Origin: Bacilli bacterium
GTDB taxonomy: Bacteria > Bacillota_I > Bacilli_A > ML615J-28 > CAG-313
Assembly: GCA_017398545.1 (NCBI GenBank)
Contig: JAFQFT010000026.1
Span: 1 to 64,000, forward strand
Direction of reading: 5' to 3'
DNA: 64,000 bases
The notes under the pieces were generated by a model. That model was not told the origin of the DNA. It did no database searches and worked only from the letters and a program-made list of their open reading frames with translations. Below, piece after piece: positions 1 through 64,000 of the stretch; positions within the stretch are counted from its first letter, which is position 1; every line of letters begins with the position of its first letter. Both the position numbers and the translations under genes were made by a program.

Positions 1-258
1 AATGTCTTTACCAAAGTAATCTTTATAATATGTATTAATATCTATTAAGCAATTTGATAAATAGCCAAAACCGATTTCGAAAATTTCTTCAAGTTCATTT
101 TCTATTTTAACTTTATCAACATATTTTTTATAAACATAATCAAGTACTTCTAAAACATCAGCTAAACAATATAGTACACTAGAATTACTACTTTTTAAAT
201 AATTTAAAAGTTCTTCATTTTCTATTATATATTTATTATAGTCATCATATATATTCAT
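1..258 (-). CDS. hypothetical acidic helical protein, N-terminal part (runs off left edge)
   Basis: This is an open frame of 86 codons read leftward from an ATG at 258 to the window edge, so its C-terminus is missing. An AGGAG lies about 10 bases upstream, and a consensus promoter lies further upstream, so the start is well supported. The translation starts MNIYDDYNKYI and is rich in Asp, Glu, Tyr, Leu and Ile with no signal peptide, which suggests an all-helical cytoplasmic protein. Its style resembles the two proteins at 42059-44396 (for example the VLYCLADVLEVLDYVYKKY stretch against LLQNIIDVFQYYYEEY). A common family is my inference. I cannot assign a function. Confidence 0.7.
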   Translation of the reverse strand, partial: MNIYDDYNKYIIENEELLNYLKSSNSSVLYCLADVLEVLDYVYKKYVDKVKIENELEEIFEIGFGYLSNCLIDINTYYKDYFGKDI

Positions 259-283
259 AATATCATTGCTCCTAAACATTTGT

Positions 284-312
284 ATTATACTTTATTTTTA
301 AAGCTTTGTCAA
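284..312 (-). promoter_or_regulatory. sigma-A promoter of the left-edge gene
   Basis: On the minus strand TTGACA (312-307) and TATAAT (289-284) are separated by exactly 17 bases, a perfect consensus housekeeping promoter. Transcription would start about 20 bases before the ATG at 258. Confidence 0.8.
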
Positions 313-362
313 ATATAAAAAGGCAAGTTTGCTATTTATTTTTAATATTAATTAAAATATGC

Positions 363-368
363 TATAAT
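363..368 (+). promoter_or_regulatory. -10 element of hslO
   Basis: TATAAT lies 25 bases upstream of the hslO ATG. The -35 region 17 bases further up is poor (T-rich). It is divergent from the promoter of the left-edge gene. Confidence 0.45.
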
Positions 369-393
369 ACTAAATAGAAAGAGGTATAAATAT

Positions 394-1275
394 ATGTCAG
401 ACATTTTAGTAAAAGCACTTGGGTATAATTCCCATGCAAGAATATATGCAGTTACTACTACTGATGCACTTAACTTAATTGGTGATAGACTTTCTTACTT
501 CCCTAGTGCACTAGATGCACTTGGTAGAGTTATGAGCATGGGCGCAATAATGGGTGGTACTCTAAAAGAAAGAGAAACTGTAACAATTAGAATTGATGGT
601 GATGGTCAGATTGGAAGAATAATTGTTGATGCAGATGCACATGGTGCGATTAGAGGTTATGCTGAAAATCCTCATTGTCACTTTGAATATAATGATTTTA
701 GACTTAATGCTAAAGCAACAATTGGTTCTAAAGGCATGATTACAGTAATTAAGGATCTAAAATTAAAAGAACCATTTATTGGATATACTCCTATTATAAA
801 TGGTGAAATTGCGGAAGACTTTGCATATTACTATTCAGTAAGTGAACAAGTACCTACTGCTATTGCACTAGGAGTACTAGTTGATACAGAAGGTAGAGCT
901 GTAGTATCAGGTGGTTTTATGATACAATTACTTCCAAATACCCCTGAAGAAATTGCAGTTGAAATTGAAAATAAAATTAAGAGTATGCCAACTATATCTG
1001 AAATGTTATCATCAGGCTTTACTCCTGAAGATATTATTAAGAATATTTCTAAAGATGCTAAAATTTTATCTACAATTCCAGTCGAATTCAAATGCAATTG
1101 TTCAAAAGAAAAATTTGCAAAAGGTATTTTATCACTTGGATCTAAAGAAATAAAAGATATTATTGATGAAGATCATGATTGTAATACAACATGTCACTTC
1201 TGTGGTTCAGAATATCACTTTACTGATGAAGAATTAATAGAACTATATAATGACGCAAAGAAAGCAGGTAAATAA
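394..1275 (+). CDS. hslO: redox-regulated chaperonin Hsp33
   Basis: Hsp33 is a cytoplasmic holdase that oxidative unfolding activates. The 293-residue length matches the family. The C-terminal zinc centre is intact: CNC (Cys234, Cys236) followed by CHFC (Cys267, Cys270), the CxC...CxxC arrangement that forms disulfides on oxidation. The N-terminal half carries the family core (LGRVMSMGAIMGGTLK). AAAGAGG precedes the ATG at 394. The peptidase gene follows one base after the stop, so the two are probably co-transcribed. Nothing looks truncated. Confidence 0.96.
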   Translation: MSDILVKALGYNSHARIYAVTTTDALNLIGDRLSYFPSALDALGRVMSMGAIMGGTLKERETVTIRIDGDGQIGRIIVDADAHGAIRGYAENPHCHFEYNDFRLNAKATIGSKGMITVIKDLKLKEPFIGYTPIINGEIAEDFAYYYSVSEQVPTAIALGVLVDTEGRAVVSGGFMIQLLPNTPEEIAVEIENKIKSMPTISEMLSSGFTPEDIIKNISKDAKILSTIPVEFKCNCSKEKFAKGILSLGSKEIKDIIDEDHDCNTTCHFCGSEYHFTDEELIELYNDAKKAGK

Positions 1276-1276
1276 A

Positions 1277-2290
1277 ATGGAACTAAATTATAAACTATTA
1301 GAACAAATTATTAATGTAGATTCACCTACAGGTTATTGTACAAAAGTAATTAATTTACTTGAAAGTATTGTAAAAGAACTTGGATTTAAGTATTATAAAA
1401 ATCAAAAAGGTAATTTGATTGTAGAAATAGAAGGTAAATCAAACTACACAAAAGGACTATCTGCACATGTAGATACATTAGGATTAATGGTTAGAAGTAT
1501 TAATTCTAATGGAACACTTAAATTTACAACACTTGGTGGACCATTACTTAATACTTATAATGCAGAATATTGTAAAGTTTATACAAGAGATAATAAAGTT
1601 TATAGTGGTACAATTCTTTCTACTTCTCCTGCAGTACATGTATTTCCTGATTCAAGAAGTAAAGAATTAAAAGAAGATACAATGTGTGTAAGACTAGATG
1701 AAGTGGTTTATTCTGCATCTGATACAAAAAAACTTGGAATTCAAACTGGAGATATTATTGCAATAGATCCTAAATTTGAAATCACAGAATCAGGTTACAT
1801 TAAAACTAGATTCTTAGACGATAAAGCAAGTGCATTTTTATTACTTGAACTATTAAGATATATCAAAGAAAATAACATTACACCAAAAGATAACCTAAAA
1901 CTAATCTTTACTACATATGAAGAAGTAGGATTTGGTGCTTCTAATATTCCAGATATTAACGAACTACTTGCAGTAGATATGGGATGTATTGGATTAGACT
2001 TAAATTGTACTGAAGAACAAGTATCAATTTGTGCAAAAGATTCTGGTGGACCATATGATTATAATATGGTATCTAATCTTATTAATCTTGCAAAAGATAA
2101 CAACATCAACTATGCAGTAGATATCTACCCATACTATTCATCAGACGCAACAGCATCACTAAAAGCAGGCAATGATATCAAAGCAGCACTAATAGGTACT
2201 GGTGTTGCAGCAAGCCATGGAATGGAAAGAACACATAAACATGGAATGGAAAACACATTTAAACTTATTTTAGCTTATTTAAATATATAA
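1277..2290 (+). CDS. M42-family metallo-aminopeptidase
   Basis: This looks like a cytosolic dinuclear-metal aminopeptidase of the M42 family (the PepA/YsdC/FrvX group), releasing N-terminal residues from peptides. Visible metal and catalytic signatures are AHVDTLGLMV (His-x-Asp), FLDDKASAFLLLELL (bridging Asp), TYEEVGFGAS (Glu-Glu), VDMGCIGLD and the C-terminal ASHGMERTH histidine. I chose the ATG at 1277, one base after the hslO stop. A longer frame from 1250 would use a non-ATG start inside hslO and is unlikely. The length, about 337 residues, is typical. The family is clear, but the exact substrate is not. Confidence 0.93.
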   Translation: MELNYKLLEQIINVDSPTGYCTKVINLLESIVKELGFKYYKNQKGNLIVEIEGKSNYTKGLSAHVDTLGLMVRSINSNGTLKFTTLGGPLLNTYNAEYCKVYTRDNKVYSGTILSTSPAVHVFPDSRSKELKEDTMCVRLDEVVYSASDTKKLGIQTGDIIAIDPKFEITESGYIKTRFLDDKASAFLLLELLRYIKENNITPKDNLKLIFTTYEEVGFGASNIPDINELLAVDMGCIGLDLNCTEEQVSICAKDSGGPYDYNMVSNLINLAKDNNINYAVDIYPYYSSDATASLKAGNDIKAALIGTGVAASHGMERTHKHGMENTFKLILAYLNI

Positions 2291-2513
2291 AATAATTCAA
2301 AAAAGTTTTTATATATTTATTACCATAGCTCATACCCTTAATAATTCTATTGTAAAAACATTTACAGTAGGTTTTAAATTTCTACTTTTACCACTATTTA
2401 AGTAATGAATAATTTACATCAAATTTAATAATTTCTACAATATGACTTTAATAACTTTTACTTCTATAATACTATATTATAGAACGCACTTTAATAATAA
2501 CACATATAAAAAC

Positions 2514-2540
2514 AAAAAAGAACTCGATGAGTTCTTTTTT
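2514..2540. terminator. bidirectional rho-independent terminator
   Basis: A 12-bp perfect stem (AAAAAAGAACTC / GAGTTCTTTTTT, loop GAT) has T-runs on both sides. It can end the hslO-peptidase transcript and, on the other strand, the secreted protein/peptide operon. The surrounding non-coding stretch 2291-2628 also holds a small hairpin at 2463-2483 and a 12-bp stem at 2552-2563/2587-2598. I see no gene in it. Confidence 0.85.
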
Positions 2541-2628
2541 AATTTGAGAAATATCAAAAATTAGTGTGATATTGTTTTTATCGCTTTAATTTTTGATAGA
2601 AACTTAATTTGATTTGAAATACAAATAA

Positions 2629-2763
2629 TTAATTCCAAAATTTATCATAATCAATATTGGTATCACCTGGAAGTGATTCGCCAAAAGTATTTGATGCAGT
2701 TAAAATATTTTCAGAATCAAATTCGATAATTTCAATAATTGGATTTTCATATTGTTTATTCAT
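2629..2763 (-). CDS. YxxP micro-peptide A (44 aa), unknown function
   Basis: This short gene encodes MNKQYENPIIEIIEFDSEN and a further 25 residues ending DYDKFWN. GGAGG lies 7 bases before the ATG, a strong ribosome site. It starts 14 bases after the stop of the secreted protein at 2778-4262, in the same operon and so under the same riboswitch. Its N-terminal half (YENPIIEIIEF) matches three other peptides in this window (46858-46986, 47624-47752, 52006-52134). Its C-terminal half differs: it lacks the PWG(D/E)D motif. There are no cysteines and no signal peptide. The YxxP plus hydrophobic pattern resembles RiPP leader peptides; function is unknown. Confidence 0.75.
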   Translation of the reverse strand: MNKQYENPIIEIIEFDSENILTASNTFGESLPGDTNIDYDKFWN

Positions 2764-2777
2764 TCAATCTACCTCCA

Positions 2778-4262
2778 TTATCTTCTTGCTGCTTCTAATA
2801 AACCTTGCATTAAATCTTTATCTAGACCACTATTATTTTCTGGATCTTTTGCAAGTTTTACATAATTTTCTAAAATTGTTATAACAGAATATGTTGTGGG
2901 TTGCATTAAAATTTTAGTATCACCTAATTTAGCAAAACATGTAGCTGTAAATATTTGTTCATAACTACTATTTGGAATTTTGTTAATTACAATTGAATAT
3001 TGATAATACTCTTTTTCATCAATTACTACAGAAGCAATACTTTCAACGATAAAGTCTTTATCATTCTCACCTGAGACAAAATTGATTCCGAAGCTATATT
3101 CTTCTGCTAGTAAATCATCATAAATATCCTTCGGTATTAAACATCCAAATCTTAAACCCACACCATTTTCTTTAATTGAATATTCTATTTCAGTACCTGA
3201 ACTTTCAGTATATTTATAAATGCAAACAGGCGTTTGTGGTTTGTCTGGAGCATAACAAGCGAATAATTTGTTAGTAGCATTATATTGAAGATAATTACGA
3301 GTATTTGTTCCTTGAGCTAAAATCGTTGCTGTTCCATCTTCATCAATTGTAACTTTCCAACTTGAATTTGCAGTTAAATTTGTTTCTGTTTTTAAATAAT
3401 TACTTGAACTTGATGCTGCGTATAAATAATTTTGTGTACTAGTTTCGAATCCAAAAGAGCCAGAAACATTTCCCTCAGTTAAAGAAATGATTTCAACATT
3501 GTTTTCATCAATTTCAAGTTGATCACCTTCATCATTTTTTGTAATTGAACTTTGTCCTCTATTATTATTATTTTGTGTTGTTGATAAAGCATACTCATAG
3601 TCTTTTGCAGCAATAATAATTTGATCACCAACTTTTAAACTACTAACATCTTTAACAAGTTCCCATGATACAATTGAAGAAGATGTAACTTCTGCATATG
3701 TGTAACTTACATTCAAGCTGCTAACTGTTTCAAGCTTTTGAAAATTTTTAATATATTCAGGAACATTAGGTTCATCACTAGGAACTTCATATGTTACTGT
3801 TATTGCATCAATTCTGACTTGAGCTGTAAATTTAGAAACTACAGTTATTTCATTTGATTGTCCATCTAACGAATAAGTAACTTTATCAGAAGATACTGTT
3901 GCATTATTACCAATTGAATTTTTTAATGCTGTAGCATAAGAACTAGAGTTACAATCAAAAACTATTTCGTTAATATTACATTCATGGGAAATTACTAAAC
4001 TGGAATTAGCATAAAATCTAGCTGGTTTTGCATAATCACCAACATTAGTTGTAGACGAAGCCTTATTATTAGTTACAGTAATTCCATTTTCTTCCCAAAT
4101 TTGTTCAGAAGTAGAATATGAAGTTCTTTTTGATTTATCATCAAAAGTAATTGTTGCAGTGTCTTCATCTGCAGCTTTAACTTTACTTGTAACACTTAAT
4201 GTGAATACTGCAATAAATGCAACCATTAAAACTAATAAAGATTTTTTGAATAAGTTTTTCAT
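2778..4262 (-). CDS. secreted multi-domain protein under guanine-riboswitch control
   Basis: The 494-residue protein has a Sec signal peptide (lysines, then a hydrophobic stretch to about residue 27, cleavage likely after VKA at 30). A beta-sandwich-like domain follows (about 33-155, with FDDKSKRTSYST and GDYAKPARFYANSS). A second domain (about 185-350, W-x-LVKDVSSLKVGDQIII) and a C-terminal module (about 355-494, VGLRFGCLIP ... YSFGINFVSG) complete it. From memory, the first two domain types occur in secreted nucleases and carbohydrate-active proteins of gut bacteria; I see no catalytic domain here. The C-terminal module is shared with the island's secreted proteins. AGAGAGG precedes the ATG. 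There is no LPxTG anchor or lipobox, so it is probably released. Confidence 0.85.
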   Translation of the reverse strand: MKNLFKKSLLVLMVAFIAVFTLSVTSKVKAADEDTATITFDDKSKRTSYSTSEQIWEENGITVTNNKASSTTNVGDYAKPARFYANSSLVISHECNINEIVFDCNSSSYATALKNSIGNNATVSSDKVTYSLDGQSNEITVVSKFTAQVRIDAITVTYEVPSDEPNVPEYIKNFQKLETVSSLNVSYTYAEVTSSSIVSWELVKDVSSLKVGDQIIIAAKDYEYALSTTQNNNNRGQSSITKNDEGDQLEIDENNVEIISLTEGNVSGSFGFETSTQNYLYAASSSSNYLKTETNLTANSSWKVTIDEDGTATILAQGTNTRNYLQYNATNKLFACYAPDKPQTPVCIYKYTESSGTEIEYSIKENGVGLRFGCLIPKDIYDDLLAEEYSFGINFVSGENDKDFIVESIASVVIDEKEYYQYSIVINKIPNSSYEQIFTATCFAKLGDTKILMQPTTYSVITILENYVKLAKDPENNSGLDKDLMQGLLEAARR

Positions 4263-4307
4263 AATTTTTATTCCTCTCTATATATATTTTTAATTTTTTA
4301 TCCATTT

Positions 4308-4458
4308 TATAATAAAAAATAAAAGGCATAGATTACTACGCCTTATATTTTTTTGTAAATTATTAAAAGGAAGAAAATTACAAAAAATATAAGCCATAGT
4401 GTGACATATTCGGAGTCACGTAGAAACATCTTAACCATAATTTAAGATTATATAGCCT
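4308..4458 (-). promoter_or_regulatory. guanine-type purine riboswitch with transcription-termination platform
   Basis: On the minus strand the aptamer (4458-4391) has the purine-riboswitch architecture. An 8-bp P1 (AGGCTATA with TATGGCTT, two G-U pairs) flanks TAATC, a P2 hairpin (CTTAA...TTAAG) around ATTATGG, the GTTTCTAC junction, a P3 hairpin (GTGAC...GTCAC) and a closing CACTATGG. The residue before TATG is C, the specificity base of guanine/hypoxanthine aptamers (U in adenine ones). Downstream, 4344-4323 forms a 9-bp terminator stem followed by a T-rich tract. The P1 3' strand and linker can pair almost perfectly with the segment leading into the terminator, giving an antiterminator. 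A TATACT -10 at 4474-4469 puts the start just before P1. Ligand should switch the operon off. Confidence 0.88.
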
Positions 4459-4530
4459 TTACAAACATAGTATATCATTTTTTGTAATTTATTGCTACAA
4501 TATAGCATTATTTAAAATATGAAAATGTTT

Positions 4531-5085
4531 TCAAATAATTTTATCTAAGTGATTTTGTAATTTTTCTTTAGGTAAACCCATAATTGTATAGTAATCTCCG
4601 CTTATTTTTTGCACAAAATTTGCGTGTTCATCTTGAATTCCATAAGCTCCAGCTTTATCAAATGGTTTATCAGTGTCTAAATATTTTTTGATATCTTCAT
4701 TAGTCATTTTATTAAATGTAACATCTGCAATATCAACAAATGTATCAATGTAATTACCTTTAATTAAAGATACCCCTGTCATAACTTGATGAGTATTATC
4801 TTGTAATAGTGTAAGCATTCTAACAGCATCGTTATAATCTTTTGGTTTACCAAGAATTTCATCATTTATTACTACAATTGTATCTGATCCAATTACCAAA
4901 TCATTAGGATGATCTTTTGCGATACTACTTGCTTTTTGAAAAGCAAGACTTTTTACAACTTCTTTCGGAGAAAGTTGTTTTTCTATTTTTTCCTCTTCTT
5001 TTGAAGGAATAACTATATGTTTAATATTCATTAAATTTAAAATTTCCGTTCTTCTTGGAGATTTAGAAGCTAAGATTATATTCAT
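4531..5085 (-). CDS. maf: Maf-family nucleoside triphosphate pyrophosphatase
   Basis: Maf proteins hydrolyse non-canonical or modified NTPs (house-cleaning). The N-terminal LASKSPRR motif, the SDTIV segment and GKPKD loop are all present, and the 184-residue length is normal. I start it at the ATG at 5085, with GAGGT 9 bases upstream. An in-frame ATG at 5100 lies inside that ribosome site and is unlikely. It lies on the same strand as the riboswitch but upstream of it, so it is not controlled by it. Confidence 0.93.
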   Translation of the reverse strand: MNIILASKSPRRTEILNLMNIKHIVIPSKEEEKIEKQLSPKEVVKSLAFQKASSIAKDHPNDLVIGSDTIVVINDEILGKPKDYNDAVRMLTLLQDNTHQVMTGVSLIKGNYIDTFVDIADVTFNKMTNEDIKKYLDTDKPFDKAGAYGIQDEHANFVQKISGDYYTIMGLPKEKLQNHLDKII

Positions 5086-5115
5086 TATATTATACCTCAT
5101 TTTTTAACTATTATT

Positions 5116-5144
5116 ATCATATCATAAAATTAATAATTTTGCAA
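5116..5144 (-). promoter_or_regulatory. sigma-A promoter of maf
   Basis: TTGCAA (5144-5139) and TATGAT (5121-5116) are separated by 17 bases, with a TG upstream of the -10. Confidence 0.6.
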
Positions 5145-5208
5145 AAATATATTCCCTATTATAATTAATTATCTATAATAGAGAATATATTATTTATTAG
5201 AAATATTT

Positions 5209-5244
5209 TATAGTATACTTTATAGTATACTTTTTGGTATACTT
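5209..5244. repeat. three tandem 12-bp repeats centred on GTATAC
   Basis: TATAGTATACTT occurs twice in a row (5209-5220, 5221-5232), and a third unit, TTTGGTATACTT, follows (5233-5244). Each unit is nearly palindromic, so this could be an operator array as well as a slippage repeat. It lies between maf and the regulator remnant. Confidence 0.7.
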
Positions 5245-5256
5245 TATGATGTATAA

Positions 5257-5525
5257 TTAAATTACATCCCAATAACCATTTTTCTTTGAACCTACTCTAC
5301 GTATTATATTCTTATCTTTTAATTTTTTTAAATTTTTCTTTACTCCTGGTTCAGATAAATGTGTCTTTATCATAAGTTGAGGTATAGTTATATTAGGATT
5401 ATTTCATATTAATCTAATTATTATATCTTCTTTTTTTTATGTGATTATTATCAATATGAAATTCATTAACATTTATTTTATTAAATGGAATAGTTACTAC
5501 TATTCTATTTTTTTTACACATTCCA
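5257..5525 (-). pseudogene. decayed C-terminal remnant of an AlbA_2/winged-helix regulator (COG2865-like)
   Basis: Read on the minus strand, two frames give protein-like text: RIVVTIPFNKINVNEFHIDN, then, after a shift near the A-run, EDIIIRLI-stop-NNPNITIPQL, then GVKKNLKKLKDKNIIRR and a terminal GYWDVI before TAA at 5257. The last part is the typical C-terminal winged helix of ATP-binding transcriptional regulators with an AlbA_2 domain. An in-frame TGA and at least one frameshift show that it is dead. The N-terminal part is absent. It lies directly downstream of the YhcG-type nuclease. Confidence 0.6.
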
Positions 5526-5526
5526 T

Positions 5527-6540
5527 TTAAATTATTTTTCTATCCTCATATATTAAAATTTGTTCATTAATTTCTTTAATTAACTCTTCTTCTGATGGAA
5601 TATATAATTTATATTTGGAAGTAAATATTTGAGACTCTCCTTCTGGTAATGTATATTTAACTAGCGTTTCACTTTTATCTGAAGAAAGAATAATTCCAAT
5701 TGGAGGATTATCATTTTCATTCATAAGTTCTCTTGTATAATAATTCACATACATTTGCATTTGCCCAATATCTTGATGAGTTAAATCACCTCTTTTTATG
5801 TCAATCAAAACAAAACAATTTAAAATATAATTATAGAAAACTAAATCAATATAAAAATGTCTTCCGTCAAAACTAATATGTTTTTGTCTTGCAACAAAAG
5901 AATAACCTTTTCCTAGCTCTAATAAAAACTTATGTAAATGATCTATTAAACCTTGTTCTAAATCTGACTCATAAAATTTATGATTAGGTTCTATCCCTAT
6001 AAACTCTAAAACATATGGATCTTTTACAAAATCTTTAGGGTTATTTTTAGGTTCCTTATTTGTTGTATCTTTAACAACATCATAATTACCACGACTAGCA
6101 AGCAATCTTTCATAAGAAAATGTATTAATTTGCCTTCCCAACTGTCTAACACTCCAATTTTCTTTTATACACTCTTCTATATAAAAGTTTCGAGCTTTTT
6201 CATTTTCTACTCTCATTAATAACCTATAATGAGACCAACTCAATTCGCGACACAGTGTGTCGCGTTTTTTAAACAACAAATAAAACTGTCTCATATTTCT
6301 CAAATTTGTTACATCAAATCCTTTACCATAATCTTTTGTTAACTGAATAGATATTTTTTTTAATAAATTCGAACCATATTCTGATGTTTCTTTTCCACCT
6401 TGTTTTTCAACAATAACTTTGCCTATTTCCCAATAAGCTTCTACCATTACAAAATTAACTGTTCTGTATGCTTTATTTCTAGCATTTTCAAATATTTGTT
6501 TAATCTCTAAATAAATTTCTTTTTCAACTTCATTATTCAT
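5527..6540 (-). CDS. YhcG/DUF1016 PD-(D/E)xK nuclease-family protein
   Basis: This 337-residue protein has the N-terminal DUF1016 helical region (YWEIGKVIVE; LRNMRQFY; LSWSHYRLLMRV) and a C-terminal PD-(D/E)xK-type nuclease domain: EQGLIDHLHKFLLELG, then FYIDLVFYN and CFVLIDIKRG, supplying the catalytic Asp and the D-x-K. Family members are often near restriction or mobile DNA, and some are linked to nucleic-acid processing; the role here is unknown. The ATG at 6540 has GGAGA 7 bases upstream. An ATG at 6555 lies in that ribosome site. A perfect 19-nt palindrome lies in frame inside the gene (6246-6264, encoding part of RDTLCREL), with related copies upstream. Confidence 0.88.
   Translation of the reverse strand: MNNEVEKEIYLEIKQIFENARNKAYRTVNFVMVEAYWEIGKVIVEKQGGKETSEYGSNLLKKISIQLTKDYGKGFDVTNLRNMRQFYLLFKKRDTLCRELSWSHYRLLMRVENEKARNFYIEECIKENWSVRQLGRQINTFSYERLLASRGNYDVVKDTTNKEPKNNPKDFVKDPYVLEFIGIEPNHKFYESDLEQGLIDHLHKFLLELGKGYSFVARQKHISFDGRHFYIDLVFYNYILNCFVLIDIKRGDLTHQDIGQMQMYVNYYTRELMNENDNPPIGIILSSDKSETLVKYTLPEGESQIFTSKYKLYIPSEEELIKEINEQILIYEDRKII
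6239..6283. repeat. palindromic repeat, copy 1 (inside the YhcG coding sequence)
   Basis: The core CGCGACACAGTGTGTCGCG (6246-6264) is a perfect palindrome with 9-nt arms. It is followed by AAACAACAAATAA. Three related copies lie upstream at 6577, 6658 and 6733. On the coding strand this copy encodes the segment around LLFKKRDTLCRELSW. Confidence 0.8.
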
Positions 6541-6576
6541 GTTAATTCTCCTCATACTTAACTTAATTAATCTAAA

Positions 6577-6620
6577 TCAATTTGCTACGCACTCCGTCGC
6601 ATTTTTTAAAATGCAAATAA
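6577..6620. repeat. palindromic repeat, copy 2 (most degraded)
   Basis: CAATTTGC-TACGCACTCCGTCGCA keeps the imperfect palindrome (TGC.ACG / CGT.GCA), and the tail ATGCAAATAA matches the other copies. Its minus-strand translation carries stops. Confidence 0.65.
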
Positions 6621-6657
6621 ATTTTTTGTTTATATTAATCATATTTGATTAGTATAA

Positions 6658-6702
6658 CTGAATTCGTGGCGCACTGCGGCACGATTCATATATAACAAAT
6701 AA
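6658..6702. repeat. palindromic repeat, copy 3
   Basis: AATTCGTGGCGCACTGCGGC plus ACG forms an arm pair CGTG.CGCA / TGCG.CACG with one mismatch, followed by AACAAATAA. On the minus strand it reads YLLYMNRAAVRHEFSY, recognisably like YLLFKKRDTLCRELSW of the YhcG protein. Confidence 0.75.
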
Positions 6703-6732
6703 CCTTCGTTTTCTGCTTATTAACAAGCATAA

Positions 6733-6776
6733 CTCAATTCGTGGCACACTGTCCCACGAATCTTAAATAATAAATT
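6733..6776. repeat. palindromic repeat, copy 4
   Basis: CTCAATTCGTGGCACACTGT then CCCACG has arms CGTGG.ACA / TGT.CCACG. On the minus strand it reads NLLFKIRGTVCHELSYAC and then a stop, again like the YhcG segment. Confidence 0.75.
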
Positions 6777-6838
6777 ATCTTTAAATTTTATTACTATATT
6801 ACCCCCTCATATTTTATTACTCCTAAGTTATGAGAAAA

Positions 6839-7032
6839 CAAAAAGGGGTATCAACAATATAAAAGATTCTACTTCTAAAAAAGAAATAGATATATCTCTT
6901 ATAATGTCAATACCCGCGTAACCTCTAAAGCGCAATTCTCAAGTTACCTGTTTCCCCAGGAGTAGCAAGAATTTCAATATGATTATTACTTCTTTAGAGT
7001 AAATAATAACCTTTAAAGCTCAGAATTCTTAC
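6839..7032 (-). ncRNA. orphan structured RNA of unknown class
   Basis: A near-consensus promoter (7067-7039) fires leftward into a stretch of about 190 nt with no open frame. In RNA order it shows a hairpin (GGTTATTATTTAC ... GAAGTAATAATC) whose loop CTCTAAAG (6999-6992) can pair with CTTTAGAG downstream (6930-6923), a possible pseudoknot. Next comes a small hairpin CCTG-GGGAAA-CAGG closed by AATTCT/AGAATT, and then a GTAAC/GTTAC pairing. A 70-nt hairpin follows (6915-6846, ends GGGTAT/ATACCC) with a T-tract, serving as terminator. I could not match it to SRP, 6S, tmRNA, RNase P, T-box or a riboswitch class. Confidence 0.6.
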
Positions 7033-7038
7033 AATATG

Positions 7039-7067
7039 ATTATACCATTTTAAGTTATAAAAGTCAA
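7039..7067 (-). promoter_or_regulatory. strong sigma-A promoter of the orphan RNA
   Basis: TTGACT (7067-7062), a 17-base spacer ending in TGG, and TATAAT (7044-7039) make an extended -10 consensus promoter. No coding region follows for about 500 bases. Confidence 0.8.
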
Positions 7068-7095
7068 TAGATTTTTTAAAATAATGGTAAAGAAA

Positions 7096-7130
7096 AATAA
7101 CGAACAAAATATTAAATTTCGTTCGTTATT
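7096..7130 (-). terminator. terminator of the ftsH-rqcP operon
   Basis: A 10-bp perfect stem (AATAACGAAC / GTTCGTTATT) with a 15-nt loop is followed on the minus strand by TTTCTTT. It lies 12 bases after the rqcP stop. Confidence 0.8.
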
Positions 7131-7141
7131 TATTTTTTGTT

Positions 7142-7399
7142 TTAATCTTTAAATGATTCAGATATTAGTTCATACATATTTGAAGCATCATCTTTTTTAA
7201 TTACAGGATTAAGTGATAAAACTTTTACTGAAATTTGTTTTCTACCAAATTCTATTGTGATAATATCACCAATCTTTAATTCTTTTGAAGGTTTAGCTAT
7301 TTTATCGTTTACTAAAATTCTTTCTGATTCTGATGCTTCTTTCGCAAGAGTGCGACGTTTAATTAGTCTAGATACTTTTAAGTATTTATCTAATCTCAT
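7142..7399 (-). CDS. rqcP: S4-domain ribosome quality control factor RqcP (YabO/Hsp15 type)
   Basis: RqcP binds 50S subunits with obstructed nascent chains and assists RqcH during alanine tailing. The 85-residue protein is a single S4 RNA-binding domain. It opens with [20 protein letters not shown], nearly identical in pattern to Bacillus YabO, and keeps the ILVNDKIAKPS loop and the NMYELI tail. The ATG shares its A with the stop of ftsH (TAATG), so it is translationally coupled to ftsH. A terminator follows. Confidence 0.93.
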   Translation of the reverse strand: MRLDKYLKVSRLIKRRTLAKEASESERILVNDKIAKPSKELKIGDIITIEFGRKQISVKVLSLNPVIKKDDASNMYELISESFKD

Positions 7400-9474
7400 T
7401 ATTTATTATCCTCATCATTATTTTCTTGATTAGATTCTTGTTGTTGTTGTTGTTCTTTTTCTTCTTGTTCTAATCTTTCTTGTAACTCTTGTTCTTCTTT
7501 AGCCATCTTAGCTTTTTTCTTTTCCCACCAAGTAAGTTGTCCAGTCTTTAAAAGATCATCAATATCTTCTCTTGTAAGAGTTTCAACTTCAATAAGATGT
7601 TTTGCGATTAAATCTAGAAGAGCTCTATTTTCTTCTAAGATTTTCTTACCTTGTTCATAACATTCATTAATAATCTTTCTTACTTCTTGGTCAATTTCAA
7701 GAGCAATTTGGTCTGAGAAACGTTTTTCAGTCATATAATCACGACCTAAGAATGTATGGCCACCAGAAGTTTCATATTGAACAGGGCCAAGTGAACTCAT
7801 ACCATACTCAGTAACCATTGCACGAGCAATTCTAGTTGCATTTTGGAAGTCATTATGAGCTCCTGTTGTCATTTGATTGAATACAATTTCTTCTGCAAGA
7901 CGACCTGCTAAAAATGAAATAATTTCAGCAGTTAAGAATTCTTTTGTATGAACAAATGTTTCTTCCTCAGGTGTCATTAAGTTATAACCACCAGCATTAC
8001 CACGAGGAATAATTGTAACTTTTTGAACAACTTGAGCATGTTTAACTTTTAATCCAATTACCGCATGACCCGCTTCATGATACGCAATTAATGCCTTTTC
8101 AGTATCAGAATACTTTCTAGATTTCTTAGCTGGACCCATCATTACTCTATCAACAGCTTCATCAATATGATAAATCTTAATCTCTCTACAGTTTTCTCTA
8201 GCAGCTAAAAGTGCAGCTTCATTAAGTAAGTTTTCAAGATCTGCACCACTAAATCCTGGAGTACGTCTAGCTACATCAGTAAGATTTACCCTTGGAGATA
8301 GGCGTTTATTTCTTGCGTGAACTTTTAAGATTTCTTCTCTTGCTAAAAGGTCTGGATTACTAATTGTAATTTGTCTATCAAAACGACCAGGTCTAAGAAG
8401 TGCTGGGTCTAAAATATCCACACGGTTAGTTGCAGCCATAACAATAATACCAGAGTTACCTGCAAAACCATCCATTTCAACAAGTAATTGGTTTAATGTT
8501 TGTTCTCTTTCATCGTGACCACCACCAAGACCTGTACCACGTTGACGACCTACCGCATCAATTTCATCAATAAAGATAATACATGGAGCATTTTGTTTTG
8601 CAACTTTAAACATATCTCTAACACGTGATGCACCAACACCAACAAACATTTCAACGAAATCTGAACCTGAAATTGAATAGAATGGTACATTAGCTTCACC
8701 TGCAACAGCTCTTGCTAAAAGTGTCTTACCAGTCCCTGGACCACCACAAAGTAGAACACCTTTAGGGATTCTTGCACCCATATCAAAATACTTAGCAGGA
8801 TTCTTTAAGAAATCAACAACTTCAATTAACTCTTCTTTTTCTTCTTTTAAACCTGCAACATCATTAAATGTAACATTTGTTTTCTTTGCAAGACGAGCTC
8901 TTGTTTTAGAGAACTCAAATGCTTGATTATTACTATTTGAATTATTTTTAATAATAAAGAATAAGAAAATACCAACAAGTGCAATCGGTAAAACCATTGA
9001 AATAAGCGATAACCAATTAAAATTAGAAACAACACTTGGATTATTAATAGTAAACTCTTGTGTCGAAAGAGCTTGTCCTTTACCTTTTAGTTCAAGATAA
9101 TCAGCTCTTGCTTGTTCAATCGTTTCAAACTCACTCCAAGAAATAACAGCTTTAAAAGTTTTAGCTTCTTTATAATCAGCTTTAAATGTACCAGTAATTT
9201 CTACAAGTTCATAGTTACCATCACCAGCAACACCTTTATAATTAACCTTTTCAATTAAAATAATATCTTTTAAAGCAACAGTATCTTTAATTCCATCATT
9301 ATCTGTATCTTTATATTCATAAAAATGTTCATAGATCTCTTGATAAGTTAACTCTTTAACACTACTTGTACCATTAAGCGCAAATTTCACTACCGCAAAA
9401 ATAATACCAGCAATTAAAAGAAGAATAAAAATATCACCAAATCCAAAACGTTTCGTGCTTTTTTTATTAATCAT
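7399..9474 (-). CDS. ftsH: ATP-dependent zinc metalloprotease FtsH
   Basis: FtsH is a membrane-anchored AAA+ protease that degrades membrane and short-lived cytosolic proteins. The 691-residue protein has a TM segment at about 12-31, an extracytoplasmic domain, a second TM at about 155-176, Walker A GGPGTGKT (244-251), Walker [12 protein letters not shown], the SRH region ([20 protein letters not shown]) and the zinc site HEAGH near residue 465. The C-terminus ends in a Q/E-rich tail of about 35 residues ([13 protein letters not shown]). AGGAGG precedes the ATG. It follows tilS and overlaps rqcP by one base. Confidence 0.97.
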
Positions 9475-9516
9475 ACTTCCTCCTATTAAATCATAATTAA
9501 TTATATCCTATAATTA

Positions 9517-10800
9517 TTAACTAATTGTTAAACCTAAAATAATTAAAACATCATCAGATTCATTAACAACAACTAAAGTATTCACTCGGTCTAAATAAGA
9601 AACCTTTTTATTTGTTAAGACATCACTCACCTTTTGTTTATAAAAAGAAACCTCATTTGTTTGCTTATTAACCCTTTTTCTAATTATTTTATCACCATCA
9701 CGCCTTTTTCTAATAACAAAAGGCATACTTATACTATTATAACATACAACACTATTTCCTGTAGTAAAATAACAATTATTTTTATCAACAATAAATTTTG
9801 CATTATCAATTAAATCATATGTACCATAATCACATATTTTTACTGAAAACTCTAATTCTTTAATTTCCTTCTTAATAAAAATACAATTACCATACTCTTT
9901 AACAAGCACTAAATTATCCATTAACTTATTAACAACTCTTTGTTTCTCACTCTTTAAAACTTTTATAATTTCATTAATAAGCGTTCTACTAAGACCATAA
10001 GGTTTTAACAAACTAAATAAAACCTCTTTAACTAAATAATCATTTAAATTAAAAAGTTTATCACACTTAAATTTAATAAAATCATCTGTAATTATAACAT
10101 TACATTTAATAAAATCACTTACAAAATCTTCTAACAACTTAGCAGCCCCAAGAAGTGATTCATTGTAATAATTAACAGCCTCAATCAAATTAGGATTCTC
10201 TTTCATAAGAAACGGAACTATATCTAATCTTATACGATTCCTTAAATAATCATATTCACTATTTGATTCATCATTAAAATACTTTATACCATTATTATTA
10301 GCATATTCTTCAATTTCTAATCTAGAAACTTTAAGTAAAGGTCTGTATAAAATTAAATTTCTAAAAAAAGTTTCCTCTTCAATCCCTGCATAACCTTTTA
10401 ACGAAGACTGCTTCATAAAACGCATTAACATCGTCTCTAAATTATCATTAGCATGATGTGCTAAAAGTACATACTTAACTTTATACTTAGCAGCAACGCT
10501 TTCAAAAAATGCATACCTCTTACTACGCGCTACACTTTCAAAATTAGAGCTACTGTCAAAACATAAATGTTCAACTTCAAATATTAAATTATTATTCTTA
10601 CAAAAACTTTTAATATACTCTTCTTCATCCTTTGATTCAATTCTTACACCATGATTAACATGTGCTACAATAATTTGTTCTTTATTTAAAGCACTTAAAC
10701 AAAGATTAAGAAGCACACAAGAATCAACACCAGCCGAACATGCAACAATAACTTTATTATCTTTAATTTTATTCTTAATATTTAAAACAATATTATTCAT
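9517..10800 (-). CDS. tilS: tRNA(Ile)-lysidine synthase
   Basis: TilS converts the wobble C34 of the AUA-reading tRNA-Ile to lysidine using ATP and lysine. The N-terminal PP-loop reads VACSAGVDSC, where the usual SGGxDS has Ala in place of the first Gly. LLAHHANDNLETMLMRF and the RPLL segment are typical, and a C-terminal domain with KRRDGDKI is present, so the 427 residues are full length. I start at the ATG at 10800 with GGAG upstream; the frame reaches further but lacks a ribosome site. It is upstream of ftsH, the usual Bacillota neighbour. Confidence 0.93.
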   Translation of the reverse strand: MNNIVLNIKNKIKDNKVIVACSAGVDSCVLLNLCLSALNKEQIIVAHVNHGVRIESKDEEEYIKSFCKNNNLIFEVEHLCFDSSSNFESVARSKRYAFFESVAAKYKVKYVLLAHHANDNLETMLMRFMKQSSLKGYAGIEEETFFRNLILYRPLLKVSRLEIEEYANNNGIKYFNDESNSEYDYLRNRIRLDIVPFLMKENPNLIEAVNYYNESLLGAAKLLEDFVSDFIKCNVIITDDFIKFKCDKLFNLNDYLVKEVLFSLLKPYGLSRTLINEIIKVLKSEKQRVVNKLMDNLVLVKEYGNCIFIKKEIKELEFSVKICDYGTYDLIDNAKFIVDKNNCYFTTGNSVVCYNSISMPFVIRKRRDGDKIIRKRVNKQTNEVSFYKQKVSDVLTNKKVSYLDRVNTLVVVNESDDVLIILGLTIS

Positions 10801-10867
10801 AAATAATACTCCACAAACTAAAGTTATATATATTATACCACTTTTTACCAAAATTGCAAGAAAACAA

Positions 10868-10895
10868 AAAAGAATGGCAAACTAACCATTCTTTT
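10868..10895 (-). terminator. terminator of the hydrolase-murF-ddl operon
   Basis: A 10-bp stem (AAAAGAATGG / CCATTCTTTT, loop of 8) with a TTTTTTG run on the minus strand overlaps the last two bases of ddl. Confidence 0.8.
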
Positions 10896-12024
10896 ATTTT
10901 TTCATCTTCAAATTCTTAACCGATAAAATATTACTATCAAAACTACTAATTAAATTATCATTTTTACTATATCTAAATAACGCATCTTTAATCAATATAT
11001 CAATTAACTCTTTAAAACTATAATTCTTATATAAATAAAATGCAAGCGAACCAGGAATCGTATTAACCTCATTAAAATAAAGCTTATTATTTGTTTTATC
11101 ATACAAATAATCAACCCTAATAACACCATTAAAGCCCAATGTTTTATAAATAACTTTAGTATAACTCTTAATTTCATCTTCCAACTCTTTAGAAATATTA
11201 GCAGGAACACACCTATTTTCCTTACTAACCTCTTTTAAACCACCATCATTATACTTATCATCAAACGTTAAATAAGAGTTATCTGATTTAACCTCCTCAA
11301 CAAGCGATGTAATAAGAGTCTCTTTATTAGAAAAACAAGCCATATTATACTCAACAAAATCATCCAACTTTTGTTCAACTATAACCTTTTCACCAAAAGT
11401 AAGAGCACTAGTTATTCCTTTTTTTAATTCATCAATATTATACGCAATATTAATACCAATACTAGAACCAAGAAGAGCTGGCTTTATTATAAGCGGAAAA
11501 CTAAAATTATTTAAAATTTTAGAAATTTTCTTTTCATAAGACTCACTAGTAACCTCAATAAACTTACACATCCTAACCCCACTAGACTTTAACAACCTTT
11601 TACAAAGACCTTTGTCTTGTGCAACACCACTAGAAGTTACACCACTACAAACATTAGGAACTTTTAAAAGATTAATAAGTCCAGCTACACTACCATCCTC
11701 TACACCACTTCCGTGAACAATAGGGAAACAAACATCCACTTTCCACTTCTTACCCCTATATACCATATACGTTATTTTACCAATACGTTTAAAATAACAA
11801 TTAACCTTTTTATTTAAATGACAACCATTCTTAAAATAATCTAACGAATCAAAAGTCTTTAAATAAATAAACTCATTCTCTTTAGATAAATATACAACTC
11901 TAACATTATACTTACTCTTATCCATATTTAAAACCGCTTGTAAGCCTGAAATAAGCGAAATTTCGTGTTCTACACTACATCCACCAATAAACACACAAAC
12001 ATTAACCAAACCTTCAAAATTCAT
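10894..12024 (-). CDS. ddl: D-alanine--D-alanine ligase
   Basis: Ddl makes the D-Ala-D-Ala dipeptide for peptidoglycan precursors in the cytosol. The 376-residue protein shows the N-terminal GGCSVEHEISLISG motif, a central ATP-grasp region (FPLIIKPALLGSSIGI) and the C-terminal metal-binding FNEVNTIPGS with Asn and Glu. It starts 4 bases after murF. The pairing with a MurF-type ligase, which uses the dipeptide, fits a peptidoglycan role. Specificity for D-Ala rather than D-Lac is assumed, not proven. Confidence 0.94.
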   Translation of the reverse strand: MNFEGLVNVCVFIGGCSVEHEISLISGLQAVLNMDKSKYNVRVVYLSKENEFIYLKTFDSLDYFKNGCHLNKKVNCYFKRIGKITYMVYRGKKWKVDVCFPIVHGSGVEDGSVAGLINLLKVPNVCSGVTSSGVAQDKGLCKRLLKSSGVRMCKFIEVTSESYEKKISKILNNFSFPLIIKPALLGSSIGINIAYNIDELKKGITSALTFGEKVIVEQKLDDFVEYNMACFSNKETLITSLVEEVKSDNSYLTFDDKYNDGGLKEVSKENRCVPANISKELEDEIKSYTKVIYKTLGFNGVIRVDYLYDKTNNKLYFNEVNTIPGSLAFYLYKNYSFKELIDILIKDALFRYSKNDNLISSFDSNILSVKNLKMKK

Positions 12025-12028
12025 ACAA

Positions 12029-13549
12029 TCACCTCATTAAATAATTATCTGGTAAATCATTCTCAATTAAAACATTAACAAAAACATCATTAAAAGAACT
12101 ATACTTATTCTTTAAATACTTAACCCCTTCACTATAAGAATCAACACATTTATAACTAATATTACGTTTATTTAATAACATCTTTAACTTTTTAACTTCT
12201 TTATTATTAACAAGTACAATATCATCTAATCCATTAAGAGAAACAACCAACTTTTCATTAATATAGCCACTATAACTTCCACCATCAACTACACCAGGTG
12301 TAATAATACACTTAATACCGTTTAACCTCTTTAAAACATTAACAGCAGAAACAAAACCTTCTGTATTAGAATTAAAACTATCATCTAAAAATCTAAAATT
12401 AGAGCCTTCAACATCACTTTTTAAACAAAGCCTATTTTCAACATTACAAAGTTTTAAAACACCACTCTTAAAACTTTCATCACTCAAATAAAACTTATCA
12501 TCAAGCATCTTCTTAACACCATAACAAAGCACAATATTATCAATATTATGATCACCTAAAAGTTTAGTCTTAATATGAAGTATAAATTTATTATAAGAAT
12601 AAATATCAAACTCAGTATAAACATCATCATACTTTATATTACAAGCATAATACTTACCATAACGTTTATTAACACCAATACACTCGTTAATATCATTTGA
12701 TTCTATTCCATTTAAATATTCATTTCCATAATTTAAAACAAGTTTACCATCACAACCTAAACCATCTAAAAGCTCTAACTTAGTCTTCAAAACATTATCA
12801 ATACTCTTAAAACTTGACATATGTTGATAACCAATAGATGTAATAACCCCAACATTAGGTTTAATCATATTAACAATTTCCCTAATATCACCTTTCTTTG
12901 TGGCCCCTGCCTCACAAAAGAAAAGCTCACTTAATCCACTCATATTATTAAGAACACATTTAGCAATCCCCATTGGAGTATTATAAGATTTAGGTGTTGC
13001 ATAAACAAAATACTCAGACTTATAAATTTCTTCCAACATCCTCTTAACACTCGTTTTACCAAAACTACCAGTTATACAAACAACATAAGGACTAATTTTC
13101 TCTAATCTTTTTGCTGCAATATTCTTATAATAATTATTTATTATCCACTCAAATGGACTAATTAATAAGCTACTAAATAATACAATAAAAGGAAGAAGAA
13201 ATACAACTAATAAAAAAGTTGAACGCGATAAAGAAAACAAAAAAGGAACCAAACACAACAATACACATACAATACTTAACCTAAAAATCCTTTTAGTAAA
13301 CTTCAATTTAACAATATACTTAACCCTAATCAAAGAAAACACAAGCACAAACACATAAACAAATAAATCAGCATAACTATTCTTAAAGAAAAATAAACCC
13401 GTCAAATAACAACAAAAAACAAAAGGCAATCCAAAATAATACTTCTTAAAATACCTAATCAAACTAAAACTACTATAATGCTCTTGCTGCAACATCAACA
13501 AAAGAAAATATAACCCCTTAATAATCGGCAACACAAAAACAAAATACAT
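12029..13549 (-). CDS. murF: MurF-type Mur ligase with N-terminal membrane region
   Basis: MurF adds D-Ala-D-Ala to the UDP-MurNAc-tripeptide. The central Mur ligase domain shows the P-loop CITGSFGKTSVKRML, TPKSYNTPMG (substrate site) and the C-terminal domain with DDSFNSN. Unlike classical MurF it begins with about 130 residues containing four or so hydrophobic segments (for example LFVYVFVLVFSLI and LLVVFLLPFIVLFSSLL), which would anchor it in the membrane. AGGAG lies 7 bases before the ATG. It lies between the hydrolase and ddl. A specialised relative rather than true MurF remains possible. Confidence 0.82.
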   Translation of the reverse strand: MYFVFVLPIIKGLYFLLLMLQQEHYSSFSLIRYFKKYYFGLPFVFCCYLTGLFFFKNSYADLFVYVFVLVFSLIRVKYIVKLKFTKRIFRLSIVCVLLCLVPFLFSLSRSTFLLVVFLLPFIVLFSSLLISPFEWIINNYYKNIAAKRLEKISPYVVCITGSFGKTSVKRMLEEIYKSEYFVYATPKSYNTPMGIAKCVLNNMSGLSELFFCEAGATKKGDIREIVNMIKPNVGVITSIGYQHMSSFKSIDNVLKTKLELLDGLGCDGKLVLNYGNEYLNGIESNDINECIGVNKRYGKYYACNIKYDDVYTEFDIYSYNKFILHIKTKLLGDHNIDNIVLCYGVKKMLDDKFYLSDESFKSGVLKLCNVENRLCLKSDVEGSNFRFLDDSFNSNTEGFVSAVNVLKRLNGIKCIITPGVVDGGSYSGYINEKLVVSLNGLDDIVLVNNKEVKKLKMLLNKRNISYKCVDSYSEGVKYLKNKYSSFNDVFVNVLIENDLPDNYLMR

Positions 13550-13551
13550 AC

Positions 13552-14295
13552 CTATACTCCTAAATAACTTTCAAACACTTTCATAAAGTAACAATAATTG
13601 TCCACAAAAGGGAAATGCCCACTATCTGGAATAACAACTAGTTCACTACCCTTAATTAATCTATTAATCAACTTCCCATCTTTTAATGGTGTACTTTTAT
13701 CACATTCACCCCAAATAATTAAAGTCTCACAACAAATATTTTTAAACACTTTTCTTTGATTATAATTAACTGCATAAACAAGCATCTTCTTCATTATAAA
13801 AGAAGAATTAACATAATCAACGCTTCCGCTATTTGTAACTAACTCATTATATTTCATCACATTTTTAAATGTCTTATAAAACCACTTTTTAAGTTTATAC
13901 AATCTAATCTTTATAAACTTCTTTATACTAAATCTTTTGATTCCAGCAGAATCAATCAAAATAAGTTTACTGACATTCCCATAACGATTTGCATACTCAC
14001 TCGCAATTCTTCCACCATATGAATGTCCAACTAATACAATATTTTTTAATCTATTACTTTCAATTAAACTATTTACAACCTTAGTAACCCCTACAACATC
14101 AAGCGCAACATCTGGCTCAGATGATCTTCCAAATCCCGGTAAATCAATTAAATAAACACAATACTTACTACTAATCCTATCAGCAATACTTTTAAAAATA
14201 TCCAAAGAACATCCCCAACCATGTAAAAACACAATAGGATTACCTTTTCCTATCTTTTCATAACTTATCTTTAACCCATTGTAATAATGAAACAT
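13552..14295 (-). CDS. alpha/beta hydrolase
   Basis: The 247-residue protein has a typical alpha/beta-hydrolase fold: oxyanion region VFLHGWG, nucleophile elbow GHSYGG (Ser), an acidic residue near WGECDKSTPL, and the catalytic His in DSGHFPF. There is no signal peptide. It is first in the wall operon, 2 bases before murF, which suggests a role linked to cell-wall precursors, though hydrolases of this type have very varied substrates. The ribosome site is weak (GGTG). Confidence 0.85.
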   Translation of the reverse strand: MFHYYNGLKISYEKIGKGNPIVFLHGWGCSLDIFKSIADRISSKYCVYLIDLPGFGRSSEPDVALDVVGVTKVVNSLIESNRLKNIVLVGHSYGGRIASEYANRYGNVSKLILIDSAGIKRFSIKKFIKIRLYKLKKWFYKTFKNVMKYNELVTNSGSVDYVNSSFIMKKMLVYAVNYNQRKVFKNICCETLIIWGECDKSTPLKDGKLINRLIKGSELVVIPDSGHFPFVDNYCYFMKVFESYLGV

Positions 14296-14373
14296 ACTGC
14301 ACCACTTTCTTTACTAAAATATATGCAATAATAACTAATCTATTACATATACTTTTAAAAACAGGAGGAACAA

Positions 14374-14994
14374 ATGAATAATAAATATCCATATAAAGTA
14401 AAAAGCTTACCATATCAAATAGTAAGCCTAGAACCGATTATTGATAAAACAACATTATCAATACATCACGATAAAATTTATTTAAACTATGTAGAAAAAC
14501 TAAATTTACTCATAAAAGAAAACAAATGTTTAGAAAACTACACAATTGAAGAACTTATTTACAATCCATACTTAATACCACCAACAATAATAAACAAAGT
14601 ACTCTATTACGCAGGAGGCATATATAACCATGAACTATATTTTGATAATCTATCACCAACCAAAAACACACAAATAAATGGATTATTCAAAGACAAAATA
14701 CTAGAAGAGTATAAAACAATAGAAAACTACCAAGAAACACTATTTAACATAGCATCATCACCAATTAACTACCACTGGATAATCACAACAATAAACAACA
14801 AAAATAAAATAGAAACAATCGGCCTAAAAGACAACGATACAAGCATCCCACTTAATCTTTATCCACTTCTAGTAATTGATATTACAGAACACGCCTACTT
14901 TATAAAATATCACAATCACAAAGATCACTACCTAAAAAACCTTCTTACTATCATCAATTATGATGTTATAAACGAAAGATTAAAAAAAATTTAA
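14374..14994 (+). CDS. divergent Fe/Mn superoxide dismutase family protein
   Basis: The 206-residue protein aligns with Fe/Mn SODs along its length: SLPYQIVSLEP at the start, the metal-ligand His in TLSIHHDK (about 31/32), YNHELYFDNL (His86) and DITEHAYFIKYHNHKDHYL (Asp169, His173). All four ligand positions can be placed. The central signature around GxGWxWL is replaced by NYHWIITT, and the sequence is Lys/Asn rich, so activity is uncertain. GGAGG precedes the ATG. It is divergent from the wall operon. It could detoxify superoxide in an anaerobe using PFOR. Confidence 0.8.
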   Translation: MNNKYPYKVKSLPYQIVSLEPIIDKTTLSIHHDKIYLNYVEKLNLLIKENKCLENYTIEELIYNPYLIPPTIINKVLYYAGGIYNHELYFDNLSPTKNTQINGLFKDKILEEYKTIENYQETLFNIASSPINYHWIITTINNKNKIETIGLKDNDTSIPLNLYPLLVIDITEHAYFIKYHNHKDHYLKNLLTIINYDVINERLKKI

Positions 14995-15063
14995 AAATTT
15001 TTAAAATAAAAAGAGCAATTTTAAAGTTTTTTTTAATTATATAAGTGAGAGGAGAAAAAAGAT

Positions 15064-16338
15064 ATGTATCTAACAATCAAACAAACTTATAAACCAAATA
15101 AATCGGAAAGAAAATTATTAAACCTACTATGTCATATTTCCAAAAATATTTACAACAGTTACTTATACGTTTTTAGATATGCATATTTTAACAATATAGA
15201 ATATGTAGATCAACTACTAAATAAAAAACTTTATAAAAACGAAAACTTTAAATTGATTAATCAAGATACAACAAAAGGGATAAGAAGAAAAGTAGTTGTA
15301 AATATGAACAACTTTAAAAATGGTTATATAAAAATCCCAAAGTACTTAGATAAACATGCAATGTTTCCTATTTTTGTAAGTAATCCAAAAATAATAACCA
15401 TAAAAAACAATCTATATTTCAAAATTCCATACGCTGATTTAACTAAATCCAGTAAAATATTTCAAACAATATTTGAAGATGAACTTATTAATTGTTTCAT
15501 AAAGGAATCAGCATTAAAAGAATCATTTGAGATATTCATCAAAATTCCAAGACACTTATATAAAAAACAAATTAGAGAAGTAATTATCAAACCTAAATTC
15601 AATGGATTAGAATATGAAATCCTTTATAGTTACATTGATGATTTAAAACCATTGAAACTTAGCAAAACCTTTAAAAATATCATGGCAATTGATTTAGGAA
15701 TAAATAATCTCGCATCCATTATTGTATCAAATAATAAAGCATTTATTATTGATGGAAAACATCTTAAATCAATTAACCAATATTATAATAAACAAATAGC
15801 CCATTATAGCTCAATAAAACCTAACAACAAAAAACTTACCAAAAAAGAATTTCTAATACATAAAAAAAGAAATAATAGAACAAAAGATTATATCAATAAA
15901 GCTTCCAAACAAATAATTAAAATCGCAATAGAAAATGAGACTTCAGAAATTATTATAGGTTACAACTATAATTTCAAAACAACATCACTAAACTTAAAAA
16001 AAGCAAATCAACTATTTAAAGAAATTCCACTTTCAAAATTTAAAGAATTAATTATTTCTAAAGCGAAAAAATACTCTATTAAAACTTCAACCATAAACGA
16101 ATCATACACTTCATTATGTTCATTTTATGATAATGAAGACATAAAGTTTCATTATAAGTATCAAGGAACAAGAATATCAAGAGGATTATTTAAAACAAAA
16201 AATGGAATTATAGTTAATGCAGACATAAATGCTGCACTTAACATTTTAAAAAAAAGTAAACCCGAAAGAACTGATATACTATCATTTCTTAGGAATAGTG
16301 GCCAGGCTATGCCTTGTAGATTAAAGGTAATTCTTTAA
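15064..16338 (+). CDS. tnpB: TnpB-family RNA-guided nuclease (IS200/IS605 OrfB), no TnpA
   Basis: TnpB proteins are RuvC-type nucleases guided by a right-end RNA (omega RNA) of IS200/IS605 elements. The three RuvC carboxylates are in place: Asp210 in AIDLGINNL, Glu346 in TINESYTSLC and Asp387 in NADINAALNI. The region between the last two has one Cys (SLCSF), so the usual four-Cys zinc ribbon is not recognisable. It ends with GQAMPCRL, which matches the usual OrfB tail. The ribosome site AGAGGAG is good. No tnpA lies nearby, so this is a non-autonomous or domesticated copy. Confidence 0.88.
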   Translation: MYLTIKQTYKPNKSERKLLNLLCHISKNIYNSYLYVFRYAYFNNIEYVDQLLNKKLYKNENFKLINQDTTKGIRRKVVVNMNNFKNGYIKIPKYLDKHAMFPIFVSNPKIITIKNNLYFKIPYADLTKSSKIFQTIFEDELINCFIKESALKESFEIFIKIPRHLYKKQIREVIIKPKFNGLEYEILYSYIDDLKPLKLSKTFKNIMAIDLGINNLASIIVSNNKAFIIDGKHLKSINQYYNKQIAHYSSIKPNNKKLTKKEFLIHKKRNNRTKDYINKASKQIIKIAIENETSEIIIGYNYNFKTTSLNLKKANQLFKEIPLSKFKELIISKAKKYSIKTSTINESYTSLCSFYDNEDIKFHYKYQGTRISRGLFKTKNGIIVNADINAALNILKKSKPERTDILSFLRNSGQAMPCRLKVIL

Positions 16339-16346
16339 CTTCTACA
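16315..16346 (+). mobile_element. right-end hairpin of the tnpB element (candidate omega-RNA scaffold)
   Basis: TGTAGATTAAAG (16315-16326) pairs with CTTTAACTTCTACA (16333-16346) with a 2-nt bulge and a 6-nt loop, overlapping the tnpB stop. In IS605-type elements the guide RNA is made from this end and reads into the flanking DNA, so the guide would begin near the following terminator. The exact right end is not determined. Confidence 0.45.
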
Positions 16347-16350
16347 AAAA

Positions 16351-16370
16351 AGAACCCCCAAAGGGGTTCT
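16351..16370 (-). terminator. terminator of the suf operon
   Basis: AGAACCCC / GGGGTTCT (loop CAAA) is followed by TTTTTT on the minus strand, about 50 bases after the sufB stop. Confidence 0.88.
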
Positions 16371-16386
16371 AACGTTTATTTAGCAA

Positions 16387-16485
16387 CCGATGGAATATGC
16401 TCTCCTATACAGGAACATATTATCCAATAGAATCTTTCATTTCTAGTTTAATTAACTGATTAAGTTCAACTGCATATTCCATCGG
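16387..16485. repeat. 14-bp inverted repeat spanning the sufB 3' end
   Basis: CCGATGGAATATGC (16387-16400, downstream of sufB) is the exact reverse complement of GCATATTCCATCGG (16472-16485, inside sufB). Both arms lie next to a TTTAGCAA-like sequence. The pair could form a long-loop stem in the sufB mRNA 3' end. Confidence 0.6.
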
Positions 16486-17832
16486 CAGTTCTTTAGCAAA
16501 TGGTTCAATGAATCCCATAACAATCATCTCAATAGCTTGCGCTTCTGTTAATCCTCTACTCATTAAGTAGAACAATTGGTCTTCACTAACCTTTGAAACA
16601 GTGGCTTCATGTTCAATATATGATGAATCATTTTCAACAATGTTTGTAGGAATAGTATCAGATGTTGATACATCATCTAAGATGATTGTATCACACTCAA
16701 TGTGCGACTTAGCATTTGTAGCAGCTTTAGCATGTCGTACAGTACCACGATAATTGACTTTCCCTCCACCACGACAGATTGACTTAGATATTATTTGACT
16801 AGTCGTATTCGGTGCTAAATGAATCATCTTAGCACCAGTATCTTGGATTTGTTCACTTCCTGCAAACGCAATTGAAATCGTTGTACCCTTTGCACCCTCA
16901 CCAGCTAAAATACAAGCTGGATATTTCATATTAATAGCAGAACCAATGTTACCGTCAATCCATTCCATATGTCCATAATCTTTAACTAATGTTCGTTTAG
17001 TAACAAGATTTATAATATTATTGGACCAATTTTGAACTGTTGAGTAACGACAATATCCATGTTTTCCAACAAATATCTCAACCACTGCTGCATGTAATGA
17101 ATATTCACTATATTGTGGTGCAGTACAACCTTCAACATAATGCACGCTAGCCTCATCGTCAACAATAATAAGTGTACGTTCAAATTGTCCCATTTGCTCA
17201 GTATTAATTCTAAAATACGACTGAAGTGGTTTTTCTAACTTTACTCCCTTAGGAACATAAATAAAGGAACCTCCACTCCAAACTGCTGTATTAAGGGCTG
17301 CAAACATATTGTCCGCAGCAGGAACAACTTTAGAAAAATACTCTTTAACAAGTTCAGGATAAAGACGTACTGCAGTGTCAGTATCACAAAATATGACACC
17401 TTTTTCTTCTAATTCTTTTAAAGTATTATGGTAAACAACTTCAGACTCGAATTGCGTAGAAACTCCCGCTAAATATTTTCTTTCTGCCTCAGGTATACCT
17501 AATTTCTCAAAAGTCTCTTTGATTGCCTCAGGTACATCATCCCAACTCTTCTCAGTCTTTTTACTAGACTTAATATAGTAAATATATTCATCAAAATTAA
17601 CACTTGATAAATCTGGTCCAAATTTGGGCCATTTCATTTTAGCAAACTCAGTATACGCTTTTAAACGAATATCAAGCATCCATTCAGGTTCGTTTTTCAT
17701 AGCAGAAATTTTACGAACAACTTCTTCTGAAATTCCTTTACCTGTATCATAAACATTCTCTACATCAGTATGGAAACCATATTTATAATCTGTACCAACT
17801 ATTTGTTCATACTTTTCATTTTTATTATTCAT
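16420..17832 (-). CDS. sufB: Fe-S cluster assembly scaffold protein SufB
   Basis: SufB forms the scaffold of the SufBCD complex on which Fe-S clusters are built. The 470-residue length is normal. Clear family sequences include [45 protein letters not shown] and the C-terminal [28 protein letters not shown] precedes the ATG, which overlaps the end of sufU by 8 bases. It is last of the five-gene suf operon (sufC-sufD-sufS-sufU-sufB), the standard Bacillota order. It would supply clusters to PFOR and the radical SAM protein. Confidence 0.97.
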
Positions 17833-18268
17833 CTATAGTCTCCCCCTCATCTCCATGAATTATAGCACCAGCAGCACGCCAAGCAAGCGTAGCACACTTA
17901 GCACGAGGTGGATAATTATGAATATTAACATACACAATTGCATCACCCAAACGATCTTCATCATCAGGATAATTACCTTTAATTAACTCATAAAAATCCT
18001 CAATTATTTCATTAGCAACTTTAACACTTTTACCCTTTAAAGTTTCACTCATAACAGAAGCGCTAGAACAGCAAATAGCACATCCAGTTCCAATATGACG
18101 AACATCTTTAATAATACCATTTTCAATATTTAATTGAACAGTAACATCATCACCACAAGATGGATTTTTAACTTTTAACGTTTTATACCCATCAATTAAC
18201 CCCTTATTACGAGGATAATTACGATGATCTTTTAATACTTGATTATATAAATCAGAAATTCCTGCCAT
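17825..18268 (-). CDS. sufU: SufU sulfur-transfer protein
   Basis: SufU is the zinc-dependent sulfurtransferase that accepts persulfide sulfur from SufS in Gram-positive bacteria. The conserved cysteines are visible in [20 protein letters not shown] and RAKCATLAW, together with the metal-site Asp after the first Cys. The 147 residues match the family. It starts one base after the sufS stop and overlaps sufB. Confidence 0.95.
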
Positions 18269-18269
18269 A

Positions 18270-19493
18270 TTACCACTCCTTAAAATATTCAGCCGAATCT
18301 TTCACAGCTTCAATAAACTTATCACAATCTTCAAAATCATTATAAATATAGAAACATGCACGTAGTGTACCAATTGTATCTAACCACTTAATAATAAGTT
18401 GTGCACAATGATGACCTGCACGAAGACATATATCTCGTTCATCAAATAAAGTAGAAGCATCATGCGGATGAACCCCCGTCATATTAAACGCAATAATTCC
18501 CGTTTCTACACTCTTATTATAAATAGTCACACCATCAATCTTAACAAGTTCACGCATTGTGTATTCCATCAATGCCTTCTCATGAGCTTGTATCTTCTCA
18601 TATCCAATACTTTCTATATATCTAATAGCCTCTTTAAACGCAATAGCCTCTGCAATAGGCGGAGTCCCAGTTTCAAACTTAAACGGAGCATCCTTCCAAG
18701 TTGACTCATTTTTATATACTTCATCAATCATATCTCCACCAAATTCAACTGGACGCATTGCTTTTAAATATTTAAATTTACCAAATAAAACACCAAACCC
18801 AGTAGGTCCAAACATCTTATGAGCAGAAAAAGCAAGAAAATCACAATCTAAATCTTTTACATCAACTTTCATATGAGGCACAGATTGAGCAGCATCAACA
18901 ACGACAACAGCACCAACTTCGTGAGCCAATCTAATTATTTCTTTAATCGGAGTAATATACCCCATAACATTAGAAACATGAGTTAACACAACAACCTTAG
19001 TCTTATTAGATAACACTTTTTTAAATGCCTCAACAGTAATTCTACCTTCACTATCAAGTTCAACATACTTTAACTTAGCACCTTTAATCTTACACACATT
19101 TTGCCATGGTAAGACACAAGAATGATGTTCAAGTTCAGAAGAAATTACTTCATCACCTTCATTTAAATTATCCATTCCATAACTTTGAGCAACTAAATTT
19201 AGCCCATTAGAAGCACCTTTAGTAAAGACAACTTCACGTTCCTTGCAGTTTAAAAATTTAGCACACACAGTACGTGTTTCTTCATATTCAGTTGTAGCAG
19301 TATAACTTAACTTATAAACACCACGATTAACATTAACACCATACTTTTCATAATACTCATCAAGTTTATCAATAACACATTTAGGTTTTAAAGAAGTAGC
19401 ACCACTATCCAAATAAACAAGATTTGGATTATTAACTAAAACTGGAAAATCATTCTTAACATCTAATAAAACCTTTTTATCTGGATAACTCAT
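18270..19493 (-). CDS. sufS: cysteine desulfurase SufS
   Basis: SufS is the PLP-dependent desulfurase giving persulfide sulfur to SufU. Key features are the PLP region THVSNVMG and VDAAQSVPHM, the Schiff-base Lys in AFSAHKMFGPTG, and the active-site Cys in RAGHHCAQ (group II type). The 407-residue length is normal. AGGAGGAG precedes the ATG. Confidence 0.97.
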   Translation of the reverse strand: MSYPDKKVLLDVKNDFPVLVNNPNLVYLDSGATSLKPKCVIDKLDEYYEKYGVNVNRGVYKLSYTATTEYEETRTVCAKFLNCKEREVVFTKGASNGLNLVAQSYGMDNLNEGDEVISSELEHHSCVLPWQNVCKIKGAKLKYVELDSEGRITVEAFKKVLSNKTKVVVLTHVSNVMGYITPIKEIIRLAHEVGAVVVVDAAQSVPHMKVDVKDLDCDFLAFSAHKMFGPTGFGVLFGKFKYLKAMRPVEFGGDMIDEVYKNESTWKDAPFKFETGTPPIAEAIAFKEAIRYIESIGYEKIQAHEKALMEYTMRELVKIDGVTIYNKSVETGIIAFNMTGVHPHDASTLFDERDICLRAGHHCAQLIIKWLDTIGTLRACFYIYNDFEDCDKFIEAVKDSAEYFKEW

Positions 19494-19514
19494 CCTAACT
19501 CCTCCTTTTAATTT

Positions 19515-20204
19515 TTATAATTTACTAACAAAATGTTCACTAATTTCTTTTCTTAATTCTACATCATCGATTTTATCTAAAAGCGGTTGAACAAACCCAA
19601 GCACAATTAACTTAGATGCTTCTTTTTCATCAAGACCTCTACTCATTAAATAAAATAAATCTTCTTTACTAATAGAACCAATACTTGCCGCATGATTTGC
19701 TATTACATCATATTCATCAATATACAAATTTGGCATGGCTTTTATCTTTGCACTTTTAGATAAAGTTAAACCTTTAGCTTTTTGACGAACAACACTCTTA
19801 CTAGCTCCTTTAACAATTTTAGCATTGTTATTAAGAACCATTTGGGCTTCATCAACAGCAATAGCATAATTAGCAAAATCACTAACAGTTTCTTTATGCA
19901 TATGTTCAAGCATAATGTTACTTTCTAATACACCAGATCCACCAACTAGTAAAACATTTAAAATATTACAAGTAGCACCTTCATCATTTAACACAATAGT
20001 CTCATTTAAACTAGAATTTTTATCAGTTGTTGCAACATTATAAATATTTAATACAGCCCCCTTTGAAAGACTTGCCTTTAAACTAAATGCACAATCACTT
20101 CTACCATCATTAAAAACAATAATTGTTTTTTGTTCAAATTCACTTAGAAAATACTCTTTACTACAACATATGTTGGTAACTTTCTCAACTAATACCGCAG
20201 CCAT
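19515..20204 (-). CDS. sufD: SufD-like Fe-S assembly protein, short form
   Basis: This 229-residue protein is about half the usual SufD length. It keeps the C-terminal part: the beta-helical core (VVRQKAKGLTLSKSAKIKAM) and the family ending LMSRGLDEKEASKLIVLGFV, parallel to that of SufB. The N-terminal domain of classical SufD is missing. It sits between sufC and sufS, overlapping sufC by one base, so it should be the SufB partner. The context makes an active short variant more likely than a broken gene. Confidence 0.85.
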   Translation of the reverse strand: MAAVLVEKVTNICCSKEYFLSEFEQKTIIVFNDGRSDCAFSLKASLSKGAVLNIYNVATTDKNSSLNETIVLNDEGATCNILNVLLVGGSGVLESNIMLEHMHKETVSDFANYAIAVDEAQMVLNNNAKIVKGASKSVVRQKAKGLTLSKSAKIKAMPNLYIDEYDVIANHAASIGSISKEDLFYLMSRGLDEKEASKLIVLGFVQPLLDKIDDVELRKEISEHFVSKL

Positions 20205-21040
20205 TATTTGTCACCTTTATCCATTGCATCTTTAACAGCACAAGTACCAAGAATATTACCTTTAATGTTTGGTCCTTCATCAAGTTCATCAATACCTAAT
20301 TCTTCTTTTAACCAATCATAACCTTCTTTATCTACTTTTTCCATTAATTCTAAACCACCAGATTTAACAACAACACCATTCATTAAAATATGAACATAAT
20401 CTGCTTTAATATAATCAAGTAATCTTTCATAATGCGTAATAATCAATGAACCAAAATCACTAGACTTCATAGCATTAACATTTTCACCAACAATTCTTAA
20501 TGAATCAACATCAAGACCAGAATCAATTTCATCCAAAATAGCAAATTTAGGTTTTAATAATTTCATTTGAAGAATTTCATTTCGTTTCTTTTCACCACCA
20601 GAAAAACCTTCATTTACATAACGATGCGGTAAATCTTCACGCATTTTTAACTCTTCACAAGCTTTATCTAATGAACGAATAAACTTAAGTAAAGGTAATG
20701 TTTCACCTTCAGGAAGTCTTGCATGCATAGCAGTTTTAATAAAATCAGAATTTGTAACTCCTGTAATTTCACTTGGATATTGCATAGCAAGGAATAATCC
20801 TTTACGACTTCTCTCATCAACACTCATAGAAAGAACATCTTCACCATCTAATAAGATTTGACCACTAGTTACTTGATATTTATAGTGTCCCATAATAGTA
20901 GCAGCAAGTGTAGATTTTCCTGTTCCATTAGGACCCATAACTACATGAAACTCACCAGTATTAAGTTCAAGATTAACTCCTTTTAGAATTTCCTTACCTT
21001 CAACACTAACATGTAAATCAATAATTTGTAATTTTGACAT
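20204..21040 (-). CDS. sufC: Fe-S assembly ATPase SufC
   Basis: SufC is the ABC-type ATPase of the SufBCD scaffold. Walker A is GPNGTGKST, the signature is EGFSGGEKKRNEILQM, Walker B is FAILDEIDSGLD, and the H-loop is in IITHYERLL. The 278 residues exceed the usual 250 or so because of a C-terminal tail (EELGIDELDEGPNIKG onward). It is the first gene of the operon, with AGAGG before the ATG and a promoter upstream. Confidence 0.96.
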   Translation of the reverse strand: MSKLQIIDLHVSVEGKEILKGVNLELNTGEFHVVMGPNGTGKSTLAATIMGHYKYQVTSGQILLDGEDVLSMSVDERSRKGLFLAMQYPSEITGVTNSDFIKTAMHARLPEGETLPLLKFIRSLDKACEELKMREDLPHRYVNEGFSGGEKKRNEILQMKLLKPKFAILDEIDSGLDVDSLRIVGENVNAMKSSDFGSLIITHYERLLDYIKADYVHILMNGVVVKSGGLELMEKVDKEGYDWLKEELGIDELDEGPNIKGNILGTCAVKDAMDKGDK

Positions 21041-21140
21041 TTTAAATTACCTCTACTTTCCATTTAACTATTAGTTATTATTAACATTATCAAAAAAGAT
21101 AAAACACAATTTAACTAATTTTTTTATATCTCAATATATT

Positions 21141-21146
21141 ATTATA
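21141..21146 (-). promoter_or_regulatory. extended -10 of the suf operon promoter
   Basis: TGGTATAAT (TATAAT at 21146-21141) lies about 100 bases upstream of sufC. The -35 is weak. This is the only good promoter match between the upstream terminator and sufC. Confidence 0.45.
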
Positions 21147-21225
21147 CCAAATTTTTACATTATTATCATCAAATATGGTAAATAAAGTTTTTCATTAAAG
21201 AACCACAATATATAGACAATAAAAA

Positions 21226-21255
21226 AACTATTACAGAATATACTCTATAATAGTT
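21226..21255 (-). terminator. terminator of the small lipoprotein/membrane operon
   Basis: AACTATTA / TAATAGTT with an inner AGA/TCT pairing is followed by a T-run on the minus strand, just after the stop at 21262. Confidence 0.75.
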
Positions 21256-21261
21256 CTTTTT

Positions 21262-22053
21262 TTAATATAACGGTAAGTTTATACCAACATTCAACCACAA
21301 ACTAACAACATTACCATCTCTTAAAACAAGAATAGCACCATTTAAAAATTCCACACAATCATCAAAATCATAAACTTTTCTATCCCCAATACAAATCCAA
21401 CCACTTTTTTCATCATAATAAGTATCATCTTGTTTATTAATTTGAATATATGTTTTATTACGAATATCAACACCCATTGTTTTAACAGTTAATTTTCCCT
21501 TAACACCTTTTGGTGTTTTTAATTTTTTCTTAAGCCAAATTGAACGAGGAAGTAATCCCTTTACTCCAATAACAACATTACTGTCAGGATCTATTTCAAC
21601 TCCTGCAAATCCAATTCCAATGGACACAAGTGCATTTGAGTGATCAGGAAAACCCAATGAACTTTTTTCAACAATATAAACTAATTTACCAACTACGTCA
21701 CATTCTTCAAATTCAAAACTAACCTTAATCTTTTCACTTTCTTCGAAAGCTTTATAATGCTTACGATATTGCATAAACTCAACAATCAACTCAGTTTCTT
21801 TTTCAAACGAACCAAGCATTTTAGTTTTTTGTTTCTTAGAAAAATAACTATTATACCAACTAGCAACAGGGAACAAAACTAAAACAACCATAAAACATAT
21901 AAATAATCCCCAGTTAAATTCACTTGTAAGAATTTTTAATATAATTACAGCAACTATAGCAACACCCGAAATAACAGTATTAATAATCGGTGCAACAATA
22001 TTCGGCTTATTTTTTTTCTTATCTTTTTCTAAATCTTTACTAACGTTTAACAT
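21262..22053 (-). CDS. membrane protein of unknown function
   Basis: The 263-residue protein has a short charged N-terminus (DLEKDKKKNKPN), two hydrophobic segments (about 22-43, IINTVISGVAIVAVIILKIL, and about 50-68) and then a soluble domain of about 190 residues. I recognise no family. I use the ATG at 22053, which directly follows the stop of the upstream lipoprotein gene; a GTG at 22077 would overlap that gene. Co-transcription with the BamE-like lipoprotein suggests a joint envelope role. Confidence 0.7.
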   Translation of the reverse strand: MLNVSKDLEKDKKKNKPNIVAPIINTVISGVAIVAVIILKILTSEFNWGLFICFMVVLVLFPVASWYNSYFSKKQKTKMLGSFEKETELIVEFMQYRKHYKAFEESEKIKVSFEFEECDVVGKLVYIVEKSSLGFPDHSNALVSIGIGFAGVEIDPDSNVVIGVKGLLPRSIWLKKKLKTPKGVKGKLTVKTMGVDIRNKTYIQINKQDDTYYDEKSGWICIGDRKVYDFDDCVEFLNGAILVLRDGNVVSLWLNVGINLPLY

Positions 22054-22054
22054 A

Positions 22055-22399
22055 CTAATATTTACCCCAAATACCACTTAGTATATCTTCTTTACTTTCA
22101 ACAACAAACGTTACTTTATCTTCCGCAAAAAAGATTACACAATAATATTTAATTGCTTTACCTTCCTCAAATTTTTCTTGAGCATCTTCAATAGAAGTAG
22201 CACCTTCAAACCAATATTGGAATTCAAAATACTCATTGTTTTCTGTATCATCTGGTTTTCCCATTAAATGATGAACTTCAGAAGGAGTCATTCCTACTCT
22301 AATTCTTTTTAAATTTCTGTCACTTGCCTCTCCAGCAGTACATCCACTTAAGCAAATAAAAAATAATAAAAACATTACTAATACTTTAATTTTTCTCAT
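22055..22399 (-). CDS. BamE/SmpA-like lipoprotein
   Basis: The 114-residue protein has a lipoprotein signal peptide ending in the lipobox LSGC (Cys about 20). The mature part starts with RNLKRIRVGMTPSEVHHLMGKPD, the pattern of the SmpA/BamE fold found in Gram-positive lipoproteins. It would be anchored on the outer face of the membrane. One base separates its stop from the next start. Confidence 0.75.
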   Translation of the reverse strand: MRKIKVLVMFLLFFICLSGCTAGEASDRNLKRIRVGMTPSEVHHLMGKPDDTENNEYFEFQYWFEGATSIEDAQEKFEEGKAIKYYCVIFFAEDKVTFVVESKEDILSGIWGKY

Positions 22400-22467
22400 A
22401 TCAATATACCTACCTTAAATATAGTATAACATAATTATAAACTAAAAATAAAATTTATACAAAAAAA

Positions 22468-22490
22468 GTTGATAGTTCAATACTATCAAC
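22468..22490 (-). terminator. terminator of the 120-aa lipoprotein gene
   Basis: GTTGATAGT / ACTATCAAC (loop of 5) is followed by seven T on the minus strand, just after the stop at 22497. Confidence 0.85.
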
Positions 22491-22496
22491 TAATTA

Positions 22497-22859
22497 TTAT
22501 TTTAGATCTTCTTCAGTAATTTCACTATACTTAGCAGAAATAGCTTTGCTATTTGTAATTACAATGGTAATACCTTTTACAGTTTTGCCTTCATCAAGTT
22601 TATCTTCGATATCATCTACTGATTCACAACCTTTAACTGCAACAATTACACCATTTGCAGAGCCAAGAACTTCTAAACCAATCCATACTGCTTCATCACC
22701 TAAATCTTCTTTAACTTGTTCATAAGTATAATGTTCACCAGCTTCAGCAGCTTCATTAATTTTATCTGCATATTTTTGAGAAACTTTACTACAACTAGCT
22801 AAAGTTAAAACAAAAATAAATAAAACAGCAAATAAACTCATTTTTTTTACTAATTTCAT
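22497..22859 (-). CDS. small lipoprotein of unknown function
   Basis: The 120-residue protein has a lipobox LASC at about residues 20-23 after a clear signal peptide. The mature part is acidic and contains EHYTYEQVKEDLGDEA, which again resembles the short helix-loop of SmpA/BamE-like lipoproteins, so it may be a distant relative of the 22055-22399 product. It stands alone with its own promoter and terminator. Confidence 0.72.
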   Translation of the reverse strand: MKLVKKMSLFAVLFIFVLTLASCSKVSQKYADKINEAAEAGEHYTYEQVKEDLGDEAVWIGLEVLGSANGVIVAVKGCESVDDIEDKLDEGKTVKGITIVITNSKAISAKYSEITEEDLK

Positions 22860-22892
22860 TTTTAATTCCTCCTTCTTTTTTTTACATCAATC

Positions 22893-22921
22893 AATATACC
22901 ACTTTTACAAAAATAATTCAA
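22893..22921 (-). promoter_or_regulatory. promoter of the 120-aa lipoprotein gene
   Basis: TTGAAT (22921-22916), a 17-base spacer ending TGG and TATATT (22898-22893). Confidence 0.65.
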
Positions 22922-22980
22922 CATTTTCATTAACAAAATCAACTAGAATGCATATTTTTAAAGCTATAATACACGAAAAA

Positions 22981-23004
22981 ACACCCCCAAAAATATGAGG
23001 GTGT
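22981..23004 (-). terminator. terminator of nifJ
   Basis: ACACCC / GGGTGT hairpin followed by TTTTTT on the minus strand, 20 bases after the nifJ stop. Confidence 0.8.
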
Positions 23005-23023
23005 TAATTATATTTTAAAGGAA

Positions 23024-26000
23024 TTATTTAGAGTAATCCATTGCAAGGTATTTTTGATACATTGCATATCTTCTCTTAGCTTCAGCTTTATTAATAGCAA
23101 GTAATTCTTCAGCCTTAGCAGGGTTGATATTCTTTAATTGAGCATAACGAGTTTCACCCATTAAATATTCATCATATAAATCCCAGTTAGGTTCTTTAGA
23201 ATCAATTTGAAGAGGATTTAGACCTTCAAGAGCACGACGTGGGTCGAAACGTAGAAGTGTCCAATAACCACATTCAACAGCAAGTTTAGCTTCAACTTGA
23301 GATTTGCCCATACCTTTTCTTAAACCATGGTTGATACATGGTGAATAAGCGATAACGATAGATGGACCTTTATAAGATTCAGCTTCACGCATAGCTTTTA
23401 ATAATTGAGCTTGACTAGCACCATGAGATACATAAGCAACATAAACATGACCATAAGACATTGCAATAGCAGCTAAGTCTTTCTTCTTACCATTCTTACC
23501 ACTAGCTGTAAACTTAGCGATAGATGCAGTAGGAGAAGATTTAGATGATTGACCACCAGTATTTGAGTAAACTTCTGTGTCAAGAACTAAAATATTAATA
23601 TCTTCTTGGTTAGCAATAACATGGTCTAAACCACCATAACCGATGTCATAAGCCCATCCGTCACCACCGAATACCCATTGTGAACGTTTAACTAAATGAT
23701 CTTTTAATGATAAGATACGTTTAGCAGTTTCACAACCACATTCTTCTAGTAATGGAACTAACTTATCAGCAACTTCTCTTGTTACTTGATAATCATCTTT
23801 ATTAGCAAGCCATGTCTTAAATAATTCTTTAACTTCTTCACTACCATGACCTTCTTCTAATGCAGCTTCCATTAATGTAGCAATTTGATCACGAAGAGCA
23901 TTACCACCTGCAAGCATACCAAAACCAAATTCAGCATTATCTTCGAATAATGAGTTAGCCCAAGCAGGACCTTGACCTTTATCGTTAGTAGTATATGGAG
24001 AAGCAGGGAATGAACCACCATAAATTGAAGAACATCCTGTTGCGTTAGCAACTACCATATGATCACCAAATAATTGAGAAATTAATTTAACATATGGAGT
24101 TTCACCACATCCACCACAAGCACCTGAGAATTCAAATAATGGTTGAGCAAATTGTGAATTCTTAGGATTAGCCATCTTATCTACTAATGAATCTTTGTAA
24201 GATACGTTTTCAAAGAAATATTTAGCCTTAGCAGCTTGACCTGATTCAGTAGCAGTTTGAATTGGAACCATCTTAAGAGCTTTAACACCCTTCTTGCCAG
24301 GACATGTATTAACACAAACTTCACAACCAGTACAGTCTAAAGTAGAAATTTGAATAGAATATTTTAATCCTTCTAAACCTTTACCGATAGCAGGAAGTAC
24401 AACTGTTCCTTCTGGAGCATTAGCCATTTCTTCTTCAGTAGCAAGGAATGGACGAACTACAGCATGTGGACAAGCGAATGCACATTGATTACATTGAATA
24501 CAGTTTTCAGGATCCCATTCAGGAACGAAGTTAGCAATACCACGTTTTTCCCAAGCAGCTGTACCTGAAGGTAATGTACCATCTTCATAACCATTAAATG
24601 CAGAAACTGGTAAATCATAACCTTTAACAGCATTAACTGGATCACAAACATTTCTTACAAATTCAGGACGATTTTGATCAACTACAACTGTTTCAGGTTC
24701 AAGTTTCTTCCATGCTGATTTAACTTTAACTTCAATAAGAGCATCACCACCAGCATCAATAGCTTTATAGTTTAAGTCAACGATAGCTTGACCTTTCTTA
24801 GAATAAGCTTTAAATGCATATTTCTTCATTAAATCTTGAGCAGTTTCATAAGGCATGATTTGTTCATTTAATTTGAAGAATGCAGATTGTAAAATAGTAT
24901 TAGTTCTACCACCTAGACCAATTTCACGAGCTAGGTTAACAGCATCAATAATATAGAATTTAGCATGTTTTTCAGCTAATTGTTTCTTGAATGAGTTAGG
25001 TAGGTAATCTTCAATTTCCTTCTTAGAGTGAACAGTATTAAGTAAGAAAGTACCACCATCTTTTAACGATGCTAACATATCATATTTACCAACATATGAT
25101 TCTAATGAACAAGAAACAAAGTCAGCAGTAGATACTAAGTAAGGAGCATTAATTGGTTTAGGACCAAAACGTAAATGAGAACGAGTTACACCACCAGATT
25201 TTTTAGAGTCATATGCAAAGTAAGCTTGAGCATATTGATCAGTATTATCACCGATGATTTTGATAGTATTTTTGTTAGCACCAACAGTACCATCACTACC
25301 AAGACCCCAGAATACAAGTTCTGTAGTGCCATCTAATAATTTAACTTCTTTACCAACTGGAATTGATAGGTTAGTAACATCATCATTGATACCAACTGTG
25401 AAACCATTCCAACCTTTTTTAGCTAAATGAGCAAATACAGCAATCATTTGAGCAGGAGTTGTATCTCTACTAGATAAACCGAATCTACCACCAATAATGA
25501 ATGGAGCTTTCTTACCATTGTAAGCAGCACATACATCTAAGTATAGAGGTTCACCAAGACATCCTGGTTCTTTAGTTCTGTCAAGAACTGCAATTCTCTT
25601 AACTGTTTCAGGTAAAACTTTGAATAAGTATTCAGTTGCAAATGGACGATATAAATGAACATTTACACAACCAACTTTTTTACCTTTAGCATTTAAATGA
25701 TCAACTGCTTGTTTAATTGTATCACAAACTGAACCCATAGCAATAATAACATCAGTAGCATCTTCTGCACCATAATAAACGAATGGAGCATATTCTCTAC
25801 CAGTTACTTTAGAAATTTCAGCCATATATTCTGCAACAACAGCAGGAACTTCGTTATAGAATTTATTTTGAGCTTCTCTAGTTTGGAAGTAAACGTCATC
25901 ATTTTGAGCAGTACCACGAGTAACAGGGTGTTCAAATGTTAATGCACGTTTACGGAATGCTTCAACTGCATCACGATCTAATAATTGATCAAATACTTCA

Positions 26001-26566
26001 TAATCCATAACTTCAACTTTTTGAATTTCATGAGAAGTACGGAAACCATCAAAGAAGTGTAAGAATGGAACGCTAGTTTTAATTGCTGATAAATGAGCAA
26101 CACCACCTAAATCCATAACTTCTTGAACTGAAGAAGATGCAAGCATAGCAAAACCTGTTTGACGACAAGCCATAACGTCTTGATGATCGCCAAAGATAGA
26201 TAAGCTTTGTGCAGCAAGAGCACGAGCAGATACATGCATTACACCTGGTAATAATTCACCAGCGATTTTATACATGTTAGGAACTTTTAATAATAAACCT
26301 TGAGAGGCAGTAAATGTTGTAGTTAATGCACCAGCTTGAAGTGAACCGTGAACTGTACCAGCAGCACCAGCTTCTGATTGCATTTCAACAACTTTGATTG
26401 GCATACCAAATAGGTTTTTCTTACCTTTTGATGACCATTCTTCTAAATACTCAGCCATTGGTGATGACGGAGTAATAGGGTAGATACCAGCTACTTCAGT
26501 AAATGCATAGGCACACCAAGCAGCTGCTTGATTCCCATCCATAGATTGGAAAACTTTTTTAGACAT
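23024..26566 (-). CDS. nifJ: pyruvate:ferredoxin (flavodoxin) oxidoreductase
   Basis: PFOR oxidises pyruvate to acetyl-CoA and CO2 and passes electrons to ferredoxin, the central step of anaerobic fermentation. The 1180-residue single-chain form has all domains: N-terminal pyruvate-binding region (GIYPITPSSPMAEY), the gamma domain (GGRFGLSSRDTTP), two 4Fe-4S motifs (CIQCNQCAFACPHA and CTGCEVCVNTCPG), a further cluster Cys in SGACGGCGETPY, and the C-terminal TPP site (GGDGWAYDIGYGGLDH). AGGAGG precedes the ATG. It is monocistronic, with a good promoter and terminator. Such enzymes are oxygen sensitive, so the cell is anaerobic or oxygen-sparing. Confidence 0.97.
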   Translation of the reverse strand: MSKKVFQSMDGNQAAAWCAYAFTEVAGIYPITPSSPMAEYLEEWSSKGKKNLFGMPIKVVEMQSEAGAAGTVHGSLQAGALTTTFTASQGLLLKVPNMYKIAGELLPGVMHVSARALAAQSLSIFGDHQDVMACRQTGFAMLASSSVQEVMDLGGVAHLSAIKTSVPFLHFFDGFRTSHEIQKVEVMDYEVFDQLLDRDAVEAFRKRALTFEHPVTRGTAQNDDVYFQTREAQNKFYNEVPAVVAEYMAEISKVTGREYAPFVYYGAEDATDVIIAMGSVCDTIKQAVDHLNAKGKKVGCVNVHLYRPFATEYLFKVLPETVKRIAVLDRTKEPGCLGEPLYLDVCAAYNGKKAPFIIGGRFGLSSRDTTPAQMIAVFAHLAKKGWNGFTVGINDDVTNLSIPVGKEVKLLDGTTELVFWGLGSDGTVGANKNTIKIIGDNTDQYAQAYFAYDSKKSGGVTRSHLRFGPKPINAPYLVSTADFVSCSLESYVGKYDMLASLKDGGTFLLNTVHSKKEIEDYLPNSFKKQLAEKHAKFYIIDAVNLAREIGLGGRTNTILQSAFFKLNEQIMPYETAQDLMKKYAFKAYSKKGQAIVDLNYKAIDAGGDALIEVKVKSAWKKLEPETVVVDQNRPEFVRNVCDPVNAVKGYDLPVSAFNGYEDGTLPSGTAAWEKRGIANFVPEWDPENCIQCNQCAFACPHAVVRPFLATEEEMANAPEGTVVLPAIGKGLEGLKYSIQISTLDCTGCEVCVNTCPGKKGVKALKMVPIQTATESGQAAKAKYFFENVSYKDSLVDKMANPKNSQFAQPLFEFSGACGGCGETPYVKLISQLFGDHMVVANATGCSSIYGGSFPASPYTTNDKGQGPAWANSLFEDNAEFGFGMLAGGNALRDQIATLMEAALEEGHGSEEVKELFKTWLANKDDYQVTREVADKLVPLLEECGCETAKRILSLKDHLVKRSQWVFGGDGWAYDIGYGGLDHVIANQEDINILVLDTEVYSNTGGQSSKSSPTASIAKFTASGKNGKKKDLAAIAMSYGHVYVAYVSHGASQAQLLKAMREAESYKGPSIVIAYSPCINHGLRKGMGKSQVEAKLAVECGYWTLLRFDPRRALEGLNPLQIDSKEPNWDLYDEYLMGETRYAQLKNINPAKAEELLAINKAEAKRRYAMYQKYLAMDYSK

Positions 26567-26599
26567 AAATAATTCCTCCTATTTATTTCATACGAACTT

Positions 26600-26628
26600 A
26601 TTATATCATATTTTGTCTTTTTTGAAAA
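26600..26628 (-). promoter_or_regulatory. nifJ promoter
   Basis: TTTTCA (26628-26623), 17-base spacer ending TGA, TATAAT (26605-26600). Confidence 0.6.
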
Positions 26629-26692
26629 GAGAAAATACCTATAATTTAAATTAGACAAATTTTTCACTTACAATCACATTAAAAAAAAGAAA

Positions 26693-26715
26693 AAAGCACC
26701 AATCAACAGTGCTTT
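26693..26715 (-). terminator. terminator of the 375-aa membrane protein gene
   Basis: AAAGCAC / GTGCTTT with loop of 9, followed by a long T-run on the minus strand. Confidence 0.75.
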
Positions 26716-26723
26716 ATTTTCAT

Positions 26724-27851
26724 CTATTTTTCATCTTTCTTTCCCCATCTACAAAATCTACCAAGGAAACTTACCACAACACCGCAAAGAAATGCAAGCA
26801 AACTAATAACAATAGCAAAACTAAAGTTACCATATTTAAGTAGATTTAAAAGTCTTGAATATTCAGTAAAGTGATAACTTAAATAGTAATTAGTTGTTAT
26901 AAACGAACTTACTATTAGTAAACCAAATGTGATAGCTCCATTTACAATGCTATTTATAAAAGCATGTGGATATTTAATACCTCTTGCACCTTGTAAGCCT
27001 TTAAACATTAAACCAATTAAGCCAGCAATAATGATAATAATAACAGTAGATAAACATAAAAGCGGAATTGGATTATAAAAGTTAACATCACTTGTGACAG
27101 CTTTAACTTTATCTATCAAACCAAGATTTTCATAAGATTCCGACTTCCAAATTGCTGAATCAATAGTCCAAGCATTTTTCCATGCTGTAAAAATATGTCT
27201 TAAATATATTCCGTTCTTTCTAAAATCATCAGAAGTAAGCTCAATTAATTCATAATCGAATCCAAAATAAGCAAGTAAAAATTCATCAGCAACCCAATTA
27301 ATAGCGTTATTAATTAAATACTCATCAACTTCTTTGTCCGTTTTTAAACCTGTAGAAGACTTAACTAAATCATAAATATCAGACTTATATGTTGACATTT
27401 CGCTATAAACTTCAATTAATCTTTCGCTTTCAAACTCATTAGCCCCAAGTTTATCCTTCAAAGTTTTTTCAACAATAGCCATTTCTTCTTCTGTTGAATG
27501 AGGATTTAATGGTCCTGTATTTTCAAATTGAACCTCATAAATTTTATTCAACACTTCGTATTTATTAACTGCATAAAACTTATCTGTATCTTCTTCAATT
27601 ATCGCAAGTGCAAACTCATTAAGTATTTTAAAATTTTTCTTATACTCTTCTTTTGATTCTTTACTTAATTCATTAAAATTAGTTTTATTTCGATAATTTG
27701 CAAGTGTAGGATCAATAATTTGCGCAATCATTTCAGTATTATTATTGCTAATTTTAACATCATTAAATTTATATATTGGAGTAAATAACATCATAACTAA
27801 AGCCAAAGTACTAATAATAAACATTACTGTATATAAAATTTTCTTAAGCAT
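26724..27851 (-). CDS. membrane protein with large extracytoplasmic domain, unknown function
   Basis: The 375-residue protein has an N-terminal TM (about 3-24), a charged extracytoplasmic region of about 200 residues, and three C-terminal TM segments (LLCLSTVIIIIIAGLIGLMF; a second near FINSIVNGAITFGLLIV; a third near FAIVISLLAFLCGVVVSFLG). No family is recognised. I start at the ATG at 27851, where GGAGG lies 8 bases upstream; the ATG at 27866 is part of that ribosome site. It is monocistronic. Confidence 0.75.
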   Translation of the reverse strand: MLKKILYTVMFIISTLALVMMLFTPIYKFNDVKISNNNTEMIAQIIDPTLANYRNKTNFNELSKESKEEYKKNFKILNEFALAIIEEDTDKFYAVNKYEVLNKIYEVQFENTGPLNPHSTEEEMAIVEKTLKDKLGANEFESERLIEVYSEMSTYKSDIYDLVKSSTGLKTDKEVDEYLINNAINWVADEFLLAYFGFDYELIELTSDDFRKNGIYLRHIFTAWKNAWTIDSAIWKSESYENLGLIDKVKAVTSDVNFYNPIPLLCLSTVIIIIIAGLIGLMFKGLQGARGIKYPHAFINSIVNGAITFGLLIVSSFITTNYYLSYHFTEYSRLLNLLKYGNFSFAIVISLLAFLCGVVVSFLGRFCRWGKKDEK

Positions 27852-27877
27852 TTTTAAAACCTCCATTTTCTAAACGT

Positions 27878-27906
27878 ATTATACACTTTTTTAGAACTAA
27901 TTTCAA
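27878..27906 (-). promoter_or_regulatory. promoter of the 375-aa membrane protein gene
   Basis: TTGAAA (27906-27901), 17-base spacer, TATAAT (27883-27878). Confidence 0.75.
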
Positions 27907-27965
27907 CATTTTATAATCATTTTTTAAAAAAATATGATATACTTATTTTAAAGTGAGGTAACAAC

Positions 27966-29597
27966 ATGAAAGTGTTATTAATTGGTATCAATTCAAAATA
28001 TATCCATCCTAGCGTTTCTTTATATCAACTAAAAGCAAATACAACTTATCAATGTGATTTAATAGAGTTAACTATTAAAGACTCCATTGAAACAATTATT
28101 AATAAACTTAAGTATTTTGATTTATCTAGTTATAATGTTTTTGCATGTTCAGCATATCTATGGAATATCGACAAATATTTAGAACTAATTCCTCTTCTAA
28201 AACAATACAATAACACAGGAAAAATTATATTTGGCGGACCAGAAGTAGCTTACGACGCAAAACATTTCCTTGCAAATTTTTCCTATATAGACTATATATT
28301 AGAAGGAGAAGGGGAAGAATCTTTTCATGAACTTTTAGAATATTTTGATAATAAAAGGTTAATTAATGATGTATCAAACCTGCATTATATTAAAGAAAAT
28401 ACGCATTATTTTACATATCCAAAAAACCCAGATTTGAACAAAATACACCTAGCAACACTTGATATAAAAGACTATCAAAATAGAATTATCTACTTAGAAT
28501 CTAGTCGTGGTTGTCCATATCATTGTAGTTATTGTACAGCTTCTTTAGATAATAAAGTAAGATATTTTCCTCTTGAAAAAGTCCTAAATATTCTATATAC
28601 CTTAATGATAAATAAGACAAAAGTAGTTAAGTTTTTAGACAGGACTTTTAACGCAAACTATGAATATATGATGCAAATTCTAGATTTTATTGACATGCAT
28701 AATATTTGTACAACATTTCAATTTGAAGTGGTTGGGGAACTAATAAAGAAAGAAACAATTAATAGAATCGCAAATCTAAAATTTAAATATTTAAGATTTG
28801 AAATAGGTATCCAATCAACCAATAATCAAGTAAACGAAGCAGTATGTAGACGGCAAAACATGGCTAAATTAAAAGAAAACATCTTTCTTTTAAATCAAAC
28901 AAATAAAGTAGATTTACACATTGATCTTATCGCAGGTCTTCCTTATGAAACAAAAGAATCATTTATAAATTCCTTTAATGAAGCATTTCTTTTAAAAGGG
29001 AAAGAACTACAACTTGGATTTCTTAAATTTTTAAGAGGAACTAAAATGTTAGAAATGGTTGATGAACATGAATATAAGTATTCAAAAGAAGCACCATATG
29101 AAATTATTTCTAATAAATATATGTCAAAAGAAGATTTAAAAGAAATAGAGCGTGTTGAAAAATCACTTAATAGATATTATAATAGCGGAATACTGCCAAA
29201 CTTATTTAATTACCTATTAGATAATAATTTAATAAGTTCTTATTATGATTTTTTCAAAGATCTATATAAAGATATTGAGCACTATCAAAAAGATGAATTA
29301 TTTAAAATATTAGATGATTATTTAAAACTATTATTCCCAGATAACTATGATTATTTACATCATCTTTTATTAATTGATTATTTAGAAAATTTCAAAGTCA
29401 AACCTAAAATTTGGTGGGAATATAAAAAAATAGAAAATAGAGAAGAAATATTTAAACAAGTAATTAACCAATATCCTTCATTAACGTTAGAAATACTTTA
29501 TCGTTACAGTGTAGTATTAATTTATCAAGACTCTGTATTCCTTATTATATATAAAGATTTCACTAATACATCTTACACAATTAAATACATAAAATAA
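27966..29597 (+). CDS. B12-binding radical SAM protein (DUF4080 type)
   Basis: The 543-residue protein combines an N-terminal cobalamin-binding-like domain (VLLIGINSKYIHPSVSLYQL), a radical SAM domain with the cluster motif CPYHCSYC (CxxxCxxC) after ESSRG, and a C-terminal DUF4080-like region. Such proteins use SAM and possibly B12 for radical chemistry; substrates are unknown. GAGGT precedes the ATG. It is a single gene, divergent from the upstream membrane protein. I see no B12 riboswitch upstream. Confidence 0.88.
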   Translation: MKVLLIGINSKYIHPSVSLYQLKANTTYQCDLIELTIKDSIETIINKLKYFDLSSYNVFACSAYLWNIDKYLELIPLLKQYNNTGKIIFGGPEVAYDAKHFLANFSYIDYILEGEGEESFHELLEYFDNKRLINDVSNLHYIKENTHYFTYPKNPDLNKIHLATLDIKDYQNRIIYLESSRGCPYHCSYCTASLDNKVRYFPLEKVLNILYTLMINKTKVVKFLDRTFNANYEYMMQILDFIDMHNICTTFQFEVVGELIKKETINRIANLKFKYLRFEIGIQSTNNQVNEAVCRRQNMAKLKENIFLLNQTNKVDLHIDLIAGLPYETKESFINSFNEAFLLKGKELQLGFLKFLRGTKMLEMVDEHEYKYSKEAPYEIISNKYMSKEDLKEIERVEKSLNRYYNSGILPNLFNYLLDNNLISSYYDFFKDLYKDIEHYQKDELFKILDDYLKLLFPDNYDYLHHLLLIDYLENFKVKPKIWWEYKKIENREEIFKQVINQYPSLTLEILYRYSVVLIYQDSVFLIIYKDFTNTSYTIKYIK

Positions 29598-29623
29598 AAG
29601 GCTAGTTTTTATACTAGCCTTTT
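29596..29623. terminator. bidirectional terminator
   Basis: An 11-bp perfect stem, AAAAGGCTAGT / ACTAGCCTTTT (loop of 6), lies between two convergent genes and overlaps both 3' ends slightly. Confidence 0.88.
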
Positions 29624-29951
29624 AAATTGGTAAATACATTAAAAATCCAAAACTTAAAGATATAACATTTAATATCAAACTCAATATAAATGACTCTTTA
29701 AATTTTTTTATAATAATATTATACATTAACACTTCAGCAAATAAAACTACTATCTCTAGAATCACGACACCAATAATATATATCAAAAGATTTGACTGTA
29801 AACAATTACTCACAATTATATTTAAACTTAAATTAGTAATTATATTAATAATTATAGAATATAAAACAAAAATAAATTTTCTTTTTAATAAAAAAATGAC
29901 AATACCTTCAATAATTATCGTTAACATAAGTGCTTTATTTATTTCCCACAT
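29622..29951 (-). CDS. small four-TM membrane protein, unknown
   Basis: The 109-residue protein is almost entirely hydrophobic, with about four membrane segments and no recognisable family. GAGGG precedes the ATG. It overlaps the end of the MFS gene by 13 bases, so it is translated with it and probably works with it. Confidence 0.7.
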   Translation of the reverse strand: MWEINKALMLTIIIEGIVIFLLKRKFIFVLYSIIINIITNLSLNIIVSNCLQSNLLIYIIGVVILEIVVLFAEVLMYNIIIKKFKESFILSLILNVISLSFGFLMYLPI

Positions 29952-30976
29952 TTGTTTACCCTCATTACATAATAAATACCATAAATTGATAGAAGCATTG
30001 CTATAACAACAAAAATTGAATAACTTATTATTTCATATTCATATATCAACCCTAAAGCAACACCTGGGAATAAAGCTGCAGCAAGTAATCCAAAATTTAA
30101 TCCTTCATGTTTTGGATTAATCTTATTTAATTCAAATAACGTTATTGGCATACTTATATTTATTAGGATAGTACCAAGTAACATTAATATAAAAATATTA
30201 TCTAAAAATATTAATATTATTCCACATAAAATTAAGCTAATAAAGATTACTTTCATACTTCCAAATAAATCTTTTAATACCCCGCCAATAAACTTACCAA
30301 ATGCACTAAAAATTCCTAATAGCACAATAAAAGTTATATTCATTTCAAAATCATAGTGAATTATTTTACCAACGAATGATCTAATAAATACTACTAGGAC
30401 TAAGAATATTACTGCAAATATTTTTTTAGATACTTTAATTTTATCAACTGGTAATTCTATTTGTATTATCTTTTCTTCCTTATATAATAAGCATACAAGA
30501 ATAATTAAAACACTATAAAGAATTATAGGGACAATAAATAGAAAAGTACAATTAGAAAAATTAGATCCAAGCATTAACCCTACTGCACCTAAAGAAACAA
30601 ACAAACCTAAATGCCACGCCTTATTAGTTGAAAAATTAGTACATATTTTCCCTCCTACAACATGGAATAACTGGTTAGCAAGTCCTAAGAAAACACACGA
30701 TAAAATTAAATTATTGAATGTAGCACCTAATATAATAAATAAAATAGAAGTAATTAACATTAGTTTTTCTTTACGAAACTTATCAACTATTATTCCAGCA
30801 ACTGGTTGTAACAAGAAAGCAATACCATTATATAAAATAAAAATTAATGTATGGTCTAGAATATACATATTACTTAACACCTGCATTACTTTAAACACAC
30901 AAACTAAATCACATAGTAAATGCAAAATTGATAATATGTAAATTATGCTTCTATTTTTCCTATTAATTTCACTCAT
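29939..30976 (-). CDS. MFS-type transporter
   Basis: The 345-residue protein has about ten to eleven hydrophobic segments. It carries the MFS A-like motif between TM2 and TM3 (AGIIVDKFRKEKLM) and a second copy after the midpoint (GGVLKDLFGSMKV), which shows the internal duplication. It is somewhat shorter than usual. The substrate is unknown. It starts 6 bases after the stop of the secreted/lipoprotein gene, forming a three-gene cassette. Confidence 0.78.
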   Translation of the reverse strand: MSEINRKNRSIIYILSILHLLCDLVCVFKVMQVLSNMYILDHTLIFILYNGIAFLLQPVAGIIVDKFRKEKLMLITSILFIILGATFNNLILSCVFLGLANQLFHVVGGKICTNFSTNKAWHLGLFVSLGAVGLMLGSNFSNCTFLFIVPIILYSVLIILVCLLYKEEKIIQIELPVDKIKVSKKIFAVIFLVLVVFIRSFVGKIIHYDFEMNITFIVLLGIFSAFGKFIGGVLKDLFGSMKVIFISLILCGIILIFLDNIFILMLLGTILINISMPITLFELNKINPKHEGLNFGLLAAALFPGVALGLIYEYEIISYSIFVVIAMLLSIYGIYYVMRVNKCGK

Positions 30977-30982
30977 ATTTTT

Positions 30983-31450
30983 TTATTCTGGTTGTACTTC
31001 AGGAATAATTATTTCATATTCTAAAGTTATATTAACCCTTATAAACGATATATTTCTATATCCATTTTTATTTTCAAAAACATCTTCATCAGTAACTGTA
31101 TATCCGATTTCTATTTCTTCTTCTGTGCCGTTAGTTTTTGTAATAATAATAGATTCTATATTATATGAAGTTACTTCAATATCATAATAACATTCATCTT
31201 CTTCAGAATAATATTTACCTGTCTTTAATATATTTTTCATTGCAGTATCAATTTGTGAAGGTCCAATGTAATAATTACCAGGTTGACTTTGTCTTAACAT
31301 ATAACCTTCAAAACTAATAGAAGATTCATCAACTATTGAAACTTCAACTGAAAGTTTTGATCTAGTATCAGGTGCACATGCTCCAAAAGGTGATGGCATA
31401 TCCAAAAAAAACAATCCTAAACAAACTAAAAACAATCTAAAATTTTTCAC
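30983..31450 (-). CDS. small exported or lipoprotein-like protein
   Basis: I start this at the GTG at 31450, with AAGGAGA 8 bases upstream; the longer frame from 31486 has no ribosome site. The product (155 residues) has a short hydrophobic signal (FRLFLVCLGLFFL) followed by PFGACAPD, a possible non-standard lipobox. The rest is beta-rich with many acidic residues. No family is recognised. It is first of a three-gene cassette with the MFS transporter and could be its substrate-capture partner. Confidence 0.68.
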   Translation of the reverse strand: MKNFRLFLVCLGLFFLDMPSPFGACAPDTRSKLSVEVSIVDESSISFEGYMLRQSQPGNYYIGPSQIDTAMKNILKTGKYYSEEDECYYDIEVTSYNIESIIITKTNGTEEEIEIGYTVTDEDVFENKNGYRNISFIRVNITLEYEIIIPEVQPE

Positions 31451-31548
31451 AATAAATTCTCCTTTTTCCTTTTTATTATAAAACAATTATTCTATCTAAA
31501 ATGTGACATTTTTATTATATCAAAAATTGAAAAAATTTAAATAAAAAA

Positions 31549-31570
31549 GATTCACGACTTAGCATGAATC
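31549..31570 (-). terminator. terminator of the tmk-rsmI operon
   Basis: GATTCA / TGAATC hairpin followed by TTTTTT on the minus strand, directly after the rsmI stop. Confidence 0.75.
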
Positions 31571-32428
31571 CTATTTATTCTTTCCAAATATTTCTTGATA
31601 TATAATACTCTTGGATACCTTTCTATCTTTTGCAACCATTTTTAATGCTTCTTTAAAGTGAATACCTTGTTCAATATAAAAGTTATAGTGTTCTTTAATT
31701 GTTAAACTATTTAAATCATTTGTAACTTCATCTTCTTTTTTACCTTCAATTATAAGTACCATTTCACCCTTTAAATCATCAACAACTTCTAAAATTTCAC
31801 TTACAGTTCCACGTAATATTTCTTCATACTTTTTAGTAAGTTCTCTAGATAATGTAATATTACGATTACCAAAAATTTCTAAAATATCCTCTAACGTTTC
31901 TTTTATACGATGAGGTGCTTCATAGATTATTAATGTTTCTTCTTTATCAACAAGAGTAACTAATTCTTTTTTTCTTATCGATTGTTTGCTATTTAAGAAT
32001 CCATGAAAATAGAAACTCTTAGTTGGCAGCCCACTTGCACATAAGGCTGTTAAAGAAGCACTAACTCCAGGAATAACAACTACATCAATATCTTGTTCTA
32101 CTGCATCATGACACGCTAGATATCCTGGATCACTTATTCCAGGAAGTCCCGCATCACTTACTACCGCAATATTTTTTCCGTTTTTGATTTGTTCAACTAA
32201 ACCTTTTGTTAAATCGTTTTCTGTCATTACATTATATGCTCTTAATGGTGTATGAATATCAAAGTGATTTAAAAGCTTACCTGTAATTCTAGTGTCTTCA
32301 CAATATATTAAATCTACTTGTTTCAACACTTCAATGGCACGAAAAGTCATATCATCAAAATTACCGATTGGAGTACCAACTAAATATAACTTTGCTAATT
32401 CATTATTTGATTTTTGTCTTTTAAGCAT
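31571..32428 (-). CDS. rsmI: 16S rRNA (cytidine1402-2'-O)-methyltransferase
   Basis: RsmI methylates the ribose of C1402 in the 30S decoding centre using SAM. The 285-residue protein shows the tetrapyrrole-methylase fold: LYLVGTPIGNFDDMTFRA, YCEDTR, SDAGLPGISDPG and PGVSASLTAL, plus FYFHGFL. AGAGG precedes the ATG, which overlaps the preceding methyltransferase gene by 8 bases. It is last of the tmk-holB-ricT-trmN6-rsmI operon, a standard Bacillota cluster. Confidence 0.96.
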   Translation of the reverse strand: MLKRQKSNNELAKLYLVGTPIGNFDDMTFRAIEVLKQVDLIYCEDTRITGKLLNHFDIHTPLRAYNVMTENDLTKGLVEQIKNGKNIAVVSDAGLPGISDPGYLACHDAVEQDIDVVVIPGVSASLTALCASGLPTKSFYFHGFLNSKQSIRKKELVTLVDKEETLIIYEAPHRIKETLEDILEIFGNRNITLSRELTKKYEEILRGTVSEILEVVDDLKGEMVLIIEGKKEDEVTNDLNSLTIKEHYNFYIEQGIHFKEALKMVAKDRKVSKSIIYQEIFGKNK

Positions 32429-33182
32429 GATTATCCTCTTTATAATTAAAGATTTTTAAGATCTCTTTTGTATATTTATTTTCTTCATTATAAACATATA
32501 GTGGTGGTAATATTTTTAAACCACCTTTTTTCTTTGATTTTTTACCCTCAATAAAAACTACTAAAGCTTCTTTAGATGTAGTCTTTGGATAAACAAACAA
32601 CAATCTCTTAGGTTCAATTCCATTATTTCTAAATGCTTCTAATATATCCATAAGACGTTCTACTCGATGTACCATTGCAAAAGTACCACCATCTTTTAAC
32701 AAAACATTAGCACTATGTACTACTTCATCAAGAGTAACTTTTACTTCATGACGAGCGATTTTTAAATATTCACTTTCCTTTACTAAAGAATCTTCTGAAT
32801 ATTTAAAATACGGTGGGTTAGACGTAACAACATCATATTGAGCAACACCAAGTGTTTTATGAATTTCTTTCATATCACCAAGATATATATTTATCTGTTT
32901 ATCTAGTTTATTTATTTCTACGCTTCTTTTAGCTAAATCAAATGACTCTTCTTGAATCTCTACTCCATGAATAATTGCATTAGTTCTTAAAGACAAGAAG
33001 ATGGGAACATAACCATTCCCACATCCTAAATCAAGTATTTTTTTAGTTGTTTTATTAATACCAACATAATAAGCAAGTATTGTTGAATCAAGTGAAAAAT
33101 TAAACATATCAGGCCTTTGAATTATTTTAAGTCCTGGGTATCCTAATAAATCATTAACTACTTCATTATTTTTTATTATCAT
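32421..33182 (-). CDS. trmN6: tRNA1(Val) A37 N6-methyltransferase-type enzyme
   Basis: This SAM-dependent methyltransferase has motif I ILDLGCGNGYVPIFL and the adenine-N6 catalytic motif SNPPYF (NPPY), as in TrmN6/YabB. At 253 residues it is full length. I start at the ATG at 33182, which overlaps the ricT end by 17 bases; a longer frame to 33227 would begin with Lys/Arg-rich non-homologous sequence. The position between ricT and rsmI matches yabB in Bacillus. Confidence 0.9.
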   Translation of the reverse strand: MIIKNNEVVNDLLGYPGLKIIQRPDMFNFSLDSTILAYYVGINKTTKKILDLGCGNGYVPIFLSLRTNAIIHGVEIQEESFDLAKRSVEINKLDKQINIYLGDMKEIHKTLGVAQYDVVTSNPPYFKYSEDSLVKESEYLKIARHEVKVTLDEVVHSANVLLKDGGTFAMVHRVERLMDILEAFRNNGIEPKRLLFVYPKTTSKEALVVFIEGKKSKKKGGLKILPPLYVYNEENKYTKEILKIFNYKEDNHA

Positions 33183-34173
33183 TTTTCTTATTCTTTTTCT
33201 TCTTGTTATTATTATTATTTTTAACAAATGGTTTATATATCTTTTTCTTTGATTTATCTTCTTTTGTTTCCACTACATTTTCTGTTGCTTCTTCAATAGT
33301 TTCAACTTCTTCAATTATATCTTCATTTGAAACAACCAATTCAGCGTCTTGTTCATTTGGATCACGTGGTACGACTAAAGAAACTTCTTTAGCTTCATAC
33401 TTAACAGGTGCTCCATCTGGATTTTCTTGTACTGAAACAATCTTTTTAATATAATCCACACTAATAACTTTACAACATTTACAGTTAGGTGTTTTTACAA
33501 GTTGACCTACATTTGGAACTTCTTTTTTAAGTTCTAAATACATTTCATGTTCATAGCCAATACAACACATAAGTTTTCCACAAACACCACTTATTTTATT
33601 TGTATTTAAACTCATACCCTGTTCTTTAGCCATTTTCATTGTAACAAAATCAAAATTATTTAAACATGTTTTACAACATATCACTCTTCCACAACTACCA
33701 ATTCCACCAACAACTCTTGCAGCTTCACGAGGTCCTATTTGACGAAGTTCTACTCTTGTTTTAAAATGTGGTGTAAGTAATTTTAATAAATCTCTAAAGT
33801 CTACTCTTTCATCAGCAGAATAGTAGAAAATAATTTTTGATCCATCTATTGTATATTCACAATAAAGTGGTTTCATTGGAAGATTTAATTCTCCAACATA
33901 TTTTTTGAATATCTTAAAACTTTCTGGTGCCTGTTCTTCATGTTTCTTAGAAAGTACTAAATCATGATCATTAGCTTTTCTAACAACTGGTTTTAACTCA
34001 TGAGATAATTCATCATCTTCTACCATACGGTTTGCGATAATTACTTTTCCAAGTTCCAAACCACGAACTGTTTCTACAATCGCATATTCACCTACGTGAA
34101 ATTTGTATTCAAGAGGTGAAAAATAATATACACGACTGGCATTTTTAAACTGAATGCCGACAATTTCTATCAT
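33166..34173 (-). CDS. ricT: RicT/YaaT PSP1-domain protein
   Basis: RicT is part of the RicAFT (Y-) complex, which stimulates RNase Y-dependent mRNA processing. The 335-residue protein has the PSP1 region: CGRVICCKTCLNNF and SGVCGKLMCCIGYEH with the conserved cysteines of the Fe-S binding set. The C-terminus ends in a highly basic, repetitive Lys/Asn tail of about 25 residues. AGGAGG precedes the ATG. RicA and RicF partners are not in this window. Confidence 0.93.
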   Translation of the reverse strand: MIEIVGIQFKNASRVYYFSPLEYKFHVGEYAIVETVRGLELGKVIIANRMVEDDELSHELKPVVRKANDHDLVLSKKHEEQAPESFKIFKKYVGELNLPMKPLYCEYTIDGSKIIFYYSADERVDFRDLLKLLTPHFKTRVELRQIGPREAARVVGGIGSCGRVICCKTCLNNFDFVTMKMAKEQGMSLNTNKISGVCGKLMCCIGYEHEMYLELKKEVPNVGQLVKTPNCKCCKVISVDYIKKIVSVQENPDGAPVKYEAKEVSLVVPRDPNEQDAELVVSNEDIIEEVETIEEATENVVETKEDKSKKKIYKPFVKNNNNNKKKKNKKNDNKK

Positions 34174-34182
34174 TGTATCCTC

Positions 34183-35145
34183 CTATAGTTCGACAAAAAG
34201 ACTTGTATATAGTAAATCTACATTAACATGATAATTAAGTCTTTCTTCGTACTTATTTAATAATTCTAAATCATCTAGAATAACTTGTTTATTTATTTGT
34301 TCATCTTTAATATTATCTAAAATACTCTTAAAATAAACAGTTGTTTCTCCACTTGCTTTTTTAAATAGCTCTTGATGTATTAATATTAATATATCAAAGA
34401 ATATCAAGTGCCAACTTTTATCCTTTTCTTGATCTAATAATTGTTTATTTAAATAATATTCAACATATTGATCACGTTTTTTATAAGGTGCAGCAGCAAT
34501 TTTTTTAGCTAAATTAATAAATAAAACAAGTTTACCTTCTTCAATAAATTTCTTTGCTTCACCGAAGTCAGCAGTAATATGACTAATTACATATGCAGCA
34601 TCAAGATCCACACCCATATTAGTAAGCTGTTCTACAATAAATGTTTTTGGAACTGGTTTAAAATGAATATACTGAGTACGTGATACAATCGTATCAAGTA
34701 AGCGTTTATGATTATTAGTAAGAAGAATTGCATAGTGATCTTTAGCTGGTTCTTCTAAGAATTTAAGTAATGCATTAGCAGCAGATGTATTCATTTTATC
34801 AGCATCTTTGATAATATAAATTTGTGGTCCTTTTTCTAAACTTGTCATTGAAAAGTCATGCATTAAGTTTTCTACTTGCTCTTTTCTTATAACATCACCA
34901 ATAGGCTCAATTAATACCACATTCATATGTGAATTATATTCAATTCTTTCACATACATTACATTTTAAACAAGGGTATTCTTCTTCACATAAAAGCATCA
35001 TTGCAAAGTATTTTGCCGCTTCTAGTGTTCCAGTACCAGAATCTCCTTCAAATAAATATGCGTGAACTAGTTTTTGTTTAGATTTAGCATTATGTAATAA
35101 TTTTATAACTTCTGGTTGATTCTTTTTTAATTCTTCATATGTCAT
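34183..35145 (-). CDS. holB: DNA polymerase III delta-prime subunit
   Basis: HolB is the clamp-loader delta-prime subunit. The 320-residue protein has the AAA+ fold with a non-classical P-loop (EGDSGTGTLEAA, no Lys-Ser/Thr), a zinc module (CEEEYPCLKCNVC), IIKDADKMN, ALLKFLEEP and the sensor-1 arginine region VSRTQ. The degenerate P-loop agrees with delta-prime not hydrolysing ATP. It overlaps tmk by 4 bases. Confidence 0.93.
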   Translation of the reverse strand: MTYEELKKNQPEVIKLLHNAKSKQKLVHAYLFEGDSGTGTLEAAKYFAMMLLCEEEYPCLKCNVCERIEYNSHMNVVLIEPIGDVIRKEQVENLMHDFSMTSLEKGPQIYIIKDADKMNTSAANALLKFLEEPAKDHYAILLTNNHKRLLDTIVSRTQYIHFKPVPKTFIVEQLTNMGVDLDAAYVISHITADFGEAKKFIEEGKLVLFINLAKKIAAAPYKKRDQYVEYYLNKQLLDQEKDKSWHLIFFDILILIHQELFKKASGETTVYFKSILDNIKDEQINKQVILDDLELLNKYEERLNYHVNVDLLYTSLFVEL

Positions 35146-35777
35146 CCCATACGCTCCTTAATGAAAGGATATAGGATATTTTTTACAGTTTCTAGAACTT
35201 CTTCTTTCGATTGTTCACCATTAACAACAACAACACGGTCATTAAAGTGATCTGCAATAGATAAATAACCTTCATATACTTTATTGTGAAAAGTTATTTT
35301 TTCAAGTTCTAAGCGGTCCATATCTCTTTCGTCTTTTTTTATTCTAGACATACCTATTTCAGGACGTGTGCATACTAAAATAGTTAAATCTGGAAACAAT
35401 CCTTCTGTTGCAAATTGATTCATTTGAAGAACATTATCAATTCCAAGTTCTCTAGCATACCCTTGATAAGCAAGTGATGAATCCAAAAAGCGATCACAAA
35501 GAATTATTTTACCTGCTTCTAGTGCTGGAATAATTGTTTTAGTAATATGTTCTCTACGACTAGCTGCATATAATAATGCTTCAGTTTTTGGATCCATTCC
35601 TAAATTATCTTTATCAAGAATTAATTCTCTTATCTTTTCCGCAATATAACTTCCACCAGGTTCTCGTGTATAAACCACATCAAAACCTTTTTCTAATAAT
35701 TCTTTTTTTACTGTTTGTAATGCGCTAGATTTTCCAGAGCCATCATTTCCTTCAAATGTAATAAATAAACCTCTCAT
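35142..35777 (-). CDS. tmk: thymidylate kinase
   Basis: Tmk phosphorylates dTMP to dTDP for DNA synthesis. The 211-residue protein shows the P-loop FEGNDGSGKSS, the DR motif LCDRFLDSSLAYQGYARELG and TREPGGS. It is first of the operon, with a GATATAAT -10 at about 35814. AGAGAGG precedes the ATG. Confidence 0.97.
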   Translation of the reverse strand: MRGLFITFEGNDGSGKSSALQTVKKELLEKGFDVVYTREPGGSYIAEKIRELILDKDNLGMDPKTEALLYAASRREHITKTIIPALEAGKIILCDRFLDSSLAYQGYARELGIDNVLQMNQFATEGLFPDLTILVCTRPEIGMSRIKKDERDMDRLELEKITFHNKVYEGYLSIADHFNDRVVVVNGEQSKEEVLETVKNILYPFIKERMG

Positions 35778-35913
35778 AAATTGTTTCCTCTCTTACTATA
35801 TATATTATATCAAAAAAAAATTAAATTATAAAGTGATATGTTAAATAATAGTTTTTTATATTTTTTTGCATAAACGTTTATATTTTATTAATACTATTTA
35901 ATGAGGTGAAAAA

Positions 35914-36129
35914 ATGAACGATAAAAAAATAAAAAAACTTAATGACAGAAAAAGAAGAATTCATCATGAATATGAACAAGGAAAAGATTACTTTATGGAA
36001 ACGAGTATGGATAATGTAATAGATCCTAATAAATTATATAATAATCCATTATATCAATCTTTTGTAAATAACTTATCTGAACCATTCATTGACGAATCTT
36101 TAAATGAAAAAAATAGTCCTAAACATTAG
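35914..36129 (+). CDS. small charged protein, unknown
   Basis: The 71-residue product is highly charged (MNDKKIKKLNDRKRRIHHEY) with no TM or signal. GAGGTG precedes the ATG, so translation is likely. It is divergent from tmk, and AAACGTTT, a palindrome like a LacI-type half site, lies about 40 bases upstream. No family is recognised. Confidence 0.65.
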   Translation: MNDKKIKKLNDRKRRIHHEYEQGKDYFMETSMDNVIDPNKLYNNPLYQSFVNNLSEPFIDESLNEKNSPKH

Positions 36130-36137
36130 GGCTATTT
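36111..36137. terminator. bidirectional terminator overlapping two convergent genes
   Basis: AAATAGTCCTAA / TTAGGGCTATTT (loop ACA, one T-G pair) with A/T-runs on both sides overlaps the 3' end of the small gene and the end of truA. Confidence 0.8.
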
Positions 36138-36896
36138 TTCTATTGGTTCTATACTACCATTAAATTTTTCATCATAATGAACTTTCCACAAATAAAGTCC
36201 TTGTGGAGCAGCAACAAACGGAGCTAAGCGACGCTCTTTACCATCTAATATTCTTTTGATATCTTCTGGTTTAAAACGTCCTTCTCCTACCTTTAACATT
36301 AATGCAACAATAATTCTCACCATATTATACATAAATCCATCACCAACAATAGCGAATTCTAAAATACCTTTATCCACAGTCAAAGTGAACGATTCAATTG
36401 TTCTTACTGTATTTTTAGTTATTTTATTTTTAGAGAAACTTTTAAAATCATGAGTACCAACAATATATTCCATTGCAAGTCTAATATTATTTATATTTAT
36501 ACGATCATGAAAGAACAACATATAATTACTTTTTAATGGATCAAATTCATTAATAGAAACTAAATATCTATATTCTTTTTTAATAGCACTTTTTCTTGAA
36601 TGAAATTCATTTGGAACAAATCTTATTTCTTTTATATATATATGTGGAAAAATATGTTTATTTAAAACTTTTCTTAAATTTTCACACGGTATTAATTGAT
36701 CACTATCAAAATGAACAACTTGACCTTTTGCATGAACAAACGCATCAGTTCTTCCTGCACCATGAATAACAATTTTAGTTTTAAAAATTATTGCTAACTT
36801 CTCTTCTAACACTTGTTGTACACTTATTTCATCAGGTTGACGTTGAAACCCATGGAAGAAACTTCCATCATAACTTACTATCATTTTATAACGCAT
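36132..36896 (-). CDS. truA: tRNA pseudouridine(38-40) synthase TruA
   Basis: TruA makes pseudouridine at positions 38-40 of the anticodon arm. The catalytic Asp is in GAGRTDAFVHAKGQVVHF, and YDGSFFHGFQRQP and the C-terminal FMYNMVRIIV are present. The 254 residues are normal. It follows ecfT in the standard Bacillota order. Confidence 0.96.
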   Translation of the reverse strand: MRYKMIVSYDGSFFHGFQRQPDEISVQQVLEEKLAIIFKTKIVIHGAGRTDAFVHAKGQVVHFDSDQLIPCENLRKVLNKHIFPHIYIKEIRFVPNEFHSRKSAIKKEYRYLVSINEFDPLKSNYMLFFHDRININNIRLAMEYIVGTHDFKSFSKNKITKNTVRTIESFTLTVDKGILEFAIVGDGFMYNMVRIIVALMLKVGEGRFKPEDIKRILDGKERRLAPFVAAPQGLYLWKVHYDEKFNGSIEPIEK

Positions 36897-37891
36897 TATA
36901 TCACCTTTATTATAATTATTGTCGCAAAAATAATCAATGTAATTATAAAACTAAATAAGTCACTTAAACCAAATTTCATAATATTAAGTTTTGTTCTAGG
37001 CGCACCAGGAATATAACCACGCGCTTCCATTGCATCAGCTAAATCTGCTGCTCTTTTAAACGATATTACTAACATCGGAATAAGTAAGGAAATAATTTGA
37101 CTAATTTGTTCTTTAAGTGTTCCTTCTTTAAAATCAACCCCACGACTTGATTGTGCTTTTAAAATCTTTTGTGTTTCATTAAATAATGTTGGAATAAATC
37201 TTAAAGCCAAACTTATAATCATTGCAAAAATACTTACATTAATTTTTAAATAAGTAAGTGGATGTAAGTACCATTCAATTGCACTTGTTAAATCAGTAGG
37301 TTTAGTTGTAAGTGTAAGAACTGTTGATAACATTATTACTAAGAATATTCTAGTAAAGAAGAAGGATCCGTTATATAACCCATCTTCATATAATTTCAAC
37401 TTAAATGAACCAAAACTAAATCCTAAATCATAAGTTAATAAATAAATAGATAAACAAGTTAATCCTAAAAATACAAATAATTTTAGAGGGATAAACTTTC
37501 TTAGTAATATAAACAATACAATCCACGCAATAATGATTAAAATACCAACAATACTTAAATTAAGATTCAAATCTAGTAGTAACTTATTATCACCTTGTGG
37601 TGTTAAAAGTTGAATAATAAATGTAAAAATAAATAAGAATGCAAGTTGTTTTAAACTGTTAAGATACTTTATAAGAGATATTTTTGTAAACAATACAATC
37701 ATTAAAATAATTACAGCAAAACCACCAAGCATTATAAACGAAGCAGTTCTACCAAAACTATTATTAAGTGGCTTAGGAATTAAAAATACCGCAATCATTA
37801 ATAACATTAGTGATAATAGTTTTGTTCTTGGATCTAACTTATGAATAATACTTTTACCATCTACATATTGACCAAGAGCTATATTATTCAT
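36896..37891 (-). CDS. ecfT: ECF transporter transmembrane subunit EcfT
   Basis: EcfT couples the EcfA1A2 ATPases to interchangeable S-components for vitamin and micronutrient uptake. The 331-residue protein has five or more TM segments, the N-terminal GQYVDGKSIIHKLDPRTKLL and the coupling motifs with Ala-Arg-Gly (QSSRG, EARGY). I start at the ATG at 37891 (AGGAGG upstream). It overlaps ecfA2 by 8 bases. No S-component gene is in this window. Confidence 0.93.
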   Translation of the reverse strand: MNNIALGQYVDGKSIIHKLDPRTKLLSLMLLMIAVFLIPKPLNNSFGRTASFIMLGGFAVIILMIVLFTKISLIKYLNSLKQLAFLFIFTFIIQLLTPQGDNKLLLDLNLNLSIVGILIIIAWIVLFILLRKFIPLKLFVFLGLTCLSIYLLTYDLGFSFGSFKLKLYEDGLYNGSFFFTRIFLVIMLSTVLTLTTKPTDLTSAIEWYLHPLTYLKINVSIFAMIISLALRFIPTLFNETQKILKAQSSRGVDFKEGTLKEQISQIISLLIPMLVISFKRAADLADAMEARGYIPGAPRTKLNIMKFGLSDLFSFIITLIIFATIIIIKVI

Positions 37892-38831
37892 ATATGTCAC
37901 CTCCTAATATCACAGTTTCAAGTTCTTCTTTTGATAAAGGAAGGTGTGTATAATTAATAAGACCTCGTTCTTTTAATTTAACTGCTAAACTACTTGAAGT
38001 TGGTAAATCAAGATTAAACTTATGTAAACGATCAATATCTTCAAATAAATCCCTTTTATTACCATCAAATACAACATTACCTTGATCCATTACAATTACA
38101 CGTTTAGCATATTTTCCTACAACATTCATATCATGTGTAATCATTATAATTGTTTTAGAAGTTTCTTTTTGAATACTAACTAGTAAATTCATTAACTCAT
38201 CTTTACCTTTAGGATCAAGCCCAACAGTAGGTTCATCAAGTACAATAATATCAGGATTAAGAGCTAGAATTCCTGCAATTGCAACTCTTCTCATTTGGCC
38301 TCCTGATAGACTAAATGGACTTTTTTCAAGAACATCTTTTGGAAGACCAACAATATTACACGCATGTTTTGCAGCACGTCTTGCTTCATCATCGGATAAT
38401 CCAAAGTTTTTAGGACCAAACATTACATCTTTTAAAACAGTAGATTCAAATAATTGGTATTCAGGAAATTGAAATACAAGACCAATATGCTTTCTTAAAA
38501 CTTTTAAATTACTAGAATATACTATTTTATTTCCACGCGCAAATAGTTTTTTATTATCAATAAAATTATATTTTAATCTATTCTTTTTTGTATTTAATTT
38601 GTACGGATGTTTCACTACTTTTACAACGTTTTTATCAAAGACAGTGATTTGACCAGATGTTGGAAGTAGTAGTGCATTCATATTTTGAACAAGAGTGCTT
38701 TTACCACTACCAGTATGTCCTAAAATACAAATAAATTCATCTTTAGAAGATATATCTAAAGATACTTCTTTTAATGTTAGAGGTGCGTTATATGAGTATT
38801 TATAACTTACTCGTTGAAAGTTAATTCCCAT
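37884..38831 (-). CDS. ecfA2: ECF transporter ATPase EcfA2
   Basis: This is the second ATPase of the energizing module. Walker A is GHTGSGKST, Q-loop region GLVFQFPEYQLF, signature FSLSGGQMRR, Walker B IIVLDEPTVGLD, H-loop MITHDM. At 315 residues it is longer than usual (about 285) because of an insertion of roughly 35-40 residues between Walker A and the Q-loop (about 66-100, rich in Lys, Asn and Val). It overlaps ecfA1 by 25 bases. Confidence 0.94.
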   Translation of the reverse strand: MGINFQRVSYKYSYNAPLTLKEVSLDISSKDEFICILGHTGSGKSTLVQNMNALLLPTSGQITVFDKNVVKVVKHPYKLNTKKNRLKYNFIDNKKLFARGNKIVYSSNLKVLRKHIGLVFQFPEYQLFESTVLKDVMFGPKNFGLSDDEARRAAKHACNIVGLPKDVLEKSPFSLSGGQMRRVAIAGILALNPDIIVLDEPTVGLDPKGKDELMNLLVSIQKETSKTIIMITHDMNVVGKYAKRVIVMDQGNVVFDGNKRDLFEDIDRLHKFNLDLPTSSSLAVKLKERGLINYTHLPLSKEELETVILGGDIYE

Positions 38832-39616
38832 AGTGCTTCCTCTATTTCCTTTTTATTTTTATATTCTTTATTCTTTAAGTTATGAATAATTGATACACTT
38901 TCCATAGTTTTTAATCCGCTTGCCTCTAACACTTCAATCTTCTTAAAAACTTCTTTAGGTGTACCATCTGTTACAACTTCACCACTATTTAAAACAACTA
39001 TTCTATCTGCATAACTTGCTTCTTCTAAGTTATGTGTAATAACTATAATAGTTTTGTTATTTTCATTTTTTATTTTCTTGATCATTTCATTAACTTCTTT
39101 AGTTCCTTTTGGATCTAGCATTGAAGTTGATTCATCAAATATCATAAGTTCAGATTCCATTGCAAGTGCACCAGCAATAGCAACACGTTGTTTTTGACCA
39201 CCTGATAATTCTTCTGGAGCATGATCAATAAAGTCCTCCATACTTACTAAACGTAAATACTTTTGAATTCTATTTAATATTTCTTCGCGTGGTAATTGTT
39301 TATTCTCTAATCCAAACGCAATATCATCTTTTACAGTAACACCAACAAATTGATTATCAGGATTTTGAAATATAATACTCATATGATTACGACATTCTTC
39401 AATAGTATCCATATTAAGTACTTTATCGTTCAAATATATTTCTCCCTTTTCAACTTCTAAAAGCCCCATCATGATTTTTGCGATAGTACTTTTACCACTT
39501 CCATTATGACCTAGTATTGCTACCATTTCACCATCATTAATTGTTAAATTAAAATTCTTTAATACAACACTTTCTTCATCATAAGCAAAGCTTACATTAT
39601 TAAATCTAACCTTCAT
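38807..39616 (-). CDS. ecfA1: ECF transporter ATPase EcfA1
   Basis: This is the first ATPase of the ECF module. Walker A is GHNGSGKST, Q-loop IIFQNPDNQF, signature ELSGGQKQRVAIA, Walker B LMIFDESTSMLD, H-loop VITHNL. The 269-residue length is normal. In Bacillota ecfA1 usually follows rplQ directly; here it has its own promoter because 12.6 kb of other DNA intervenes. Confidence 0.95.
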   Translation of the reverse strand: MKVRFNNVSFAYDEESVVLKNFNLTINDGEMVAILGHNGSGKSTIAKIMMGLLEVEKGEIYLNDKVLNMDTIEECRNHMSIIFQNPDNQFVGVTVKDDIAFGLENKQLPREEILNRIQKYLRLVSMEDFIDHAPEELSGGQKQRVAIAGALAMESELMIFDESTSMLDPKGTKEVNEMIKKIKNENNKTIIVITHNLEEASYADRIVVLNSGEVVTDGTPKEVFKKIEVLEASGLKTMESVSIIHNLKNKEYKNKKEIEEALWELTFNE

Positions 39617-39653
39617 GTGGAACTCCTTTCTTTATTTCTAATCATTATTATAT

Positions 39654-39682
39654 AGTATACCATATTTTCAATTATTATTCAA
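39654..39682 (-). promoter_or_regulatory. promoter of the ecfA1-ecfA2-ecfT-truA operon
   Basis: TTGAAT (39682-39677), 17-base spacer ending TGG, TATACT (39659-39654). It directly follows the island's terminator. Confidence 0.75.
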
Positions 39683-39701
39683 TTGCAATGAAAGATAAAA
39701 A

Positions 39702-39729
39702 AGGTATTATCCCAAATTAGATAACACCT
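39702..39729 (-). terminator. terminator of the ATPase/HEPN operon
   Basis: AGGTATTATC / GATAACACCT (one wobble on the minus strand) followed by TTTTTT, 30 bases after the HEPN stop. It marks the left border of the accessory island. Confidence 0.75.
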
Positions 39730-39759
39730 AGTAAAGTTTTTGCATTTATAAATTATATT

Positions 39760-40470
39760 CTATTCATTCGATTTAGATACCGCAAAATGATGTATAGTTT
39801 CTACAAAATGTTTTATAGCATTTATATTATACAGAACATATTCTTTTGTAATATCATTTTGAACAGCATTAAAGTGATTCCTATCCGATTGATGAGCAAT
39901 TTCGTTTCTTCTTGTAAATAAATCTTTTATTAATTTTTTTCCATCTACTAGATTTCCATCATTATTATAATATTTCTCAAATGATAATGTTACAACATTT
40001 TCAAACTCTATCCCTAATAAATTTAACTGATCTTTCATTGAATCAAATGAAATATATACTTCCCTTTTTATTTTCTCATTAATATATTCTAATAGCCACT
40101 CTATAGATTCAGGTTTCTTTATTGCTTCATCGATTAATTTCATATCAACTTTTAAGTTATAGTATCGTTCTGTTTTAGGCCATTCTCCAATAAATATTTT
40201 AGAAATCCCACATTTAGTTAACTCATGTAAATAAAAATCTAAGGCACTTTCTAAGAAAACTATCTGAGATCGTAAAATACTTTTACTCGTTGATACTTGA
40301 TTATTTTTCATCATTTCATCAGAAATAATAATATTTTGTTCTATATTAATTATATTTTCATCAAAATGTGATTTAATTTCTTCTAATTTAAATTCAACAA
40401 TATTTTGTTTAACTTCAATTTTAGAACGTTGCTCTTCAATTCTTGTTGATAATGATAAATCTCTATCCAT
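39760..40470 (-). CDS. HEPN-domain protein (MAE_28990-like), putative toxin of a two-gene defence system
   Basis: The 236-residue protein is helical and has the HEPN RNase motif Rx4H in FTRRNEIAHQSDRNHF (R-N-E-I-A-H) near residue 190. It opens with STRIEEQRSKIEVKQN. This resembles the MAE_28990/RiboL-PSP group of HEPN nucleases. Such proteins are RNases that often pair with an AAA ATPase, as they do here: the ATPase stop lies 23 bases upstream. I infer an abortive-infection (RNA-cleaving) effector controlled by the ATPase; this is not shown directly. Confidence 0.7.
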   Translation of the reverse strand: MDRDLSLSTRIEEQRSKIEVKQNIVEFKLEEIKSHFDENIINIEQNIIISDEMMKNNQVSTSKSILRSQIVFLESALDFYLHELTKCGISKIFIGEWPKTERYYNLKVDMKLIDEAIKKPESIEWLLEYINEKIKREVYISFDSMKDQLNLLGIEFENVVTLSFEKYYNNDGNLVDGKKLIKDLFTRRNEIAHQSDRNHFNAVQNDITKEYVLYNINAIKHFVETIHHFAVSKSNE

Positions 40471-40493
40471 AACATATCCTCCAGTCCCTATAA

Positions 40494-41747
40494 TTACTCT
40501 TTTGCCAAAGATTCCATACTTTCGTTTAACATTGGAATCGCTCCATATTTTCCTGAAATATATCCTTTTAATATATTTTCATCTTTTCTAACGTTTTTTA
40601 TTTCTGCTAAAGAATACAGATCAGTAGACCTATCCGTTTTTTTCAATTCTGTAAACCAAATTTGATCTCTTCTAAATAAATCAAGTTTTAACAAACTTGT
40701 GTCATGTGTTGTAGAAATTATTTGTGGAAATTCATCACTTATCATTTTAGTTGTTTTAAAAAACTCAAACATTTTGTATACAATAGACTCATGTAAACTT
40801 GTTTCAATTTCATCACATATCAAAACTTTACCTTTTAAAATTATTTCAATAAATGGACATACAAATTCAATTAATTTTTTTATCCCCTTAGATTCTTCTT
40901 TTAATAAATCAACTGAAAATTGATCATACATAACTTGAGCATTTATTAATGTTGTATTTTGTTTTATTATTTCTAATTTATCTTGATCTGATAAAAATGT
41001 TGGAAGATCATTTTCTTTTAATTGTGTTCCTTTAATATTAATATTTAAGTCTTTTATTCCAGTACCAAAATATTTTAATAATTTTAAAACATTTTGTTTA
41101 ACTTTAGAATTTGCTTGTATTGTTTTTAAAGAATAACCCATCCACGAATTACTCATATGTTCATTTGAATAAACAACTAGTTCATCTCTAAAAAAATTAA
41201 ACACATTCATAATATCAACAATTTGACTGAAATTTGCAGCACAAGATAATAATAATTTATTAGGTTTTAATGCTGATTTACAAAGTTCAAATTTATTTTT
41301 ATATTTATCTCCAGGAAAAATATTTTCTTCTTGTCTTTCGTATATTTTTTGCTGTCTTCCATTTGGAAAAACATATAAAAATTCTTCTTTAATTAAACAT
41401 TTATTTAAAGTAAAGCCAAAAGCATATCTTATACCTTTGGTTATAAATTGCATAAAATAAACACTATCATCATTTAATGATAATAATTTATGAGTTTCCT
41501 GTCTTAATGGTTTACCAGGTTGATAATTAAGACTGTCAATGACCATAGTTTTCATAAAACTTATTGCATCTACAAAATTACTTTTACCAGATCCATTAGC
41601 ACCATATATTATTGCACTGTTTAATACTTTATTATTACCATACTCAAATAAAGTATCCTCATCCGTATCATCTTTTCCTGCTATCATAGAAAACATAATT
41701 TTATTTTTTATAGATTTATGATTTGAACACGAAAATTCTAATAACAT
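40494..41747 (-). CDS. AAA (OLD/RloA-like) ATPase of a putative defence system
   Basis: The 417-residue protein is an SMC/ABC-like AAA_15/AAA_21 ATPase: Walker A IIYGANGSGKSNFVD (about 47-54), signature-like region, Walker B KVLICDEIETSLHESIV and the switch His in ISTTHDTSLL. It opens with MLLEFSCSNHKSIKNKI. I start at the ATG at 41747 (AAAGGAAG upstream); a longer frame is upstream leader. With the HEPN gene it forms a two-gene unit of the type seen in phage defence. It has its own strong promoter. Confidence 0.82.
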   Translation of the reverse strand: MLLEFSCSNHKSIKNKIMFSMIAGKDDTDEDTLFEYGNNKVLNSAIIYGANGSGKSNFVDAISFMKTMVIDSLNYQPGKPLRQETHKLLSLNDDSVYFMQFITKGIRYAFGFTLNKCLIKEEFLYVFPNGRQQKIYERQEENIFPGDKYKNKFELCKSALKPNKLLLSCAANFSQIVDIMNVFNFFRDELVVYSNEHMSNSWMGYSLKTIQANSKVKQNVLKLLKYFGTGIKDLNINIKGTQLKENDLPTFLSDQDKLEIIKQNTTLINAQVMYDQFSVDLLKEESKGIKKLIEFVCPFIEIILKGKVLICDEIETSLHESIVYKMFEFFKTTKMISDEFPQIISTTHDTSLLKLDLFRRDQIWFTELKKTDRSTDLYSLAEIKNVRKDENILKGYISGKYGAIPMLNESMESLAKE

Positions 41748-41774
41748 ACTTTTACTTCCTTTCCAATCAATATT

Positions 41775-41804
41775 ATTATACCATAATTTTAACTGTTTTG
41801 TCAA
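41775..41804 (-). promoter_or_regulatory. promoter of the ATPase/HEPN operon
   Basis: TTGACA (41804-41799), 18-base spacer ending TGG, TATAAT (41780-41775). The rest of the gene-free stretch to 42007 is AT-rich with nothing else recognisable. Confidence 0.8.
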
Positions 41805-42007
41805 AAGATTTTGTGAAATTTTTGCAAATTTTGATTATAAAACATCAATTTTGAATGTTTTAACTATTATTAGTATATTTTGTTATTAAAAAATTATTCA
41901 TAAAATTTAAATTGAATTAAAGAATTATAAAAAATTTTTTAAATATCAATATATTTCCTTCTTTATATAATTGCATTATAAAATTTAGCTATTATATATA
42001 TACAAAT

Positions 42008-42048
42008 TTGCTCAAGTAAGTATGAAAAAATCATACTTTCTTGAGCAA
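42008..42048 (-). terminator. long-stem terminator
   Basis: An 18-bp stem with one mismatch (TTGCTCAAGTAAGTATGA / TCATACTTTCTTGAGCAA, loop AAAAA) lies just after the stop at 42059 and ends the two-gene operon 43227/42059. The T-run is weak. Confidence 0.7.
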
Positions 42049-42058
42049 ATCAACACAT

Positions 42059-43201
42059 TTAATTATTTTTTGTAAGAAGCGCATATAGAAATTCAATTTG
42101 TTCTTCTAGTTTATTTACCACTAATTCATAGCGTTCACATAGTTGATCTACTAAATCTTCTCCATATAAAACAAATTGTTCAAAATCATCCATATCATTA
42201 TTTAATATGCTTTCATACAACACAAGATAATAATCTCCGAGATTTTCGTTATTCTCATTAATATCACCAAAATATTCAATAATATCTCTTACTATACCCG
42301 CATAATATATCAAGTCTTTGTATTTAATAACATATTCTATTCCATATATATCATTTACTTTATCTAATTCAATTAACCACACATCATATAAATGAGTTAA
42401 TTCAATAAGATACGCTTTAATAACATTTACACTGTTATCACCTAATATTTCCTCATTAGATACTCTTGAATATTGTAATTTTAATATTACACTCTCAAGT
42501 TTAAATATTTTATTATATAACGATATATCATTCTTTTTTATTAATTTAATTAATTCTTCATAACTCCCCATATTATTTAAAAAATTATTAAACATTTCTT
42601 GAACATAATTATCTTGTTCTTGTTCAAAATTTTGATTATAACTAATTTTTCCAAAAACAACACTATATAGTTGTTGAAATAAAAGAGAACTAGATACAAA
42701 ATCCTTATACTCTGAATTAAGACTATATTCTTTTCTAGCTAAGTCAGCTTCTAAATTTTCAGTTACTTCCTCCTTATTATATATAATATTTTTTAATTCA
42801 GCTAGTTCCATTTCATATTTATCATATTCTAAATCATTTGCTTTCAAGAAAATAATTAAGTCTTCCAATAAGATAATATATTCCATGATATATATATAAC
42901 TATTAAATAATTTACTATCAGATTCTAAAACATCATAGAAAACATTATTTATAAAAGTTATTATTTGTTTGATTCTATTAAAGATTTTACTAACATAATC
43001 TAAATTCTCAAAAAAATCATTATAACTTTCATCAATACTAATATTTTCATATTCTTCATAATAATATTGAAATACATCAATAATATTTTGCAGCAAAATA
43101 TTAAAATCATCACATTGTCTTTCAATATTATCTATTAAATCTTTTACTGATTGATAATAATTTAAAAATTCAATATATTTTAATTCTACTTCTTTTTTCA
43201 T
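42059..43201 (-). CDS. acidic all-helical protein, unknown function
   Basis: The 380-residue protein is very rich in Glu, Asp, Ile, Leu, Asn and Tyr, predicted nearly all helical with coiled-coil-like stretches (MELAELKNIIYNKEEVTENL). It has no Cys, no signal peptide and no TM segment. AAGGGG precedes the ATG. It follows the 43227-44396 gene after 25 bases. Its composition, pattern and length match that protein, so I infer a paralogous pair; the left-edge gene of the window may be a third member. I do not recognise the family. Confidence 0.75.
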   Translation of the reverse strand: MKKEVELKYIEFLNYYQSVKDLIDNIERQCDDFNILLQNIIDVFQYYYEEYENISIDESYNDFFENLDYVSKIFNRIKQIITFINNVFYDVLESDSKLFNSYIYIMEYIILLEDLIIFLKANDLEYDKYEMELAELKNIIYNKEEVTENLEADLARKEYSLNSEYKDFVSSSLLFQQLYSVVFGKISYNQNFEQEQDNYVQEMFNNFLNNMGSYEELIKLIKKNDISLYNKIFKLESVILKLQYSRVSNEEILGDNSVNVIKAYLIELTHLYDVWLIELDKVNDIYGIEYVIKYKDLIYYAGIVRDIIEYFGDINENNENLGDYYLVLYESILNNDMDDFEQFVLYGEDLVDQLCERYELVVNKLEEQIEFLYALLTKNN

Positions 43202-43226
43202 AATATCCCCTTTTAAAAATTAATAA

Positions 43227-44396
43227 TTATATATAATATTCATTACATACATGTGATAGTTTTTCAGATATGTAATTTAAAAATTCTTCCATTGATTCAA
43301 ATTCTAAATTTAAGCATTTAAAAAATTCTATTACCACATTATCTAAAATAAATTCTATTTCTTCTAATGTAATCTCATTTTTACTAATTTGTTGCAGCAA
43401 TTCATAATTTGAAGTATTTAATTGCTCTACCATATCATTTTCTGATATAAACGTACTAGAAAAATATAATACACCAGCTATTTGAATATACTTTACCAAT
43501 TTATTCATTTTATCCAATTCATTATCATCAATGTTTAAGAATTTATATTCATCTTTCAATAATTTTAAAGATTCTAAATATAAAATTGTTAATAAACTAC
43601 TATACAAATAAAAATCAAACCCTAATTTATCACATAACATACTATAATCTAAATCTCTTATTTCAGTTAAATATAAACATTTATCAATTAACTGTTTATA
43701 TTTTAAAATTTCTTTATATAAAATGTTGCTTTTCTTCATTGATAATAACTTTTTATTTACACTTTTTACCATATGACCAACTAAAGTACTAATTTTAAGA
43801 TTTATATCTCCTAATTCAATTTCTTCTTCATTTTCTTCAAAATCTTCTTGTTTTATATACATACGGTATACCGCAAATATTACCATTGATAAAATCTTAG
43901 ATTCATCTAAATCTCTACTTACAGTTTCTAGCGCTAAACTTACATCTTCTTCTTCATCATCACTAAAAAACTCACCTTTTTCAAGTAAACGATCTAAAAA
44001 CTTAATTTTATCATTAATAATATTAATAAAATTCTTATCTTCTAACTCACTATAAAAAGAATCTAATAATTCTTTAAAACAACATCTATAATAAAGAATA
44101 GGAATTAACTCCTCAAAATCATCTTCATCATATATTTCATCTAATTCTACTAACATTAAAATTCTTTCAATGAAGAATTCTACACAAGCTTCTAGATTAT
44201 CATCATCATCTAAATACTCATAGACATATTCTGGAAAACCTTCATCATCTTTATTCTTAAAAAATCCATCTAATAGTATATAACTACCTCCAATAATAGT
44301 TAACGCATTACTACTATTTTCATATAGTCTATTAATAAACTCAGAATACTTATCATAATATTGATAGAACTTTCTTTTTAAACTATCAAAACTCAT
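43227..44396 (-). CDS. acidic all-helical protein, unknown function
   Basis: The 389-residue protein is acidic and helical, with long Asp/Glu-rich stretches (EYVYEYLDDDDNLEACVEFF) and no signal peptide. I start it at the ATG at 44396, with GAGGAGA 8 bases upstream; the ATG at 44411 sits in the ribosome site. It is first in a two-gene operon. The two proteins could form a complex. Nothing in the sequence suggests an enzyme. Confidence 0.75.
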   Translation of the reverse strand: MSFDSLKRKFYQYYDKYSEFINRLYENSSNALTIIGGSYILLDGFFKNKDDEGFPEYVYEYLDDDDNLEACVEFFIERILMLVELDEIYDEDDFEELIPILYYRCCFKELLDSFYSELEDKNFINIINDKIKFLDRLLEKGEFFSDDEEEDVSLALETVSRDLDESKILSMVIFAVYRMYIKQEDFEENEEEIELGDINLKISTLVGHMVKSVNKKLLSMKKSNILYKEILKYKQLIDKCLYLTEIRDLDYSMLCDKLGFDFYLYSSLLTILYLESLKLLKDEYKFLNIDDNELDKMNKLVKYIQIAGVLYFSSTFISENDMVEQLNTSNYELLQQISKNEITLEEIEFILDNVVIEFFKCLNLEFESMEEFLNYISEKLSHVCNEYYI

Positions 44397-44430
44397 ATTG
44401 CTTCTCCTCATATAATATATCTATATATAT

Positions 44431-44459
44431 ATTATATAATAATTAAGTTACTTTGTAAA
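44431..44459 (-). promoter_or_regulatory. promoter of the two acidic helical proteins
   Basis: TTTACA (44459-44454), 17-base spacer, TATAAT (44436-44431), about 35 bases before the ATG at 44396. Confidence 0.7.
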
Positions 44460-44475
44460 TTTATTAAAGAAAAAA

Positions 44476-44499
44476 GGTTTTAGGAATATTCCTAAAACC
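44476..44499 (-). terminator. terminator of the 777-aa secreted protein gene
   Basis: A perfect 24-nt palindrome, GGTTTTAGGAAT / ATTCCTAAAACC, followed by TTTTTTC on the minus strand. Confidence 0.85.
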
Positions 44500-44509
44500 A
44501 AATTTTCTA

Positions 44510-46843
44510 TTATGCTATATAGTCATTAGGAGTTATACCTGTATCAGGATTTAATCCTCCACTATAAGTATTTCCAGCCCAATTAACTGTTCCATCACCA
44601 ACATAGAACGATTTAAATGCTACATTTGCACCAAACACATTATTCTTAATATTAATAGTACTTGAAGCGTTAGCATATCTAAAGTCAATTGTCGAACCAG
44701 TATCAAAATAATCAAATGTATTGCCTACAAAGTCAAAAGTTGCATTTGCAGGAAGACGTCTCATACCAATAGTTGTAGTTGCCCCATTAGATGAACCTTT
44801 AAGAACGTTATTAGAAATACTTACACTAGTACATTTATTTGATGACCATCCAACCATAATTGAATAATTTCCAGTACCCCATAAGCAATCATTATTATCA
44901 AAATTAAATGTTCCAGCAATATAAGGGGCTCTAATTAATTCATTTGCAGGTGCAGAAGTAGCACCGTTATTAAATTTATTATTAGAAATATTAGCGTTAG
45001 TTAAAGTTGTATAAACCGCAAAAACATTCTTACCTGCAGTACTTGTAATAGTTACGCTATTACCTGTGAAAGTTAATCCGTTAATAGCATAGTCACTTGC
45101 AACAACACCTTGTCTACCACCATTAGTTGAAGTACCTGTAGCTGTAATAATATTGTTTTTAATAACTAAATTAGAAGTAGCAGCAGTAACTTTAATTGCT
45201 TTACCTGAACCTGTATAAGTTAAACCATCCATTGTTAGTCCGCTATCACCAACATTAATCATACCAGAAATAGTAGCTTCAGAATTACGAGTTTCTTTAT
45301 AACTAATACCATAGTTAGGACCAATAAATGAAACTTTAACAGCAGGAATTGTTAAATCTTCAGTATATGTACCAGCAAATAAATAAATTACATCATTATC
45401 TTTAGCAGCAGAAAGAGCAGCTGTAATATTAGTAAATGCAGACACACCAGCTTCATATGTTAATTCATTCATTGAATATTTACCACTACTAAATGTAGAA
45501 TTTACAACAATAGTAGGAGTTACTTGAGCAAATACAGCTTCATCAGCAGCAGATAATTCAACTTCAGTTGGTGCATCCATAATCCATTTAGCATATAAAG
45601 TTTTATCTCCATAAGAACCTAGAGAAATTTCTGTAACAGGATTGCCACTAAATGTTTCATTATCATACCATCCAGCAAATTTTCCTTCATCAATTGTCAT
45701 TTCAGCTACAGTAGGTAATGCAAATGTTGCAGTTTCAACATTATATCTTGTAACTAAATTTGCAGAACAATTTCCACCATTTAATTCATAACTAATCTCA
45801 TATTCAGTAGGAGCAAATTTTGCATATAATGTTCTATCAGTACCTTGTTTTAAAACAGGTGTATCAGATAAATCTTCATTAACACACCAACCAAGGAAAT
45901 CATAAGCAGTTTTTGATACGTCCGGAAAATCTTCACCACCACCAAAATGGTATTTAGACCCTAATAATTCATAATCTTCAAATAATTGAATATTTACATC
46001 ACAAGTTGATGTAGTAGGAACTTCAAAATTTAAATAATAATTTAATGCTGCATCTCCTTTAGAAACAAATGTAGATACAACTTTTTTGCTTGCTGCATCA
46101 TAACAAGAGTTATGTCCACCAATAATATAATCATAATCTACACTTCCAATACTAACACCAGAAGCTCTAATAGCAACTACTTTATAAGCTCCTTTAGATT
46201 CATCATACTTAACAAGAATTCTATCCCAATATAAACCTGTAGCACCACTAGGATTTGATGAAGGAGACATACCAACATAATAACCTGTATTTCCACCTAC
46301 ATTATAACGTGTTACTTTAAAGCTATAGTCAGCAACAAAAGCACCACCATTTAAATTAAATGTAGTTTCGCTTGCATCATAAACAGCTTCTACAAAATCG
46401 CCTGTAGCAATTCCTTTTTCATAAGCATTGACAGCAACTTCAGAAAGATTTCTTACAACTACGTTAGAATAAGAATAAGATTCGCCTTCTTTAACATATG
46501 CAACAACACTAATGTCTTGAGTTGCAGCTTTTTTAGGGAAGTTTACCATTGTAGCAGACATAATTGGTTCTTCTTCAGTTACACCTTCAACAACACGTTT
46601 TTCTACTCCTGTGGTTTCAACAGTAACTTCAGCTAGATCACCTTGTGCAAATAAGAAACCATATTCATTGCCTTCTTTATGGTTTGTTACATTTGCAACC
46701 CATCTTAATCCATTATTTCCATCAGTTCTAATTTGTACACCTTCTTCTAATGAAACGATAGTAGATTCATTAGCTTTAACAAATACTACGCTTAATGATA
46801 GAACCATGAAAATAGTTAATAAACTTAAAAATATTTTTTTCAT
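44510..46843 (-). CDS. large secreted beta-helix protein, paired with micro-peptide B
   Basis: The 777-residue protein has a Sec signal peptide (cleavage probably after VKA at 24). A module at about 30-165 follows (GLRWVANVTN, NEYGFLFAQGDL, DISVVAYVKEG, YSNVVVRNLSEVA). Next come two InlB/Flg_new-type repeats (about 315-343 and 345-422, ending TLYAKF/TLYAKW) and a right-handed parallel beta-helix to the end (repeated Asn-rich turns such as VIKNNIITATG and NISNNKFN). No LPxTG, lipobox or C-terminal TM is visible, so it is released or held non-covalently. TAGGAGG precedes the ATG, and its TAG is the stop of the peptide gene. An adhesin or glycan-binding role is inferred. Confidence 0.85.
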   Translation of the reverse strand: MKKIFLSLLTIFMVLSLSVVFVKANESTIVSLEEGVQIRTDGNNGLRWVANVTNHKEGNEYGFLFAQGDLAEVTVETTGVEKRVVEGVTEEEPIMSATMVNFPKKAATQDISVVAYVKEGESYSYSNVVVRNLSEVAVNAYEKGIATGDFVEAVYDASETTFNLNGGAFVADYSFKVTRYNVGGNTGYYVGMSPSSNPSGATGLYWDRILVKYDESKGAYKVVAIRASGVSIGSVDYDYIIGGHNSCYDAASKKVVSTFVSKGDAALNYYLNFEVPTTSTCDVNIQLFEDYELLGSKYHFGGGEDFPDVSKTAYDFLGWCVNEDLSDTPVLKQGTDRTLYAKFAPTEYEISYELNGGNCSANLVTRYNVETATFALPTVAEMTIDEGKFAGWYDNETFSGNPVTEISLGSYGDKTLYAKWIMDAPTEVELSAADEAVFAQVTPTIVVNSTFSSGKYSMNELTYEAGVSAFTNITAALSAAKDNDVIYLFAGTYTEDLTIPAVKVSFIGPNYGISYKETRNSEATISGMINVGDSGLTMDGLTYTGSGKAIKVTAATSNLVIKNNIITATGTSTNGGRQGVVASDYAINGLTFTGNSVTITSTAGKNVFAVYTTLTNANISNNKFNNGATSAPANELIRAPYIAGTFNFDNNDCLWGTGNYSIMVGWSSNKCTSVSISNNVLKGSSNGATTTIGMRRLPANATFDFVGNTFDYFDTGSTIDFRYANASSTINIKNNVFGANVAFKSFYVGDGTVNWAGNTYSGGLNPDTGITPNDYIA

Positions 46844-46857
46844 AATTTAATTTCCTC

Positions 46858-46986
46858 CTACTCGAAGAATTCTGATTCATCATCATCTGCCCATGGGAAG
46901 TTAATAACAATACTTCCTCCAACAGTATGAATATCAGATTCATATTTAATAATTTCGATAGAAGGAGTTTCATAATTTTTAATCAT
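46858..46986 (-). CDS. YxxP micro-peptide B (42 aa)
   Basis: It encodes MIKNYETPSIEIIKYESDI and, after THTVGG-like residues, SIVINFPWADDDESEFFE. GGAGA lies upstream of the ATG. Its stop (TAG at 46860-46858) is the first three bases of the partner's TAGGAGG ribosome site, so the two genes are translationally coupled with a 14-base gap, exactly as in copy C. Nearly identical in DNA to copy C at 47624. There is no signal peptide and no Cys. Function is unknown; see the findings. Confidence 0.8.
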   Translation of the reverse strand: MIKNYETPSIEIIKYESDIHTVGGSIVINFPWADDDESEFFE

Positions 46987-47623
46987 TATTTTTCTCCATA
47001 TCTTAAAATTATAGCAAGTTCAAAAAGGTAAACCTTTTTGATATCTAATAATAATACTAGGTTCTGCAAAAAAGTTTATCTTTTAGTCTTTTTTATTCTT
47101 TACAACTTCATTTTGCCAGTAATAAAAAAGGTTACCTTCTTAAGACATATACTACAATTTACATTATAGCATATTTAAGAAAATAAATAAAGTAATTAAA
47201 TATAATTATGACATATTTTTCTCTATTTTATATTTTCCTACCTTGTTTTTTTAAAAAAAGTTAATTTTATTTGATTTTAGTTATATTTTTTTATTTAAAA
47301 CATAGTTGCTTTTTATTTTTTTTACAGCTTTAAAGAATATATATAATTCGTGTTTTAAAACCATTATTTTTATTAATAAATTCATTTTTTAGAAAGTATG
47401 TTTTATTATTTTTAACTAATAGACTTATTAATTTATAAGCAATTTTTGTAGCAAAAAAATGTTTTTTAGTACAGTCTAAAAATGTTTACCTTTTAAACCT
47501 AAATAATAATACAATAAAGGATATCAAATTTAATGATATCCTTTTATTTTTTTATAAATTCTCTATGTCATAAACGTTTACCTTTTTGAACTAACTATAA
47601 TTTTAAGATATGGAGAGAAAATA
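46987..47623. promoter_or_regulatory. divergent promoter region between two peptide/secreted-protein units
   Basis: This 637-base AT-rich stretch has no gene. It starts and ends with matching promoter sequences in inverted orientation. On the left, TATAAT (47013-47008, minus) is preceded by the 20-bp near-palindrome CAAAAAGGTAAACCTTTTTG (47021-47040, 9-bp arms). On the right, GTTTACCTTTTTGAACT (47576-47592) is followed by TATAAT (47596-47601). Further GTTTACC/GGTTACC copies occur at 47484 and 47130. At 47516-47544 an 11-bp stem (AAAGGATATCA / TGATATCCTTT) followed by T-rich sequence looks like a terminator or attenuator facing copy C. There is no classical -35, so an activator or repressor at the palindrome is likely. 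Confidence 0.6.
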
Positions 47624-47752
47624 ATGATTAAAAATTATGAAACTCCTTCTATCGAGATTATTGAATATGAAACTGAAATCCAAACAGGTCCAAGTGTTAT
47701 TATTGATTATCCTTGGGGTGATGATAATGATGGATCAGGTTTCTTTAGATAG
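47624..47752 (+). CDS. YxxP micro-peptide C (42 aa)
   Basis: It encodes MIKNYETPSIEIIEYETEI, then QTGPSVIIDYPWGDDNDGSG and FFR. GGAGAG lies before the ATG. The stop TAG (47750-47752) is part of the partner's TAGGAGG ribosome site, 14 bases before the next ATG. The first 13 residues are identical to copy B, while the last 20 have diverged but keep the S-V/I-I-x-Y/F-PW-G/A-D-D pattern. Unknown function. Confidence 0.8.
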   Translation: MIKNYETPSIEIIEYETEIQTGPSVIIDYPWGDDNDGSGFFR

Positions 47753-47766
47753 GAGGAAATTAAATT

Positions 47767-50187
47767 ATGAAAAAAATATTTTTAAGTTTATTAACTATTT
47801 TCATGGTTCTATCATTAAGTGTAGTGCTTGTCAAAGCTAGTGAATCTACTACTGTTTCATTAGAAGACGGTGTGCAAATTAGAACTGATGGAAATAATGG
47901 GTTAAGATGGGTTGCAAATGTAACAAACCATAAAGAAGGTAATGAATATGGGTTCTTATTTGCACAAGGTGATTTAGCTGAAGTAACAATTGAAACTAAC
48001 GGTGTTGTTAATAAAGTTGTTGAAGGTGTTACAGATGAAGAACTAACTATGGCAGCTACAATGGTTAACTTCCCTAAATCTGCTGCAACTCAAGATATTA
48101 GTGTTGTTGCATACGTTAAAGTAGGCGATGTTTATAGTTACTCTAACGTAGTTGTAAGAAATCTTTCTGAAGTTGCAGTTCAAGCTTATGAAAAAGGTAT
48201 TGTTACAGGTGATTTTGTAGAAGCTGTTTATGATGCATCTGTAACTACATTTAATACAAATGGAGGATATCTAACTGGTGAATATGATTTTGTTATTAGT
48301 AGATATAATTATAACAAATGGGCTGATGAAAATTATCCAGTTGGTATGGACCCAACAGGCGAATATCTATGTACTTCAAGTGGTAGCACATGGTATAGAT
48401 TATTCTTAAAAGAAACATCTACTGGAAGCGGGATTTATAAAATTGTTGCGGCAGGTCATGCTTTAGACTCTTCAACAGCTGAATATGATTACCTTTTAGG
48501 TACAACAACACAAGGAGTTTATGATAAAACTTCAATTGATACTGTAGTTAAATTAGCTAAATTAGAAAATGCAACTGATTATTATATAAAATTCTTAGAT
48601 TCTATTCCTACAGCTAGCACTAATTACTGTTCTATTAGAGCTATGGTTAGTGATGATTTTGAATATATCTCTACAAGTTCTGATCATTTAGGTGGAGGCG
48701 AAACACTTCCAACTGCTAAAAGAGATTATTATGATTTTAATGGTTGGTCTTCAAAAGAAGATTGTTCAGATACTCCTGTACTAAAACAAGGTTCAAATAG
48801 AACTTTATATGCTAATTGGACACCTACAAACTATACACTCCAATATGAATTAGGTGAAGGTACTTGCTCTGCAACTTTAGTTAACTCATATAACTATGAA
48901 TCTGATGAAATTATTTTACCTACAGAAAGTGATTTAAAAATTGATGGCGGAAAATTTGGTGGATGGTATGATAACGCTGCGTGCACTGGGACTTCAATCA
49001 CATCAATTCCTGCAAAATCTCATGGTAATTTAACTTTATATGCTTTATGGGTTATGGACGCTCCAACTGAATACAATATTAGTGATACAGATAAAGTTAT
49101 TATTGAAAAATATTCACCTAATTACTTTGTAAGTTCCAGCTTTGCTGTTGGAAAATTTATTATTAATGGCACAACATATGAAGCTGGTGTTAACTTATTT
49201 AATACAATCTCTTCAGCTTTAGCTAAGTGTACTGGTAATGAAAAAATTTATGTATTTAGCGGTTCATATAATGAAAGTGTTAATTTAAATGTTAATGGTG
49301 TTTCTTTACTTGGAGCAAATGCTGATGTAGACCCAAATACAGGAGCAAGACAAAATGAATCTTATATTGAAAAATTAACAGTAAGTGCAAATTCAGTAAC
49401 ATTTAATGGATTTACTTTAGTTGATCAGTTACAATCTACTACTGAATCTGTCTTAATTTCTGCTGGCATTTCCGACTGTATTCTTGCATATAGCACTATT
49501 GCTAAGCAATCTAAATTTAATTCTAATGCTAATGGTTTATTCAAATGTTTAGGTACAAAAGGTAAGGAAGTTAACAATTTAACAATCCAAAACTTCAAAG
49601 TTGAACAATCATCTTTAAGACCAACTTTATTCTACGGCTATGGAATTAATAACTTCACAGTTAAAGATTCCGTATTCCTTGGAAGCTCAACACCATCATA
49701 TTATACCGATGCAGTAAAAATAATTAGTTCTTCTTATGGAAACTATGGTCTAAATGGCAATGTTACATTTACTGGTAATACATTTAAAGATTATGGTCAA
49801 TACTTATTATGGTTTGCTAACTGCGGAAATCTAACACTAAATGTTTCTGCTAATAAGTTTATTAATTGTGGACAAACTGCTGGAAACCATGGTGCACTAT
49901 ATATTGCAGGTATTGCTTCTTCTCATACAGGTTCAACTATCACAATGGAAAATAATGTAGTTAACAACTCTTATATGTTATTAAGAATTGCCTCTTCTGC
50001 TAAAAACTTTACTGTTGAAGCGCATAATAACTCAATTTTAAATTCTAAAGCAACATATCATATAAAGAATGAATCAACAAGCACAATTAATGCCTCTAAT
50101 AACTATTATGATGTTACTCCAACTTCTGATAAATTCTTAGGTGTAAGTGTTTGGGAACCAGTTTTAACTGAAGATCCAAATGAATAA
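47767..50187 (+). CDS. large secreted beta-helix protein, paired with micro-peptide C
   Basis: The 806-residue protein is a paralogue of the 44510-46843 product in the opposite orientation. The signal peptide and first 170 residues are nearly identical (GLRWVANVTNHKEGNEYGFL), the middle and C-terminal parts much less. It has InlB-type repeats (about 320-440, RTLYANW, LTLYALW) and then a beta-helix region (VTFTGNTFKDYGQYLLWF). It ends in WEPVLTEDPNE with no anchor. AGGAGG lies 7 bases before the ATG. The pair looks like duplication of one unit followed by divergence of the binding part. Confidence 0.85.
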   Translation: MKKIFLSLLTIFMVLSLSVVLVKASESTTVSLEDGVQIRTDGNNGLRWVANVTNHKEGNEYGFLFAQGDLAEVTIETNGVVNKVVEGVTDEELTMAATMVNFPKSAATQDISVVAYVKVGDVYSYSNVVVRNLSEVAVQAYEKGIVTGDFVEAVYDASVTTFNTNGGYLTGEYDFVISRYNYNKWADENYPVGMDPTGEYLCTSSGSTWYRLFLKETSTGSGIYKIVAAGHALDSSTAEYDYLLGTTTQGVYDKTSIDTVVKLAKLENATDYYIKFLDSIPTASTNYCSIRAMVSDDFEYISTSSDHLGGGETLPTAKRDYYDFNGWSSKEDCSDTPVLKQGSNRTLYANWTPTNYTLQYELGEGTCSATLVNSYNYESDEIILPTESDLKIDGGKFGGWYDNAACTGTSITSIPAKSHGNLTLYALWVMDAPTEYNISDTDKVIIEKYSPNYFVSSSFAVGKFIINGTTYEAGVNLFNTISSALAKCTGNEKIYVFSGSYNESVNLNVNGVSLLGANADVDPNTGARQNESYIEKLTVSANSVTFNGFTLVDQLQSTTESVLISAGISDCILAYSTIAKQSKFNSNANGLFKCLGTKGKEVNNLTIQNFKVEQSSLRPTLFYGYGINNFTVKDSVFLGSSTPSYYTDAVKIISSSYGNYGLNGNVTFTGNTFKDYGQYLLWFANCGNLTLNVSANKFINCGQTAGNHGALYIAGIASSHTGSTITMENNVVNNSYMLLRIASSAKNFTVEAHNNSILNSKATYHIKNESTSTINASNNYYDVTPTSDKFLGVSVWEPVLTEDPNE

Positions 50188-50194
50188 AAAAATT

Positions 50195-50221
50195 ATCAGT
50201 CTCTATTCATTAGAGACTGAT
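50195..50221. terminator. bidirectional terminator
   Basis: An 11-bp perfect stem, ATCAGTCTCTA / TAGAGACTGAT (loop of 5), is followed by a run of T. It separates the convergent 47767 and M50 genes. Confidence 0.88.
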
Positions 50222-50225
50222 TTTT

Positions 50226-50864
50226 TTAATTAAATACTTTTATCCAAAAATTTAATATAAAGTTAATTATATTATCTACGAATTCAGATAATAAAGATGG
50301 ATAACCAAGCGATGCTAAAACATCAAGTAATATTAATAAACCAAATATAAAGAACATTCCATATTTTTGATATTTCATGTATTGATTATATGCATCATTT
50401 GGTAATATTGCTCCTACAATTTTAGAACCATCAAGTGGTGGAATAGGGATTAGATTGAATACTCCTAGTCCTATATTAATTACCATTAAATATGTAACAA
50501 AATATAAAATTACTTCTATTAATTCTGTATATGAAGCATACTTATATATTAGTACATATATAAGTCCTGCAATAAATGCCAATATAAAATTTGCAAGAGG
50601 GCCTGCTAGAGCAACAAGCGCCATCCCCCATTTAGGATTTTTATAATATCTTGGATCTACTTGAACAGGTTTTGCCCAACCAAATTGAAATAATATAAGA
50701 CAAAGTGTCCCCATTAAGTCTAAATGTTTTAAAGGATTTAGCGAAAGTCTACCTTGTTCTTTAGGTGTAGGATCTCCTAAAAGATGAGATACTAGGCCAT
50801 GACATAGTTCATGACACATTATTGCAATTAAAGCTGCTGGGATTATATATAAATATTGTTCCAT
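50226..50864 (-). CDS. site-2-type M50 metalloprotease (small)
   Basis: The 212-residue membrane protein has the zinc motif HELCH (HExxH) near residue 18-22 in TM1, a second motif with Asp in NLIPIPPLDGSKI and about five TM segments. It is a small member of the M50/S2P-like family without a PDZ domain, which cleaves within membranes or at membrane-proximal sites. It lies between two peptide/secreted-protein units of the island. A role in processing those products is possible but unproven; it may equally be a housekeeping protease. Confidence 0.88.
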   Translation of the reverse strand: MEQYLYIIPAALIAIMCHELCHGLVSHLLGDPTPKEQGRLSLNPLKHLDLMGTLCLILFQFGWAKPVQVDPRYYKNPKWGMALVALAGPLANFILAFIAGLIYVLIYKYASYTELIEVILYFVTYLMVINIGLGVFNLIPIPPLDGSKIVGAILPNDAYNQYMKYQKYGMFFIFGLLILLDVLASLGYPSLLSEFVDNIINFILNFWIKVFN

Positions 50865-50906
50865 AATAACTCCTTACTATTTTATTATTTGTAGTATAAC
50901 ATAATT

Positions 50907-52025
50907 TTATGAATTATTTGTTAAATATGTTTCTTTTATTTCATTATATGATGAGTTATATATATCACTATAATAATATTCATATTCTAAATTTTCATTT
51001 ATAAACTTTAAATATGCTACTGCATATATATCTTGATCTATAGCGTATTCTGGAATGTTGTTTATTGTTACCGCAAAACTATCTTCTTTATTAGCTTCTT
51101 GTATAAAAGAATTAGGTGTATTAATATTTAAATCATCTGTCTTTTTATTTAAAAATATAAAGCCTAAGATATAATTATCTCTATTAGTTAACATTGTTGA
51201 TGTTTTAAATCTTATACCATCATATTCTACATTATATGAGATTTCCATATTATTAATAATTTCATCATAATATATATCTAATAAATTAATTGATATAGTT
51301 TTTGTGTAATATACATTATTTGTGTTATTATCTTTTGCATATAAACACGCTTTAAATGATATATCTAAATGATATATTGGGATATCTTTAATTGATACTC
51401 TAAATTCATTATTATCATTTAATGCTTCTAATTTTACGATTTCAGTCTCAAAATGGTCGTTTTTCGCGTTTTCTAAATTAAGTTCACTAATTAACTGGTT
51501 CTTTGAGAAAATTAAACCATATTCAGCATTATTATTAATATATGTAGCAGCTGTAAAAGTTAATAATTCATTTTTATATGAAATGTCTTTTAAGATTATT
51601 TCACTTAATCCTGCAAGTTTTGCATAGATATAATCTATTTTATTGCTGTAAACAACATCTTTTTCCGTTACTGCAAAACTTCTTACATACATATTATAAT
51701 AATTATATTCTTCAGGCACACTTAAAGTAATTATACTATGCTCTTTTAAATTTCCTTTTATTATATATTTAACTAGAGTTTCATTTTCTATTGTTAGTTC
51801 ACAATCAATATTAGATATAATTATTCCATATTCTAATGTCTCTATATTTAAATGATTCTCTACTTTAAATGTCACAGTGTTGTTTATAACATTTGTATTA
51901 ATATCTGTTATTTCAATATAAGGATTTGTCTCAGCAAAAACTGATGTATTTAGTAATCCTATACTTAAAGAAAGGATTACCACAATAATTATTTTTTTAA
52001 AAATCTTATTCTTCAAAAAATACAT
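50907..52025 (-). CDS. secreted protein with three copies of the shared module, paired with micro-peptide D
   Basis: The 372-residue protein has a Sec signal peptide (cleavage probably after VFA at about 31). The rest is made of three related modules of about 105-115 residues: LEYGIIISNIDCEL ... VRSFAVTEKDVVYSNKI; AEYGLIFSKNQL ... FKACLYAKDNNT; YDGIRFKTSTML ... ILGFIFLNKK ... VAYLKF. This is the module seen once in the other three secreted proteins. I start at the ATG at 52025 (GGGGAGA, 8 bases upstream), overlapping the peptide gene by 20 bases. There is no cell-wall anchor. Confidence 0.8.
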   Translation of the reverse strand: MYFLKNKIFKKIIIVVILSLSIGLLNTSVFAETNPYIEITDINTNVINNTVTFKVENHLNIETLEYGIIISNIDCELTIENETLVKYIIKGNLKEHSIITLSVPEEYNYYNMYVRSFAVTEKDVVYSNKIDYIYAKLAGLSEIILKDISYKNELLTFTAATYINNNAEYGLIFSKNQLISELNLENAKNDHFETEIVKLEALNDNNEFRVSIKDIPIYHLDISFKACLYAKDNNTNNVYYTKTISINLLDIYYDEIINNMEISYNVEYDGIRFKTSTMLTNRDNYILGFIFLNKKTDDLNINTPNSFIQEANKEDSFAVTINNIPEYAIDQDIYAVAYLKFINENLEYEYYYSDIYNSSYNEIKETYLTNNS

Positions 52026-52134
52026 TATTATCTTCTCCCCACGGATATTCAACTACAATACTTGAAGTTAACATTTTAATTGGTTCATCAAAATTTATAA
52101 TTTCAAATTTTGGTAATTCATACTCTTTTTTCAT
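52006..52134 (-). CDS. YxxP micro-peptide D (42 aa)
   Basis: It encodes MKKEYELPKFEIINFDEPI, then KMLTSSIVVEYPWGEDNNVF and FEE. GGGGGA lies just before the ATG. It overlaps the next gene by 20 bases, and the partner's ribosome site lies inside this gene, so translation is coupled. It shares YExPxxEII and S-I-V-V-E-Y-P-W-G-E-D with copies B and C. Unknown function. Confidence 0.78.
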   Translation of the reverse strand: MKKEYELPKFEIINFDEPIKMLTSSIVVEYPWGEDNNVFFEE

Positions 52135-52161
52135 TTTATCCCCCTTTTATACTCATTATAT

Positions 52162-52193
52162 ATTATACACATAAATATTGAAAAGAATGTCAA
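52162..52193 (-). promoter_or_regulatory. promoter candidate of the peptide D unit
   Basis: TTGACA (52193-52188) and TATAAT (52167-52162) are both consensus but 20 bases apart, longer than optimal, as if an activator is needed. Confidence 0.45.
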
Positions 52194-52232
52194 ATATAAA
52201 GATATATATATAATTTTTTTATAAAACAAAAA

Positions 52233-52258
52233 AGGTATGAAATCAAAGTTTCATACCT
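52233..52258 (-). terminator. terminator of the ribosomal alpha operon
   Basis: AGGTATGAAA / TTTCATACCT (loop TCAAAG) followed by TTTTTTG on the minus strand, about 40 bases after rplQ. It marks the right border of the accessory island. Confidence 0.88.
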
Positions 52259-52296
52259 ATTTTAATTCAAAGTATATTTATTTCTTGTTGAGTAAA

Positions 52297-52662
52297 TTAT
52301 TCAACAAATTCGATTAATGCCATTTCAGTAGCATCACCACGACGTGGACCAAGTTTTAATACTCTTGTATAACCACCGTTGCGGTTAGCAAATTTTGGAG
52401 CAATTTCATCGAATAATTTTTGAAGTGCGTATTTACCTTCTTCATCAGTTTCAAAACGAATTAATTCAGCAGCTTGTCTACGACTTGCAAGAGTGTTCTT
52501 TTTACCTAAAGTAACCATCTTATCTGCTAATCTTTTTAATTCTTTTGCTTTTGCTAAAGTAGTTTCAATACGACCATTTAAAATTAAATCTGTGATTAAG
52601 TCACGTAATAATGCTTTTCTTTGGAAGCTTTTACGACTTAAAGTACGATAGCCTAGTGCCAT
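52297..52662 (-). CDS. rplQ: 50S ribosomal protein L17
   Basis: Typical L17 of 121 residues: [18 protein letters not shown] at the start and [20 protein letters not shown] precedes the ATG. It is last gene of the ribosomal block. In most Bacillota ecfA1 follows here; in this genome a terminator and the accessory island do. Confidence 0.97.
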
Positions 52663-52677
52663 ATTATTTCTCCTTTA

Positions 52678-53808
52678 TTAATTTTCATCATCAGATGATT
52701 CATAATCGTCATCTTCGAATTCATCATCATCATCAAATAGTGATGTGCTATTTTTTAAGTCTAAACCAATTTCACGAAGTTTTTGAACTACTTCTTTTAA
52801 TGATTTACGACCTAAGTTACGAACTTTCATCATTTCTTCTTCTGTCTTTTGTGTTAATTCACCAACAGTATTGATGTTTGCACGTTTAAGACAATTGTAT
52901 GAACGAACTGAAAGATTTAAATCTTCAATCTTCCAATCAAGTTTAGTATTAGTTGATTTTTCTTCTTGTTGAACCATGAATTCTTTTTCTTGAATAAGTG
53001 TATTAAGATTAGAAATTACTAAGAAATGTTCATATAAGAATTTAGCAGCAAGTGCAACAGCATTTGTTGCTAAAACCGAACCATCTGTCCAAACTTCTAA
53101 AATTAATTGGTCACAGTCAAAGTTATCTAAATAACGTGTTTTAGAAACTTCATATTTACAACGTTCAACTGGTGTGAAGATTGAATCAATTGGTAAGAAA
53201 CCATTAATACGACTATGAACATCTTTACAGAATACTTTATTTTCATTAGCGCTTACATATCCAACACCATTTCTAACAAGAAGAACCATATTTAAATTTC
53301 CACCTGCAGATAATGTACAAATTGGTTGATCACCATTAATAACTTTAATATCTTCAGAAGATGTTAAATCAATCATTGATGCAGTAACAACTTTACTATA
53401 AACTAAATCTTCTTCTTTAACACCAGCTTTAACTTGTGCTTCAATTGAAGGAACATTAGCAGAAAGTCTTACTTCAAATGTTTTATCTTGATCACCGAAA
53501 TCTCCGCTTTCGTTTTTTTCAGCATTGATTGTGAAAATAATATTTTTAATATTTAAGATTATTTCAGTTACGTCTTCTCTAATACCATCTACTGCACAGA
53601 ATTCATGGCTTACACCATCAATTTGAATCGCAACAGCAGCAGCACCAGGTAAACTTGATAATAATACTCTTCTTAAAGAGTTACCAAGTGTCATACCATA
53701 TCCACGTTCAAGTGGAGTAACTTTTAATTTACAATAAAAATTATCAACGATACCATCTTCAAGTGGTACTAATTCAAGGGTTGGTTTAATAAATTCAATT
53801 CTTTTCAT
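52678..53808 (-). CDS. rpoA: RNA polymerase alpha subunit
   Basis: RpoA is the assembly platform of RNA polymerase. The N-terminal domain (VTPLERGYGMTLGNSLRRVL) and the C-terminal DNA-binding domain (LSVRSYNCLKRANINTVGEL) are intact. At 376 residues it exceeds the usual 315 or so, owing to internal additions and an acidic tail ending DDDDEFEDDDYESSDDEN. The tail resembles those of some other low-GC Bacilli. Ribosome site is AGGAGGAAAA. Confidence 0.97.
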   Translation of the reverse strand: MKRIEFIKPTLELVPLEDGIVDNFYCKLKVTPLERGYGMTLGNSLRRVLLSSLPGAAAVAIQIDGVSHEFCAVDGIREDVTEIILNIKNIIFTINAEKNESGDFGDQDKTFEVRLSANVPSIEAQVKAGVKEEDLVYSKVVTASMIDLTSSEDIKVINGDQPICTLSAGGNLNMVLLVRNGVGYVSANENKVFCKDVHSRINGFLPIDSIFTPVERCKYEVSKTRYLDNFDCDQLILEVWTDGSVLATNAVALAAKFLYEHFLVISNLNTLIQEKEFMVQQEEKSTNTKLDWKIEDLNLSVRSYNCLKRANINTVGELTQKTEEEMMKVRNLGRKSLKEVVQKLREIGLDLKNSTSLFDDDDEFEDDDYESSDDEN

Positions 53809-53883
53809 TCAATTTTCCTCCTTTAAAAAATGAACTACTAAATATTAATTATAATATCTTAAGTATTTAACTAATCGTAGATA

Positions 53884-54267
53884 TTATCCACGAGGTCTCT
53901 TTGGAGGACGACAACCATTATGAGGAATTGGTGTTACGTCTTGGATTGAGATGATTTGTAAGTGTGCAACTTGTAAGCTTCTGATTGCTGATTCACGACC
54001 AGGACCTGGACCTTTTACAACAACTTCAACTTTTTGCATACCATTATCAACTGCAGCTTTTGCAGCAGCTTCAGCAGCCATTTGAGCAGCAAATGGTGTA
54101 GATTTTTTAGAACCTTTGAAACCTACTGCACCAGCACTTGACCAAGAAACAACATTTCCTTGAGGGTCTGTAATTGTTACAATTGTATTATTATAAGTTG
54201 AATGAATATGTGCAACACCTAATGGAATATTTTTCTTATTTCTACGTTTACGAACAACTTTTGCCAT
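53884..54267 (-). CDS. rpsK: 30S ribosomal protein S11
   Basis: S11 of 127 residues with [20 protein letters not shown] and the C-terminal [13 protein letters not shown]. It is followed by a 75-base gap before rpoA. Confidence 0.97.
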
Positions 54268-54280
54268 TATTTGTTACCTC

Positions 54281-54646
54281 CTATTTCTTCTTGTTAGCTA
54301 CTGTCTTAGCAGGACCTTTACGAGTACGAGCATTAGTTCTAGTTCTTTGACCACGAACTGGTAACCCTTTACGATGACGAAGTCCTTTGTAGCTTCCAAT
54401 TTCCATTAATCTTTTAATATCCATTGCTACATCACGACGAAGATCACCTTCTGTCTTATAGTTAGCAACGATTTGACGAATTGTAGTTAATTCTTCTTCT
54501 GTTAAATTTTTTACTCTTTTTAGTGGATCGATTCCAGCTTCAGCTAAAATTTTAGCAGCAGTTGGTCTACCGATACCATAAATATATGTTAACGAAATTC
54601 CAATATTTTTTTCATTTGGAATATCTACACCTGCAATACGTGCCAT
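54281..54646 (-). CDS. rpsM: 30S ribosomal protein S13
   Basis: S13 of 121 residues: [20 protein letters not shown], the helix-turn region [11 protein letters not shown] and the basic C-terminus [15 protein letters not shown]. It contacts the 30S head and P-site tRNA. Confidence 0.97.
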
Positions 54647-54663
54647 ATTTTATTAGCCTCCTC

Positions 54664-54780
54664 TTAGCCTTGTCTTTGTTTGTGTTTAGGGTAAGCAGAG
54701 CAAATTACCATAACACGACCATGTCTTCTAATTACTTTACATTTATCACAAATAGGTTTTACTGATGGTCTAACCTTCAT
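54664..54780 (-). CDS. rpmJ: 50S ribosomal protein L36
   Basis: A 38-codon gene: [20 protein letters not shown], then [18 protein letters not shown]. The zinc-binding set is present (CDKC, a Cys in VIC, and the His of KHKQ), so this is the zinc-type L36. It is one residue longer than the usual 37 because of CSAYPKH. It lies between infA and rpsM. Confidence 0.95.
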
Positions 54781-54845
54781 GTGTGTTACCTCCTAAATTT
54801 TACAAGTTTTACTTGTATGCTTTGCATTTAATTTTTTATTTTTTA

Positions 54846-55067
54846 CTACTTAAATCTATAAGTAATACGTCCACGTGTTAAATCGTATGGCGATATTTCA
54901 ACAGTCACTTTATCACCTGGTAAAATGCGGATCGTATGCATACGTATTTTACCAGAAACGTGGGCTGTAATAATTTGTCCATTGGCAGTAAGTTTTACTT
55001 TAAAAACTGTATTTGGTAAAACTTCTACGACTGTTCCTTCCATTTCGAAAACATCATTTTTCGACAT
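54846..55067 (-). CDS. infA: translation initiation factor IF-1
   Basis: IF-1 of 73 residues with [19 protein letters not shown] and the OB-fold end [14 protein letters not shown]. It starts directly after the map stop. Confidence 0.96.
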
Positions 55068-55832
55068 TTAATCGTTCTCCTTTGTATCTTTAGTTAAAAT
55101 TTCATAACCTTCTTCTGTAATCACTATTGTTTCTTCATAGTGAGCAGAAGGTAATTTATCGATAGTTATAACTGTCCAATTATCTTTAAGTACTTTTACA
55201 TTTTTCTTTCCCATTGTAATCATTGGTTCTATAGCAAGTGTCATACCAGGTTTTAATATTGGTCCTTTACCTGCTTCACCAAAATTTGGGATCATTGGAT
55301 CTTCGTGTAAGGCGCTCCCTACACCATGTCCAGTATATTCTTCAACAACATCATAGCCAAATGATTTGGCATAAGTTTCAATTGCATGTGATATATCGGA
55401 TAGTCTATTTCCAGGTTTAGCATATTTTAACCCTTCAAATAGTGATTGTTTAGTAACTTCAATAAGTTTTAACTTTTCTGCATTTACATTTCCAACTGGA
55501 ATTGTTCTTGCAGCATCTCCGTGATACCCTTTATATTGAGCACCAATATCTATGGAAATAATATCACCATCTTTTAGTTTAATATTACGACTAGGAATTC
55601 CGTGAATTACCACTTCATTAATTGAAGCACAAATTGAATTAGGAAAACCATTATAGTTTAGGAATGACGGAATAGCTCCATGACTTGTAATTACATCATA
55701 TGCAATTTTATCAAGTTCAAAAGTTGATATTCCAGGTTTAATTGCATCTCTTACTGCAATATGAGCAAGTTCTACAATTCTTCCTGCTTCTTTCATAATG
55801 GCAATCTCACGTTTACTTTTTAATGTGAGCAT
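55068..55832 (-). CDS. map: methionine aminopeptidase type I
   Basis: Map removes initiator Met. The 254-residue protein shows the five metal ligands in SIDIGAQYKGYHGDAART (two Asp), TGHGVGSALHEDP (His), AIEPMIT and EETIVIT (Glu). It overlaps adk by 13 bases, a usual arrangement. Confidence 0.96.
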   Translation of the reverse strand: MLTLKSKREIAIMKEAGRIVELAHIAVRDAIKPGISTFELDKIAYDVITSHGAIPSFLNYNGFPNSICASINEVVIHGIPSRNIKLKDGDIISIDIGAQYKGYHGDAARTIPVGNVNAEKLKLIEVTKQSLFEGLKYAKPGNRLSDISHAIETYAKSFGYDVVEEYTGHGVGSALHEDPMIPNFGEAGKGPILKPGMTLAIEPMITMGKKNVKVLKDNWTVITIDKLPSAHYEETIVITEEGYEILTKDTKEND

Positions 55833-56476
55833 TTATCCTCCACTGCTTTAACAATATCTTTAATAGCATCATCAATCGGTTGATTTGAATTGATATCTAA
55901 TAATTTATTTAAAGCTTCATAATATTCAACTAAAGGTTTTGTTTGTTCATTATAAACTTGTAAACGAACCTTTACAGTTTCTTCATTATCATCAGCTCTT
56001 GTGTATAATGGGCTACCGCATAAATCACAAATACCTTCTTTCTTAGGTGGCATTGTAATTGTATTAAACCCAGCCCCACATTTAGAACATAATCTTCTAT
56101 TTACAATTCTCTTAATAATTTCTTCATCTGTAACATTTAAGTTAATAACTGCGTCTAAACTTATATTTAGTTCATTTAAAATTTCAGTAAAAGCTTTTGC
56201 TTGAGCGATATTTCTTGGATATCCATCTAATAAGAATCCATTTTTACAATCACTTTCACTTAATCTTCGTTTAACAAGTTCATTTGTAATTTCATCAGGA
56301 ACGAAATTTCCTTTATCAATTAAGCTTTGTGCTAATTTTCCAAGTTCTGTTCCTTCACTAATAGCTTTACGAAACATTTCTCCGGTTGAGATATGTGGGA
56401 CAGCAAAAATACCTTTAAGCACTTTTGCATATGTCCCTTTTCCAGAGCCTGGAGCACCCATAATGATTAGATGCAT
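55820..56476 (-). CDS. adk: adenylate kinase
   Basis: Adk of 218 residues: P-loop IMGAPGSGKGTYA, NMP-binding region HISTGEMFRKAI and a zinc-type LID (CSKCG ... CDLCG), typical of Gram-positives. It follows secY. Confidence 0.96.
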   Translation of the reverse strand: MHLIIMGAPGSGKGTYAKVLKGIFAVPHISTGEMFRKAISEGTELGKLAQSLIDKGNFVPDEITNELVKRRLSESDCKNGFLLDGYPRNIAQAKAFTEILNELNISLDAVINLNVTDEEIIKRIVNRRLCSKCGAGFNTITMPPKKEGICDLCGSPLYTRADDNEETVKVRLQVYNEQTKPLVEYYEALNKLLDINSNQPIDDAIKDIVKAVEDKCSH

Positions 56477-56494
56477 AATCTCACCTTCTTTTTA

Positions 56495-57814
56495 TTACAT
56501 AAAACCGTGGTATTCTTTTGATTGAGAAGCAGTCTTAATTTGCTTATAAGTCTCAACCGCAACACCAACAACGATCATTAATGATGTACCACCGATTTGT
56601 ACACTAGATGGTAAATCAGTAAAGATTAAACCTACTACCATTGGAAGTGATGCAAGTACTGTTAAGTAAGTAGCACCAAGTAGGGTAATCTTAAATAATA
56701 CTTTTGAAATATATTGAGCAGTAGCTTCACCAGGTTTTACACCAGGAATATAAGCATTTTGCTTTTTCAAATTTTCCGCAATCTTGTCAGGATTAATTTG
56801 CATGAATGAGTAGAAGAAACTAAATACAAAGATTAAGATTACGTAAATAGCAAAACCAATTGGTTTTTGATAACTAAATACGATTGTCCACCATTCAGAA
56901 ATTGTCTTTCCACTTTGTTCAATAAAGTTAATTATTGTTGTAGGGAATGATAATAATGTTGACGCAAAGATTACTGGAATAACTGATGCACTATTTAATT
57001 TTAATGGTATATTAGAATCTTGTGCACCTAATAATTTTGCTTGAGCAGGACGGTTTGCATATTGGATAGGAATCTTTCTTTGTAATCCTTCCATAAATAC
57101 AACACCAATAATAATTGCAATAAATAAAATTAATACTAAGATAAAGAATACAATATTCTTCCAAGTTAATAAGCCATCTACTGCAAATTTAGAAGTTGCT
57201 GGATCTAAGAAGTAAGTTTTTAATGAACCAATCATTGTTTCAAAACTTGCAATAATACCAACAACAATCATCATTGAAGCACCATTACCGACACCATGTA
57301 CTGTAATTTGGTCAGCTAACCAAAGAATGAATGCTGTACCAGCAGTTACGATTAATGCCATATAAACATATGTGAATAATGTAAATTCTGTGTTTGGTAC
57401 AAATTCGAAGAAGTTATAACCATATGATACTTGGTAACCTACGATTAATGCAAGACCTTCAATAAATGCAAGTAATAATGCAATATATCTTGTCCATCTG
57501 TTTAGTTTTTCTTTACCAGATTCACCTTCTTCAGCCCATTCCTTAAATTGAGGAACGATATCCATTTGAAGAAGTTGAACAATGATAGATGCATTAATGT
57601 ATGGACTAATACCTAGTGCAACAATTGAGAAACTTTGTAATGCTCCACCTGAGAAAATATCTAAGAAACCAAAGATAGATTCATCAGATGAAGATAAGTT
57701 ATATTCTACAAACGGTAATTGGATATGAACACCAATTCTCCAAATTAATATAGCTAAAGCTGTAAAAAGAATTCCAAGAATTAATTTTTTATGCTTTGAG
57801 AAGAAAGCCTTCAT
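56495..57814 (-). CDS. secY: preprotein translocase subunit SecY
   Basis: SecY is the channel of the Sec translocon, which must export the signal-peptide proteins found here. The 439-residue protein has about ten TM segments, the plug region GGALQSFSIVALGISPYINASI and the C-terminal NLKKQNAYIPGVKPGEAT. It begins one base after the rplO stop. Confidence 0.96.
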   Translation of the reverse strand: MKAFFSKHKKLILGILFTALAILIWRIGVHIQLPFVEYNLSSSDESIFGFLDIFSGGALQSFSIVALGISPYINASIIVQLLQMDIVPQFKEWAEEGESGKEKLNRWTRYIALLLAFIEGLALIVGYQVSYGYNFFEFVPNTEFTLFTYVYMALIVTAGTAFILWLADQITVHGVGNGASMMIVVGIIASFETMIGSLKTYFLDPATSKFAVDGLLTWKNIVFFILVLILFIAIIIGVVFMEGLQRKIPIQYANRPAQAKLLGAQDSNIPLKLNSASVIPVIFASTLLSFPTTIINFIEQSGKTISEWWTIVFSYQKPIGFAIYVILIFVFSFFYSFMQINPDKIAENLKKQNAYIPGVKPGEATAQYISKVLFKITLLGATYLTVLASLPMVVGLIFTDLPSSVQIGGTSLMIVVGVAVETYKQIKTASQSKEYHGFM

Positions 57815-57815
57815 C

Positions 57816-58259
57816 TTAAAGTACCTCTACAGTTCCACCAGCTTTGCTGATTTTTTCAACAGCAGACTTAGAGAATTTAACTGCTTTAACTGTTAATGCT
57901 TTGTCAAGTTCTCCATTTCCTAAGATTTTAACTCCTTCATATTCTTTTTTAACTAAGCCAACTTTCTTTAATGCTTCAAGATCAACAACTGATCCTGCTT
58001 CAAATAAAGCGTTAATATCACCTAAATTAACGATTGCATATTCGTGAGCATGAATATTAGTGAAACCTCTTTTAGGAAGACGTTTGAATAATGGAGTTTG
58101 TCCACCTTCGTAACCTGGTCTTACACCACCGCCTGAACGAGAATTTTGACCTTTTTGACCTCTACCTGAAGTTTTTCCGTTTCCACTTCCAATACCACGA
58201 CCTACACGTTTTTTAGCATGTTTAGCGCCTTCAACTGGTTTTAATTCGTTTAATTTCAT
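57816..58259 (-). CDS. rplO: 50S ribosomal protein L15
   Basis: L15 of 147 residues. I start at the ATG at 58259 ([26 protein letters not shown] upstream); a longer frame upstream of it is not protein-like. The Gly-rich [18 protein letters not shown] loop is typical. Confidence 0.96.
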
Positions 58260-58273
58260 TTGTGTGCACCTCC

Positions 58274-58456
58274 TTATGCTTCTACAACACTTACTAAGTG
58301 TGCTACAGTTTTGATCATTCCACGAATTTGTTCGTTGTCGCATTTAACAACTGAACTTCCGATTTTACCTAAACCTAAAGCCTTAACTGTAGCTTTTTGG
58401 TTTTTTGGACATCCAATAGGACTTTTAACTAATGTAATTTTTACTTGTTTCATCAC
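58274..58456 (-). CDS. rpmD: 50S ribosomal protein L30
   Basis: L30 of 60 residues: [19 protein letters not shown] and [10 protein letters not shown]. It is the small bacterial-type gene between rpsE and rplO. Confidence 0.96.
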
Positions 58457-58465
58457 TTAAACCTC

Positions 58466-58969
58466 CTATAGAATTTCTTCTTTTGCTTTGCCACGAATTG
58501 CAGCAACTTGTTCTACAGTACGTAGTTCTTGTAATGCTTTAAATGTTGCACGAACGATATTGATAGGTGTATTTGATCCTTGAGATTTAGACACGATATC
58601 TTGAATACCAGCAAGTTCAACTACATTACGAACTGGACCACCAGCAACGATACCTGTACCAGCAGGAGCAGGTTTAAGTAATACTTTACCAGCATCATGA
58701 ACACCAACGATTTCATGAGGGATTGTAGTTCCAACAACTGGAACTTCAATAATATTCTTATGAGCATCTGCTAATGCTTTTTTGATTGCTTCTGGAACTT
58801 CAGCAGCTTTACCTGTACCGAAACCTACATGTCCTTTGTAGTCACCAACTACTACTAATGCAGCAAAACGCATTCTACGACCACCTTTTACTACTTTAGT
58901 AATACGATTAATAGTAACAACACGTTCTTCAAATTCTTTTACTACTGTTTCTTTAACTTGTTCAGCCAT
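58466..58969 (-). CDS. rpsE: 30S ribosomal protein S5
   Basis: S5 of 167 residues: [24 protein letters not shown]-like [14 protein letters not shown] and [11 protein letters not shown]. Its sequence is ordinary. Confidence 0.97.
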
Positions 58970-58979
58970 GTGTTACCTC

Positions 58980-59342
58980 CTAGAATTTAAGTCCAGCTTC
59001 TCTAGCTGCTTCTGCTAATGCTTGAACACGTCCGTGGTATAAGAAACCTCCACGGTCGAATACTACTGCAGTAATACCTTTTTCTAAAGCTCTTTCTGCA
59101 AGAGTTTTTCCAACTAATTTAGCAGCTTCAACGTTTGAGCCGTTCTCAAATTTATTTCCTTTTTCATATGTAGAAGCAGAAACTAATGTAATTCCTTTAG
59201 TATCATCGATAATTTGAGCTTCCATATGTTTGTTAGAACGGAATACCGCAAGACGTGGGCATTCAGCAGTTCCACTTACTTTTGTACGTACACGTGCGTG
59301 ACGAGCTTGACGTGCAACTTTCTTATCTTGTTTTACGATCAT
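58980..59342 (-). CDS. rplR: 50S ribosomal protein L18
   Basis: L18 of 120 residues binds 5S r[23 protein letters not shown], and [20 protein letters not shown] are typical. Confidence 0.97.
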
Positions 59343-59363
59343 ATCTTAACTAGTCTCTCCTTT

Positions 59364-59900
59364 CTACTTAGCTTTCTTACCTTCTTTACGACGAATGTAT
59401 TCGCCACGGTAGTGAATACCTTTACCTTTATAAGGTTCTGGTCCACGTACTTTACGAGCATTAGCCGCAAATTCACCAACTAATTGTTTGTCACAACCTA
59501 AAACATGAACTTCTGTTTGGCTTGGACAAGTTACTGTTAAGCCAGCAGGAATCGGCATATTTACTGGGTGTGAATAACCCATGTTAAGTACTAATACATT
59601 ACCTTGTAATGATGCACGGTACCCAACACCAACAATTTCTAATACTTTTTCATAACCTTCGCTAACACCTGTAACCATGTTTTGGATGTTTGCTCTAGTT
59701 GTACCGTGTAATGCACGGTGTGCTTTCTCTTCACTTGGACGAGTTACTTTAATTTCAGCGCCAACTACTTCAACTTTGATATCAGCATTAAAAGTGTAAC
59801 TTAATTCACCTTTAGGGCCTTTAACTACGATAGTGTTATTTTCTACATTTGCAGTAACACCAGCAGGAATATTAATTACTTTATTACCAACTCTAGACAT
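59364..59900 (-). CDS. rplF: 50S ribosomal protein L6
   Basis: L6 of 178 residues. The ATG at 59900 ([15 protein letters not shown]) has GGAGG upstream; the extra upstream codons in the frame are the ribosome site. The C-terminal [20 protein letters not shown] is diagnostic. Confidence 0.97.
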
Positions 59901-59908
59901 GTTACCTC

Positions 59909-60304
59909 CTACCAAACGAATGCAATAACTTCGCCACCAAGCTTGTTTTTACGAGCTTCACGGTCAGTCATTACTCCGTTTGAAGTTGAAATGATTGCTA
60001 CCCCTAAGCCATTTAATACTTGAGGTAATTCAGTAGATTTTGCATAAACTCTTAAACCAGGTTTAGAGATTCTTTTAATACCTTTAATAACTCTTTCTTT
60101 ATTAACGTACTTTAATGTTACTTTAATAACACCTTGTTTTCCGTCTTCGATCTTTTCATATTCTGCAATGTAACCTTCATTTTTTAGAACTTCTAAAATT
60201 TCTAATTTTAAACGTGATGCAGGCATTTCAACAACTTCGTGTTTAGCTTGATTTGCATTACGAATTCTAGTTAACATATCAGCAATTGGATCAGTCATTA
60301 CCAT
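59909..60304 (-). CDS. rpsH: 30S ribosomal protein S8
   Basis: S8 of 131 residues. I start at the ATG at 60304 ([23 protein letters not shown] 9 bases upstream), matching Bacillus S8; the longer frame runs into rpsN. The end [20 protein letters not shown] is typical. Confidence 0.96.
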
Positions 60305-60320
60305 ATTTGCGGACCTCCTT

Positions 60321-60506
60321 CTACCAGCTTGACTTTGTAACGCCAGGAATTTGTCCTTTGTATGCAAGGTCTCTTAAGCAACAACGGCATAATTTGAACT
60401 TACGATATACAGAGTGTGGACGACCACAGCGTTCGCAGCGAGTGTAATTTCTAGTACTAAATTTTTGTTTTTTAGCACATTTAACTTTTAAAGATTTTTT
60501 AGCCAT
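60321..60506 (-). CDS. rpsN: 30S ribosomal protein S14, zinc type
   Basis: S14 of 61 residues with the zinc set C-x2-C ... C-x2-C (CERCGRPH and [17 protein letters not shown]), the Gram-positive type Z form. Confidence 0.97.
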
Positions 60507-60515
60507 AACTTCCTC

Positions 60516-61058
60516 CTACTTCTTTGCAAAAGGCATGCCAAGTTTAGTTAATAATGCACGGCCTTCTTCATCAGTATTTGCAGTAGTAACAATACAAATA
60601 TCCATACCACGAATCTTTAATACTTTATCGTAATTGATTTCAGGGAAGATAAGTTGTTCTTTAACACCAATAGTATAGTTACCACGACCATCAAATGCGT
60701 TAGGGTTTACACCACGGAAGTCTCTTACACGTGGTAAAGCAATTGAAACTAGTTTATCATAGAATTCATACATTCTTTCTCCACGTAAAGTTACTTTAGC
60801 ACCGATAGGCATACCTTCACGTAATTTGAATACGGCAATAGATTTTTTAGCTTTAGTAATAAGAGGTTTTTGACCTGAGATTTGAGCTAAATCTTCAACT
60901 GCAGCATCTAATAATTTTGAGTTGCTGATTGAATCACCAACACCCATATTAATAACGATTTTAACAAGCTTTGGAACTTGCATAACTGAAGTATATTTGA
61001 ATTGTTCAGTTAATTCAGGAATAACATTTGTCTTATAATGTTCTAATACACGATTCAT
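60516..61058 (-). CDS. rplE: 50S ribosomal protein L5
   Basis: L5 of 180 residues: [26 protein letters not shown] and the C-terminal [19 protein letters not shown]. Confidence 0.97.
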
Positions 61059-61071
61059 TTATTGCTCCTTC

Positions 61072-61395
61072 CTACTTGTCAAGAACAGTACCAGAAAGTT
61101 TGCAATAACGAACTTTAACTGATTTACCGTCTTTCTCAACAAATTTATAACCAATTTTTGTAGCTTTCTTTTCTTTTGGATCTAAATAAGCTACTTTTGA
61201 AACACTCATAGGTGCTTCTACTTTTTCAATACCTCCGTCAGGATTAGCGTTTGTAGGACGATTATGTTTAGTCATGATGTTGATTCCTTTAACAATTACG
61301 CGACCAAGTTTTGGAGATACAGCTAATACTTCGCCAGTTCTTCCTTTATCTTTACCAGATAAAACGATTACGACGTCACCTTTTTTGATTCTCAT
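61072..61395 (-). CDS. rplX: 50S ribosomal protein L24
   Basis: L24 of 107 residues with the KOW motif [20 protein letters not shown] and the [14 protein letters not shown] stretch. Confidence 0.97.
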
Positions 61396-61416
61396 AATTC
61401 TTTCGCTACTCCTTTC

Positions 61417-61785
61417 TTATAGTACTTCTGGTGCAAGTGATACGATCTTCATATAATCGAATTCACGTAATTCTCTTGCAACAGGCCCGAAAATACGAGT
61501 TCCTCTTGGGTTCTTATCTTCTTTAACGATAACTGCAGCGTTATCATCAAATTTGATATATGAACCATCTTCTCTTCTTAAAGGTTTCTTAGTTCTAACG
61601 ATTACAGCTTTAACTACATCACCTTTTTTAACAACACCACCAGGTGTAGAAGATTTAACTGTACAAACACATAAATCACCAACAGTTGCAGTTTTATGTC
61701 TTGCGCCACCTAAAATTTTAATAATTAAAAGTTCTTTAGCACCAGAGTTATCAGCAACTTTAACACGAGTTTCTTGTTGAACCAT
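61417..61785 (-). CDS. rplN: 50S ribosomal protein L14
   Basis: L14 of 122 residues: [20 protein letters not shown] and [14 protein letters not shown]. Its length and sequence are standard. Confidence 0.97.
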
Positions 61786-61803
61786 TGTCTAAATACCTCC
61801 TAA

Positions 61804-62064
61804 TTATAGAATTACTGCTTCTTGAACAATCTTAACTAAACGGTAACGTTTTGTAGCAGATAGTGGACGAGTTTCCATAATTTCTACAATGTCACCTTCT
61901 TTAGCAGCATTTAGTTCATCATGAGCTGTAAATTTCTTTGAATATTTTACTCTTTTTCCATATAATGGATGTTTACGATAAGTTTCAACCATAACTGTAA
62001 TTGTTTTGTCACATTTAGCAGATACTACTTTACCTACGTAAACTTTACGACTATTTCTTTCCAT
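61804..62064 (-). CDS. rpsQ: 30S ribosomal protein S17
   Basis: S17 of 86 residues. I start at the ATG at 62064 ([15 protein letters not shown]), because the ATG at 62079 is part of the GGAGG ribosome site. [20 protein letters not shown] is typical. Confidence 0.95.
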
Positions 62065-62078
62065 AGTTTTCGCCTCCA

Positions 62079-62333
62079 TTAATTATTAGCGTTAGCACGT
62101 TCTGTAAGAACTGTGTAACATCTTGCAATTTCTTTTTTAACTTTACGAAGATCTGCAGTCTTTTCAAGTTTACCAACTTCAGCTTGGAAACGTAAGTTGA
62201 ATAATTCTTGTTTTAATTCGTTAATCTTAGCATAGATTTGTTCATCTGTTAATTCACGAATTTTGCCTGCTAATGTTTTCTTTTCTGCAATCTTCTTAGC
62301 TGTTTTCTTGTCAACTTTAACATTCTTTGCCAT
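62079..62333 (-). CDS. rpmC: 50S ribosomal protein L29 with N-terminal extension
   Basis: The L29 core ([40 protein letters not shown]) is preceded by a Lys-rich extension of about 22 residues ([20 protein letters not shown]), so the protein has 84 residues against a usual 65-70. The ATG overlaps the rplP stop by one base. The extension is conserved in reading frame, but whether it is translated is not proven. Confidence 0.93.
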
Positions 62334-62752
62334 TAACGATCACCGCTTTCCTTCTTTACAAATTTTGTTTTAACTGGTAATTTATGAGATGCTAAACGTA
62401 GAGCTTCTCTTGCGATTTCTTCACTAACACCAGCTACTTCAAACATAACTGTACCATCTTTAACAACTGCTACATATCCGTCAGGAGCACCTTTACCAGA
62501 ACCCATACGAACTTCTAGAGGTTTTTTAGTGATAATGTTATGAGGGAAGATTTTAATCCATACTTGCCCGTCACGTTTCATGTAACGAGTCATAGCAATA
62601 CGCGCTGCTTCAATTTGACGATCTGTGATCCATGCGCCTTCTAATGATTGAAGACCAAATTCACCGAAAGTAACTTCTTTGCCGCCTTTTGCTTTACCTT
62701 CATAGCTTACGCGATGAGGACGACGATATTTAGTTCTCTTAGGCATTAACAT
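62333..62752 (-). CDS. rplP: 50S ribosomal protein L16
   Basis: L16 of 139 residues: [36 protein letters not shown] and [20 protein letters not shown] lies 10 bases before the ATG at 62752. Confidence 0.97.
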
Positions 62753-62754
62753 AA

Positions 62755-63441
62755 TTATTTAGCCTCCTTTTTACCATTAGATTTTTTAGGTTCAGGTTGT
62801 ACATCTTTATTAAGTACTTCACCTTTATTAATCCAAACTTTAACTCCTAACTTACCATAAGTTGTTAATGCTTCAGCCCATGCATAATCGATATTAGCAC
62901 GAAGAGTATGTCTAGGAACTGATCCTTCACTATAACCTTCGCCACGAGCGATTTCAGCACCGCCTAAACGACCTTTAACTAATGTTTTGATACCTTTAGC
63001 ACCAGCTTTAAGAGCTTTTTGGATTGCTTTCTTTTGAACCATTCTGAATGATGCACGGTTTTCAAGATCTTCAGCCATTTTTCTAGCTACTAGAACTGCA
63101 TCTTTATCTGCATCATTTTGTTTAATTTCAACAACAGTTAAGAATACTGTTTTGCCAGTTAATTTTTGTAAAGCTTTAACAGCTTCATTTTTCTTAGAGC
63201 CACCAGTACCGATAACAACACCTGGCTTAGCTGCATGAATAACTACGATAACTCTTTTTCCTGTACGTTTGATTTCAATACGTGAAACGTATGCTGCTTT
63301 GTAAAAGTTTTCTAAGTATGCGCGCACTTTTAAATCTTCGTGTAATAAATTAGCCACTTGATCTTTAGGTGCATACCATTTAGCATCCCAATCACGAACG
63401 ATACCAATTCTTAATCCTAACGGACTTACCTTTTGACCCAT
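62755..63441 (-). CDS. rpsC: 30S ribosomal protein S3
   Basis: S3 of 228 residues with the KH-type region [18 protein letters not shown] and the C-terminal [20 protein letters not shown]. Confidence 0.97.
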
Positions 63442-63450
63442 ACGTTCCTC

Positions 63451-63807
63451 CTATTTACAATCAGCCACAACGATTGTGATGTGACTTGTTCTTTTTAAAA
63501 TTTTGTAACCACTACCTTTTGCACGTGGAGTCATTCTCTTAAGAATTGTACCACCATCAATAAGGATTGATTTAACGAATAATGCATCTAAGTTAACATT
63601 TAATTCTTCTTTTTGTTCATTTTGATAATGAGCATTTGCAATTGCTGAATTTAATGTTTTTAAGATTGGTTCAGCACAAGTTGTTTCTAAATTTTTAAGA
63701 ATTGCAACTGCTTCGCCAACTTTTTTGCCACGGATTAAATCTGCAACAAGTCTTCCTTTTCTAGGAGACATTCTAACTGAGTGTTTATGAGCTTTAAATT
63801 CTGCCAT
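63451..63807 (-). CDS. rplV: 50S ribosomal protein L22
   Basis: L22 of 118 residues: KHSVRMSPRKGRLVADLIRG and the tunnel-lining loop region RMTPRAKGSGYKILKRTSHI. Confidence 0.97.
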   Translation of the reverse strand: MAEFKAHKHSVRMSPRKGRLVADLIRGKKVGEAVAILKNLETTCAEPILKTLNSAIANAHYQNEQKEELNVNLDALFVKSILIDGGTILKRMTPRAKGSGYKILKRTSHITIVVADCK

Positions 63808-63820
63808 GTTTAGCTACCTC

Positions 63821-64000
63821 CTATTTACCTTTCTTGTCTTTTCCGTGTCCACGGTATGTTCTTGTTGGAGCGAACTCACCGAACTTATGTCCTACCATAT
63901 CTTCTGTAACGTATACTGGTAAATGAGTTTTACCATTGTAAACTGCTACAGTATGTCCAACAAATTCAGGATAAATTGTTGATCTTCTTGACCATGTTTG
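63821..64000 (-). CDS. rpsS: 30S ribosomal protein S19, C-terminal part (runs off right edge)
   Basis: The last 59 codons of S19: [40 protein letters not shown], then [19 protein letters not shown]. The stop is TAG at 63823-63821, and the N-terminus lies beyond the window edge. It is immediately upstream of rplV in the usual S10-operon order. Confidence 0.96.

Follow-up and report, generated by a model that had tools for sequence, protein, structure and literature searches.

Purine riboswitches are textbook metabolic controls. At the locus described here, one of them is conserved before the gene for a fast-changing surface protein in gut Bacilli. The window, a 64,000-nt stretch of the genome designated G000, had originally been predicted to carry a guanine-type riboswitch controlling a secreted protein and a 44-residue peptide, both serving purine or nucleic-acid acquisition when guanine is scarce. 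We examined this prediction computationally. If the control proposed below is real, purine supply determines surface properties. The features of the locus are as follows.

4531..5100, (-): maf, the upstream neighbor, a separate unit and conserved flank (PF02545, E 4.6e-58)
4469..4477, (-): extended -10 promoter element TGATATACT, just 5' of the aptamer, read from the sequence
4377..4475, (-): guanine-I type purine riboswitch aptamer (RF00167), covariance-model match, C74 at 4399
4336..4399, (-): predicted antiterminator, 4399-4378 paired with 4358-4336, from ViennaRNA minimum free energy folds of truncated and full-length leaders from the three species
4323..4344, (-): intrinsic terminator AAGGCGTAG-TAAT-CTATGCCTT followed by a T-rich tail, kept in three species
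4270..4279, (-): ribosome-binding site AGAGAGGAAT of the secreted-protein gene, read from the sequence
2778..4262, (-): Sec-secreted 494-aa protein, with an N-terminal signal-type hydrophobic stretch (residues ~1-30)
2629..2763, (-): 44-aa peptide MNKQYENPIIEIIEF...FWN of the YxxPxIExI family, with ribosome-binding site GGAGGTA at 2776-2770
2513..2541, (-): operon-closing intrinsic terminator, downstream of the 44-aa open reading frame (ORF)

A guanine-I aptamer is the only Rfam match in the window

A search of all Rfam families against the 64-kb window returned a single match, the purine riboswitch aptamer at 4475-4377 on the minus strand, which covers the RF00167 model at full length (1-102) and scores 59.8 bits (E 8.1e-8), above the Rfam gathering threshold of 37 bits for this family. 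The guanine-type architecture that had been read from the letters (P1, P2, P3, the junction, and a C before UAUG) was thus borne out by the covariance-model comparison proposed with it. P1 is formed by 4458-4451 and 4398-4391, and P2 and P3 are present as first described. J1/2 starts with U22; J2/3 is GUUUCUAC and keeps U51 as well as U47, which is also a guanine-I ligand contact; and J3/1 is AC, with C74 (4399) lying directly 5' of UAUG. All four guanine-I ligand contacts (U22, U47, U51, and C74) are kept in the RF00167 alignment. Guanine-I contacts have been described as including U22, U51, and C74 (PMC9295807). Sequence and predicted structure together confirm the element as a guanine-I riboswitch, and its ligand is presumably guanine or hypoxanthine. 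Copies in the same genus score alike (L050, 59.7 bits; L054, 53.7 bits). The window's own genome contains two RF00167 matches, and at least one match was found in 75 of the 100 genomes searched (own genome plus relatives).

The leader is predicted to act as a transcriptional OFF switch

The antiterminator overlaps both P1 and the 5' arm of the terminator, so that the leader has the overlapping expression platform that is a feature of the RF00167 class, and the terminator and antiterminator of the original prediction could both be placed (4344-4323 and 4399-4378/4358-4336, respectively). Three terminator-like hairpins with a T-tail were found in the region versus 0.5 expected. According to ViennaRNA, the antiterminator fold and the aptamer-plus-terminator fold are nearly equal in energy in G000 (-35.8 versus -35.6 kcal/mol) and similarly placed in the congener G004 (-38.2 versus -37.8 kcal/mol), whereas the congener G003 favors the antiterminator (-33.4 versus -25.4 kcal/mol); these are equilibrium comparisons that exclude cotranscriptional kinetics. 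The ligand-free ensemble is strongly antiterminator, as an OFF switch would require, with pair probabilities of at most 0.05 for P1 and at most 0.06 for P1 and the terminator taken together. The leader has transcriptional OFF-switch architecture, from which we infer the direction of control. It shares with the Bacillus subtilis xpt-type guanine-I riboswitch the three-way junction, the loop motifs, the four ligand contacts, and the P1-antiterminator-terminator OFF layout.

The antiterminator loop TTTTCTTCCTTTTAATAA (4377-4354, minus strand) is apparently unpaired and is identical in all three species. Two other candidate elements in the leader were rejected. An upstream ORF overlapping the leader (YVTLWLIFFVIFFLLIIYK, 4438-4343, with counterparts in L050 and L054) has no Shine-Dalgarno site, starts within P2, lacks an ATG in G003, and is shifted in frame in G000 by a 2-nt indel. 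Pairing of the loop with the ribosome-binding site (CUUCCU with AGGAA) is lost in G003.

The leader is conserved, and the protein behind it is not

A leader-pattern scan of GTDB r220 contigs found only SVBG01000004 (SIG222) and JAGBDV010000001 (RGIG9028, from water deer rectum), which we take as G004 and G003, respectively. In both congeners the same leader is flanked by maf on one side and, on the other, by the gene for a secreted protein, behind which a 41- to 46-aa peptide is encoded. The three leaders show 85% identity over 237 columns covering the -10 element, aptamer, antiterminator, and terminator, and TGATATAAT occupies the same -10 position in G004 and G003. Such retention in two further genomes of the genus is not due to chance. 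The assemblies of G003 and G004 come from metagenomes, and the three genomes are of a single genus, so that the independent observations are few. G000 and G004 can form all 28 ligand-state pairs; G003 can form 26 of them, having a C-C mismatch in P1 and G-A in place of the last terminator pair. Given these pair defects, the G003 copy may be weaker.

On the minus strand of the window, the riboswitch is followed by the 494-aa protein gene (4262-2778), the 44-aa ORF (2763-2629), and the closing terminator (2541-2513), and no gene lies between the leader terminator and the start codon at 4262. That the first downstream gene encodes a Sec-secreted protein was therefore correctly predicted (494 aa, signal-type N terminus). 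The predicted OFF control of both products is likewise well supported, the leader being kept in all three species and directly followed by the gene.

The original prediction also proposed looking in related genomes for the same riboswitch before homologues of the secreted protein. The riboswitch was there, but the homology largely was not. The G000 and G004 proteins are alike only in their first 66 residues, the signal-peptide region (48%), and the mature G004 protein is unrelated and of different architecture; the G000 and G003 proteins are 25% identical overall; and those of G003 and G004 show no significant similarity to each other. The maf orthologues at the same place, in contrast, are 92% (G004) and 77% (G003) identical to the window copy. 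Judged by these alignments, the constant part of the locus is the switch, and the protein behind it appears to be exchanged. The contrast between the leader and the poorly conserved protein argues that selection keeps the switch before this transcription unit.

Purine aptamers of relatives mostly precede purine genes

As read from the sequences, the genes behind the 30 best-scoring aptamers of relatives are nearly all purE, guaA, or purL-like genes or permease genes of the NCS2/AzgA type. Two aptamers break this pattern, one standing before an ABC-transporter gene and the other before a gene for an FAD-dependent dehydrogenase, and none of the 30 has a secreted protein as its first target. Canonical purine riboswitches of the genus and family share aptamer family and lineage with the window element and differ from it in locus and targets: within the genus, those of G001 (C118) and G002 (C5) precede NCS2 permeases, and the third aptamer of G003 (C16) precedes an xpt-type gene with a BMP lipoprotein gene behind it, as does that of G011 (C36, xpt-BMP). 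G004, which is 97% complete, has no match to PF00860 (NCS2/AzgA permease) or PF02608 (BMP lipoprotein), and in G000 we saw one PF00860 permease, without an aptamer, and no BMP gene. Neither genome thus shows a BMP gene or a switch-controlled permease. This survey suggests that, with the exception of G003, purine aptamers in this subclade no longer serve known purine-transport genes. Control of purine genes is usual for RF00167 without defining it, and the window operon departs from it: its genes encode a secreted protein of the binding type, together with a small peptide, rather than functions in purine transport, synthesis, or salvage. In the lists that it covered, a literature search found no purine riboswitch ahead of a secreted or surface protein.

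A second RF00167 aptamer lies before a gene for a YgjV-type membrane protein in G000 (C48, L002:1501-1598), G004 (C1, L055:3429-3526), and G003 (C10, L053:5860-5765). The gene matches PF10688 in G004 and has a GNAT-like extension in G000 and G004. In these two genomes the 3' strand of P1 forms the 5' arm of a terminator, and in G003 the ribosome-binding site is paired in the default fold, a layout that predicts ON control, transcriptional in G000 and G004 and translational in G003. Since C74 is kept, these would be ON guanine switches, which is unusual for the guanine class.

The 494-aa protein has predicted binding folds

No Pfam or NCBIfam family matched the 494-aa protein above cut-off, and profile searches of PDB sequences with this protein and with the peptide gave nothing useful. 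An AlphaFold2 model built from a 14-row alignment (mean pLDDT, 73.8; residues 33-160 and 201-350 mostly >90) suggests a beta-sandwich at residues ~33-159, a beta-trefoil at about 195-357, and a C-terminal domain at ~356-494, the last being poorly modeled. Foldseek matched the beta-trefoil at a target TM score of about 0.73, with lectin- and fascin-type matches. The two confident domains, sandwich and trefoil, match binding and lectin folds, and no enzyme domain was found in the model. Residues 33-160 and about 195-357 recur in large surface proteins of the family, and Ig-like domains, InlB repeats, and BspA-type LRRs are found in related peptide/protein pairs of the genus. The G003 protein shares the C-terminal domain (356-494), as does a secreted endonuclease I of 783 aa in G004 (PF04231, 3.5e-37); this endonuclease also has a peptide of the YxxPxIExI family upstream. 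The folds of the 494-aa protein suggest that it acts at the surface as a binding protein, most likely for a polymer or a glycan.

A 1,149-aa paralogue with the same N-terminal domain has a sub-threshold OB-fold match. Its neighbors in the stretches L065:1810-8523 and L062:3-4586 include two genes that read as DHH phosphoesterases, one that reads as SurE, and, in G004, a gene for a staphylococcal-nuclease-type protein.

The peptide resembles a RiPP precursor

The peptide family has the consensus YxxPxIExI...(D/E)xIxT(A/S) and is present in 35 of 296 genomes of the class Bacilli. Its gene lies beside that of a large secreted protein in almost every examined locus, usually at 0 to 20 bp or overlapping; exceptions include L179, with two tandem peptides and no large secreted neighbor, and L176 and L194, in which the peptide is not resolved. 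PF14907 (NTP_transf_5) occurs in 32 of the 35 peptide-bearing genomes versus 19 of the 261 others (Fisher P = 3e-26, kinship ignored). The NTP_transf_5 gene directly precedes the peptide in several loci and adjoins genes for PqqD (PF05402; G001, G017, G022, G026, G035, G111, G131, and others), a signal-peptidase-like protein, and, in G026, a radical SAM protein. Genes of the NTP_transf_5/PqqD kind accompany lasso-type RiPP clusters (PMC7533575, PMC5067487). The window peptide further resembles a paeninodin-like lasso precursor in being short, in carrying the leader motif Y-x-x-P-x-I near its N terminus (alignments A1 and A5), and in having a Thr about 14 residues after it, which is invariant in the eight-sequence alignment A1. 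It differs in that its gene stands beside a surface-protein gene and in that, in both G000 and G004, the NTP_transf_5 gene has no PqqD gene nearby and sits among polysaccharide-type genes. The family's place beside secreted proteins and its co-occurrence with NTP_transf_5 and PqqD mark the peptide as RiPP-precursor-like. With no PqqD gene nearby in G000 and G004, we treat its modification as a lead only.

The riboswitch had been expected to give this family its first functional link. It is not the main such link, as only three of the examined peptide-bearing loci (in the genus and G017) carry it; no other scanned pair has an Rfam riboswitch (L145 and distant loci lay outside the scan), and what the family shares is adjacency to secreted proteins and co-occurrence with NTP_transf_5 and PqqD. 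A peptide/surface-protein module tied to these genes is widespread across Bacilli families and unexplained, and the switch makes the system testable.

Possible roles of the riboswitch-controlled operon

The reading that we consider probable is that an operon of two genes, one for a Sec-secreted, noncatalytic, binding-type (lectin- or adhesin-like) surface protein and one for a RiPP-precursor-like 44-aa peptide, is controlled by a transcriptional OFF riboswitch that senses guanine. Riboswitch control of such a pair, an atypical target, is very likely, and the three related gut bacteria probably tie a surface protein to guanine supply. Transcription would start just 5' of the aptamer. Binding of guanine or hypoxanthine would keep P1 stable and let the terminator at 4344-4323 form; at low levels of the purine base, the long antiterminator would take up the 3' strand of P1 and RNA polymerase would read into both genes. 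The cell might thus respond to purine shortage by displaying a protein that binds food or host polymers, glycans, or other cells. A constant switch with an exchanged protein behind it would make the locus an expression site that is gated by guanine and serves a variable surface protein. We offer more tentatively, as possible rather than probable, the extension that guanine status gates an exchangeable surface-display site behind maf, with the switch setting surface identity and a modified peptide and not metabolism.

The predicted role in acquiring purines or nucleic acids, with derepression under guanine shortage, has some appeal given that most riboswitch targets handle the ligand, as the 30 best-scoring aptamers of relatives, all but two of them before purine genes, illustrate. 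G004, lacking an NCS2/AzgA permease and a BMP lipoprotein, might depend on another purine source, and the sub-threshold OB-fold match of the paralogue and its staphylococcal-nuclease-type neighbor in G004 point the same way. The endonuclease I that ends in the shared C-terminal domain and has a same-family peptide beside it is the only link of the 494-aa protein to nucleic acids, an indirect one, and the reason that acquisition keeps some weight. Nevertheless, Pfam and NCBIfam searches with the riboswitch-controlled proteins of the three species returned neither a nuclease or nucleotidase domain nor a transport domain. The 494-aa protein has no recognized catalytic domain of a secreted nuclease or nucleotidase, having binding- or lectin-type folds instead; G004 has a protein of different architecture in its place; and domains of these kinds are also found on amidase, LRR, and InlB-repeat proteins, which makes them general surface-protein modules. 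Acquisition is therefore not supported, and we find it unlikely. It is less likely still that the aptamer binds guanine but is a relic, the operon having been inserted behind a former purine-gene switch so that control has no adaptive meaning: the canonical loci elsewhere in the genus (NCS2 permeases in G001 and G002, xpt-BMP in G003) and the P1 mismatch in G003 would fit, yet the leader identity and the retention of aptamer, antiterminator, and terminator in three species despite protein turnover argue for a maintained function. Odd gene associations have flagged variant guanine-riboswitch classes (PMC9295807), and a shift to another purine-like ligand (e.g., 2'-deoxyguanosine, xanthine, or a signaling purine) could explain the association here. 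Known xanthine-II and guanine-II variants, however, alter U51 or carry insertions in J2/3 and J3/1, whereas the window aptamer has neither insertion and keeps all four contacts; on these unchanged pocket bases we rejected an altered ligand class, and such a shift seems very improbable.

Additional peptide loci

A rule that the peptide gene lies on the side of the IRFG-type domain fits many pairs and breaks at L138. Three more pairs of a peptide and a secreted protein occur in the window: 46858-46986 (-)/44510-46843 (-), 47624-47752 (+)/47767-50187 (+), and 52006-52134 (-)/50907-52025 (-). The first two are divergent, similar copies in which the peptide gene lies 14 bp 5' of a gene for a protein with an IRTDGNNGLRW-type N-terminal domain. 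Near such loci, a second peptide and two lipoprotein-like ORFs share a C-terminal motif, GWLPWL, GWLPWV, or DWLPWI (L050:262-396 [-], L054:3706-3888 [-], and L138:1446-2165 [-]). In G004 (C3, C4, and C7), loci L141 to L146 encode five to six nearly identical 38- to 39-aa peptides, directly before secreted proteins in all but one case (L141, 477-bp gap), and both of these secreted proteins that were scanned by Pfam have BspA-type leucine-rich repeats.
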